DNA of 51,336 nucleotides. Origin: Parietichytrium sp. I65-24A (lineage: Eukaryota; Sar; Bigyra; Thraustochytrida; Thraustochytriidae). The stretch spans positions 1 to 51,336 of the forward strand of contig BLSF01000122.1 of the NCBI GenBank assembly GCA_012862575.1. The letters run 5' to 3'. Of the stretch, positions 1 to 51,336 are shown in pieces. The notes below the pieces were generated by a model that saw only the letters and a program-made list of their open reading frames with translations, made no database searches and was not told the origin of the DNA. A program made the translations under genes and the position numbers. Numbering within the stretch: position 1 is the stretch's first letter; each line of letters starts with the position of its first letter.

Positions 1-86
1 TCGGGGCGACGAGATTCAGGGTTCACGCAGCTCAAGTAAGGCAGTGATCCTGTGAACACCCTCCTTCTAGCAGCAGCGCTCCCAGC

Positions 87-936
87 TTAGTTCTCCATAT
101 CAGCTGGCGCAGCGCTTGCCTGTGGGCAAGCCTGAGACAGGTGACCAAACTCTCCGCAGTGGTAGCACTTTGGGCCAGCGTCTTTTTGTGGGCACTCTCT
201 CGAGAGATGGCCCATCTCGCCACAGTTGTAGCACTTTGAGCCGCCCTGGCGGCGTCCGCGGCCGCCAAAAGCACCAGCGCCTCCAGCAGCTGCGTTAGGG
301 CACTCGCCTGTAGAGGATCCCAAAGAACAAAGAAAGAAAAGGTTTGGTCAGCACGACCTTCGTCGACCATAGCATCAATTGATGCGCAGGCACGCAAATA
401 TTAAAAGATACGTCACTTACGCGAGAAGTGTCCGGACTGGCCGCACGAGTAGCAGGTGCGTGCAGCTCCTCCGAAGGCACCGCCACCACCGTTCCTGTAG
501 CCGCCACCGTTTCCGTAGCCTCCAGCGTTGCCTCCCTGTGGGCAGTCGCGGCTCAAATGTCCGCTCTCGCCGCAGTTGTAGCAAGCGCGTGGCTGCTGCT
601 CATGTGGGCCTGAGGATGAATGAAGCGAAAACGAAAAGAGGCCAACCATTAGAAAAGACAAGCTGATCTTCACCTCCAGTCAAGAAGAAAACTCACAGTC
701 ACGGGACAAGTGGTCATTAGAGCCGCAGTTGTAGCAGCTCTTCTGGCGGAATGCACCGCCGCCAGCGCCGCCTTGAGCATTAGGACCTGCTCCGTCCATC
801 ACGCAAACTAATTAGTACTCGCCATCCACAGCAACTTCAACAAACCCATCACAACAAACAAGCAGACAAACAAAAACGTACATGCCCGTGCCACGTGGCC
901 GGTCTGTCCGCAGTTGTAGCACCCACGTTCCGCCAT
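87..936 (-). CDS. CCHC zinc-knuckle nucleic-acid-binding protein (CNBP/Gis2-like), 4 exons
   Basis: Spliced gene, join of 936-882, 786-697, 609-421 and 307-87 on the minus strand, giving 184 residues. Every junction is GT-AG: gtacgt at 881, gtgagt at 696, gtaagt at 420. Intron 1 has a TACTAAT branch-like site at 817-811. The product is almost entirely six CX2CX4HX4C zinc knuckles ([84 protein letters not shown]) joined by Gly-rich linkers. Splicing repairs knuckles 1, 2 and 4, which intron boundaries interrupt, and this is strong support for the model. The start is the ATG at 936, directly before the first knuckle. Proteins of this family bind single-stranded RNA/DNA and act in translation or transcript control. 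The target here is unknown. All introns are phase 1 and the internal exons (90 and 189 nt) are multiples of three. Confidence 0.88.
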
Positions 937-2304
937 CTACCGCCAGATCCCCATACACACAGCACCAAGCCCGTCAAAAGGTCGCCCGCAATTCGTCCAA
1001 ACACATTCACGCGGTCAGATTTCAACTTCTGTACCCTCTTACCCTCTGCACACTCCTCCCGCAGCTCCGTCAAAGCTGGCGCCACCTGCGGGAAGCACCG
1101 GTGGGTACGACTACTCAGACTTACCGTGCTCTTCGTTTCTCTCTCTCTCTCTCACTCACTCACTCACACACACAACACCTCTCTCTCTCTCTCGCACCGT
1201 CCTCGCCGTCGCTCTGTGCTGGAAAGATAAGGGAGGGCGGGAACGCGATTGATCTCTTTCAGGCACGGGTGTATTGCATTTTGTATGGGCTCGCGGCTGA
1301 ATGAGACTACGGGACGGGCTGGTTTCTTTTGGGCAGCGTTCTATGGCTCCAACAAAGGCCGCAGAACTGAATGAGACTACCGTTGATGCTGGCCTGGGGG
1401 ATACCTTGAAACCCTGGCTGAGCTCCGACGCATGACACCATCGCACCTTCATGGATCTGTGAATGACGTCATCGACAAACTTGTGACCCCGATCCACTCC
1501 CCGCCATCCATTCTGGGCTAGCCCATACTTTAATAAGCCACATATAGGCGCCGAGGTAGGGTTTCCCAATCTTGCCCCATCAGGTACTCATCGGTATAGT
1601 ACTTCCTAAGATCCAGCATTAGCGCACTCTACTAGCGATAATCTGTCAGGACCAAAAACAGATCCGCTCTGCGATGCAGCTTCCTGATTTGCGAATCATG
1701 GGCCTATCGAAGAAACCCTGTGAACGTCGACCGCGAGTCTGTGCTTCTGCTGCTCTTGCTGTTGCTCTTGCTGTTGCTCCTGCTGCGCGGCGGTTCCGCA
1801 TGCTTCCACGAAGGCTTGCCGCTCCCAATTACCCCCAAGTACATCCAGGCCTGCACTTGTGCTGCGCGAGCTCTGCAGACTGCTGCATTCACACGCCAAT
1901 TTGGGGTCTGCCTATCTCGGACCTCCGCACCCATCTCCTTCTTTACTAAGTGCTAAAGGGTCAATAGTACCTGATAGGCCGTATTATAGACGGTGTCTTT
2001 GGATTGTTGATTGCCTAGTTTTTGTACAATAGAAGAGGATTGCCAAGTTGTTGTACAATAGAAGAGAAAGGCATCGTCGTCATTGAACAACGCAGTGCAA
2101 GTCTTTGACTGTTTTTAATTTGGAAGGTCTTCAATGTCTTGAAGGAAGAGACCTCGTGCACTCCGAATGGGTCCTGGTTGAGCTGGTCTGGCAGCAACTT
2201 GGATGCAGTCGATTCGCTGTTCGTGACTGGAAACCCTTAGCAGACCCTCTAGCTATGGAGAGGGGTACCGTAGTCTAGGATGCGGCAGATTCGAAGGATT
2301 CGTG

Positions 2305-2455
2305 CAATCACATTCACATTCACAATCACAAGTACAATCACAATCACAATCACGATCACAATCACAATTACGACCACAACCACAATCACAATCACAATTA
2401 TAACCACAATCACAACCACAATCACAATCACAATTACAATCACAATCATCCAATT
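2305..2455. repeat. Degenerate CACAAT hexanucleotide array
   Basis: About 24 imperfect head-to-tail copies of CACAAT, with variants CACATT, TACAAT, CACGAT, TACGAC and CACAAC. It is open in several frames, so it produces low-complexity open frames on both strands that are not genes. The same hexamer, read as ATTGTG, recurs at 44493-44522 just before another gene. Confidence 0.9.
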
Positions 2456-4850
2456 CACTTGCGTGACCAAAGTTTGGCTTTGGCGTTTTGACCCAAGTTT
2501 GCTGCATTCAGACATATAGCTTCTTTCCTTCTTACGTCACCAAGGTGTTTCTCAGGCACTCGAAACTCACTCCGTGAGCTTTTGTGTTGCAACTTTCGAA
2601 ACTTCTGCTTTGTGCTCTCAAGGTGTGGTGAGACCGATGATCTTGCGATTTTTAGCTCGCTCAGAGGTTCTCTTTCACGGCGTGCCATGATTTCTTCATC
2701 TTTTCAACATTTAAAAAGTACTTGGTTTCTTGTCTGCCAGGCAAAAGATCTTTGTAGAGTTCAGTAACGGCGCAGAAAGGTGCTCTGCTTTCGCATGGCG
2801 CTGGGAAGGAAACAGAAGACAAAATCGCTTATGAACTATGAACCATCACGTATGGCAGCAGCACAGAGCCAAGCTTTCAAGTGAGCGAGAGCGAATGTAA
2901 GAACCCAAGAGCGAATGCTGAGATTCCGCTCGAACAAAACGGGCGAGAGGACCAAAGTAAGGCGGAGGGCAGGTTGACATTGTACCGCCGGCACATATCC
3001 TGCAAGTTATGCTCAGTCTCTTGGAGCTTTTGGAAGCTATTCCATCACCTAAAAAGGCTTCAAACGCGTTTTTGCTTGGATAAGCAACAGTCCAGACGTC
3101 CACGAACGAGCAGCTTGAGGGTGGGTCACGCCAATGGGAAACCATGCGATCCGCGCAAGTACCAGGGTCCGGCTCTGCTCGGGAACCAAGGTTTGAAAAA
3201 AACCTGACGTTTGAGACAGACTCTGACAGACGAGAGAATCGAGGACGAGCTTTCGCTAGATTGTGGCATTGAGAGCGACGCCAGCCTGAGAGACCTCGAG
3301 AAGAATTTGACGCCATTCCCAAAATTTCCAGGACTTTGAAATTTTCACACAACACAACCCTAAGTGGTGGTATCACCAAAAACTTTACGTACCAGTACGT
3401 GTACGTACACACGCACTAACACTGTCAGTACCAGATCAGTACTTGGCCGTGTCTTGAGATACGCCAACTCCTACAGAAAACCCGAGCAACCCTCGACCTA
3501 AATCAGTCGATTATAAATTTAAGGTTACATGCCCCCCATGTACCATGGTACTGTACTGACATCACGAGTAAGTTGACTTATCACAAGTGCTCTGTTTTTA
3601 TACGTTTGTGATACTTGTGATACATTGTGATGGTGATTCTGATACTGCAGACACTATGTAATCGCTAGGTCCGGGAGTAGTTTATTACGGTTCAGGAGGA
3701 CCGTTTAGGATTATTCATGTGATCAATTTAGAGTGCATCTCTGTTTGAATGTTATGGGAATCGCATAGATGTGTTATTCGCATCTACAACACGTTGGGCA
3801 CTGGGGCAATTTGAGATGCACAAAACAGTGATATTGAAACATTAGGAGCCAACGTAAACCACATTTCACTACTCTTCTCGCTGATAAGCAGTGCGCCAAT
3901 TATTTGCATTGTTGTCACTACTCTATCTAAAAACATGTTGTAATTTTTGCCTGATACTTGAAGGGTAGCTGAACGCTAGCTAAGATGTTTCCCGTACATA
4001 AAACACTGATTGTGGAAAGAGGGGGTTCATAATATGAAAACTTCACTACGTGATGCGATAGTCAAAGCTTACGACCAGAAGATCGGGGTGGACTGCAGTC
4101 AAGGTGCTAGTGCAGTATACTCACGCCTACCTAAATCGCTAGGCCAAGGCTTCCAGAAGCAAGCACAGCTCGCATTGATTGTAACTTTGGTTGCACTCAC
4201 AATGCTGTTGACTGTGAGAGGCGGTGAGTTTGTGAGGGGGGTGGCAAACAGCCAATGAACACGCCGCTCGAAATACAGTCTCCCCCCACCCACCTCCTCA
4301 GAGCTCCTTCCTCCTCCCCCACCTTCTCTCAGCACATCGCCAGCTTAGAGCCTCGACTGTGTGAGAATATAGAATGAGTTGAAACTGCCCTTGTGAGGGA
4401 CTGACAGTAAACAGAAAAATAAATGTTGTTTGGAAAAGGAGAAAAAAAAAATAGACTACCCCGATCTTATCTTCCGCGCTAATGCCCCCCAGTATCACGT
4501 CGCCGATACGCCCGCTATTGTTTACCCGTAGCGCCGTCCCTCGCACGGCATAGGAGGACACTAGAACCGCCACTGTGAGGAGAATTGAAACAGGACACTT
4601 ACTGAAAACCCTACTGACCCTAGCTCCACTACTGTGCTGCTCGCCGCTTTCCAGTAGTTTCTACCTTATAACACCTCATAACACAAACGCTAGACTTCAA
4701 GCTCAGGAGGAGAGGAACGTTAGAACAAGCAGTAGGAGCCAGCTAGAGCTCCGCAAAAGGAGAAGGAGGAAGAGGAAGAGGCTGACACAGTACTCTCAGA
4801 ACTCGAGTATGCACGGCAGGTGTGGGGGCTAACTCACAACTCACAGCGCG

Positions 4851-5055
4851 CGCTTCTTTCCCCCGCTTCCTCTCTGCCCACCCTTTCTCCTCCTCCTCCT
4901 CCTCCCTTCCTCCTCCTCCTGGCGCGCACCCCTCTGTGCAACAAACTGCGTTTTTGCTTTGGTCGGCGAGAGGCGACGCGTTTCTTTCCTCCCCTTCTCT
5001 TTCCACCCACCTGCGGGCCTCCTCTCCGCTCCGCTTCCCCCCACTGTCTCTCTGT
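4851..5055. repeat. Polypyrimidine/CTC-rich tract upstream of the histidine kinase
   Basis: Runs of CTC and CCT triplets (for example 4888-4920) followed by more C/T-rich DNA up to about 60 bp before the kinase ATG at 5116. It is probably 5' UTR or promoter-proximal low-complexity sequence. No TATA-like box is visible. Confidence 0.6.
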
Positions 5056-5115
5056 GCGCGTGCGTAGGTGTGGGTGTGCGGGTGAGAGAGAGTGAGTGAG
5101 GGAGACGAAGGCGCG

Positions 5116-7848
5116 ATGCTGCGGTCGAGCTTGGAGCGGCTGCGCGCTCCGGTGGCTCTGGTGGATGGGAAGAGCGGCGAATACAAGGTGCTGAGCACGG
5201 GTTTTGAGCGGGTGTTGAACGCTTTCGGGTGGAGCTGCAAGGACGCACAGGAGAACAAATCGGTGTGGCGGCTGCTGGGGCTGGACGGTCGCCCGGCGGT
5301 TAACGGCAGAACCCTGTTAAATGTGCGCGGTGTGGACCATCTGGTGGAGTTATACGTGACGGATGAGACGGACGATGAGCTGCTCGTTGAGTTGGTGGAT
5401 CTGTCCAGCGAGAAGGCTAAGGATAGGGAAGAGTTCCTCCTGAAACGCAGCATTGAAGGGTTCTGGGAATGGGACCTGGTCAAAGAGTCTTATTTCATGT
5501 CACCGCAGTACTGGCGCATGTTTGGCCTCGAACCTGATAACAGCAAAGAAGATTCGTGGAAGCCCATCATAAATGAGGATGACTACAATGCTGCAATCAA
5601 ACTGATCAATGAAACCGTGCGAATCGATGCCAGCCACGAATTCAGCACTGAAATTCGTTTTTCTCATGTTGACGGCTCAACGGTGACCGTCCTCTCGCGG
5701 GGGTTTGCTGTTGAGTGGAGACCAGATGGACGCCCCGCAAAGCTGATTGGCTCTCACATCGATCTCACCAACGACAAAGTCTTGCAACAGTCTCGCATCG
5801 CCCTCCTCGCGCGAGTGGAGCGGCAGAATCAGGAGCTCAAGAATCTCATCAACATCGTTCCGTGCAAGGTGTTTGCAGTGGACAAAGTCGGGGACGTCAC
5901 CATTTGGAACAAAAAAATGTCAGAATTCAAGGAGATACCGCCGGAGGCCGCTGTGGGCAAACCAATGTCCGCTGTGTTCACAGATTCGGAGACCAAAGGC
6001 CTCAAGGAAATAGCCATGAAGGCCCTTGCCGGTAACTCTGCAAAGTTGAGCCAGGAGATGGTCCTCCTTGGCAAAAAGGGAGAGCGACAGATTATGGTGA
6101 ATTGCGTGCAGAGAAACGACGAACAGGACGAAATCAGCGGAGCAATCTTTGTCGGGCTCGACATTACCGACATGGTAAACTCTCGAGCAGAGCTAGCTAG
6201 GGCGGAGGAACGCGCAGCTTCCGAGGCACGACTCAACGAGTTTATCGCTCACGAGGTGCGCAACCCTCTGTCCATCGCTATTTCAGCCATGCGCTTTATC
6301 GAAGCAAACCTCACCTCTGTTCGCTGGACATCCATGAACGCTTGCACGCAGGTTTCAAACGACATCAATCTCATCCAAAACAGTCTCAGTTACATCAACG
6401 AACTGCTATCCAATATGCTCGACCTCAACAGCTTCCTCCGGACCAAGGTGGAACTCCACGTTGCCCTTATGAACGTCAAACGCGATCTTTTGCTCCCCGT
6501 ACGTGCCATGTTGTATCGCACTTCCAGACACATACCGATCAACGTCGTGTGCGACGAAGACGTTTGGGTCGAAGCCGACAACCTTCGCCTCAAACAGGTG
6601 ATTGTCAACCTCGTCAAGAATTCGCTTAAATTTGTAACTACTGGCTTCGTCCGGATCATCGCCAAGCGCGATACACTACAGCCTCGCAATCTCATCCTCG
6701 CTGTTGAGGACACAGGGCCGGGAATCCCCTCGGAAAATATGCATTCCCTTTTCTGCAAATACCAAGATAGCCTGGATCTTCAGCGGCAAGGCTCTGGAAT
6801 AGGTCTAAGCTTGTGCAAAGCAATCGTAGAAAGTATGGGTGGCACGATCAAACTTGACAAGGACTACCGCTCCGACATCCCGAACAACCCGGGTGCTCGT
6901 TTCGCAATCTCGGTGCCATTAGAAGCCAAGTCGGCCCCGTTGGGCAAGAGCACTGAGCTCAACCTCGCTAGCAATAAGGATGCCACCGCTCTGCAACAGG
7001 TGATTACGACTTTGCTCGGTCCGACCTCCAGGTGCCTCATCATCGACGATGACGCCGTGCTTCGCGAGATACTGAAGCGACTGGTACTCAAAGTCGCATC
7101 GGGAATGGATGTCGTTCAAGTCGCTAGCGGAGAAGAAGCCGTCCGTGTCGTGTCGGAAAGCGCAAAGCCATTTCACCTCATTTTTGTAGACCATTTCATG
7201 CCTGGGCCGGAGTCACCCTTATCCGGGTCAGAAACCATTCGCAAGCTACGAACTCTTCCGAATGCCGCAAACGCCATCATCATTGGGTGCTCGGCAAACA
7301 ATATGGAGCAAGAGCACGTGTCTAGCGGCGCAGACTTGTTTATTCGCAAACCGATTCCGGACTCCTCCCAAGTTGCACAGTTCATTTTGGACGGCTTCAC
7401 CTTGCCCTCAGAGCTTCGCTTCCTCGTTGTTGACGATGAGGCTGCAAACCGCTCCATGATTCGACGTATCATTGCCCGAGTTGCACCGAACTGTGTTGTG
7501 GAAGATGCATCCACAGCTTCCCAGAGTCTCGATAAGGCTCTGCAGCACAATGATTTCGACGTCATCATCTTGGATGAGCATCTTGGAAACTCTGCCCGTG
7601 GCTCAGAGGTCGCGCAAGAACTCCGTACGAGACACACCAACGCGGTTCTCGTCAGTGTTTCGGGATCCGTTGACGCAGGGGGGTTCCAAAAGAAACGCGC
7701 GAGACTCTTTGATGTGTATTGGCCCAAGCCTCTCCCGCCTCCATTTGCGATTAAAGGTGAGCTCATCGATGCGCTCGCAAGAAGCCGATCCGTGGATCCG
7801 TTGCAATTGTGCAGGGGGTTCACGGTGCAGAACACGTTCGATGCTTAG
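5116..7848 (+). CDS. PAS-containing hybrid sensor histidine kinase with two receiver domains
   Basis: 910 residues, one exon. The first ATG is at 5116; the frame is open upstream only from a GTG at 5092. Order: a PAS-like N-terminus (about 1-100), a PAS/PAC module (about 105-225, FWEWD), another PAS (about 240-355), a dimerisation/phosphoacceptor helix with the H-box FIAHEVRNPLS (His379), then an HATPase domain with an N-box (QVIVNLVKNSLKF), G1 box (VEDTGPGIP) and G2 box (GSGIGLSLCKAI). Two receivers follow: REC1 with the acidic cluster IIDDD, acceptor Asp692 (FVDHFMPG) and Lys in RKPIP; REC2 with VVDDE, acceptor Asp820 (ILDEHLG) and Lys in WPKP. No transmembrane segment is visible, so it is probably a cytosolic sensor. 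In such systems phosphate passes His to Asp and then to a separate HPt protein, which is not in this window. The ligand is unknown. It is convergent with the RME-8 gene. Confidence 0.92.
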   Translation: MLRSSLERLRAPVALVDGKSGEYKVLSTGFERVLNAFGWSCKDAQENKSVWRLLGLDGRPAVNGRTLLNVRGVDHLVELYVTDETDDELLVELVDLSSEKAKDREEFLLKRSIEGFWEWDLVKESYFMSPQYWRMFGLEPDNSKEDSWKPIINEDDYNAAIKLINETVRIDASHEFSTEIRFSHVDGSTVTVLSRGFAVEWRPDGRPAKLIGSHIDLTNDKVLQQSRIALLARVERQNQELKNLINIVPCKVFAVDKVGDVTIWNKKMSEFKEIPPEAAVGKPMSAVFTDSETKGLKEIAMKALAGNSAKLSQEMVLLGKKGERQIMVNCVQRNDEQDEISGAIFVGLDITDMVNSRAELARAEERAASEARLNEFIAHEVRNPLSIAISAMRFIEANLTSVRWTSMNACTQVSNDINLIQNSLSYINELLSNMLDLNSFLRTKVELHVALMNVKRDLLLPVRAMLYRTSRHIPINVVCDEDVWVEADNLRLKQVIVNLVKNSLKFVTTGFVRIIAKRDTLQPRNLILAVEDTGPGIPSENMHSLFCKYQDSLDLQRQGSGIGLSLCKAIVESMGGTIKLDKDYRSDIPNNPGARFAISVPLEAKSAPLGKSTELNLASNKDATALQQVITTLLGPTSRCLIIDDDAVLREILKRLVLKVASGMDVVQVASGEEAVRVVSESAKPFHLIFVDHFMPGPESPLSGSETIRKLRTLPNAANAIIIGCSANNMEQEHVSSGADLFIRKPIPDSSQVAQFILDGFTLPSELRFLVVDDEAANRSMIRRIIARVAPNCVVEDASTASQSLDKALQHNDFDVIILDEHLGNSARGSEVAQELRTRHTNAVLVSVSGSVDAGGFQKKRARLFDVYWPKPLPPPFAIKGELIDALARSRSVDPLQLCRGFTVQNTFDA

Positions 7849-8302
7849 TTCCTGAACACCGGTTGGTGCTCCCCACCAACCTTTTATACATTCGATCATC
7901 TCGATGGGAGATAACATGCGGCATTTTTGGCGTGGCTGCTTGTCGCCTCTCCTGTCACCGCTGCCGTTTCTTGTGCATATTTTTACCTGCCACCCATTTA
8001 TTATTTCTCAGTTTGCTCCATTCACAAATGGAGGCGCGTTTTGGAATACTGAATTCGCTCGAAAATCATTTATCTCCATTTTTTTCGAGTAAAATTTTTA
8101 TTTTTGGTTTTAAAAAAAAAAGTATATAGAATGGGAACATTGAAAGAAAGAAAGAAAGAAAGAAAAGCTCCAAGAACAAAGTTGTTTTATGGTTCATGCA
8201 CACAGGACTGATCAAACGTCATTAATCTTCCAGAACTGCTTTGCTCCACGCCCATCCACCCATAGTCAATCAAGACATCTTGACTGTGAGATTTCAGACA
8301 AG
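7849..8302. other. Convergent intergenic region with GAAA repeat
   Basis: 454 bp between two convergent gene ends, so it holds both 3' UTRs. It contains an A-rich run (8113-8122) and a GAAA tetranucleotide run (about 8145-8165). No open frame of interest. Confidence 0.7.
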
Positions 8303-11300
8303 TCACTGTGACTCGGTGTTCCCACATAGCGCTTGCCATTCTTCAGAGCGCTCCAAGAGCCTCTCAGCTGGTCTGCTGCGCTTAGCAAGCTCTCCAAGCA
8401 AATCTTGTGCGCCCTTTTGCAATTTCTCGGATGCACCAGGCGACTGGCCAAGAGCAAGCCCAAGGAGCTTTTCAAGAGTAACTTCCTCGCTTACAGAATC
8501 TGCGCTCTGTTCATAACTGCATACTAATCGCTCGAGAGTTTTGCAAGCTGCGAGAGCGATATCCTCCAAGGTTTCCGAAACAATCAGCCCAGTTAATGCT
8601 GAGAGAATCTCAGTTTCTTTGCTTAAAGGCTTCGCCCATTCCTCGCAGCCGCATATTGCAAGCAACACGGCGAAACAACAACGGAGTGTGCCCTCTCTCA
8701 ACTCCCCCCCTGCCGTCTTCGTTGCACGCGCAAGCACTGTGTAGTAAGCCGGGCTTGCAGTGCGGCTCAAGAGCCTTGGTCTTGCGTCATACAGCCTTAA
8801 AATGGCGTTGCACAGCAAGACCAGCTCGTCATCTCCGTCTAAATTTGTCAACAAACCAAATTCGTTCAACGCACCACCCGTTTGATTCACCGCAAGCGCA
8901 CCTTCTGCGACACCGTCAACGACAGCCTTTGGCTTCTCCGAGCTTGGTTTTGTGTCTCTTTTCGGAATCGGTGGGGGTTTGCTTTGACGACTGGGCACAG
9001 GAGGTGGCGCTACTTCGTGCCCCACTGGAAGCTCTGTTTGCATGGAACGAAGCGTCAGCTGCTCCCTAAGGTAGCTAGCTGTGGTAAGCTCCAAGTCTGG
9101 CTCATCCGCAGCGAATGCATGAGCCACGACGCCTCCGATTGTCGGAGTCGGACCATCGAGCTGGCTTGCAACGATTTCGCAAAACCGAGCACACAGAGCA
9201 TTTCCAAATCGTTCTGCATTAGAGAGTTTGGCATGAGGTTTCTCCACGAAAACTCTAACGTAGACACCTGCTATCGCGAGCTCCGAACGTAGCTCATCGT
9301 ACACCACAGATGTTTGCCCGTGTTCTTCACATACGTCCAACAAATGTGAGCGCATTTCCGGGGTCCAGATGAGCTCAGGCTCGCGGATCGCCAAGTCCGA
9401 ATCGAAAGTTTGTATAAAGGTGTTGTCGAGAAGCTTGCTGGCAAGACCACGTGGAAACAAGCCGCAAAGCTCCTCAAATGCTAGGGCGCCATGTAACTTT
9501 TCCTGGCAGCAGCGACCAAGCGCTGTACAAGCAAGATTTCGTATCTCCGGGTCCATCTTGCGGTCAAGACCAACTTTGACAAGCCGTAAAAACTTTCGCG
9601 TTTCGGGGTCGAAGAGCGAAGCCACGACTCTTGGAAATCCGGCCAAGTTATAAAAAATCCTCATACTCTCTTTAGAAACTCCACAGCTTTCCAAGAGTAC
9701 ATCTATAATTTCAGTATGGGATATGCTTTGCCCGAGTGCCGCGACTTTAGTCGCAAATAGCAATGTCTCAAGCGCCATCTCGCGAAATGCTGGCCCTTGC
9801 TTGAGAAGCTCAACAAGCACAGGGGCCACTGCAGGTTCGGCAAGCACCATCGCGTTGGCTATTGCATTCGCATCGCCACTGTTTTCCCTCGTCGCGAGCT
9901 GGAAGAGCAAGCACAGGGCCTTCAATCGCAAAGAGATGAAAACATGCCTTTCCTCCTCGCTCTTGGAGTCTCGCAAACCTTGCGAAAGTTGCTGTAGCAG
10001 CGCGACGGCAAACGCCGGACTGTTGTCCAAGTGCGATGGCTCGCGAACAAAGACATCCAAGAACACCCCTTGGACTTGCGGACGCTCTTCGAGCCCTTTG
10101 AGGCAAAACTTTGCGCCGTCTTGCGCAAGAACATCCCAAGGCGGCCGCTCTTCTACAAACTGCAAGACTTGAGCGGACATCTCCTCCGTCCATAGCATTG
10201 TTGGTGTCTCTGCCCCTTCGTTCAGCACACCAAGCAATTTCGTGGGGTTCGTTTCCGAGAAAAGCTTGAAGACAGGCTTGCTGAACAAAGTCTCCATCGT
10301 TTTGCGCGAAGTGTCGTTCGTCGGAGAGGCCAGATCTTTCGAGGCCAAGGACCCGCACAGTCGGGATATGGCTCTAGCAGCATGTTTTGCAGTCACATTT
10401 TTCCCCGGGGCTTGAGCCTTCGGTGTAGCTGGCACATCTGCTCCTGCTTGCGGAGGCGTGCTTGGCTTTTGAGCAGGCTTTGAATCGTAGAGAAAGAGGA
10501 GAGGAATGAAATCCCAAAGCAGCCCCCCTCTCAAAAGCGCGTTTTGGTGCGCTTCCTCGCCTGCCAGCCTTGCAACAATCTGAAGGACGTGCTGAATAGC
10601 GCGCTGGCTCCCCTCACAGTCCTTATAAGAAAGGACGGCGATGACCTCGTTAAGGATTGTTCCGTCCGTGTCTGCGCTAAGCAGCTCTACGACACTTTCC
10701 TGCGAATGTTTGAGTGACGCGAGTCCCACAAATGTGCGCAAACAGTTTTCAATAATCTCCGTGTCCCGCGACGGTGTCCACTCTCCTGACTCGAGACTAC
10801 GGATCGTTTGGACGCTCGCGCTAAACAACTTTGCGAGCAGTCGGTCACCGCCGGCGCTTACCAGGTGCTCTGCGTTTAGCGGAGAGCAAAGGCAGATTTT
10901 GTAAACCAGGTCCGTGGCAACGGCACACAAGTCTAGATTCTGAGACCGCTGCAAGTATGGTATCAGCAGTTCAAAGCCCTCATACGCAACGCTTCTCACT
11001 GCGTCAGGGAAAGAAGAGAAGATTTTTGCTTGCGTCCGAATCAGTAGCTCGATGGAGACAGAGTCAAGGTCCCCCTCGGCGATCGACCCTCGGCGGGAGC
11101 ACAGAGCCAAATACGCCTTCCGAATAAGATCGTAGCGCTGCAAATCCTCCTCCTTTCTACCGCTCGAGCTTGCGGCCTCCGCGCTCTTCCGATACGCTTC
11201 CTGAATCTCGAGAGAAGTAGGGTTATCGTCGAGCGCAAGGAGCTTTAGAGCCTCTTGCCTCGAGAGTGCTTTTGAGGAAGCGTCCAGCTCTTCTTTCCAA

Positions 11301-14300
11301 GCGGTGAGACATGCTGTCATTAGCTCCGCCGGGTTCTGAACCGGCCAGTCCGAGAACCTTGCTTCATCACAAAAGTTGCGCAAAAAGAAGCCCCCACAAT
11401 AGTATTCCTGCTCCAATGATGGATAAATGATGTGATGCATTGGAACCCAATTGTAGGGGCGGAAGCAGTTCTGGCCCAGACCTCGAGCAAACTCGCCGAT
11501 GTGATTGCCGATGGTTTCGTTCATATTCTCCCGCATTTTTGAGGTCCAGATAAATTCGGGCGTGTCAAAGTCTCCTGCAAACACCTCCGCGAAGCGCCCA
11601 GGCCCATGTCTCATCAAAACATTGACCATACTCCCAGGGAAAAGGTCTATCAACGACTGGGTGCAACTTTCCGAGTTGAGCTCATACACAAGAGCTGCCA
11701 TTGTAGCCGAAACCCCGCCCAACGTCATCTTGTATAGCGCGAAAAACTGAGCGCCAAGTGTGTCCGCAGCTGCCCGCGTTGCCGCGTCATTCAAGCAAAC
11801 ATACGTAGTCAACTCTGCGGCGAGCTGGGCCACCTCCGGATTTTCGCATAGAAGCGCTTGCGTAAAAGTTCGAAGAAAAGCGGGCTCAGAGAGCAACATC
11901 TTGATCCTTGGAGGGGGGCATCGCGTTCGTCCACGCTCGTCCACAGCCGGATGCACGGCAAGCATCTTCTGCACAATGGCAATCGCAGTTTGGGCACCAC
12001 GGAAAGCATGCTCCTGGTCCTGGTCTGGACTAAACGCACGAGCCCACCCAAGTTCCACTTGTTCGGAAAGACGTACCCACTGCGGCATTCCCGGAGCCCA
12101 CACCTTGAGTGTTTCGCATTTGCTCGGCTGGGTTTGGACAGTCTTGACGAGCGACGAGAAGGATATTGGCGTCGTGCTGCTTGGTTGGCCGTCATTCTCT
12201 TCGTCCTTCAAATCCGTGTGCAATGGGCGGACCTGCCATTCGGCCAACCCGTCGTTCTGATGGCTAGATTCCCAGTCTAACAGAGCAAAGCGAACCGCCG
12301 AAGACAGCGGAGGGAGACATGTCTCTGCAGTGAGGATCAAATATGCTGCATTCTTGGGTTCGTCGGCCATAGCACTCACCAGAGAGAGAATTTGAGCCCG
12401 CAGTTGACTTGATGAACAGTCCTGGATAGAGAGCACCAGAGACGTCACATCTTCGAACAAGCCTAGAGTACGTTGATGGCATTTGTATACTTGTTCCATG
12501 ACCTGCAAACAGAGCTCAGCCACTTGTTCGTCCCGCCGAGCAATCTCCCGAAGGTACCTGTGGTAAACCGCTTCCAGAAACTTTGAAGGGTCGCGAATCT
12601 GCTCTATGACCTTGCGAGTTGCAGCCTGATTTTCAGTGTTGTCTTCAGAAGAGGACATCAGCCTCAGGTAGCACCCCGCTACGCACATCTCTCCGGCGAG
12701 GGAAGAAAATTTTACCGCAAACTCTTCGAAATTCCAGCGGACTTGAGTTTTGGTGGAGCCGCCAAAGACTAGGACAACTTGACGAGACAGCTCTTGACAC
12801 AGCTCTAGTCTGGTCTGGGGGTTCCAAATCAAGTCAGGGAGTAAATGGTCCTGCTCGATCATATGAAACATCGCAGAAAAGTTGCAGGGCAAACCTTCTT
12901 GCAATCTTCCGTTCTCGCTCGCTCGGAACTGGACTGCGTCGAGTGTCGAACGGTCTATCGCGGTACCTGGCGGGGTGCGAAGAATGTACAATTTGTTGAC
13001 AATTTCAATCTTTTCACTCATGGATAAAGAGGTCCACTCCAAGTCCCCACTTCCGCTCTGTTTTCCGTCTGCGCTGTTCCTTCGCGAGCCGTTCACGAAG
13101 GTTGCAGATTGGTTGCAAGGCTCCGTCACCGTGCCCAGTGAAGACGCGGCCGCAAGAGGTGGTAAGGTTAGCGCGTGGAATAAGCCTAGGGGAAAGATTC
13201 GTTGTAAAAGTTCCAGCCCAGCTGCGTTGCCCTGCATGCATAACTCGAGTAGGAAGCGGTTGGCTGCCCGAGTTTGCTGAAGATCCGAAAAAAGCCCATC
13301 GTAGAGCTGCTTCAGAACGACGCCACTTTGGAGTGCTTCACGCTGCATCTCGCGCACCTTGGGTATCTCTGCTTGCTCAAAACAAACCTTGAGCAAGAGA
13401 GCTGCGCGATTCGTGATCTGAGGCAAGCCTAATGTGCTGACGCCAAATAGCGCGTCAGGAGACGCTTCAGTGAGTTCTTTGACGACAAACTGAAAAATAT
13501 CCTCTGGAGTGGACTCCCGACCGGATACAAGGAGACGTTCCAGTACCGCCATGGACGCTGCAACAACCAAGGGGCTAGTGACCGAGTGCTCGAGGACTGG
13601 CTTGACAACAAACTTGATCAAATCTGCACCGGGGGAACCAGCAAACAAGTGGCGCTTGTTATTAAACTCGGCAGGTCGGTCGCGATGCGACTCTCCAAAT
13701 TGGCCCCCACAGAGCGCTAACAAAAGCCGAAAGCCTTTGGATCGGACGACTGTCGAGCAAGAGGGCTGAATGCTGAGCGTCACCACTGAGGACATTTCTG
13801 GAGTCTGGCCGACATCAAACTGCCCGCCAGCTCTTGATCGGTCGGTGATGCGGCACAAGGTGTCCAGCAGCACCTCAACAGGTTTAGAAACGTTTTGTTC
13901 GCGCCTCGTCAGGAGCGCAGATGTCGCGGAGAGCAGCGCGATGGTTCCCGGTCCGTACATCTCGGAGCTGCCGACCTGGCTCAGGGCCGAAGGAGGCAGC
14001 GGCAAGGTTGTGTTCTCATTGAGTTCGTTGCAAATTTGCAGAAAACGTTGCACTCCGTGCTTATTGCTAAAGTTGAGGAGATCCTCCGCGAGATTTTGAC
14101 CACTCCCACCCTTGGCTTTTGAAGCCTGCTGCACTTGCGTGGCAATGTTCCCCAACGTCCTCTTGAGATAAACAAGCTGCAAATCAGCTGGCGCGTCCAT
14201 TCTCAGCGGAGTAACCCGTATGGTACTCCTTGGCTTAGTGCCGAGCAGTTGCACGCTTGTATTACGCTGATCCGCCGCGTCAAGCAGATGTCCTAAAAGC

Positions 14301-15274
14301 AGCCCTTTCTCCTTGCAGAGGTACTTCTTGCTGCGCTCGTCTGAGTGAAAGTTTAACTCAATAAGGTCAGCATCATCATCGTACAGCACCACAGAACTAA
14401 GGCGCGCAAGAGAATTGACAGAAAGGACCATTTTCTTGTCGAGGCTGTAGTCTACAATGTGCGAGCACGTCACAGAGAGCAAAACCACTTGGTCATTCGA
14501 CTGTTTTTTGGCCTCGCACTCGAACAAACTGTTCGCAATACGTGCTTGTTGTTCATATTGCATACACAAAGACTTCCATGTACTTTCATCTGCCGCGTCT
14601 TCTCCCAAGGGCATCAGGTTCAACCCACTGGCCTTAGCACTTGTGCTCATCAAGCGGTATATATCTGCGGCTTCACTCGTCAAGAACGCGTGGGGCCGTT
14701 TCTCACGGCCCACACTCAGCACGAACCCTTTCTGCCCGCCTATGCTTAGCTTTAAAAGCTGTCGTATGTCTCTATACCTATAGGCTCTGAGTACTTTTGG
14801 CGGCTCTACGTCCTCCACCTCCACAAGCCCGCTCTCGCCGGGAATAATAAAGCACGGGCGAGTACTACCTCTCGCGCGTCGCAGCTTTACGACTTTGAAG
14901 CTCTTTTTGTCGCCCACCAGCTTGTTTGCCCGAAGAGTTGTGATCAGATCCGCCCTGCAATAGCTCGAGAATGAGAGGGTTGATTTCGATGACCCAAACG
15001 GGCCAGACCCTTCCTTGATGATCAACTTGAAATCCTGCTCCTCCACCGACTCGCTGTTTGGTTGCTCTTGGCTGAGCGCCTCTCCTTGCGGGAGTAATAT
15101 GTCCACGAGCTGCTCATACGTCCATCGATTGGTCATCATCCCATTCACCGGGTCAATGTTGAGGAATCCATTCGGCCCAATTCCAAATATCCTCGAGTAC
15201 TGTCCGCGCAGTTTATGGTGCTTCTTCGCCGCAAACCTATGCGTCACCACAATAGGCGGGCCGCCGGCGTCCAT
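8303..15274 (-). CDS. RME-8/DNAJC13/GRV2-family endosomal protein with degenerate J domain
   Basis: 2323 residues in one exon from the ATG at 15274; animal DNAJC13 is about 2240. The N-terminus carries the family's PH-like start (RIFGIGPNGFLNIDP, NRWTYEQLVDIL). Four IWN-type repeats are visible: LIWNPQTR (about 813), FIWTSKMR (about 1243), MLWTEEMS (about 1695) and LIWTPEMR (about 1968). The block GGFFLRNFCDEARFSDWP leads into the J-domain region (about 1345-1405: EIQEAYRKSAEAAS, then LIRKAYLALC). Armadillo-like helical repeats fill the rest, and a Pro-rich linker lies near 2085-2105. In this family the J domain recruits Hsc70 on endosomes to control retromer/SNX and clathrin dynamics. Here the HPD tripeptide is replaced by Ser1369-Ser1371, so canonical Hsp70 stimulation is doubtful. 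Family assignment is secure; loss of J activity is inference. Confidence 0.93.
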   Translation of the reverse strand: MDAGGPPIVVTHRFAAKKHHKLRGQYSRIFGIGPNGFLNIDPVNGMMTNRWTYEQLVDILLPQGEALSQEQPNSESVEEQDFKLIIKEGSGPFGSSKSTLSFSSYCRADLITTLRANKLVGDKKSFKVVKLRRARGSTRPCFIIPGESGLVEVEDVEPPKVLRAYRYRDIRQLLKLSIGGQKGFVLSVGREKRPHAFLTSEAADIYRLMSTSAKASGLNLMPLGEDAADESTWKSLCMQYEQQARIANSLFECEAKKQSNDQVVLLSVTCSHIVDYSLDKKMVLSVNSLARLSSVVLYDDDADLIELNFHSDERSKKYLCKEKGLLLGHLLDAADQRNTSVQLLGTKPRSTIRVTPLRMDAPADLQLVYLKRTLGNIATQVQQASKAKGGSGQNLAEDLLNFSNKHGVQRFLQICNELNENTTLPLPPSALSQVGSSEMYGPGTIALLSATSALLTRREQNVSKPVEVLLDTLCRITDRSRAGGQFDVGQTPEMSSVVTLSIQPSCSTVVRSKGFRLLLALCGGQFGESHRDRPAEFNNKRHLFAGSPGADLIKFVVKPVLEHSVTSPLVVAASMAVLERLLVSGRESTPEDIFQFVVKELTEASPDALFGVSTLGLPQITNRAALLLKVCFEQAEIPKVREMQREALQSGVVLKQLYDGLFSDLQQTRAANRFLLELCMQGNAAGLELLQRIFPLGLFHALTLPPLAAASSLGTVTEPCNQSATFVNGSRRNSADGKQSGSGDLEWTSLSMSEKIEIVNKLYILRTPPGTAIDRSTLDAVQFRASENGRLQEGLPCNFSAMFHMIEQDHLLPDLIWNPQTRLELCQELSRQVVLVFGGSTKTQVRWNFEEFAVKFSSLAGEMCVAGCYLRLMSSSEDNTENQAATRKVIEQIRDPSKFLEAVYHRYLREIARRDEQVAELCLQVMEQVYKCHQRTLGLFEDVTSLVLSIQDCSSSQLRAQILSLVSAMADEPKNAAYLILTAETCLPPLSSAVRFALLDWESSHQNDGLAEWQVRPLHTDLKDEENDGQPSSTTPISFSSLVKTVQTQPSKCETLKVWAPGMPQWVRLSEQVELGWARAFSPDQDQEHAFRGAQTAIAIVQKMLAVHPAVDERGRTRCPPPRIKMLLSEPAFLRTFTQALLCENPEVAQLAAELTTYVCLNDAATRAAADTLGAQFFALYKMTLGGVSATMAALVYELNSESCTQSLIDLFPGSMVNVLMRHGPGRFAEVFAGDFDTPEFIWTSKMRENMNETIGNHIGEFARGLGQNCFRPYNWVPMHHIIYPSLEQEYYCGGFFLRNFCDEARFSDWPVQNPAELMTACLTAWKEELDASSKALSRQEALKLLALDDNPTSLEIQEAYRKSAEAASSSGRKEEDLQRYDLIRKAYLALCSRRGSIAEGDLDSVSIELLIRTQAKIFSSFPDAVRSVAYEGFELLIPYLQRSQNLDLCAVATDLVYKICLCSPLNAEHLVSAGGDRLLAKLFSASVQTIRSLESGEWTPSRDTEIIENCLRTFVGLASLKHSQESVVELLSADTDGTILNEVIAVLSYKDCEGSQRAIQHVLQIVARLAGEEAHQNALLRGGLLWDFIPLLFLYDSKPAQKPSTPPQAGADVPATPKAQAPGKNVTAKHAARAISRLCGSLASKDLASPTNDTSRKTMETLFSKPVFKLFSETNPTKLLGVLNEGAETPTMLWTEEMSAQVLQFVEERPPWDVLAQDGAKFCLKGLEERPQVQGVFLDVFVREPSHLDNSPAFAVALLQQLSQGLRDSKSEEERHVFISLRLKALCLLFQLATRENSGDANAIANAMVLAEPAVAPVLVELLKQGPAFREMALETLLFATKVAALGQSISHTEIIDVLLESCGVSKESMRIFYNLAGFPRVVASLFDPETRKFLRLVKVGLDRKMDPEIRNLACTALGRCCQEKLHGALAFEELCGLFPRGLASKLLDNTFIQTFDSDLAIREPELIWTPEMRSHLLDVCEEHGQTSVVYDELRSELAIAGVYVRVFVEKPHAKLSNAERFGNALCARFCEIVASQLDGPTPTIGGVVAHAFAADEPDLELTTASYLREQLTLRSMQTELPVGHEVAPPPVPSRQSKPPPIPKRDTKPSSEKPKAVVDGVAEGALAVNQTGGALNEFGLLTNLDGDDELVLLCNAILRLYDARPRLLSRTASPAYYTVLARATKTAGGELREGTLRCCFAVLLAICGCEEWAKPLSKETEILSALTGLIVSETLEDIALAACKTLERLVCSYEQSADSVSEEVTLEKLLGLALGQSPGASEKLQKGAQDLLGELAKRSRPAERLLERSEEWQALCGNTESQ

Positions 15275-15664
15275 CGCTTCGTCGGCTGGGTCTCTGCTTT
15301 CGTTCTTCGACTTTTCGCGGTCGGACCACCTCCTTCACCAAGCCCAGGGTGCGCGCTGACCGCCCAGCTCTCGCCACCTCCCCTTGTGTGTGTATGTGTA
15401 TGTGTATGTATATGTGTGTGTCGCCGTTCCCAGATCCTCGAGAAGAGTCGTCTTCTAACTTTTCCTTTCACTGCCAAGTCAGGCGTCCCAGTGCCGCACT
15501 GTCCCACGTTGGGCTTGGCTTGGCTCTGTTGCTACAATCTGCTCGCGGATCAGCGTACGTGTACGTACGTCCGTGTACACTGTCCCAACGAGTATACTAG
15601 TTTGTGCTGGTGTACGCTAATCTAACGGGAAGTATCTTCCATGCCAGTGCTCTTATTTCTCCTC
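15275..15664. other. Upstream region of the RME-8 gene with TG/TA repeat
   Basis: Holds an imperfect TGTGTATG run (15385-15422) 110-150 bp upstream of the RME-8 ATG, and a GTACGTGTACGTAC motif at 15555-15568 that also occurs at 3395-3408. No gene seen. Confidence 0.5.
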
Positions 15665-18090
15665 TCAGAGTAATGGTGAGAGATGTGACAACTTGCTGAC
15701 ATTGCGAGCATCCATCGGAGTTGGTTTGCCTTTGCTCGAAAGGAAAGAGAAAAGTTTACAGCTTAAGAGTTCGGAAATCTACTTGATTTACGAAAGCGGG
15801 GCGCATTCGTGATTCGTAGAGGTTTTGGAAAGAATTGGACTGAGTGAGACCTTAGGTGCGATGAAAGGTTGGTCAATAACCGCAATTATTGGAGAAAGAG
15901 TGTGTGAGAGAGAGAGAGTGAGAAGTGAGGAGGTTGTTCCAGTCGTGTTGTGCGAGTTGAGCTCATACCAGAGACGCGCTTGGGCAAAAGAAAAACAGAG
16001 AAAGGTGGTTTATTTTCAACTTTCCTGGAACTTGACGCGGACAATGGGGTATGTTCGGTGACATGAGTATCGCCAAGGTTTGAAATCATATTCCTGGAGA
16101 GATCTCGATCTTTGGAGGATAGAACGAGTACACTGCGCGCGGACGCGCTGCATTACGCTCCTCAATCCTCTCGGTTAGTTGGCTCAGGTCAGCAGTGAAC
16201 TCGCCCCACAGGTGCTTGGTGTTGCTCTCAAAGATGTGGCTGTAATCATCCATGAGCTTGGGCTGACTGAGCGATGTAGCGACGCTGAACACAGACATAG
16301 CGTAGTGAGTGAGAGGCGTGCCAATGGCTTCGCCTTCTCTGAAGCCCCAAGAAGCAAACCGAGGTAGAAAAGTAATGTCCTCTGCGTTTCCAGCATGATT
16401 GTGCTTTGCAGTGGCGGTGACGATCATTGTGGCAAGCATATGAACAAGGGTTCGCCTCTTGAGCTCCGGGAGAGTGTAAACTGTGGAAAGCTTGTCCCAC
16501 CATGCCTTGAGTTCGGCGTCATCGCGCACGTCGACACCCTTGTAGGTAATGGAAAGGTAGTTCCTCACGAACTTGAGCACGATATTGTAGAATTCTCGGC
16601 CATCCTCCACGTAAGGGATATCTTGTGCCGTAATGCCATCAAGCTGCTCCTTAACCGTTTTGTAATGCCTCATGGACTCCTCCGCGCGGTGGAAGGCCTC
16701 CACCGTACCGTTCACGCTAAGACCAGTCGCACGGGCGAAGAACCCGGTGCTCGAAATCAGGATATAATGCGCACCAATCGCGGCATTCCCTGCGCGATAT
16801 GTGAATGGCGTAGTCAAAAGGCGAATGGGGTGATCCGGAGAAAGGAGTTCCTGATTCGCAATCGTCAAGGAGTTGGCACACAAAAGATGGACATCAAAAA
16901 GGTGATCGGACACGGTCACGGCAAACAACAGCGTTGAGCGAAACACGAACTTGGCGTATTCCCAGTCCTCGTCACCGGGGAAATGGAGTTTGTTGCCCAT
17001 ATCGATTGCGACGATCTTGTAGTCCCTGTCGAAGAAGGCGTTTGCGCCTAGTTTACCGAAACCCTCCCTCGTGTCGAGGTCTTCATACTCCCGAAGGTAC
17101 ACCGCGTACTTTGGGGCGGTGACATTTTCCCGTGCAGCAGATACTGCGAGCACATCCGTCAGCGATGGCGACTTGATCATGTGAGCACCCATGCCATAAA
17201 ACGTGTAGTCTGTCATGGAGGCATCGGACTCTGGTTCTGGGCCATACCCTTGATTCATCTTGGCAGAGTTTCCGACGTTGAAGGTGCGGAGCCTGAGAAC
17301 CTCAGTGGGGTCCTCATCATCAGCCCACTCGCCGCAAGTATCTGCCGAACCCGGAAGCGGAAGGCTGCGCACCATGAAGACCCTGAGCCCATTGCTCGCA
17401 TCCGTATTGGGGGGCCAGAACTCGTCTAATAAGGTGCATTCAATAGTGGAGGCCCCGCAAAATGCTTTCGGGAGAGTCCTTTGCAGATATGGCTTGGGGA
17501 CAATCTCAGCGGAAAAAACTGGATGGGCACTGTGTGCTAGCAGAGTCAGAACGGCAACATACGACGGAAACTGGTCAAATCGATCGTCCGCGGGGAGCAT
17601 TCCCAATACCGTGCCGAACAGCGCAAACGGGTTCGCTCCCGCTTCTCCCATCATCTGCTCTGTCCCCATGTCGAGCGCTGTGGAAGCCGCCTCAAAAAGC
17701 GCCACTCCGTTCACTGCGGCGGCCATGAACGCCCCCGCCAACGCGCCGAGCCCCATACGTTCTGCCTTCATGCTGCCCTCTTTGCCTCCTCTGACTGTAT
17801 CCTCTCAATCCCCACTGCCAATTGCCCACTTGCACAGTTGCCAACTCGTCGCGTTGAGAGAGATTGGGACCTGTCACTCTCACTCTTTGATCAATCAATC
17901 AATCATCGATCGTCAATCAAAAATGACAATCTCTTCATCTCACTTCACCATACAGTGTGTACTGCTGTACACTATGCACTAGCACTTCTCCTCCAAGATA
18001 GGCTTAAGTCTACCGAGCGGTATAGAAGCAGGACATACAGGTGGCTGTTAAGAAGTTATGCGCCCGATAACTTGGAGTCGGGGGCCTTAT
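15665..18090. repeat. Tandem segmental duplication, unit A (lipoxygenase gene 1)
   Basis: Pairs with 18191-20585. Matching starts as TCAGAGTAATGGTGAGA at both left ends and continues through the 3' flank, the coding region, the 5' flank and a shared TCTACC(G/A)AGCGGTATAGAAG block (18009-18028 and 20488-20507). It fades near a shared GATAAC...GGGGGCC motif. The coding offset is exactly 2470 bp, whereas the left edge is offset by 2526 because the 3' flank of unit A has small extra simple-sequence segments. Confidence 0.9.
16086..17771 (-). CDS. Lipoxygenase-like non-heme iron dioxygenase, copy 1
   Basis: 561 residues, one exon, ATG at 17771. It matches the catalytic lipoxygenase domain and lacks the N-terminal PLAT/C2 domain. 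Supporting blocks: W270-x2-AK before SDHLFDVHLL, giving iron ligands His290 and His295 in the HX4H motif; SPDHPIRLLTTPFTYR; FFARATGLS; the third-ligand region AKHNHAGN (His457 or His459, Asn462); and the tail YPPKIEISPGI. The tail ends in Ile561, the C-terminal isoleucine whose carboxylate binds iron in lipoxygenases. Family enzymes insert O2 into polyunsaturated fatty acids to give hydroperoxides. The spacing of the third His to Asn is one residue longer than the usual HX3N if His457 is the ligand. Residues about 8-28 are hydrophobic (GLGALAGAFMAAAV) and could be a signal peptide or anchor. Substrate and regiochemistry cannot be read from sequence. Confidence 0.82.
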   Translation of the reverse strand: MKAERMGLGALAGAFMAAAVNGVALFEAASTALDMGTEQMMGEAGANPFALFGTVLGMLPADDRFDQFPSYVAVLTLLAHSAHPVFSAEIVPKPYLQRTLPKAFCGASTIECTLLDEFWPPNTDASNGLRVFMVRSLPLPGSADTCGEWADDEDPTEVLRLRTFNVGNSAKMNQGYGPEPESDASMTDYTFYGMGAHMIKSPSLTDVLAVSAARENVTAPKYAVYLREYEDLDTREGFGKLGANAFFDRDYKIVAIDMGNKLHFPGDEDWEYAKFVFRSTLLFAVTVSDHLFDVHLLCANSLTIANQELLSPDHPIRLLTTPFTYRAGNAAIGAHYILISSTGFFARATGLSVNGTVEAFHRAEESMRHYKTVKEQLDGITAQDIPYVEDGREFYNIVLKFVRNYLSITYKGVDVRDDAELKAWWDKLSTVYTLPELKRRTLVHMLATMIVTATAKHNHAGNAEDITFLPRFASWGFREGEAIGTPLTHYAMSVFSVATSLSQPKLMDDYSHIFESNTKHLWGEFTADLSQLTERIEERNAARPRAVYSFYPPKIEISPGI

Positions 18091-18190
18091 AGTCATGATT
18101 ACATCAGGACCGTAGTAGTCGGGAGTAGTACGAGTTGGAAGTGCTAGTGAGACTAGGCAAAACTGTCGGGAAGTAGTCTTCCGTACCTAT

Positions 18191-20585
18191 TCAGAGTAAT
18201 GGTGAGAAGTGTGATAACTTGCTGACATTGCGAACATCCATCGGAGTTGGTTTGCCTTTGCTCGAAAGGAAAGAGGAGAGTTTACAGCTTATGGTTCAGA
18301 AGTCTACTTGATTTACGAAAGCGGGACGCGATTCGTAATCCACAGAGATTTTGGAAAGTATTGGCTGAGTGAGACATTAAATGCGATGAAAGAGGTTGGT
18401 CAGCAACCTCATTTACTTGAGAGTCTTGTTTCGCAAGTTCAGTTCTTATCAGAGACGCGCTTGGGCAAAAGAAAAACAGAGAAAGATGGTTTATTTCCAA
18501 CCTTTCTGGAACCAGACACAGACAATGGGTTATTTTCGGCGACATGGGTTTAAACTTATATTCCTGGAGAGATCTCGATCTTTGGAGGATAGAACGAGTA
18601 CACTGCGCGCGGACGCGCTGCATTACGCTCCTCAATCCTCTCGGTTAGTTGGCTCAGATCAGCAGTGAACTCGCCCCACAGGTGCTTGGTGTTGCTCTCA
18701 AAGATGTGGCTGTAATCATCCATGAGCTTGGGCTGACTGAGCGATGTAGCGATGCTGAACACAGACATAGCGTAGTGAGTTAGAGGCGTGCCAATGGCTT
18801 CGCCTTCTTTGAAGCCCCAAGAAGCAAACCGAGGTTGGAAGGAAATGTCCTCTGCGTTTCCAGCGTGATTGTGCTTTGCACTGGCAGTGACGATCATTGT
18901 GGCAAGCATATGAACCAGGTTTCGCCTGTTGAGCTCCGGGAGAGTGTAAGCTGTGGAAAGCTTGTCCCACCATGCCTTGAGTTCGGCGTCGTCGCGCACG
19001 TCGACACCCTTGTAGGTAATGGAAAGGTAGTTCCTCACGAACTTGAGCACAATATTGTAGAATTCCCGGCCATCCTCCACGTAGGGAATGTCTTGTGCCG
19101 TAATGTCATTGAGCTGCTCCTTACCCGTTCTGTAGTTCCTCGTGGACACTTCCGCACGGCGAAGGAGCTCAGCTGTACCGTTCGCGCTAAGACCAGACGC
19201 ACGGGCGAAGAGCCCAGTGCTCGAAACCAAGAGATAATGAGCACTAATCGCGGAATATCCTGCGCGATATGTGAATGGCGTAGTCAAAAGGCGAATGGGG
19301 TGATCTGGGGAAAGGAGTTCCTGATTCGCAATTGTTAAGGTGTTGCCACACAAAAGATGGACATCATAAAGGTGATCGAACACGGTCACGGCAAACAACA
19401 GCGTTGAGCGAAACACGAACTTGGCGTATTCCCAGTCCTCGTCACCGGGGAAATGGAGTTTGTTGCCCATATCGATTGCGACGATCTTGTAGTCCCTGTC
19501 GAAGAAGGCGTTTGCGCCTAGTTTACCGAAACCCTCCCTCGTGTCGAGGTCTTCATACTCCCGAAGGTACACCGCGTACTTTGGGGCGGTGACATTTTCC
19601 CGTGCAGCAGATACTGCGAGCACATCCGTCAGCGATGGCGATGTGATCATGTGAGCACCCATGCCATAAAATGTGAAGTCTGTCATGGAGGCGTCGGACT
19701 CTGGTTCTGGGCCATACCCTTGATTCATCTTGGCAGAGTTTCCGACGTTGAAGGTGCGGAGCCTGAGAACCTCAGTGGGATCCTCATCATCAGCCCACTC
19801 CCCGCAAGTATCTGCCGAGCCCGGAACCGGAAGGCTGCGCACCATGAAGGCCCTGAGCCCATTGCTAGCGTCCGTATTGGGGGGCCAGAACTCGTCCAAA
19901 TAGGTGCACTCAATAGTGGAGATCCCGCAAGATCCTTTCGGGAGGGTCCTTTGCAGATACGGCTTGGGGACAATTGCAGCGGAAAAAATTGGTTGGGCAC
20001 TGTATGCGAGCAAATTCAGAACGGCGACATACGACGGAAACTGGTCAAATCGATCGTCCGCGGGGAGCATTCCCAATACCGTGCCGAACAGCGCAAACGG
20101 GTTCGCTCCCGCTTCTCCCACCATCTGCTCTGTCCCCATGTCGAGCGCCATCGAAGCCGCCTCAAAAAGCGCCACTCCGTTCACTGCGGCGGCCATGTAC
20201 GCCCCCGCCAACGCGCCGAGCCCCATACGTTCTGCCTTCATACTGCCCTCTTTGCCTCCTCTGACTGTATTCTCTCAATCCCCACTGCCAATTGCACAGT
20301 TGCACAGTTGCACAGTTGCCAACTCGTCGCGTTGAGAGATTGGGATCTGTCACTCATTGTCACTCTCACTCTCTGATCATTCTCAATCTCTTGTCGAAAA
20401 TAACAATCAGTCACTTCACCATAAATATCATGCATACATTGCCTCCTGCTACAGAGTAGAGTTATGTACCGGGGCGGTAACTCACATCTACCAAGCGGTA
20501 TAGAAGGGAGACATTTTTGAGGACTCTAGTCTAAAAGCGCTTGATGTGGAATATGATAAGCAGCCGATAACCTGGGGGCCCCATT
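18191..20585. repeat. Tandem segmental duplication, unit B (lipoxygenase gene 2)
   Basis: Second copy of the unit at 15665-18090, same orientation. Coding sequences are close throughout, but similarity is patchy: a 262-bp block (19380-19641, matching 16910-17171) is identical, while about 19100-19220 differs from its partner at roughly one base in six. Confidence 0.9.
18556..20241 (-). CDS. Lipoxygenase-like non-heme iron dioxygenase, copy 2
   Basis: 561 residues, intact, same length as copy 1 with no indels. The iron-ligand positions are kept: FDHLYDVHLL (His290, His295), SAKHNHAGN (His457/His459, Asn462) and terminal Ile561. The hydrophobic N-terminus is also kept. Differences cluster around residues 290-380 (for example HLYDVHLLCGNTL in place of HLFDVHLLCANSL, and AELLRRAEVSTRNYRTGK in place of VEAFHRAEESMRHYKTVK) and near residues 70-115. 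That is where a lipoxygenase substrate channel could change, so the copies may differ in substrate range; this is inference. Both copies run in the same direction with their own flanks, so each probably has its own promoter. Confidence 0.82.
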   Translation of the reverse strand: MKAERMGLGALAGAYMAAAVNGVALFEAASMALDMGTEQMVGEAGANPFALFGTVLGMLPADDRFDQFPSYVAVLNLLAYSAQPIFSAAIVPKPYLQRTLPKGSCGISTIECTYLDEFWPPNTDASNGLRAFMVRSLPVPGSADTCGEWADDEDPTEVLRLRTFNVGNSAKMNQGYGPEPESDASMTDFTFYGMGAHMITSPSLTDVLAVSAARENVTAPKYAVYLREYEDLDTREGFGKLGANAFFDRDYKIVAIDMGNKLHFPGDEDWEYAKFVFRSTLLFAVTVFDHLYDVHLLCGNTLTIANQELLSPDHPIRLLTTPFTYRAGYSAISAHYLLVSSTGLFARASGLSANGTAELLRRAEVSTRNYRTGKEQLNDITAQDIPYVEDGREFYNIVLKFVRNYLSITYKGVDVRDDAELKAWWDKLSTAYTLPELNRRNLVHMLATMIVTASAKHNHAGNAEDISFQPRFASWGFKEGEAIGTPLTHYAMSVFSIATSLSQPKLMDDYSHIFESNTKHLWGEFTADLSQLTERIEERNAARPRAVYSFYPPKIEISPGI

Positions 20586-21780
20586 AGTACTTTGCTAGTT
20601 GTGAGTGGTGTCTATCCGATCTCTTCGAAACCATCATGATTTTTTTAACTCCTTTTTTTGGAACTGTGCGTTCTCAGCGTACTCGAGGAACTCGTTCTCT
20701 TCATTCCTTTGCCACTGAAAAACGGCGGATCATGATTGCCTCGATGAATGATGAGCAGACGGGACACGGAACTGCAAAATTCAAGTAAAATGTAACAATA
20801 ATACCGCAGAATCTATGCATCATGACTTGGATCTGATGCTTGGAACGCCTCAGAGTGGAACGTCTCATACAAAAGCGGTTTTACTATTAGTCACCCTCCC
20901 GTTCATAGGCGTACTGTTTCACATAACGTCTTCCATAACAATGCCTCGATAATGACAGTTATGCTGGGGGTATACCGCTTTGACGAACCTTCTGCCTATT
21001 CGCGAGCGCTCTCTTAATCGAGAACTATTCTTTAGTTCTCTCATTGGTTCCAGTATGTTTCAGTAGTGGTCCAGTAGCAGGCTCTTAAAAATTTAGTTCA
21101 GTGGGTGTAAAGCTGGGTATAAAGTTGGTACCGGTACCAGTACCGGTAATTAATACCTGTGTACTTTCCGGTTAGCTGGAGTAGCGACTACTAATCTTAG
21201 GCATTATTACAGCTCCACTAGCTATAGTACTACTGTACATTCACATGGACAAAATTGACAGTGAAAATAAAAAGCTCATTTCACTATGTCTCCATTTAAT
21301 GATCTTCTTAAGACCAAGGTCCACAGAGGCTCCTACTCCCCTCCCTCCCAACCAGCCCTAACGCAGCGCTAGCGCCAACTCGAACGATATACTATTACAT
21401 CCTTTAGATATCCCGTACCAATCAGCGAAACAAAGTAAACTCTAACAGAGGCTTATCTCCGACGAAATTACATCACACACGTCACTCGGCAAGACCATTA
21501 TCGAGCAAACTACTCCAAACCCTAGTTGGGTTCTGTCTCACTGGGAGGAGTGTCCTCGCGTACCCTCGCATACTGTCGCGCATTACCACTGAGTCCTACC
21601 GCGCCCTACTGCTTCCTAGCGCTTACTGGCTACGAAAAGTACGTCGCTCTGGCAGACTCTGGAAGTGCTTTTTTGTTTGGGCGAGCAAGGAGGATAAGGA
21701 AGAGAGGATAAGAACGAAGGAAAGAAGGAAAGAAGGACATAAGGACATAAGGAAGGAAAGAAGGAAGGAAATAAGGAAAG
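20586..21780. other. Intergenic region upstream of the NRPS-like reductase
   Basis: AT-rich and without a credible open frame. It contains a GTACC/GGTAC palindromic cluster (about 21127-21149). The last 90 bp (21690-21780) are an almost pure purine tract of GGAAGGAAAGAA type running directly into the ATG, likely 5' UTR. Confidence 0.55.
21690..21780 (+). repeat. Polypurine (GGAAAGAA) tract abutting the reductase start codon
   Basis: Nearly continuous A/G run with GGAAGGAAAG and AGGACATA units, ending immediately at the ATG at 21781. It is probably transcribed leader. It could be length-variable between strains. Confidence 0.7.
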
Positions 21781-24700
21781 ATGGAGGAGTCCAAGTGCCT
21801 CCACCAGCTGTTCAGGGAACAGGCGAAGCGTACGCCGGATAATGTAGCGCTTCTGAGCAAGAGCGGTAAGATTTCGTACAAGGATCTGGATGTGGCCACG
21901 GATAAGTTGGCGGCGATGCTGCTGCGCAAGGGCGTGAAGAAGAACCACTCGGTGGGGATCCTCATGGAGCGCTGCAATGAGTACGCGCTGGCGTACATTG
22001 GAATCCACAAGGCTGGTGCCGGGTACGCTGTGCTGGATGTGGCGTATCCCGAGGGACTCCTGCATGATGCCGTGGCCACGAGCAAGCCAACCGTAGTGAT
22101 TTGCAAGCGAGCGCATGTCGCGAGGCTCCCAAAGGACCAGTCAGTCATTCTGCTGGACTCGTGGGATTCCCTCAGCGAGCTCACTGCGGAGGACAGCGAG
22201 GCTCTTGCGAAAGTGGACTACTCTGACCTGGACTCGCTGTGCTACATCGTCTTCTCGTCGGGATCCACGGGCAAACCGAAGGCGATCGCCTGTCCTCACC
22301 GAGGCGCGGTGTTCTCGTACCAGTGGCGCTTCGAAAACGTTCCCTATGACTCGTCAGTGACTGAAGTGGAGGCCTGTAACGTTTTCTTTGTGTGGGAGAT
22401 GCTCCGGCCGCTGCTCCGCGGACAAACCATGTGCGTGATTCCCGACGATGTGATCTACGATCCAGCTGTCTTGACTGAGTTCATTCGGGACATGAAGGTG
22501 ACGCGCATGCTTTTCACCCCGAGCTTGCTGGAAGCGGTCTTGGACTGCCGCGTTTTGGAGGAGAAGGAGCTTATCGCCCGCCTGGAGTCCCTCAAGGCTA
22601 TTGTGCTTTGTGGTGAAGTCGTCACTGTGGCACTCCAGGAGCGCACCAAGAAATATCTTCCAAAGACGAAGATCTGGAATCTCTATTCCGTTAGCGAGTG
22701 CCACGATGTGGCCGCCCTGGACTTGACCAATGGCAATTATGGATCGCGCAAGTACTGCCCCGTAGGGAAATTATTTGTTGGTGTCGAAGCCCATGTACTT
22801 GATGAGTCTCTCAGCGTCAAAGCTGTCGGCGAGGAAGGCGAGTTGTACGTTGCGGGTCCGACTCTAGCGCTTGAGTATGTTGGCCAGCCAGAACTCACCA
22901 GCGAACGGTTTCCGACAATAAACGGTAAACGTATGTACAAGACTGGGGATAGGGCACGGGTGCTCCCGAATCGCGAGCTCGAGATTCTGGGTCGATGTGA
23001 CTCGATGGTGAAGATCAGGGGTTATTCCGTTGAGCTTCGTGCCATCGAGGCTGCCATCATGACATTGACCGACTTGGTATCCTCTTGCTGCGTCCTTGTG
23101 CAAGGAGAAGAGGGCGAGGACAAATTTGTCGTTGCGTACATTGTTCTCAAAGGCCAATCTGCGACTTGCAGAAAAGTGCGCATGGAGCTCAAGTCCAAGC
23201 TTCCGCATTACATGGTTCCTGCATACCTCGTGGAGTTGCCAGAGCTCCCAACTCACGAAGTGTCAGGCAAACTCAATAAGAAAGGTCTCCCCAAGGTCAA
23301 CGTCAAAACTGACAAGCCCGACAACAACCGCCAGCGAAGCTTTTCCACCGAGCTTGACATCACTCTTCCCCGCAACGATCTTGAGTGGGATCTTCACAGA
23401 ATCTGGTGCGAGGTGATGGGCCTCCAGCAGATTGACGTCGTTGCGGACTCGTTTTTCGACTGCGGGGGCCACTCTTTACTCGCCGCCAAGCTTGTACAGT
23501 CCATTAAATTGGAGACTGGGAAGGAGCTCAGCGTTGTGGACATTTTTAGCAACCCGACCATCGAGGCGTTGGCGGTCAGACTCGGCGGAGGAGTCTCTGC
23601 AGACGTGGCCCACAAAGGGGTTGACCTCAACACCGAAGTGGACGTCTTTGACGCGTCCAATGCTGTCAATGACATCGCAATGCGCGCATTCTGGCGCTCC
23701 ATGCACTATAATCAGCGCGCTCGTTCAGTGCTAGTGACTGGCGCCACGGGCTTTTTGGGTGGCTTTCTTCTCGGAGAGGTTCTGTCTCAGCCGGACTTTG
23801 ACGTGGTGTATTGCATCGTTAGGCCATCCGCTGATTCCGAAGACACTGGCCTCGACAGGGTGAAGAGGTCGCTGAAATCGAAAGGCCTTTGGAAAGATGA
23901 GTATGCCAGCCGACTGCATGTCTTCAAAGGTGACGCAGGCTTGCATCATTTGGGCCTCGAGGACGACGATTATGCAGCTCTCTCGACAGGTGTTGACCTT
24001 GTGATCCATTGTGCGGCAATGGTCAACCTGGTCTACCCTTACGAAGGCCTTCGCGCTGCAAATGTTCTTGCGACCCGCAACATGATTGAGTTTGCTTTGA
24101 TGGGCAAGGTCAAGCGCTTTGGATACGTCTCCACAAACGGCATCTTTCCTGATGGCTCCAAAGACTGCAAGGAGGACGCTGACATTAGCGGGTTTGCGGA
24201 TAAATTGCACTCCGGATACGCCCAATCCAAGTGGGTTGCTGAAGAGCTTGTTCGCCGGGCATCGGAGAAGGGCCTGCCAGTTACAATCTTCCGTCCAGGT
24301 AATATGGGTGGCGATGTAGGCACTGGTGGAGGAAATGGGTCTTGGAACTCGTCTGACTTCAACTATTTGCTTCTCACCGGATCCATTGAGCTTGGGGCGG
24401 CACCCGATGTCAAAAACTGGTTGATCGAGATGACGCCAGTCGACATCGCCGCGTCTGCAATGATCAAGGTTTTACAGGACAATGATTCCATCGGCGAGAC
24501 GTACCACGTCACCAATTGCAAAAATTGTTTGACATCGGACANGACTTCAACTATTTGCTTCTCACCGGATCCATTGAGCTTGGGGCGGCACCCGATGTCA
24601 AAAACTGGTTGATCGAGATGACGCCAGTCGACATCGCCGCGTCTGCAATGATCAAGGTTTTACAGGACAATGATTCCATCGGCGAGACGTACCACGTCAC

Positions 24701-25775
24701 CAATTGCAAAAATTGTTTGACATCGGACAAATACTTTGACTCGATTCGGAATGCGGGGTACTCTCTGGAAAAGTGCTCTTTTGACCAATGGAGGTCCAGA
24801 GTAGAGTCCTCCTCAAACCCAAGTTTGGCCAAGCTCCGCAATGCAATCATTGGGCTCACCGAGGACAGCCTGAAAAACATTTACACGTTCGACAATACTA
24901 AATTCGTGGCCAAATGCAAGTCCTATGGAATCGATCTCCCCCACGTCAGCACTACGATGATGCACGAGTTTGTCGAAGAGTGGCAGCGAAGTGGGGCAAT
25001 CAATCCTCCAGTTGTCTCCACCGCTCGATTGCTTGTAGGCCGAGTTGCGATCGTCTCGGGTGCGTCCTCCGGTATTGGCGAAGCAATCGCCCGAGCTCTG
25101 AGCGCCGCGGGAGCTTCGGTCGGAATTGGTGGGCGACGCTTGGAGCGTCTGGAGGAGATTGCCAAGGAGATATCGAGCAAAACCGGCGGCAAGGTTGTTG
25201 CATTTAAAATGGATGTGACAAAGCGCGAGGAGGTGAAGGCCTTCGTGCAGGATTGTGAGAACGCTCTTGGCCCTTGCGATATCTACATCAGCAACGCTGG
25301 GGTCATGCAGTACACATACATGAAGAACCTCAAAGAGGACCAATGGGCAATGGAAGTTGATGTGAACTGCAAGGGCTTACTTCACGGGATTGGCAGTGTG
25401 CTGGATGGCATGCTTTCCCGCGGCCGTGGCCACATTGTCGCTACGTCTTCGGACGCTGGTAGAAAAGTTTTCCCAGGTCTCTCCGTCTACAGTGGGACCA
25501 AGTTTTTCGTAGAGGCTGTATGCCAAGGACTGCGCTTGGAAACTGCCGACTCTGGTCTGCGTGTGACCACCATTCAACCAGGTGATTGCAAAACCGAGCT
25601 CTCCACGTCCACCATTGATCCAGAGGCTCGAGCTGCCTGTGCCCAGCCAAGCAACGCACGCGAATACTGGCTTGATCCTGAAGACGTGGCGCGAGCTGTC
25701 TTGTTTGCGGTGACGGCTCCTGGACATGTTGGCATCAACGAAGTTCTTGTCGAGCCAAGATCTGCTCCGGCATAA
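21781..25775 (+). CDS. NRPS-like carboxylate reductase, architecture A-T-R-SDR (candidate glycine betaine reductase); split by an assembly error
   Basis: As given, two frames appear (21781-24612 and from about 24516 to 25775). Removing one copy of the 188-bp unit (187-bp repeat plus N) joins them in frame into 1268 residues. Adenylation domain (about 5-500): P-loop SSGSTGKPK (159-167), TGDRARVLP, and catalytic Lys497 in VSGKLNKKG. Carrier domain: FFDCGGHSLL with phosphopantetheine Ser565. Thioester reductase (about 645-990): GATGFLGG NADPH motif (G654 on) and the Y813/K817 pair in GYAQSK. C-terminal short-chain reductase (about 1022-1268): SGASSGIGE (G1031, G1035, G1037), ISNAG, and Y1174/K1178 in YSGTK. 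The enzyme should activate an acid as the adenylate, load it as a thioester, reduce it to an aldehyde and then to an alcohol. Fungal ATRR, which turns glycine betaine into choline, has this domain order. The substrate here is inferred only. No condensation domain. Confidence 0.9.
24355..24729. repeat. Unmerged contig overlap: 187-bp direct repeat around a single N
   Basis: 24355-24541 and 24543-24729 are identical, separated only by the N at 24542. The duplicated piece encodes the end of the thioester reductase domain. The 188-bp offset shifts the frame by two. Collapsing it restores one continuous frame across the whole gene, so this is almost certainly an assembly artefact rather than a biological duplication. 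Confidence 0.95.
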
Positions 25776-26190
25776 CGTACTGAGCCACATATTTAAATAT
25801 ATATAAATGCTTTACATGAAACTCGCTTTACACTTGGGCTCTATATTTTCGGGGAGCCTTCTTGTGGTACGATGGTTCCGGGCTGCATTGCATGACTGTG
25901 CGGGCCGACTCCCAACCACACTCTCTAGTCTTCCGAATTGTATTTGCTGGACGTACGTGACGCGTTTCTTCCAAAAAAAAAGCGCTGTACACACGAAAAT
26001 ATGGAACTGTCTCTTTCAAAAGCTTTCTTAGATGTAGATGAACCATTTTGAAGACTTTTCCTGATTAGAAAAGATGAAAAAAAATCCTTCTGCTTTTCAA
26101 GATATGTATCGCTGTGGTTCCAATGCAGTTGAAAGCCAAAACTCGCTGTAGTAAAACGGCAAAGTAGAAAATGAAATGATCACCTGTTTA
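25776..26190. other. Convergent intergenic region
   Basis: 415 bp between convergent genes, AT-rich (ATATTTAAATATATATAAATG just after the reductase stop), presumably both 3' UTRs. No gene seen. Confidence 0.6.
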
Positions 26191-26862
26191 CTAAAGATTC
26201 GAACTGCACGAATGAGACATCAAGATCTCGCGAGCCTCGGTGATTGCGCATATGGAGAAATCCGCTTCAGGAATTCTATCTTTTTGACCGACCAAGCACG
26301 TGGTCCAACCTGCTTGCTTGGCGGCCATGATGTTGTAGGTCGAGTCATCCAATAATATGTACAGCGTTGGGTCCGGGATACCTACAATCTCCGTGGCGAG
26401 CTCGAAGGCTCTTTGGTCATGCTTGCTGTGATAGTGCACGGCTCTGCAGTCGATGATTCTGTCCCCAAACAAATCCGCGATCTTCAGTCTCTCCATGCAT
26501 CTCAAGGCGTGCTCCTTTGACGACGCTGTGAACGCCCACACCTGGTCATACATTCGCATCGCGGCTTGGACCATCTCTCGCAGGCCCGGCTCCGGCTCAA
26601 TGTCCTGCAGGTCCACGTCGTGCACTTTCCGTAGAAACTCCTCCACGCGGTCCGCCGGCAGCAGCTTCTTCTGCAGCAAGCCCCTCAACGTGGTGCCAAA
26701 CTCCTTGTACAACTCCACTGCCGTTCCTGGTTCCAGCCCCAGTTCAGCCTCGCAGAAATTCTCGATGGCTGCCGTGAGCCGCTCTTTCGTCGCGCCGCCG
26801 TTCTGGTACAGAGTGTCGTCCACGTCGAAGAGCACTGCTCGACGGCAGCCAACACTGGTCAT
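26191..26862 (-). CDS. HAD-superfamily phosphatase, pyrimidine 5'-nucleotidase (Sdt1/Phm8)-like
   Basis: 223 residues, one exon. The start is the ATG at 26862, just before the core; the frame is open further to a TTG at 26934. HAD motif I is LFDVDDTLY, with nucleophile and acid/base Asp near residues 12-14. It is followed by a helical cap (GGATKERLTAAIENF to about residue 85), motif II WAFTASSKEHA, a Lys-containing segment (SKHDQRAFELA) and motif IV YILLDDSTYNI. This arrangement, with a C1 cap and FDxDDTLY, is typical of yeast Sdt1/Phm8 and plant homologues that dephosphorylate nucleoside or sugar monophosphates in the cytosol. No targeting signal is evident. The exact substrate cannot be assigned from sequence. 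Confidence 0.8.
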   Translation of the reverse strand: MTSVGCRRAVLFDVDDTLYQNGGATKERLTAAIENFCEAELGLEPGTAVELYKEFGTTLRGLLQKKLLPADRVEEFLRKVHDVDLQDIEPEPGLREMVQAAMRMYDQVWAFTASSKEHALRCMERLKIADLFGDRIIDCRAVHYHSKHDQRAFELATEIVGIPDPTLYILLDDSTYNIMAAKQAGWTTCLVGQKDRIPEADFSICAITEAREILMSHSCSSNL

Positions 26863-28249
26863 TTTCCCGACCTCTTCACCACACGGCCGCCTGCTCTTTC
26901 TTCCCACACTTTCGCAAATACCGTCGTTCGACAAAGCTTTGACAAACTTTGATAGTGGCGTGCGTTCAAGTTCAAGTTGGGAAGGGTCTCGTCGGCTATT
27001 TGGGACGCGCGTTTCACTCGTCTTTGGGAAACTGTTTCCGCAATTTCACCGAGAGCTTCATGGCGCCACTAGCTACTACTAGTACCAGGCAGTAGTTACG
27101 AAGTTACGAAATCACTCCGTAGTGTTCCTTGGGGTACGGTATTGGTAGCATACAGGTGAGGGGTTAGGCCGTACTGGTAGGGTCGGGGAATTAATGGACA
27201 AGTGCTCAGTGATCTATTTGGGGATGAAGTAGACGTAAGTGACTTCAAAGAAAGCGCGGTTTAGCGGGTATTGGTACTCGGTTGCTCGGAGATCTTTTAT
27301 TGCTCTGCTATCGCGTTTGGTTTGTGATTTTATTTTTGGAGTGTTGTGCTGGAGAGGAGTGGTCTCGGATTCTTTTTTTTTTTCATGGTGCTCGTCTTCT
27401 ATGCTATGGTTTGCTTTCCTCCATCTGCCGCACGTCCACTTGCATCAATGTAGATTGCAGAATACGCTTCGAAAAACCAAGCTCCATTAATTATTAATTC
27501 TTAACTGTCAAATAAAATAAAAATTCACTTTTTCAAATGAAAACCAATGTTCTTGCACAGCCAGCCGGACATCGGTTCTTGACCAAAGAACCCAAACCTC
27601 TCAGGTTCCCCACCTCCACCACCTTTCCAACCCTAACCCAAACCCTACCGCTTCCTTTGTTCTTCCGCCAACACTCGCCCGAAACACCCCTCCCCTTCCT
27701 TTCCCCGTGTCTTGCGTCCTTCTAAGCACCCATTTGGGGGGTAGCGGGCGATTTATTCGCTGCCAGACCTCCACTTCTACGTCCCTTCTACCTTAAAGTC
27801 TAGCATCGAAAGTAAGGCGAGCGGGAGAGGAGAAGAAGGAGCGCTGAAGAGTACGCGCCGCGTACCCATCGGAGATTGGTAGGGCAGTACTTAGCGGGTA
27901 CTATCGACTGGTAGGAGCCTGCTTATTGAACATAGCCCAGGGGCCTAAAGGCGCTGAGCGTGAGGGAGGAAGGAAGGAAGTAAGGAAAGAAGATCTCGTT
28001 TGTTTCTGTGTGTCTGTGTGTCTGTGTTTCTGTGCGTCGAGCGAAACATTATCAGAACTTTGAACTTTGAACTTTGGGCGCAGATTTTGGTTCAGGTGTA
28101 GGCATACAGTTTGGACTAGAGATTATAGGTCTGTGCGAAGAGCGTGGACTTGCATCTCTGGTTTATCTGTATATCTGTTCTCGTCCATACAAGACACATT
28201 TTCTACTTCCTGAGTGGTTTGTTATCGCGGAGAAAGCATTTGGAGGAGG
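26863..28249. other. Intergenic region, 1.4 kb
   Basis: Divergent promoter region between the HAD gene (-) and the basic protein gene (+). It contains T-rich runs (27368-27382), a short CCCTAACCCAAACCCT stretch (about 27631-27646) too short to call a telomeric array, and a GGAAGGAAGTAAGGAAAG purine run (27969-27990). A 62-codon ATG frame at 27537 matches nothing I recognise. Confidence 0.5.
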
Positions 28250-28846
28250 ATGTTGGCCGCGTTGGGATCTCGAGGAGTTGGAGGCATGTTGGCGATGAAC
28301 ATGAGCAGAATGAGGCTTGCAGGCGTGGCTTCATGCGGCGCCGAAAGGGCAATGAGCACTGGCATTTTGCCCCCGGAAGGGCTCCCATTGAGGAAGTTGA
28401 CCAAGAAGTGGCGGACCAAGCTGCCCGGGCTCTTGGACGGATGGGACGGCAAGATGCCCCCGCCATCAGTGTCGGCGGACGAAGAGATCTTTTCAGTGCA
28501 GCAAAAGGTGTTTGGGTACAGGGACAAGTCCGACGTAAAGACGACGCGCAAAAAGTTTGAGAGATACTTTCGGCAGGCGGACGCAGTGGAGCGGTACATT
28601 CCAATATTACTTCCGGACCTGAAGCGTCAGGTGCGCACGGACATCAAATATCAGAAGAAAAAGCTGGCGGAGACCGGGGCAAACGCAGTTGAATTGGAGG
28701 ATATGAACTTTATGGAGGACATGTTCCGCTACACCACCAGCCAATTGTGGCGTAAGAAGCGCTTGCAGGCGCTGAAGAGAAGAGGCAAGGGCCCACCAAA
28801 GAAGGGGCAAGGCAAGCGTTCGGCCAAGGGTGGCAAGAAAAAGTAG
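28250..28846 (+). CDS. Small basic protein of unknown function, possibly mitochondrial
   Basis: 198 residues from the ATG at 28250; the frame is open back to a GTG at 28214. The first 35 residues (LAALGSRGVGGMLAMNMSRMRLAG) are rich in Arg, Ala, Met and Gly without acids until later, as expected of a mitochondrial presequence. The middle (about 50-165) is hydrophilic with a conserved-looking block (KKFERYFRQADAVERYIPIL, DLKRQVRTDIKYQKKKL). The C-terminus is strongly Lys/Arg/Gly rich (KGPPKKGQGKRSAKGGKKK), fitting RNA binding. A mitochondrial ribosomal protein or mitoribosome-associated factor is a reasonable guess, but I do not recognise the family. Confidence 0.65.
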   Translation: MLAALGSRGVGGMLAMNMSRMRLAGVASCGAERAMSTGILPPEGLPLRKLTKKWRTKLPGLLDGWDGKMPPPSVSADEEIFSVQQKVFGYRDKSDVKTTRKKFERYFRQADAVERYIPILLPDLKRQVRTDIKYQKKKLAETGANAVELEDMNFMEDMFRYTTSQLWRKKRLQALKRRGKGPPKKGQGKRSAKGGKKK

Positions 28847-29254
28847 TAGACTTTCTTCTCCTCTGGCCTTTGCAAAACAGTTTGAAAACCTTGTTATTAT
28901 GACAGAAATGCTCGTTCTTTCCCAACACACACACACACACCTTTTTTTTCTTCTCCTCTCCCTCTCTGTTGTTGAAGAGTTCGCCTCTTCTTGTCTTGCC
29001 TTCCGCTTGCCGTTGCTCCGATTTTTTAGATTGAATCTTGAACGTGAGCAAAACTCCAAAGTCTCGGTGCCCAAAAGGGACCGCGCAACCCGATGCTTTC
29101 TTGTGGGAGGAGGTGTGCCATATTTGCAGGGCGGTCAACAACACAATGTTTTTCAACCAAAGCGAATGCGAATAGAATATATAAAGAATATCAATGTTCA
29201 GTTATCACTCCAATTTTTATTAAAGTAGCAAAAAGAAGGCCGAACGCCATCATC
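28847..29254. other. Convergent intergenic region
   Basis: 408 bp between convergent genes, with a short CA run (28927-28939) and AT-rich DNA. Nothing gene-like. Confidence 0.6.
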
Positions 29255-31936
29255 TCACTTTGCAAATGTGAGTTGACATACCCTTTCAAATTCTGGCCAT
29301 TCTAGCGATCCCGAATCGTCAGAGTCAAACTCGAGAAAGATAGAAGAGATGCGATTGAACGCCGACGCTCGCAAGAGCGGCTGAAGGACCGTGGACTGCT
29401 TGATCAGCTCCATGATAATCATATCGCTCTTTAGAGCGTCTCGAAGTTCGTAGATTGAGATGGAGCCATCCCCATCGCGGTCCATTGCATCAAAGAGTTT
29501 GCGGTAGTCCTTTCGGCTCTGTCTCTCGTCTCGAGTTTCGGTCACAACGCGCCCAAAAACTCGCATGAACTCCTCCAGCGAAATGTCCCCAGACTTGTCC
29601 GTGTCGATGGACTGGAAGAGTAACTCCCAGAGATCGTCCGAGGCAGGGATGTTGAGCGATGGGATCGCGGACCCAACCTTTTTGTCTCGAATCGCGCGCT
29701 TAAGTTCCTTCAAGGATACGAATCCATCCCCGCTGGTATCCATCTCCTCGAAAAGCAAGCGAAGATTTTGCATGGCCGAGGTATTCGAGCTCACGGGGCT
29801 TGGTACAGTGCTCTGTCGTTCTACTTTTGAGTCTACTTTTTCTATGTTGCTGCTCGAGTCGTCAGCCGTTTGGGTAGTAGACTCCGCCGGAACCTCGTCA
29901 TGGGGCTCTTCTTGTGCCGCTTCGTCCCTTTTTTTCCCCTTGCGCGATTTTGGCGAGAAGGGGGACTCCCTCTTTGGAGACTTGGCCTTGGGGGATTTCA
30001 CTTTGAGCGTCTTACTCTTGACCCTGTTGCTTTTCTGCGGAGACGTAGTCTGTTGTGCGTGTTTTAAAAGTCTCGGGTCCACACGAAGGTGATGGGCTTT
30101 AATAATGCGAGCCATGACTTGCTCGCGAAGGGTGTCGAAATCTTCTCCTACATCTGCAAGTGCCTCGTTGACCTGCCTCTGAAGAGATTTGGTCACTGAA
30201 TCTGCCGCCTCCTTTTCCTGGACACGCCGCGCCCCATCTTGCAATAGTTCGGTACCTGCAGTGTTTGGCCGCTTCTTTTCAGGAGACCTCTCTGGCTCAC
30301 TGGATCGTGAACTGCCAGCAGTTCGCAGTCTCCGAGTGGTGGCTATTACCGGCGGCAGGGACTTTTTGGCGCTCTTTTCCGGGCTTTCCGAAGTGCCGAT
30401 TGTCACGTGATGAGATACCTGTATGTCATAGCTTCCCGTCCGTTTCCGGTTGACGAACAGCTGGGGCTCTTTCTTTGGAATAGTGTCTGGATCAATTGAC
30501 TTGGAGTCAGGAAGAAAGCAGTTGGGCAGCCGACGTAATTTCCCCAACCTTGCGCCTGATTCGAGTTGCAACGAGACGCGCCGCTCAGCGGGTTGTGCCT
30601 TTTGCTCTTGGTGCGATCTCCAGCGCATGTGGACGAGTTTGTTCGAGCTCTTCTCGGACCAAAACTGGCCAAAGTAGGCTTTCGTTTCGGCAACCCTTCT
30701 CGCCTTGGCAGCTTCCGCTTCTTTTCGCTCCATCTGCGGCCTTTTTAAATACCAGTCTCGCTTCATCTGATCTGTAACTTTGGCTTCCTTTGATCCCTTG
30801 GCAGCGTTTGCGGCTCGCAGGCGCTCTCTTTCCGCCTCCTCTCCTTCCTCTGCGAGGCGAGTCTCTAACAGCTTTTGCTCGCTGCGCAAGTTAAGCTGTG
30901 TTTCCATCTTTCTCAGAAGAGAGAGGGCCTCTTCCTCACCGCTGCGCTGGAAAATAGAGGGCCGTGGCGCAGTATCTTGAGGAACATCGATCTCACTGAT
31001 CGAGCTGAAGAAGTCGTTGCTTATTTGATCCACAAGAGTTTGTTTTTTGGTTTTGATACTCTCGAGGCGTTCAGCGACGGAATCGCCAGCCTCATCGAGT
31101 GCTGCCTCGCTGTCATCATCGTCGCCTTCTTCGTTCGCAGTGTTTGCGTTGTCATTGGTTTCATCTTCGCCCAGTCTATCCACTTTGCATTCGCTTGTCT
31201 TGAGTTCATCAGAACCTACTTTATTGCTGTGCTCCGAGGTCTCTCTTTCTGTAGGTGCCTCTTTCTCACAAACTTTCTCATTTTCTTCCGTTTCGCTCTG
31301 TCCATCCTTCTCATCAACACCACTTTCAGAACTTGTCCAGTTTGGCGCATTCGATTCAGAGATGGCTGTCTTCTCCTCGACGTCATTGGCCACTAGAGAT
31401 TGTTTCCTGATGTCTTGGTCGCTGCCTTTCCGCGGTAGAGACTCTTGCGAGCCAAATTCGGCAAGGCGGGCTGCAATCTGATCGTTTGCGTTGCACAATT
31501 GCTCGCTCTCTGCAAGAATGTTCTCCAACTCCTCATCGCTTGCATCGCATTGCCGCGTTGCCTTGGCCTCCGTTGAATTAGCTCGCTCGGCTTGAGCCTC
31601 CGATTCTTGAAATGCGTTCACCGAGAGCCTCGACTTTGGCGTCATGGACGAGGCTCGGCGATGTAATTCGTCCCGTTGTTTGACAACCTTGTCGTCCGAT
31701 GTGTTCACGGCGAGAGCAAACTCCGCGGGACGGTCCCACGTGGACATACCTGTCACCTCGTTGTAATAGTAAAACGCGCTCGATGCGGGGTCCCAAAGCA
31801 TCACCCAGTCTCCTTGAATCGCCGTGGATGGGTGCTCGGCCATTGCCGCGCCGGTCGCGAGGTGGTAGAAATAGACACCAAAAGACTCGTCCTGCACAGC
31901 TTCCCACCCGCTGGGCAGTCCGCTCTGGCCCGCCAT
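29255..31936 (-). CDS. WW-domain and EF-hand protein
   Basis: 893 residues, one exon, ATG at 31936. Two WW-like domains sit at the N-terminus: LPSGWEAVQDESFGVYFYH (about 6-36) and WVMLWDPASSAFYYYNEVTG with STWDRP (about 44-74). The central 600 residues are charged and low-complexity, with an acidic Glu/Asp-rich part (about 195-290), a coiled coil (about 335-410) and Lys/Ser/Pro-rich basic stretches (KSPKAKSPKRESPFSPKS). The C-terminal 170 residues carry four EF-hand loops: DTSGDGFVSLKE, DTDKSGDISLEE, DRDGDGSISIYE and DSDDSGSLEWPE, all with good calcium ligands. It should be a calcium-responsive scaffold that binds Pro-rich partners. The combination fits cytoskeletal or flagellar proteins of protists, but no named orthologue is recognised. 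Confidence 0.85.
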   Translation of the reverse strand: MAGQSGLPSGWEAVQDESFGVYFYHLATGAAMAEHPSTAIQGDWVMLWDPASSAFYYYNEVTGMSTWDRPAEFALAVNTSDDKVVKQRDELHRRASSMTPKSRLSVNAFQESEAQAERANSTEAKATRQCDASDEELENILAESEQLCNANDQIAARLAEFGSQESLPRKGSDQDIRKQSLVANDVEEKTAISESNAPNWTSSESGVDEKDGQSETEENEKVCEKEAPTERETSEHSNKVGSDELKTSECKVDRLGEDETNDNANTANEEGDDDDSEAALDEAGDSVAERLESIKTKKQTLVDQISNDFFSSISEIDVPQDTAPRPSIFQRSGEEEALSLLRKMETQLNLRSEQKLLETRLAEEGEEAERERLRAANAAKGSKEAKVTDQMKRDWYLKRPQMERKEAEAAKARRVAETKAYFGQFWSEKSSNKLVHMRWRSHQEQKAQPAERRVSLQLESGARLGKLRRLPNCFLPDSKSIDPDTIPKKEPQLFVNRKRTGSYDIQVSHHVTIGTSESPEKSAKKSLPPVIATTRRLRTAGSSRSSEPERSPEKKRPNTAGTELLQDGARRVQEKEAADSVTKSLQRQVNEALADVGEDFDTLREQVMARIIKAHHLRVDPRLLKHAQQTTSPQKSNRVKSKTLKVKSPKAKSPKRESPFSPKSRKGKKRDEAAQEEPHDEVPAESTTQTADDSSSNIEKVDSKVERQSTVPSPVSSNTSAMQNLRLLFEEMDTSGDGFVSLKELKRAIRDKKVGSAIPSLNIPASDDLWELLFQSIDTDKSGDISLEEFMRVFGRVVTETRDERQSRKDYRKLFDAMDRDGDGSISIYELRDALKSDMIIMELIKQSTVLQPLLRASAFNRISSIFLEFDSDDSGSLEWPEFERVCQLTFAK

Positions 31937-32135
31937 TCTTCCGAGCCTACGCCTACGCCTGCGCGAGCTTTCAATTTCGCTCTCGACCGACCAAGACGGA
32001 CGGTCCCATCGAGAGCTCGGCCGAGCTTTCTTCGATGCGCTGGTGAGCGATTAGAAGAGCCTCTCCGTTTCCCACTCGCCTGCGGAGCCGAGGACGAGCA
32101 AGCTAGGGAAACGAAAGTGGGATGTTGTGAAATAG

Positions 32136-32147
32136 CATATATATATG
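32136..32147 (-). promoter_or_regulatory. TATA-like CATATATATATG upstream of the WW/EF-hand gene
   Basis: Alternating AT tract 200-211 bp upstream of the ATG at 31936, facing that gene. Candidate TATA element. Confidence 0.3.
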
Positions 32148-32419
32148 TAATAAGCTGCGAGAGAGAGAGGCAGGGAGGGACCGGCGCGGGGCTCGAAAGC
32201 TAGAAGCTTTTTAGAGAGCATCAATGAATGATGCGGGTTGGCTCGCAAGGGACAAGGCTAAGCAAGGCTTTTGCTTTCGTCGCTTTCGGTACTCACTCAT
32301 TGTCGGTGCTGTATTGTGCGTGTGGTGGGATGGGTGGGGGCTCTTATGGTCAATTCTGCTGCTCGCCAACTCTGAAGTCTCGGACACAGCTCGGCCCAAG
32401 AAAGAAGGCAGTCTTTCGG

Positions 32420-32467
32420 TTTATCTTTATCTTTATCTTTATCTTTATCTTTATCTTTATCTTTATC
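32420..32467. repeat. TTTATC hexanucleotide microsatellite, 8 copies
   Basis: Eight perfect head-to-tail copies of TTTATC about 480-530 bp upstream of the WW/EF-hand gene start. Likely polymorphic in length. Confidence 0.95.
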
Positions 32468-33307
32468 TTCCAGTCTCTCTTTCGTCATCGAGGAGATTGG
32501 TGAAAGAAGATTCTCTTTAAAGTTTGTTATATGGCTCACGTGCATTATTGTTTTTTAGTTTTTCGAAAATCGAATCAAATGTAAATCAAAATTCAAAAGA
32601 AGGGCACTTTCGCACAGAAACTCCATATATCCGGTCAGGCGAACAAAGGAAGAGCTCTTCCGCGCTAGGGGGTATTCAGCGCGTTCTCTTGTCGTGGGCA
32701 TACCACAAGCTCATTGCCATCCCTTAAGAATAGCCAATCCGCATAGAAACAAAATCTGCAAGGTGCCCCCCTCGTATATGGAGGATGGTATCCGTCAACG
32801 GATCTCACGATGGTGTATTATATATATGCACTCGCAAAGTGAAGAGCAGCACAATAGTAGTACTGATTGTCAGAGCACGTGCTTTGACGAACCCTCTTTG
32901 TCAGAAAAAGTTGAGTAGATGTATACATTCTCTTGACAAAATTGCGCGTTGTTGTGCACAAGAAAGAGTTGAACATAACGACACATTGCTTCACTGTGAA
33001 GCAGAGTGCGGGCAAGGTCTTCGCGGCATATGCATATTCGTTTCGTCGTCGCAATTCATGTTCACAGGCTCGAAAGCGTGTCTACTACAGAGCGGCCTCC
33101 CTCTTTCGCTTAATTAAACATTCCTTCGTCGCTACTCTCTCTTTCTCCTTTTGCATTTCCGTATTCGCAGGCTACTACAATCCCATGCGGCGTGGAAGCG
33201 CGGGGCACTCATTGTCGTTCGTTGTGGAACCCTGTACGTGCTTGTCACCACAGAGCCAAAGAGGCATAGTATATTCTGTCTCTCTGTTTCTCTCTGTTGC
33301 TCTGCCG

Positions 33308-33337
33308 CAATCGCAATCGCAATCGCAATCGCAATCG
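33308..33337. repeat. CAATCG hexanucleotide microsatellite, 5 copies
   Basis: Five perfect copies of CAATCG, ending 149 bp before the ATG of the downstream gene, so probably in its 5' leader or core promoter. Confidence 0.95.
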
Positions 33338-33486
33338 CATTAGCAATATCGTTTGCACCGAGCCGAGCTTGCCGACAAAGCTTGCTCGTGGGCAGTGGTT
33401 TTGCGAAGGCAGCGCGTTTAGTCTTGCGTCGCGCGCAGAAGGGTTGCAGAGTAGCAGGGTCGCTGTCCGTTCGCGCGAACAGCAAG

Positions 33487-34799
33487 ATGTCCGAGTCCAA
33501 GTTGGAGGAGGAGGGGAATGCTTTGGTAGAGTTTGAAGGGAAGCAGGCTGAGGAGCCGAACTACGACGAGGAAGAAGAAGATGGCGAGGAAGGGGACGAC
33601 GATGACGGCGCAGAGTACGAGGATGCCGATGACGATGAGGACGAGGAGGAGGAGGACGGCGAGAGCAAGCATGAGAGCGCTCTGGTGGAAAGCAAAGTAG
33701 AAGGGGAGGACCTCCCGAGCGAGCTCACTGATCCAAAGGTGATGGAGTTTCTCAAGATTCTTGACGAATATAGGCTCAAGTGCGAAGCGGAAGGAAATTA
33801 CTCGGAAGCTGAGCGCGCTTCGAAACAGCTGGACAATTTGCGTAAGCAGGAGATGAAGCGTCAGAACAAGGCTTTGAAAGCTCGTCAATTGAGCGAGAGG
33901 CAGAGCATCCAGATGGCTCACAACTTGCAATTCAGCGAATTCAATGCAGCGTGGGACAAGTACATGAAGGTGAGTGATTTGGGTTGTGGTGATGTCAGAA
34001 AGGATGGGTTTCTCTCTAGGCACACTAACATATTTGATGAATGTTGGTGTCTGTTTGACTTTCCGCTCCTGTAATTTGACCTCTTTTTCTCAGGAGTTTG
34101 ATGACATGAGCGCTCAATATATTCAACAGATGACTGCGCGACACGCCGAAGACCTTCGCAAATTCCAGGAGGAGGTTCACGCAAAGGTTGCCGCAAAGCC
34201 ACCCAAGTTTAGTCGGGAGCTGTTGGAGTGGCGTCGCAGAGAACAGATTATGGCGAAACAAAAGGATTACGCACAGGCGCAGAAAATCAAGGCCATTGCA
34301 GACAAAATGGAAGCCAAAGAGCGGTCAAAGATCGACAATGAATTTCAGAATTCATTCTCGGCGAAGGAAGCCCGTTTTCGCGCTCAGCAGCAAGCCGAGC
34401 TGAATGCACTTCTCAAAAGAATCGAGGTGCGAAGGAAGGAGCATTTAGTAAGTTGAATAGAGAACATTTTAAGATGGCGTGCACCACCAGGAAGAGTTGC
34501 TGACCACATTTAAAAAATAGGCCCAAAGAAACCTCGACAGCAAACGATTATTACAGCGCAACCGCAATGTGCAAGCCGTTCTGGAGTCTAAGCAGACTGT
34601 CGAAGAGCGAATTGCCAAAGCCGATATCAAGAACCGCCTCACACGTCCTCTGAACCCGGTGACTTCCTTGGCCGTGGTCACATCATCGCCCAAGAAGTCT
34701 CGCGGCAAAACATCCAAACCCGCTCCACTGTCCTCAAATGACGACGGCTTTTCCCCAAAGCCGCCAATGTTGAGCCCTTCGACCTTTTTGACCAGCTAA
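33487..34799 (+). CDS. Acidic N-terminus/coiled-coil conserved protein, 3 exons
   Basis: Join of 33487-33969, 34094-34447 and 34521-34799, 371 residues. Introns are GT-AG (gtgagt to tttctcag, and gtaagt to aaaatag), both phase 0. Without splicing the first exon runs into stops, and with it the coiled-coil pattern continues across both joins. Residues about 20-60 are very acidic (EEEEDGEEGDDDDGAEYED). A helical, charged region follows from about 80 to 310 (LDEYRLKCEAEGNYSEAERA, LRKQEMKRQNKALKARQ, FNAAWDKYMKEFDDM). The repeated spacing of Asn/Tyr/Ala in EGNYSEAERA and QKDYAQAQKI suggests a helical-hairpin repeat. The Ser/Pro/Lys-rich tail contains SSPKKSRGK. It resembles conserved uncharacterised proteins of flagellated protists, but this is from memory of their general pattern. 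Function unknown. Confidence 0.8.
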
Positions 34800-35338
34800 A
34801 CGAAACCCGAATTGTAAACTTTTTTTAGTCAGCTACTTGGACACGCATTTTCGCAAGAAGACAGTCTTTTGCTGGCAGACTGACGGACTGAAAGTCTCGC
34901 CACGACTGCTTGTTTATCTGCACAAGCCAGAACATGTCTCGCATGCATCAAATCACTCATTATAAGACCACCCTACCTTTCAATAGGGTTTGATTGTTTG
35001 CTGCACACTTCGCACTTGCTATAAGACAACAGTGATTAATGTAAATTAATTGATTGCCACATCGAACTGATCGTTGTACCAAACCGTTAGAATGGATGAT
35101 CACTGTGACTTTTGCATACTGTTTCGTTGTCTCTCCATCTTTCACCGAGATCGTGCGTGGCGCAGCTAGTGGCGGCGAAAGGCGAATGCACAGCCGAGTG
35201 AACTGAGGACCCGAGGACTTCAGACTGACGAGCGAACGTGCATATTCTGGCGGCTGAGAGATCGCAGTGCGGAGTTAGTCGGGGAAAGTGCAGGACTTGC
35301 GCGTTTGAGAGTGCCGCGCGAGGACCAGGTACGGCGAG
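34800..35338. other. Intergenic region upstream of BBS8
   Basis: 539 bp between two genes on the same strand. No TATA-like tract or repeat stands out and no gene is seen. Confidence 0.5.
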
Positions 35339-36889
35339 ATGGTCGCAAGTCCGGCGTTTTTGGCGCTCTCCAAGTTTCGGAGAAGGAGGTATGAGGAGTG
35401 CGTGGAGATATGCACGCAGGTCCTGGAGGACAATCCATATGACAAGGCAATCTGGCTGCTCAAGTGCCAGGCGCTGACGGCCATGACGTTCATTGACGAC
35501 TCTGATCTCGAGGAGCAGGGCATCGCTGATTTGCTCATGGACGACAACGCCACCGCGGCGATACCAAGGCCAGGAACCTCTTTGCACGCTGCGCAGCAAG
35601 GTAATGGCAGCAGGTCGTTAGATCCGGCCATTCGGCCAACATCTAACGCAGGGCGACCGACGTCTGGATTTGTGCGCCCGAGCACGCAGTCCGGGTCCGC
35701 ACGGCCGGGCACGAACGAGGCCTCGAGTCGTAACGCATTGGAGACCGCCATGCGCAAGACTGGCCGACCTGGAACATCGCGCCCAGTTACTTCTCTAGGG
35801 CGACAAGTGCGTCTGGGAACAGCGTCTATGCGCTCAGAAGCAGGTGGCCCGTTTATAGATGTAAACAAGATGGATCTCCGTAAGTACGCAAACCGGCCTT
35901 CGCTTGCAAGGGCGCTGGAGGACTTTTTATTATACCACGACCACAACCCGCGAAAGGCGCTGGAGCTAGCTTCCGAGGCCACCAAAGTTTGTGGCTACGA
36001 GTGCTGGTGGTGGAAGCAGCGCATTGGAAAGTGCATGTATCTGCTTGGCCTTTACCGCGAAGCCGAGCAGCAGTTGAAGAGCTCCTTGAGGGTTCACCGG
36101 TGCATAGACACAATTTTGGATCTCGGAAAGGTGTACTTGCGTCTGGACCAGCCGCAAAACGCACTGGACGTGTACACGTCAGGGCTTGAGACGTTTCCGG
36201 AATCTACTGCAATCTTGATAGCCGTCGCAAGGACACACGAAATGCTATTTGACTCTGACACTGCGCTGGAGTCGTACAAAAAGGTACTCAAGTTGGACCC
36301 AAGCAACATTGAAGCCACTGCGAGCCTTGGGGCACATTACTTTTACTCAGACCAGCCAGAGGTGGCGCTTCGATTCTATCGTCGTCTGCTAGAGTCAACG
36401 CAGAGGGGCGCGGCCAACTATGCGAGCGCAGAGCTGTGGAACAACGTTGGGCTGTGCTGTTTTTACGCCTCACAGTACGACTTGACGTTGCGCTGCTTCG
36501 AGATGGCACTATCATCAGCAGAGGACGACACGGTTGCGGACGTGTGGTACAACATCGGCCACGTTGCGATCGGCGTAGGAGACCTGGGCTTGGCCTATCA
36601 AGCCTTCAAGGTTGCAGTGTCCCTGAATCCGAATCACGGCGAGGCATGGAACAATCTTGGTGTCCTGGAGCTTCGAAAAGGAAACGGAGGAGACGCAATG
36701 TCGGATTTCTCCCAGGCGTGCCAGCATGCGCCATATGCATACGAGCCGCACTTCAACGCGTCTCTCGGGTCATTCCGCCGTGGCGATTTCTTGCAGAGCT
36801 ACACAAACGCCAAGAAGTCCAAATCCCTGTACCCTCTGCATCCCGACACGGATGAGCTGATGCAAGCTCTTCGCAAACGTCTATCATAA
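35339..36889 (+). CDS. BBS8: BBS8/TTC8, TPR subunit of the BBSome
   Basis: 516 residues, one exon, ATG at 35339 in context GAGATGG. Strong family landmarks: FRRRRYEECVEICTQVLE and NPYDKAIWLLKCQALT at the start, the GIADLLMDDNATA segment, the Pro/Thr/Arg-rich linker with repeated RPGTS/RPTS motifs (about 80-165), RLGTASM, the WWWKQRIGKCMYLLGLYREA block, and the TPR array (about 190-510) with YFYSDQPEVALRFYRRLL and ADVWYNIGHVAIGVGD. The human protein is about 515-540 residues, so it is full length. BBS8 sits in the octameric BBSome coat, which moves membrane proteins in and out of cilia through intraflagellar transport. Its presence indicates that the organism builds flagella. No other BBS genes are in the window. 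Confidence 0.93.
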   Translation: MVASPAFLALSKFRRRRYEECVEICTQVLEDNPYDKAIWLLKCQALTAMTFIDDSDLEEQGIADLLMDDNATAAIPRPGTSLHAAQQGNGSRSLDPAIRPTSNAGRPTSGFVRPSTQSGSARPGTNEASSRNALETAMRKTGRPGTSRPVTSLGRQVRLGTASMRSEAGGPFIDVNKMDLRKYANRPSLARALEDFLLYHDHNPRKALELASEATKVCGYECWWWKQRIGKCMYLLGLYREAEQQLKSSLRVHRCIDTILDLGKVYLRLDQPQNALDVYTSGLETFPESTAILIAVARTHEMLFDSDTALESYKKVLKLDPSNIEATASLGAHYFYSDQPEVALRFYRRLLESTQRGAANYASAELWNNVGLCCFYASQYDLTLRCFEMALSSAEDDTVADVWYNIGHVAIGVGDLGLAYQAFKVAVSLNPNHGEAWNNLGVLELRKGNGGDAMSDFSQACQHAPYAYEPHFNASLGSFRRGDFLQSYTNAKKSKSLYPLHPDTDELMQALRKRLS

Positions 36890-39741
36890 CATCCCAAACT
36901 CGACAGTTTTCTTTCGTATCTTGAAGAGTCCTGTCCTTCTTGGTCATTCTTGGTCTTTCCTTTCCTCTGCCGCATGCTTATCCCGGTTCTCGCGACGGGA
37001 ACCGGGACCCAGGGAACTTGAACCCACCCTCGGTCCCGGTGCCTGAAGGTCAGCGAACAACGAACGGCTCGGAGCGGCTCAATTGCCGCGGAGTGTGCAA
37101 CTTGGCGCGTGGCAGTGTAACCAGTGTAACCTTTCCTCCAATCTCTATGCAAAATCTGTCACCGTCAATCTCTCTCAGTAACTTACTTTTTGAACTCTGC
37201 ATTTTGTAAGCTTAGTTTGCAATTTTCACGTTTCCAAACATTCCAAACCTTTCAAAGTGTCACATCTGAATTATTTCGAAATCACCTTTCAGTGACGATA
37301 GACGATAAAAGTGTGAGGCTGGCGCGCAACTTACGTGGATAATGCTTAGTAAGTTGCTATCTAGTACTTACCTTCTCACTTCACCTTGCGTCCTTGGCAA
37401 CTTGGAAACAACGTGCTGCCATCCAGATCCGCTGACGCAATGTGCCAGATCGTCTCCGTGGGATGCCCCGCTGTGACGTCATCACACCAGCAGGCGAGTT
37501 TCGTCCCCGACGAACGGGCTCTTTGTTCCTTACCGCGGTGTTATTTCGTGCTACGCAGCAGAAGAATCGTTTCTTCTTGCGCTTCTCTCGTGCTGCTCTC
37601 TAGATGGAGTTACTGGGACTAGTAGTGCCATGCCTGGCGAAGAAGCGCTCGCAGTGATTGGACGCCGGACGGGGGTGTGCTACTGTGGTTTTATGAAAAT
37701 GGCTAGTAGTTAGGAGAGATCTTGGGATCGCTCGCGTGATGGGATGATGATGTGTGGTGGGCATGAGCTGGGGTAGGGAAGGCATTCATCAGAATTCTGA
37801 ACAATCATTCAAACCATTCGTCCAATCGCAAAAACACAATCAACCATTCATTCATTCATTGCTTCTTTCGTGGACGCTGTGGACGCGCTCAGACTCGGAC
37901 GTCTCAGACGTCTCAGTCTCGAATAAAATATTTGTGTTCTCGGAAGTCTTGCAGCCCAACCTTTTCCTTCCTTCCGACTCGCAACCCTGTCAGTGAAAAA
38001 GTACAGTACGGGTACTGGTTATTCAGTACTGTACAGTGATGGTGTGCCGTCCTATCGGCTCTCTACCAATAACAATAAGGTGGCATCGACATGTGAAGGA
38101 TGGGAAGGAAGAATTTTCTTCCTTCGCTTGCTCAGCTTGCTGGCACTGCAGACATTGCAGTGCGTAGGCTAGGCGGCCTATCGAAAAAATTAAACCAAGC
38201 AAAGTTTTTAAAAACAATGCGGTGCATGTGAGCAGCGTGCGTTTGTAGTTTGTCCATTCACTGTCAGTCAAATCAATGAACAATCTGAATGAGAAATGAG
38301 GAGGAATAGGTCATGCGCCGACTCAGCGATGCGTCTTACATTCTCCAAACATCAGAGAAAGAGCCGCCTTTAGCGAGCAGAAGTAGTCTCTCAGCGCTCA
38401 GAAAACAGTACTAAACTAGCTCTAAATGGAGATGGAGATGCCATGTGAGACGCGAGACAAACAGCTCGACCTTGGCTAGAAGCTATCTATTGTAAATAGT
38501 AGCAGCAAGTAGTCAAAGAACTCACAGCTTTTGTTCCCTCCCAGTCTCCTCTCTCTCCAGCCAGACCTTCCGAGTCCTACCGACTCAATCAAATACACTC
38601 TATCCTGCCTTCCGATGCTCGGTTAAGGTGGGTGTTACAGAGACTGTTATCCAGGAGGCATAGGCGCCGCTACCGCAGACGATGGCGGCTCGCATAGCAG
38701 GTAATAGCGAATACTGCTAAGGAAGGCGGTAGTAAAGTGGAGGAAATAGACTGGCCGAGAAAGTTGACGTTTCCAGCGGAGCTGTTCTGCGATGCGTGAT
38801 TAAGAGTTACTAATAAATCGGTAAGGTGGAAAAGTGTTCAACCACTGTACTCTGCCGGTCTGGTTTTCTCCGGACACGGAGATGTGAGGAGGGAGGAGGA
38901 AGGAGGAGGGGCACGGTTGGAGGTTATAGTTTTCCTACGGATTGGCGTGAACCTCATTTTCGTTTCTTTCATGTTCTCTGGGGTGGAACGACCAGAGAGG
39001 AAAACCAGGGTCTTACAGGAACATATGCGGGAAACCATGGGCCGCAATCTTTCCAGCTGGTTAGAAAACGCCAAAAACAGTAAAAAGAGAAGAGAAAATT
39101 GAAAACAATTCGAAAAAATCAAAAGTCCACAGAGAGGCACAAACCTGAAGGTCCCAAAAACCACCAGTACCACTCCGCTTCAACGTTTACCATAAACTAT
39201 ACCACCTAACGTCTTCCTCTCAACACGACTTATCACTCACACTCCTCACTCACACCATCGGCACTTTCCTCTCTCTCTCTCTCACTCACATACTCACATA
39301 CTCACATACGTCCTCTATTTCCCTCACAAGTGCAGGGGTGCGCGCCGCAGGTGTACTCGCCGCGTACGTCTTCCCCGCAGCTGTAAGGTGGTACGCTCGT
39401 GGCATACGGCTCTGGTCTCGGTGGTGGGTGCGCTGAAACCGAAGACTCGGGCGGTCTACGGGAAGTGACAAGAACGAGAAACCGGGCGGGACATCTCAGT
39501 GCGGAGCGCGGCTGAACGTGGTGCTCGGAGTTGGGAAATCTCGAGATAAAAATAGTGTATGTGGATGCGCAGGTGACAGACAGACAAGGTGGAGAGGTGT
39601 ATTTTCCAAAATTTCAAGAGTTCATTTCATTTGCAGATTGGTTGATTTGGTTTGGACATATATAGCACATAGAGGATTTAAAGGCAGTCGGGAAGGTGGA
39701 CTTTGTGGATTTGGTGGACTTGGTGGACTGCACAGGAAACG
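36890..39741. other. Intergenic region, 2.85 kb
   Basis: No convincing gene on either strand. It has CATT repeats (about 37848-37862), GTAC clusters (for example 38001-38037), a CT/CA-rich simple region (39265-39310) and a TATA-like ACATATATAG at 39656-39665, about 80 bp before the next ATG. It could hold non-coding RNA or small spliced genes that I cannot see. Confidence 0.5.
39656..39665 (+). promoter_or_regulatory. TATA-box-like ACATATATAG upstream of the ankyrin-like gene
   Basis: Lies 77-86 bp before the ATG at 39742 in otherwise mixed-composition DNA. Candidate TATA box. Confidence 0.35.
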
Positions 39742-42366
39742 ATGGTGGGGGAAGAACAGGAGTTGGTGTCCTGTCTGGCCCGAAGTAGCGAATTCGGAGA
39801 GAAGGAGCGCATGCAGGGAGATGATGAGCGCGTATTGCGCGTGAGGTCGGTGAGGTTTGTTAAGTTGGAGTCGGATTATGACTTGGTGGACGGGTGGGAC
39901 GAGAATAGCGTCGCAGAAGACCGCGTTTCAGGAGCGGAGTCCGCCTCGGAAGCCAGCTTTATGGAAGATGACTCGATCTTCCATTCCCCGGCGGAGGATC
40001 CTGACCTGATTCAATGGCAGTTTCGCATTGCGTTGGACAATCGGGATGCCGAGCTCATGGACAAGGTGCTGCGCTTTGAGCGGGAAAGAGTGCGGTGCGG
40101 AGAGGTGCAGTACGAGATTCCCATGGCGGAGAAAGCCAAGCAGCTCGCGCTCGCCATGCTCAGCGGCGACGAGGAGCTGTACAAGACTCTTGCGCAGTAC
40201 ATTCCCATCAGCGCCGCCGATGAATGGTTCTCGTGCACTCATCCGTCGTCTCGATGCAGCTGTGAGAATGGCCACGAAGGCTCGCTTCTCGTTCGTCTCG
40301 TCCGCGCCGGCCAACGCGCCATGGCTACCCGCGCTCTCAAGGGTGGTCTGAACCCTAACGCTTGCATGTGCGACGGGGAGATGGAGCGCATGTACTGGAG
40401 CGTGGAGGCCCAGGAGGGTCGCAAGGAGGGCGCCAAGCTCGAGGCCGTCTTCCGTAAGGGAACTCCGCTCACAGCCGCAGCTGCCATTGGCGACATCCGC
40501 ATGCTCGAGCTATTGATGGACTATGGTGCAGACCCGGAAGCGTATGACTACGCCGTGTTTTCTGTGGCTGCTCGCTTTGGCCAAATTAACTTTTTACAAG
40601 CTCTCCTTGCCAATGAACGCTTCGACGACTTTCGCAAGATGGATCGCGGCTGCGTCATTGCGCTCAAAGCCGCGAGTATGGAGAACCAGACGAAAACCAT
40701 CGATTGGCTTCTTTTGAGGCTTCAGCAATTTGACGACTGGGAGGTGCGCGCTCTTCCCCGTAAGAAGAGCATGACTGCCACTGTTGGCCGCGCGCTCAGC
40801 CGCAAGTCTGCGGGGCTTGGGGCATTCCGCTCAAAGTCCGCCAGACTCTACAAGCGGAGCACCGTGGGTGCCAGCTACGCGGCCTCGCCTCTCACAGGCA
40901 AGTCTAGCGCCTCAAGCATCAAGAGCCGCCGCCGCTCGCCTGCCAAGCAACTTGTCGGCGAGGCTTTAAGCAATGCTTTTGATGAGCTTATCAAGGACGG
41001 GAAACGACCTGGTTCTGTCCTCCGCGAGTCTCTTGCGCGCGGAATCGAAAACGTTTTGCAACTCCAGCAGAAATACCTTGCCGGCTTTGAAAGCGACCCG
41101 CGCAAGTTGCTTGCCTTTTACGTGTCTGCAACCAGCGACGAGGATGTATTCACACCGGAGCAAGTTGCAGAACGCCTGCTCAATGCGGGACTAGGGGAAT
41201 ACCTGCTAGGACACATCCCTACTCAAAAGATCGAGGCTGCTGCCAAAAGGTCCTCCAAGCGCGTGTCTGCTGCGCGGGCCCTCACCACGATATCGGTGGC
41301 GCGTCCACTGTCTACAGGGTCATCCACTATCGACATCACCAAAGCGAGGCTAAAGGCTCTGACTGTTCTGACTACCCGGGCGCTTCGCAACGCAATCGCA
41401 TCCAAGTTTCAGAGCAGCGAGACCGCCTCAACGGACTCCAGACCAAGCAGCAGTAAAGGCGCCAAGACGGACGACGAATTGCCCTCGCCTGAACTAAAGT
41501 CTCTGGGACTTAAGGTCGGCAAAGTCGCTTCCGAAAAAGAGCGCCGAAGCGCCATTTACAGCGCCGTCCAGGTGGGGCACATGGGGGTGCTCACTCAGCT
41601 GATGACAGTCTGCAGCGACGAACTACTGCAGGATCTGCTCGAGCAAGCCGCGCAGTTTCACCAAAAACAGGTGGTGGAGTACCTTCTCCGCGAGTCTGCC
41701 GAGCGCAAGCGCAGGAGGCTGTCGTCCAAGTCTTTTGCTCGGGAAGAGGATAAGGAATTCGCATTGGAAAATCCAAGGTTTCTGGACAGCTACTTGCTCG
41801 CCAACACGCTCATGGCTGCGCTTGCCGCTGGCGACACCGAGATTTCCTCCTTGTTGTTGAAGAAGGGTGCCAAGCTGTCCACCATTCAGATTACCCAGGT
41901 TTTGGAGAAGGTTGTAAGCTCCTCTGATAAGAGTGTGTGCAAGTCCATCCCAAAGATCATGGAACTTGCCTTGGACACTGATTTCGGCCCGACTCAGATG
42001 GAACACATTTTTGATGTCGGTCTTGTGTCAGAAACCTTCAACTACAGAGCTCTGAAAAGCCTTCTGGTTCATGCTCGTTTTCACTTTGTCACCTTGCAGC
42101 ACATGCTTGCCCTCGTGCAAAGGTCTTGCGCACGGTCCAATGAGGACTTTTGGCGTGCCCTTGCGGAGCTTATGATCAAGAATCTGCTCCGCTCCGAGGA
42201 TCAGGAGGAGGCCAACAAGGAGCTCAACATGCTCTTGTACGAGGCTGAAACCATGCCTCAGGTGCACGTGGGCGTTCTCACTCTTATTATGCATAGCTGT
42301 GAACTAGAAAACCAAGGCGACGATGAAGGAGGCCACTCTGTCGGGTTACCAAATCGCTGGGTTTAA
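39742..42366 (+). CDS. Ankyrin-repeat-like protein of unknown function
   Basis: 874 residues from the first ATG (39742); the frame is open only to a TTG at 39703 upstream. Two to three ankyrin-like units are visible near residues 230-300 (GTPLTAAAAIGDIRMLELLM, YGADPEAYDYAVFSVAARFG). Helical, ankyrin-related pairs follow in the C-terminal half (LMAALAAGDTEISSLLLKKG at about 690). Between them is a basic Ser-rich segment (about 330-400) with RKKSMT, SRKSAG, KRSTVG and RRRSP, which look like basophilic kinase sites. A repeated ALTTISVARPL / ALTVLTTRAL helical segment sits near 515-550. An early Cys/His cluster (WFSCTHPSSRCSCENGHEG, about 167-185) might bind metal. No transmembrane segment. Probably an adaptor protein; no orthologue recognised. 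Confidence 0.75.
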   Translation: MVGEEQELVSCLARSSEFGEKERMQGDDERVLRVRSVRFVKLESDYDLVDGWDENSVAEDRVSGAESASEASFMEDDSIFHSPAEDPDLIQWQFRIALDNRDAELMDKVLRFERERVRCGEVQYEIPMAEKAKQLALAMLSGDEELYKTLAQYIPISAADEWFSCTHPSSRCSCENGHEGSLLVRLVRAGQRAMATRALKGGLNPNACMCDGEMERMYWSVEAQEGRKEGAKLEAVFRKGTPLTAAAAIGDIRMLELLMDYGADPEAYDYAVFSVAARFGQINFLQALLANERFDDFRKMDRGCVIALKAASMENQTKTIDWLLLRLQQFDDWEVRALPRKKSMTATVGRALSRKSAGLGAFRSKSARLYKRSTVGASYAASPLTGKSSASSIKSRRRSPAKQLVGEALSNAFDELIKDGKRPGSVLRESLARGIENVLQLQQKYLAGFESDPRKLLAFYVSATSDEDVFTPEQVAERLLNAGLGEYLLGHIPTQKIEAAAKRSSKRVSAARALTTISVARPLSTGSSTIDITKARLKALTVLTTRALRNAIASKFQSSETASTDSRPSSSKGAKTDDELPSPELKSLGLKVGKVASEKERRSAIYSAVQVGHMGVLTQLMTVCSDELLQDLLEQAAQFHQKQVVEYLLRESAERKRRRLSSKSFAREEDKEFALENPRFLDSYLLANTLMAALAAGDTEISSLLLKKGAKLSTIQITQVLEKVVSSSDKSVCKSIPKIMELALDTDFGPTQMEHIFDVGLVSETFNYRALKSLLVHARFHFVTLQHMLALVQRSCARSNEDFWRALAELMIKNLLRSEDQEEANKELNMLLYEAETMPQVHVGVLTLIMHSCELENQGDDEGGHSVGLPNRWV

Positions 42367-42658
42367 AAAACCATTCCGTATTACTCTGAACATGACTATT
42401 ACCATATATTCTGTTGTCTCTCATTCTAACAAAAAGTATTTCGACTAACAAAAGCAACAGTCACCTGCGTTCATATATCAAACTTGTCTTTTTTTTTCTC
42501 CCCTTTGGTTTTTCAGTTTGTCTTGTCAATCCCTCGCATGTTTCAAGCAGCTTAGGTTTAAGAAACTGTTTGACCGAAAAGAGCGAAGATGGGCAGCGAA
42601 AAATTCCATCGCTGCAATAAGATAGGATAGGATAGGATGTGTTGCACATAATCTGCCT
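42367..42658. other. Convergent 3' intergenic region
   Basis: 292 bp between convergent stops. It contains a T-run (42488-42497) and a short GATAG pentamer repeat (about 42622-42637). Nothing else seen. Confidence 0.6.
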
Positions 42659-43294
42659 TCACGCCTCAGGAGGGAAGTACACTACAGGGACAAAGTCTTT
42701 GAACGCAATTTCATACGTGAGCCGAAGAATGAAAGCTAGAAGATTCACAATGAGACTTGCCAAGGCATACTTTTGCACCTCGAACTGATGAGTCTCGTTC
42801 GCCACAATGAAACCTGTCATGAGTACGTAAAACGAAGCTACGTGTGAGTAAATGATGCCAGTATGCCACTTATCCGGGACGCCCTCCGAATCCCATTCCA
42901 GATAAACGCCACGAATGTCATACAACGCAGTGGCGAGCAGCCCCACCCCGTAAAAGAGTGAGAGGTAGATTTTATACACCTGCTTTTTGAACAACACATC
43001 AGGCTCTTTCAGCGCTCGCGCCTCGTCAAGCTCCTCTACTACATCGCTGATCGCGAGATCTTCCTTCGCAAGGTCACCCAGTGTCTTGCCCCGCGTCAGC
43101 GTCTTGTTCGTGTTCTGCCTGTGCAGCGTGGACATCTTGAGCTCCTTCTTCCTCGCATTGCGAAACGTGGCTCCGAGAACGTCAGGCTGCGACCCGAAGA
43201 ATGAGTTGCGCAGTTTGGTCATCTTGGCCAGCATACTATCTTCATCATTCTTCTTCTTCATCGACCGCCCCAGCGCTCGTTTGGTTGTATGCAT
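42659..43294 (-). CDS. Small membrane protein with three predicted transmembrane helices
   Basis: 211 residues, one exon, ATG at 43294. The first 100 residues are hydrophilic and basic (TTKRALGRSMKKKN, RNARKKELKM, LTRGKTLGDLAKEDLA). Three hydrophobic helices follow: IYLSLFYGVGLLATALY (about 109-125), IIYSHVASFYVLMTGFIVA (about 147-165) and YALASLIVNLLAFILRLTY (about 176-194). A loop between helices 1 and 2 is acidic and aromatic (DIRGVYLEWDSEGVPDKWH). The end is VVYFPPEA. No signal peptide is visible, so the N-terminal half is probably cytosolic. I recognise no family. TA-rich DNA lies 220-245 bp upstream. Confidence 0.72.
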   Translation of the reverse strand: MHTTKRALGRSMKKKNDEDSMLAKMTKLRNSFFGSQPDVLGATFRNARKKELKMSTLHRQNTNKTLTRGKTLGDLAKEDLAISDVVEELDEARALKEPDVLFKKQVYKIYLSLFYGVGLLATALYDIRGVYLEWDSEGVPDKWHTGIIYSHVASFYVLMTGFIVANETHQFEVQKYALASLIVNLLAFILRLTYEIAFKDFVPVVYFPPEA

Positions 43295-43512
43295 TGTCTT
43301 CTATCTCTTCCTTTGTTCCTCCCCTGTGCAATGCAGTGCGACTTTGCGCGCCTTGCCTCCGCGACGCCTTCTAATTCGATCAAGGTCACTCCCGCTCCGT
43401 CTCCTCCAATGGCAACCGTCCTTCGCAGTCAAACGTACTTGGAGCGCAGAGCAGCCTCAAGCCGCGAGTACTCCGTCAGAAGCTGCCGCCCGTGACGACT
43501 GAGAGACGGCAG

Positions 43513-43539
43513 GTATATATCTATATATATATATATATT
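43513..43539 (-). promoter_or_regulatory. Alternating TA tract upstream of the three-TM protein gene
   Basis: TATATAT-CTA(TA)n stretch 219-245 bp upstream of the ATG at 43294. Candidate TATA element, one of five similarly placed in this window. No transcription start data are available. Confidence 0.3.
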
Positions 43540-44492
43540 CCCGCGATTTGCAGTCGCCAAGTCGGTTTGTCCAAGCTCTGCTCCAAAGAGGCAAGGCACG
43601 CGCCCCACTTATCTGAAAGCTGAAAGATGGAAGCTCGCTGTGAATGTTGCTTTTGCTGTGTCCGCGATTGTCTGTACTCGACAAGTACGGCTGAGCTACT
43701 GAACTGCTGCTGTGTCTTGGAAGTAGTGCTCGTCACTTTTGGAAGGAAGGAAGGAAGGAAGGATGGATGCAAAGGATGCAAGGAAGGTTTGCAGTTGGAT
43801 GTGATCGAATTGAAAGTGAATGCATAAATGTATGATTGATTGATTGGCTTTGTTCATTGAACATGCACAATTGTAAATAAATAAACAATAAACAACAAAC
43901 ACACACACAATGTTCATAAGAAAATGGAAGAAAGAATATGACCGTTCGGTAAGTCCATTCCGAGTCCGAATCGGAGTCGTCCGCCCAATAGCTGTTCTCT
44001 TTATTCACGAACAGAGAGCTGAACCCCATAATTCAAATCACCACACCTCCCTCTGATACTACACTAATCACTATCCAGTTCTAGTGGACGAGATGAGTGG
44101 GGCAACTGTGGTCTCCTCGGGTAGGAGGTATTATAGAGAATGCCTAAGTAAAACCACATTATATAATCCATCCAATCCAAAGCAAACACCGCACATATAT
44201 ATTATATATCAAGTTGATATATTCATATGAGAGAGCGAGAGGGATAAGGACGACGAAGAAGAAATAGAAGAAGAAGAAGGAAGTGTTTACGTAAGAAGCA
44301 CTCGGAAGGCGCGTGAACGCACACACGCGCACATAGACTAGGGTGACGGGAAGCTCGCCGTCAATTTGAGGACGGATATATCAATTATTGTGGGCCTCGC
44401 GAACGCGCATATAGACTAGGGCGGTCTGTCTCCGTGGACGGTTCGTTTGGAGGCGAGCGGCGCTGGGCGAGTTGATTGTTGATTAAGGCGCA

Positions 44493-44522
44493 ATTGTGAT
44501 TGTTATTGTGATTGTGATTGTC
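44493..44522. repeat. ATTGTG hexanucleotide repeat, 5 near-perfect copies
   Basis: ATTGTG, ATTGTT, ATTGTG, ATTGTG, ATTGTC, ending 94 bp before the nucleoporin ATG. It is the complement of the CACAAT array at 2305-2455. Confidence 0.9.
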
Positions 44523-44615
44523 GAGGCGGTTGCTGTTCTCAGCTGAGGTATACGGGCTTGCGGTGGTTGGTCTGTCGGTGGGGAAACATATCTTGGCAGA
44601 CTGTCGACGCTGGAA

Positions 44616-47600
44616 ATGGAGGAGGAAGGAGCTGAAAAGTCGGTGCTGGCGCAGTGCGGGAGCAGGCTGTTCATGCTAGACGAGAATGGGGACCTCTCTG
44701 TGATGGACAATGTGAGTGGGTCAGAGAGCGAGGAAGGCGCAAAGTTCCAGCGGGTGATTTGCTTTCCGGGCATTTGCTTTTCTATGCTGTTGGATAACAG
44801 ATACAGGGAGGATGACGAGGAGGAAAATGACGAGTATGAAGACATGGAGATGCACGCGCCGCTTCTTTACTTTGCGGCCAATATCCGGCAAGATAAGCTC
44901 TTGGCGGTGACCTCGTCGGATGCCATCATTATTGACACCTCGAGTATGGGCCAAAAGATACCCAACACCCCTTGCAGGCTGTCTGGCCTGATGGAAAAGA
45001 GCAAGACCTCTGATGAGTGGACTCTGGAGCTCAAGTCCTCAAGTCCGGAGAGTTATTTCATTCTGAGATGCAGCATGGATTTCTCAGAGGGGCAGTGGTT
45101 CATGTCAGGGAACCTATCTGGGAAAACGCTTGGCCCCTCCGGTAGCTTTGAGCTGGAACGTAATGGCGAGGAGCAGGCTCCAAATCTGCCTTTAGAAGCG
45201 GACAGTCAGTGGATCGGGAGATGTATTTTGGACGATGAGGCAGATGGCAAGGACGGAGACAAAGAGTTTAACATGTATATTCGCGTCTCCAAAGTAATCG
45301 AAACCGGCATCACAAACCGTTACAGAGTTCTGGCGTCTGTCGGAGAGGTGTCCACTATCTCCGCAAAGATAAATTCAGAGCATCACATCGTGGACGCCGC
45401 CTGGCACCCAATTTTCTCGAACCAATTCGTACTGTTGACCCGAACTGGAGAGCTTCTGATTTTCGACTGTTCAAACGACTCCCAGGCGCTGGAGCCTAAA
45501 GTGGTGCTCCGAATGTTCCCTTTTGAGAACGAGAATTACTGGTGTGTATCGATGAGCTTTGGTGCAAGCTCAGCTTGTAGGGATATTCCGGCCAATTGTG
45601 GCACCTCTGCCCTCTTTCGCCGACTCTCAATTTTCGTTCTCTGCTCCAACGGGGCAATATTTGGGCTCTGTCCAATTGGTATATTTAACGTCAAAGTACC
45701 CGAGCTTGAGGCCCTCGAGAAGTCGTTGACGGCCGATCTAGAGTCCGCTCAAGTGTCTTCCGCGATGGAAAGGCAGCTCAACGATCATCTCGCGTGGGTG
45801 AGAAAGTGTATTTCGCGCGACTTTGATTGGGATGAGGCCCAGTACACAACGACTGCTATCATGTTAGCACAGCCTGCGCGCCGGGACTTGGGCCACGATG
45901 GCAGCAACTCTAGTAGTCCAGCTTTTGCAACCAGTCTTGCTTGCTTCCCAAACAAGGATAGCCCAGTTTGCTCCTTCTTGAGGTCGTGGACGGATGGAGT
46001 GGTGGAAAGTCTGGTAGGTGGAGGACCGGTGTCCCCCATCTGGAAGGCAAAACGCACGGAGGTCCATTCAAACGCTGCGAGCAACCCCTCACCACTGAAA
46101 GGGTCCCCCTTCCCGAGCGAGTCTCGAGATCCGTGGGTGACGCCGATGCGAGGTACTCGCCATGACTTGTTCGAAACGCCATTATCTGCCCGCCGCGACT
46201 CTCCACTCAAAAACTTGTCTGGTAAATTGTCGCGCGCTTTGCAGCAGACTCCTGGCGATGCAAGCAAACTCAGCTTTTCGAAGGCTCTCACAATCACCGG
46301 TGCGTCGAGCCCACTTATAGAATCCCGAAGGATGGGCTCAGAGCGCCATAGTCAGACGCCGCTCGACGCAGCAAAATTTCCCTCGCGGATCGTTGGCAGA
46401 ACCAAGCTGAGCAATAGTGTGACAAAGGGTGTGTCAGTGGAGAGAAGCAAGGTGTGGCCAAACGCAGCCTTTATTAGGGTCGATACTGAGACGCAGAGCT
46501 TTGTCTGGCTTGCATGGTTACCTTGGATAGAGAGCGATAAGAAGGAGTGCGCGACCGAGCCTAATCGCCTTGGCCGTCTGTTGTGTAGGCCCTTGAGTAC
46601 AGAAGCTACGCCGGGATTTTCGCCGTCGATGGAATACGCAACCTTTAGCTACATAAACACAGGCGATCTCTTCATTGCTATTGACCCCGCAAATGAGAGC
46701 TTTGTCGACTTGGACCTTAGAGTCGAATTCGTCAACCTCGCAAACACGCTGGCGGTTTCCTTGCGCCTCGAGGAGGAGCAGCAGTCAAAATCCGACCTCT
46801 TCATCCCAGATAAGCCATCTGAAGCAGAAGATGCTTCAGCTACGTTGAATGACATCTTGCAGCTCTGCGTGCAACAACTCGCGCGTCTGACCGCGGTGCC
46901 TAATAGCTTGAAGAAGGTCAAGCCTTTCGAAAGGGGTGCTTCCCCAGAGATGAGTCTTTCCATCGTATCCTGGCTCAAGGATATGTCTGACAACCTAATG
47001 TACGGCAACCCTCCAAATTCGCAAGGTCTTCTACAAGCTCTGGCTATCGGTTTTGAGCTGCTTCGTAAGCGGCGAGAGGAGCAAGACAAGGCTCTGAACT
47101 TGCAAATCGACGGCATTGAGAATCTTGTAAAGGACTACAAAGAGCTACAACAAGGTATCAGTCAATTTCAGCAGAAAGCTGTCTTGATCGGTGAATTACA
47201 ATCGTCCATGCAAGAACCCATTGAGACGATCGAGTCGGATTGCCAAAGGCTAAAGCCCGTCTCAAAAGCTGTGAAGGATTGTATCGATCAAGTGAACCAG
47301 CTTTCGAAAGAACTAGAAACCATGAAGGCGAATATGAAAATGACCGAAGCACAAGTCGACGGAAGTTTGGGGCAAAGGCAATCCAAGTCATCCAAGCAGC
47401 GTACTATTCAAAAAGAGCGGTGGGAAAAATTTATAACCAGCGAGGACGGCAAGTACGTCCAGGCAGTGCAAGAGCGCACTGCGGATCTACTGCATCGCAT
47501 GCTAAACGAGGCGAGTTCCAAATCTGTATTCGCCATCAAACGAGACCTGGCCGAGTTTGAGGATTTGGTATCCAGCTCTTTGATCACCTTTGTGTCCCTT

Positions 47601-48107
47601 GAGAGCGATGGGGCGAGTTGTCTTGCGGAAGCCTTGCAGTCTAGCCGATACACTAGTCTCCTGGTCGACAAGCGCATTGTTGACAGAGGGATGCAAGCCA
47701 TGCTTCGGGGAGAGCTTGACCTTCATCTGGACGATTGTCCTTACACAATTACTGCCAAGACTTTTCACAGTGAGCTATGCGAGGTGGGCATGATCGTTCT
47801 TCCTCAGAATATCTTTATTGATGTTCAAGAAAAGGACAGCGAAAATGTCCTCGTGGTATCTCTGCAGAGTGCATCGACTGAATTGGGCGACTTTGGCAAC
47901 AATTCTTCGCATCTCTCTCCAGAAGACGAGAGCCCCGATGCTTCTTTTGACTACGCCGTCCTTGTTGGCTTCACCATGTTGCCGAGTGAAGATTCCAAAA
48001 CCAGTGGACTCAAAATCTGCGAAAGCGCTGGCGAATTGTCGACGTTTTGCGGTCGTGTTGTGTCCTTGACTGCTAGCAACTCGAGTGGAATCAGTAGGGT
48101 TCTGTGA
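44616..48107 (+). CDS. Nup88/Nup82-like nucleoporin
   Basis: 1163 residues, one exon, ATG at 44616. The N-terminal two-thirds reads as a beta-propeller: AAWHPIFSNQFVLLTRTGEL (about 265-285) and a LSIFVLCSNGAIFGLCPIG strand pair (about 338-357) match the characteristic Nup88 propeller blocks. An acidic loop (EDDEEENDEYEDMEM) and Ser/Pro-rich inserts (about 480-600; SPLKGSPFPSES, TPLSARRDSPLKN) interrupt it. A coiled coil spans about 815-915 (EEQDKALNLQIDGIENLVKD, QVNQLSKELETMKANMKM), as expected for the Nup88-Nup214-Nup62 assembly on the cytoplasmic face of the pore, where mRNA export is completed. About 240 further residues follow the coiled coil, making it longer than animal Nup88 (about 740). 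Assignment rests on a few motifs, so another propeller/coiled-coil protein is possible. Confidence 0.65.
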   Translation: MEEEGAEKSVLAQCGSRLFMLDENGDLSVMDNVSGSESEEGAKFQRVICFPGICFSMLLDNRYREDDEEENDEYEDMEMHAPLLYFAANIRQDKLLAVTSSDAIIIDTSSMGQKIPNTPCRLSGLMEKSKTSDEWTLELKSSSPESYFILRCSMDFSEGQWFMSGNLSGKTLGPSGSFELERNGEEQAPNLPLEADSQWIGRCILDDEADGKDGDKEFNMYIRVSKVIETGITNRYRVLASVGEVSTISAKINSEHHIVDAAWHPIFSNQFVLLTRTGELLIFDCSNDSQALEPKVVLRMFPFENENYWCVSMSFGASSACRDIPANCGTSALFRRLSIFVLCSNGAIFGLCPIGIFNVKVPELEALEKSLTADLESAQVSSAMERQLNDHLAWVRKCISRDFDWDEAQYTTTAIMLAQPARRDLGHDGSNSSSPAFATSLACFPNKDSPVCSFLRSWTDGVVESLVGGGPVSPIWKAKRTEVHSNAASNPSPLKGSPFPSESRDPWVTPMRGTRHDLFETPLSARRDSPLKNLSGKLSRALQQTPGDASKLSFSKALTITGASSPLIESRRMGSERHSQTPLDAAKFPSRIVGRTKLSNSVTKGVSVERSKVWPNAAFIRVDTETQSFVWLAWLPWIESDKKECATEPNRLGRLLCRPLSTEATPGFSPSMEYATFSYINTGDLFIAIDPANESFVDLDLRVEFVNLANTLAVSLRLEEEQQSKSDLFIPDKPSEAEDASATLNDILQLCVQQLARLTAVPNSLKKVKPFERGASPEMSLSIVSWLKDMSDNLMYGNPPNSQGLLQALAIGFELLRKRREEQDKALNLQIDGIENLVKDYKELQQGISQFQQKAVLIGELQSSMQEPIETIESDCQRLKPVSKAVKDCIDQVNQLSKELETMKANMKMTEAQVDGSLGQRQSKSSKQRTIQKERWEKFITSEDGKYVQAVQERTADLLHRMLNEASSKSVFAIKRDLAEFEDLVSSSLITFVSLESDGASCLAEALQSSRYTSLLVDKRIVDRGMQAMLRGELDLHLDDCPYTITAKTFHSELCEVGMIVLPQNIFIDVQEKDSENVLVVSLQSASTELGDFGNNSSHLSPEDESPDASFDYAVLVGFTMLPSEDSKTSGLKICESAGELSTFCGRVVSLTASNSSGISRVL

Positions 48108-48326
48108 TTTGACAGGCCTAGCCTATTAAATTGAGCTGACTGTGAAATGCAATTTGACACTGTTCCATTAGAATTATCTTGGAGCGGCGCGTTCTGAGCC
48201 CGGCTCACAAATTCTGCGTGATGTTTGACTTCCATAATTTGCTTCTTCAATGTTATTCTTTCTTTCCGTCGCAGCGCTTTAACTTGACGTAAAAAGTTGA
48301 GAGAACTAACTACAATTGGAAAGAAT
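48108..48326. other. Convergent 3' intergenic region
   Basis: 219 bp between the nucleoporin and AP-4 sigma stops, AT-rich; nothing else seen. Confidence 0.6.
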
Positions 48327-48761
48327 CTATTTTGTGGTTTTGTCCAGTAGGTGTATCGGTTTGAGGATGTTGGCCTTGTTAGTCTCCAAAATATAGCCGC
48401 ATTGCACCATCTCATCCAGTATAAAGTGGGCTTTCTCCAGATTGAACATGAGATCCAGCTCGCACACATTTTCAAAGTATCTGTCAAGGGTTTCTACGAG
48501 GCAATGAATAAACTCGAGAATCCCCAACTCGTTCTCCTCCTCCTGATCCACCCCTACGATGAAAAACAGGGACGCATATCTTCTGTACACCACTTTGAAA
48601 CCTCTGTACTCCATAAAACTGCACTGATTCTCCGTTCGGCTCAGGCATTTACGAATAATCTCCGCTTCAAGGGCCACGCGCTCGTCCACGCTCATCCACT
48701 CATAGTAAGAGCTCAGTCGCGTCTGCCCTTGCTTATTCACCATCAACACAAACTTGAGCAT
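48327..48761 (-). CDS. AP4S1: AP-4 adaptor complex sigma subunit
   Basis: 144 residues, one exon, the same length as human AP4S1. The start is the ATG at 48761, which gives the canonical [20 protein letters not shown] opening. The upstream in-frame extension is low-complexity (a translated CT repeat) and is leader, not protein. Further landmarks: [60 protein letters not shown] and [17 protein letters not shown]. The KQGQTRLS and CSFMEY signatures and the [11 protein letters not shown] end favour AP-4 over AP-1, AP-2 or AP-3 sigma. The small subunit stabilises the AP-4 core that sorts cargo out of the trans-Golgi network. A CT-rich run (48793-48833) and a TA tract (48868-48894) precede it. Confidence 0.88.
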
Positions 48762-48867
48762 TTTACCTCTTCCCTTCCTCACAACTTTATCCTGTCTCTC
48801 TCTCTCTCTGTCTCTCTTTCTCTCTCTCTTTACTCGACTGATGTATTTACTACGCAGCGAAAATAGG

Positions 48868-48894
48868 TATATATATATTATATGTATATATGTA
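48868..48894 (-). promoter_or_regulatory. Alternating TA tract upstream of AP-4 sigma
   Basis: TATATATATATTATATGTATATATGTA lies 107-133 bp upstream of the ATG at 48761. Candidate TATA element; the CT repeat between it and the ATG would be in the leader. Confidence 0.35.
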
Positions 48895-50081
48895 TGATGA
48901 GTTGACGAGTGTGTCCGCGAGTACACTTGTTCAGAGCACTAGCTAGTAGTAGCTTGGGCGAGTGTGGAGTTGAACATAGTTGAACCAGTTGCAGAAGATA
49001 GTACCACTGTTTTAACGGGATTTCAAGAGTCTTCAAGAGCGCGAGGAAGGAAAGAACAGAGAACAGTTCCTCTGTCTCCTACCGATGCCATTAGATGCGG
49101 TTACTAAATTCTACGAAGCTTTGCTAGGCTAGGTGGTTATAGCCTTTATTCAAGCAGGTTCTTAGAACGGACTCCTAAACTTCCCGATTAGACAGCACTA
49201 CCACCGCTACCCAGCTTTACCAAGCTCTACTGGAGCAGAACTACACGAAAAACTATATAATGTCTTATTGTATGTTCTCCTCGTAGGACACCACCCACCT
49301 ACCCAATTCGCTAACCTCGCCTAACAAACTGTCTCGAAACGGTATTCGGACGGTAGTCCATCTACTCAAAACATCTAGTCCCCTGGCCTTCCCTCGAGCT
49401 AACCCCCCGACCGCCAGGTCCTATGCCGCCCACTAGCCCCATCTACCCGAATGTGTAGGTCCATCCTAGGGGATCGGGTAGCCGAAGGGTCGGGTCCGCG
49501 GGAAAGGAAGAACTCTGTGGACGACAGTTTCGGCGAATTGGGACGCTGCGGACGGCAAATTGCTACTGTGGGGACTAGCTAAGAGGCGCTAAGAGCCGTT
49601 CTGCGACGCACAACTGTGTGTTGACCTGGCCCTGGGACGCGGCAAACGTGGTAAAGTTGGCATAGTTGGCATAGTTGGGAGACGTGGAAAAAGGTGACAG
49701 AGGTGGGAAAAGGTGTGTCCGCGCAGAATTTGGACCGTTGTTTGCTGGTGGCGCGGACACTTGGAGACTTGAAGAATTGGAGAATTGGAGACTTGGAGTG
49801 TGGTGGCTGGGACGCGAGTGTGGTTGGAGTAATCCATTTGGCGTTTGGTGTAGTTGCAAGAGGTTGGAAGTGGGGAGCGTGATATAGTTCGATTGTGATC
49901 GATCAGGACCTCCCGGTGTGCTGTTTATGTTTTGTGCGCTTTTGCATTGCCAATTGCCAATTGCCGATTGCCGATTAGAATTCTGTGGATTTAGGACTTG
50001 CGCGGAGCTTGGGTCGGTGATCAGACTTGCATGGGCACTGCGTTGCTGGATTTGAGAGCAGCGTGCTGAATCGTGAATCGC
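48895..50081. other. Divergent intergenic region, 1.2 kb
   Basis: Between AP-4 sigma (-) and the phosphatase gene (+). It includes short GGAGA/CTTGGAGA repeats (about 49762-49800) and GCCAATTGCCAATTGCCGATTGCCGATT (49947-49974), a four-copy heptamer. No gene recognised. Confidence 0.55.
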
Positions 50082-50105
50082 ATATAAATATATATATATA
50101 TATAT
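50082..50105 (+). promoter_or_regulatory. Alternating TA tract upstream of the phosphatase gene
   Basis: ATATAAATATATATATATATATAT lies 84-107 bp before the ATG at 50189. Candidate TATA element by position and by recurrence at other genes. Confidence 0.35.
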
Positions 50106-50188
50106 CGCGACGGTCGGTTTTCTCCGCGAAATCTTCGTGGGCGATCGTTGTTGGGGATTGGTTGAGGCCGAGTCTGCGAAAGGTGCTC

Positions 50189-50899
50189 ATGGACGGCAAG
50201 GCCTCGAACAATCCGAGGTCAGAGCGTTTGGAGACTAGCATAGACGGCGGCGGCGAGCGCACGGCGATGGAGCTCAGTGACGATCAAAGGGAGATGAAGG
50301 AGCATGGCTTGGGCGAGGACCCCGGCAAGGATGCCGAGGATAATGGGAATCGGAAGGGCCGGCTGAAGCTAACTCGGCTGGAGTCTCTGTCGGTGCAAAT
50401 GGATGTTAGTGAAATGTTAGACTTTTTGTTTCTTGGAGCAAAAGCCATTAGCGAGGACGGCGAAGCTCTGCACAACCTCGGGGTCGGCTATATTATTAAC
50501 TGCACGCTGGAGGCAAGCAACCACTTTGAGGACCGCGGAATCATCTATTTGCAAGTCTCCGTGGACGACAGCGCCACGGCCAATATTCAGTCGTTCTTTG
50601 CTTCCGCCAACAAATTCATCGAACAAGCTCGTCAAAGCCGCTCCAAAGTGTTGGTGCACTGCACGATGGGGATGTCCAGGTCTTCCACGATTGTCATCGC
50701 CTATCTCATGGAGTATAAGAAGATGACTTTAGCGGAAGCCATCACATTTGCAAAAGAGCGCCGCGCGATGGTTTCACCTAATTCAGGGTTTATGAAGCAG
50801 CTTTGTGACTTCGAAGTCGAGTTGTTCGGCAAGAATACCGTAGACCCGGAGGCATACAAGAAGAGTCGGTTTGCTGAAGTAAGCGCGTTCACAATATAG
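50189..50899 (+). CDS. Dual-specificity protein phosphatase
   Basis: 236 residues, one exon. The start is the ATG at 50189; the frame continues upstream only through the TA tract to a TTG. The first 65 residues are hydrophilic and charged. The catalytic domain (about 72-215) begins MLDFLFLGAKAISEDGEAL, continues with VGYIINCTLE, has the general acid at Asp126/Asp127 (VSVDDSATANI) and the P-loop VLVHCTMGMSRSSTI, that is HCX2GX2RS with Cys158 and Arg164, followed by AYLMEYKKMTLAEAI and the VSPNSGFMKQL helix. This layout is that of atypical DUSPs (MKP-like, without a rhodanese domain), which dephosphorylate Tyr and Ser/Thr, often of MAP kinases. The substrate is unknown. Confidence 0.9.
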   Translation: MDGKASNNPRSERLETSIDGGGERTAMELSDDQREMKEHGLGEDPGKDAEDNGNRKGRLKLTRLESLSVQMDVSEMLDFLFLGAKAISEDGEALHNLGVGYIINCTLEASNHFEDRGIIYLQVSVDDSATANIQSFFASANKFIEQARQSRSKVLVHCTMGMSRSSTIVIAYLMEYKKMTLAEAITFAKERRAMVSPNSGFMKQLCDFEVELFGKNTVDPEAYKKSRFAEVSAFTI

Positions 50900-51336
50900 G
50901 TAACTCGCTGCAGATCAGTCTTTTGTTCCATTTTGTGCGCGACAGCATCGCCGGGCCGCCATAAAGGGCACCTGTGTGCGCCAGCTTTACTGTTTCGATT
51001 TTCTTTTTTTACTGTTACATTCACAATCTCACCCGATATCTCTCCAACCTTGGCGCCATCTTTCCTTCTGAATTCTGGTTTTTGTAAAACTGTTGTAATC
51101 ATCAACTTAAAAACGCGCGATTTAATGGGCAGCTCCTCTTTCCCTTTTTCCATTCGGGCTGCGGCGAACGGCAATTGCAATTCATCACCAGCAGTCCGAT
51201 CCACGCGCCACCATGACGACGTCAACCACTTTTCCGAAACAACTCATTTTCCAGCGTTCACGTACTAGTACATCACATCTCAGGCCTGCAACACGTTTGC
51301 AACTATCACGATCATTGTAAGGCGGAATTTCTGTAA
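50900..51336. other. Downstream region to the window edge
   Basis: 437 bp after the phosphatase stop. A minus-strand frame is open from a TTG at 51225 into the antisense of the phosphatase, but it has no recognised content. Nothing else supported. Confidence 0.5.

Follow-up and report, generated by a model that had tools for sequence, protein, structure and literature searches.

The gene at 21781-25775 (forward strand) of a 51,336-nucleotide stretch of the thraustochytrid Parietichytrium sp. I65-24A (contig BLSF01000122.1; the whole stretch is called the window here) raises the question of which acid its product reduces. In the usual view, choline is converted to glycine betaine and the path ends there; an enzyme running from betaine to choline would make this salt protectant usable as a choline store for membranes. 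A first-pass annotation of the DNA had proposed such an enzyme, with an adenylation domain, a carrier domain, and two reductases (A-T-R-R). Here, we report a computational analysis of the gene, its host, and its bacterial relatives, from which an ATRR-type glycine betaine reductase emerges as the best and a probable reading of the sequence.

Gene architecture and the assembly joint

Pfam matches bore out the proposed order of adenylation (A), carrier (T), thioester reductase (R1), and C-terminal SDR (R2) domains, once one copy of a 187-bp repeat was skipped. The first gene piece (21781-24541) carries A, T, and most of R1. Its A-domain core (PF00501, AMP-binding; residues 11-366, positions 21811-22878; 218.8 bits, E value 1.4e-64) is followed by AMP-binding_C (residues 422-491), the T domain (PF00550, PP-binding; residues 538-598, positions 23392-23574; 49.5 bits), and R1 (PF07993, NAD_binding_4; residues 652-894, positions 23734-24462; 195.6 bits). 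Past an assembly joint (24355-24729), the end of R1 and the linker to R2 (24730-25040) were placed in the open frame 24516-25775 from the matches to two bacterial loci, L010 and L012, and the L012 alignment. R2, a classical SDR (PF00106, adh_short; positions 25041-25775, stop codon at 25773-25775), was recognized on the second piece at 168.4 bits and by comparison with other R2 sequences. Catalytic residues are intact in all four domains and sit exactly at the residue numbers first given for them, namely, Lys497 of A (23269-23271), the phosphopantetheine Ser565 of T (23473-23475), Y813/K817 of R1 (24217-24231), and Y1174 (25488-25490) and K1178 (25500-25502) of R2. The reported absence of a condensation domain also held, with none among the Pfam matches of the A-T-R-R protein.

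The reported length of 1268 residues holds after a step that the first-pass annotation had left unmentioned. As given, the gene falls into two open frames that overlap, 21781-24612 and 24516-25775; the sole non-ACGT base of the window, an N at 24542, separates two identical 187-bp copies (24355-24541 and 24543-24729). With one copy and the N skipped, the gene reads through 1268 residues with no stop; as assembled, the frame is broken. The 1268-residue protein matches the full-length bacterial proteins of L010 and L012 over residues 1-1267 (37% identity), and the largest gap in the L012 alignment between residues 840 and 940 is 4 residues at most; we therefore favor an assembly joint of unmerged contig ends, by a wide margin, over a real frameshift. 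Were the 187-bp tandem duplication real, only A-T-R1 would be made, giving a dead or aldehyde-releasing enzyme. The frame break at 24542 fits that account, but copies that match perfectly and are parted by one N are what unmerged overlapping contig ends would leave, and the R2 part beyond the joint is intact and well conserved; we regard a truly broken gene as extremely improbable.

Substrate pocket and actinobacterial relatives

In amino-acid-activating A domains, the Asp of the FD motif holds the substrate amino group, and aromatic residues can receive quaternary ammonium groups by cation-pi contacts. With pocket positions in GrsA numbering, a HMMER alignment to the linear gramicidin synthetase LgrA placed Val201 of the window protein opposite this Asp, at the head of the motif VFFVW (residues 201-205, GrsA 235-239; positions 22381-22395). 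The pocket reads V235, F236, F237, W239, and an acidic D330 (Asp309), the last lying in the A5 motif NLYSVSECHDV (residues 300-310; positions 22678-22710), as set by bacterial comparison; the ten-residue code is V-F-W-L-V-C-L-D-V-K. Two Phe (including F203), one Trp, and Asp309 at position 330 are thus offered by the pocket region. The first-pass annotation had named an amino-acid or aryl-acid type of pocket as evidence against betaine; the pocket found has Val in place of Asp235 and carries aromatic residues for a quaternary ammonium group. Judged by these residues, it is not of the amino-acid type and fits a cationic group that lacks N-H.

Relatives were sought in viral contigs and genome contigs. 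Searches with exact 8-residue patterns drawn from the full protein gave none in either set, and a degenerate query around two pocket motifs found none in viral contigs. The degenerate pocket-motif query of 84,980 species genomes (run on the genome contigs with patterns taken from pocket motif 1 and a further stretch) returned seven loci, all actinobacterial and 44-51% identical to the window over residues 150-420. Selection by pocket motifs means that these founder loci share the motifs partly by construction. A whole-length profile was then built from the window and six founders. In the founders' own genomes, it scored the family at 1097 bits or more and other A domains below 400 bits, a 353.6-bit match being the second piece of a split Rubrobacter marinus gene. 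The family was found in 27 of the 39 genomes of the R. marinus class (called Rubrobacteria here), three of the 27 having A-T-R fragments only. Among 396 genomes drawn from the phylum, 31 matched, made up of the 27 Rubrobacteria, the L012 genome, and three others; G197, G239, and G387 (514-668 bits in this sample) probably carry other A-T-R enzymes. Nineteen loci (L013-L031) were added from the 22 remaining positive class genomes (G210, G381, and G396, with fragments only, were omitted), giving 26 loci with the founders (L006-L031). As the profile was built on six founders and the window, at whole length and with no motif filter, motif conservation in the added loci is partly independent evidence only.

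The pocket was compared in 25 bacterial relatives, L011 being left out of the pocket table and the tree because its frame is split. All 25 have the motif V/I-F-F-x-W and F236, F237, W239, H329, E330, and K517 (GrsA numbering); at position 235, 24 have V and one has I. At position 330, the window has D against E in all 25, and it departs from the bacterial majority with V at 299 (W in 24/25) and C at 301 (N in 21/25), two differences that we count against the betaine reading. The FD motif is kept in eight of nine other A domains compared (3/3 from host contig C7 and 5/6 from bacterial plasmids), the exception being Nostoc L003 with a variant motif of its own. Outgroup motifs were read as printed and not from the table letters at 235-237, because MAFFT put a gap there in the outgroups. 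In the A-domain tree, which included no fungal sequence, the window and the actinobacterial clade were set apart from these nine with a UFBoot value of 96. Over the whole A domain, the clade is 41-48% identical to the window; with Nostoc L003, whose pocket differs, at 39-40% against 41-42% for L010 and L012, identity alone would mark the clade off only weakly, a further point against the betaine reading.

R2 partner, gene neighborhoods, and host metabolism

L010 and L012 encode fused A-T-R-R proteins. In Rubrobacter, A-T-R and R2 are separate adjoining genes. In all, R2 is fused in these two loci and is a separate nearby gene in ten others (partial in L020). Compared with the window R2, the R2 sequences of 11 actinobacterial loci show 52-56% identity, whereas seven other SDRs show 24-29%. 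Across the class, R2 matches fell into two groups, at 243-276 bits (21 places) and at 188.5 bits or less. When R2 was scored as present at 243 bits or more, plus a truncated copy beside the A-T-R gene of G339, it occurred in 20 of the 27 class genomes with A-T-R and in 1 of the 12 without it (Fisher P = 0.00025, with the kinship of genomes ignored). In several class genomes, R2 lies away from A-T-R. An R2 of the 243- to 276-bit type was not found in 7 of the 27 positive class genomes, which counts against the betaine reading. On whether the fusions arose independently, the R2 tree was too poorly supported.

A betaine/choline-type transporter gene directly adjoins A-T-R in 11 of 26 loci, a raw count in which related species share arrangements by descent. 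Eight of these genes encode BCCTs (L010, L014, L015, L016, L017, L019, L021, and L024, the last partial at a contig start), and three encode OpuAC proteins (L006, partial; L008; and L011). The BCCTs of L010 and L015 were scanned with NCBIfam. The top model for each was the equivalog for glycine betaine uptake, at 594.3 and 649.5 bits, scores short of the 650 cut-off; the L011 OpuAC has a single NCBIfam match, to a choline-binding model, far under the cut-off (139.4 bits against 379.05). One BCCT and one OpuAC query found no adjoining transporter in the fetched stretches of the other 15 loci, L007, L020, and L025 being among those that end close to the gene. A family scan of neighbors in 11 of these 15 (L020, L023, L026, and L027 were left out) gave Nramp (L009, L022, and L025), gamma-glutamyltranspeptidase (L009 and L013), TauE (L029, L030, and L031), GT87 (L018), amidohydrolase (L028), and sulfotransferase (L012) genes and, further off, an FAD-binding protein gene (L007). 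These 15 loci count against the betaine reading, and neighbors such as Nramp, gamma-glutamyltranspeptidase, and TauE give it no support.

The OpuAC loci L008 and L011 belong to a larger conserved cluster with DeoR and zinc alcohol dehydrogenase genes. Another SDR lies in the L008 cluster and also in L006, and LUD/4Fe-4S and HpcH aldolase genes lie downstream in L006 and L011. In clusters of the L008/L011 type, the enzyme could have a catabolic role and not a choline-supplying one.

The host assembly (42.5 Mb, 172 contigs) was searched with A-T-R1, and the window gene was the sole A-T-R-R gene found; other strong matches lie within a 4460-amino-acid (aa) NRPS frame on C7, and the remainder were weak and partial. 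The best PF07993 match, on host contig C47, was considered as Lys2 and rejected, its frame appearing to be a fatty acyl reductase plus an acyltransferase-like region. BCCT matches were found at three host loci (best, 423.8 bits), along with a choline-dehydrogenase-like gene (620 bits, under the curated cut-off of 732.1), a 326-aa frame matching an ACPS-type phosphopantetheinyl transferase (PPTase), and a 968-aa frame with three PEMT-domain matches, which suggest a CHO2-like enzyme. From these matches, betaine import, choline-to-betaine conversion, phosphatidylethanolamine methylation, and carrier-domain activation are all plausible in the host. Given such import, betaine formation, and methylation, the reductase would be a return route and not the sole source of choline. 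No choline gene was found among the window neighbors scanned, and this counts against the betaine reading.

As a betaine reductase, the enzyme would work as follows. The A domain would activate betaine with ATP, in a pocket that lacks the amino-gripping Asp and in which aromatic side chains and one acidic residue may take up the trimethylammonium group. From there, the acyl group would be loaded onto the Ser565 phosphopantetheine of the T domain. Reduction by R1 with NAD(P)H would free betaine aldehyde, and R2, through Y1174/K1178, would reduce the aldehyde to choline. Imported or stored betaine could in this way be returned to the choline pool for phosphatidylcholine.

Two other substrates were weighed against betaine. 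An NRPS-like reductase of the Lys2 or CAR sort, making an alcohol for secondary metabolism from an amino acid or another ordinary acid, has in its favor that A-T-R enzymes of that sort are common and that the window protein scores 380.3 bits with the NCBIfam Lys2 model TIGR03443 and 392 bits with the NCBIfam MxcG model. The Lys2 score, however, is far under the cut-off of 1030.1, and the CAR model NF041592 (NCBIfam) matched the R domain only, at 159.7 bits against a cut-off of 1300; the amino-binding Asp is also gone, and no biosynthetic cluster was seen among the ten window proteins scanned. As far as the comparisons reached, neither outcome that the first-pass annotation had named as refuting betaine (such a pocket, or grouping with an unrelated A-T-R-SDR clade) came about; the closest relatives found are the actinobacterial clade and not Lys2 or CAR enzymes, and we consider an ordinary acid very unlikely. 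A closer competitor, though still an unlikely one, is an enzyme that makes the corresponding alcohol from a different small onium acid, such as beta-alanine betaine, carnitine-type betaines, or DMSP. An aromatic pocket is generic for onium groups and would suit such acids; BCCT is the betaine/carnitine/choline transporter family, and BCCT and OpuAC proteins carry several such solutes, with choline as the model matched by the L011 OpuAC. Against this, the equivalog for glycine betaine uptake is the top model for both BCCT neighbors scanned, and the A-T-R-R order is the one that PMC11050029 gives for the fungal betaine reductase. The original proposal of a glycine betaine reductase is supported by the pocket, by relatives of 41-51% identity (over the A domain or its core) with the same motifs, and by the transporter adjacency in 11 of 26 loci, and it is the reading that we prefer on sequence grounds.

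The newest part of these results lies outside the window, in an actinobacterial clade that shares the pocket motifs, has an R2 partner gene in most genomes, and carries a betaine/choline-type transporter gene beside A-T-R in 11 of 26 loci. There is, in our judgment, an even chance that Actinobacteria, chiefly the Rubrobacter class, possess this enzyme too, usually split into an A-T-R gene and an R2 gene, often with a betaine importer alongside, and fused in some lineages, so that the protist enzyme would be the fused form of an older system, possibly gained from bacteria, and stored betaine a choline reserve in both. If the actinobacterial genes do the same job, they offer bacterial hosts for tests of enzyme function, of the split versus fused forms, and of a connection with betaine uptake.

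Comparison with known systems

Lys2 (TIGR03443) is like the window enzyme in its A-T-R order and thioester-reductase fold, and CAR (NF041592) adenylates, carries, and reduces as the window enzyme would. Unlike the window enzyme, alpha-aminoadipate reductase Lys2 is not known to have an R2, and neither are carboxylic acid reductases. Among bacterial plasmid matches, the best identity over A-T-R1 was 34.8% (among 15 matches listed).

The ATRR of Aspergillus nidulans (UniProt A0A1U8QWA2, the accession given in PMC11050029), from another organism, is reportedly a glycine betaine reductase (Hai, Huang, and Tang, 2019). Compared by published description only, it has the A-T-R1-R2 order of the window gene. 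The fungal NRPS-like glycine betaine reductase ATRR is described as A-T-R1-R2 with two consecutive reductases (PMC11050029, PMC8403587), and its gene as one of primary metabolism that is conserved across the fungal genomes studied (PMC8403587). MiATRR of the nematode Meloidogyne incognita, also compared by description only, is alike in its A-T-R1-R2 order and in the betaine-to-choline conversion proposed for it, with 32.62% similarity to the A. nidulans protein reported (PMC11050029); it differs in having a nematode and not a protist host. A 2019 survey, as cited in PMC11050029, holds atrr genes to be exclusive to eukaryotes, several protists among them; since such accounts already count protists among the carriers, a protist ATRR is, going by them, not new in kind. 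Ice-metagenome genes from an unnamed organism (PMC12350317) and a Pseudomonas region (PMC13266271) are listed as similar to the fungal choline cluster, with no orthologue claimed in either passage. We found no described bacterial form in the literature searched, most subscription papers lying outside it, which is weak evidence. If they do the same job, the actinobacterial homologues contradict the statement, as cited, that these genes are exclusive to eukaryotes. These A-T-R and R2 genes (L006-L031) are like the window gene in the pocket [VI]FFxW, H329, the acidic residue at 330, and an R2 of 52-56% identity, and unlike it in the separate R2 of Rubrobacter, in an A domain only 41-48% identical, and in standing beside a BCCT or OpuAC gene in 11 of 26 loci.

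Actinobacterial loci with A-T-R relatives

A Rubrobacter cluster that combines an OpuAC gene (a betaine/choline-type transporter family) with genes for the adenylation-carrier-thioester reductase (A-T-R) and a second, SDR-type reductase (R2) was found at L008 284-11380 and L011 1763-15251, and also in L006. Its gene content in these three loci comprised a DeoR regulator, an uncharacterised gene, a zinc alcohol dehydrogenase, OpuAC, A-T-R, and R2, with LUD/4Fe-4S and HpcH aldolase genes making up the downstream part in L006 and L011. The cluster may be an operon for onium-compound catabolism. The A-T-R gene of Rubrobacter marinus (L011 7569-10380) was split, with frames changing near 8190-8320, through either real decay or sequencing error. 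Near A-T-R genes of the same clade in six other actinobacterial loci (L009, L022, L025, and L029-L031), Nramp or TauE genes were present rather than betaine transporters.

Other genes of the window

Two very similar tandem genes of 561 aa each (window 16086-17771 and 18556-20241, minus strand) matched lipoxygenase, weakly and only in part (34.3 and 36.7 bits). A hybrid sensor histidine kinase of 918 aa, with PAS, HATPase, and receiver domains, was encoded at window 5092-7848.

Other contigs of the genome

BCCT, also a betaine/choline-type transporter family, was matched at three loci of the Parietichytrium genome, on contigs C4 and C23, in open frames of 813 to 862 aa, longer than the 485-position model. 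On contig C47, a putative fatty acyl reductase and an acyltransferase-like region shared one frame (L001 1743-4499; open frame, 1386 aa), and the product is perhaps a bifunctional lipid enzyme.
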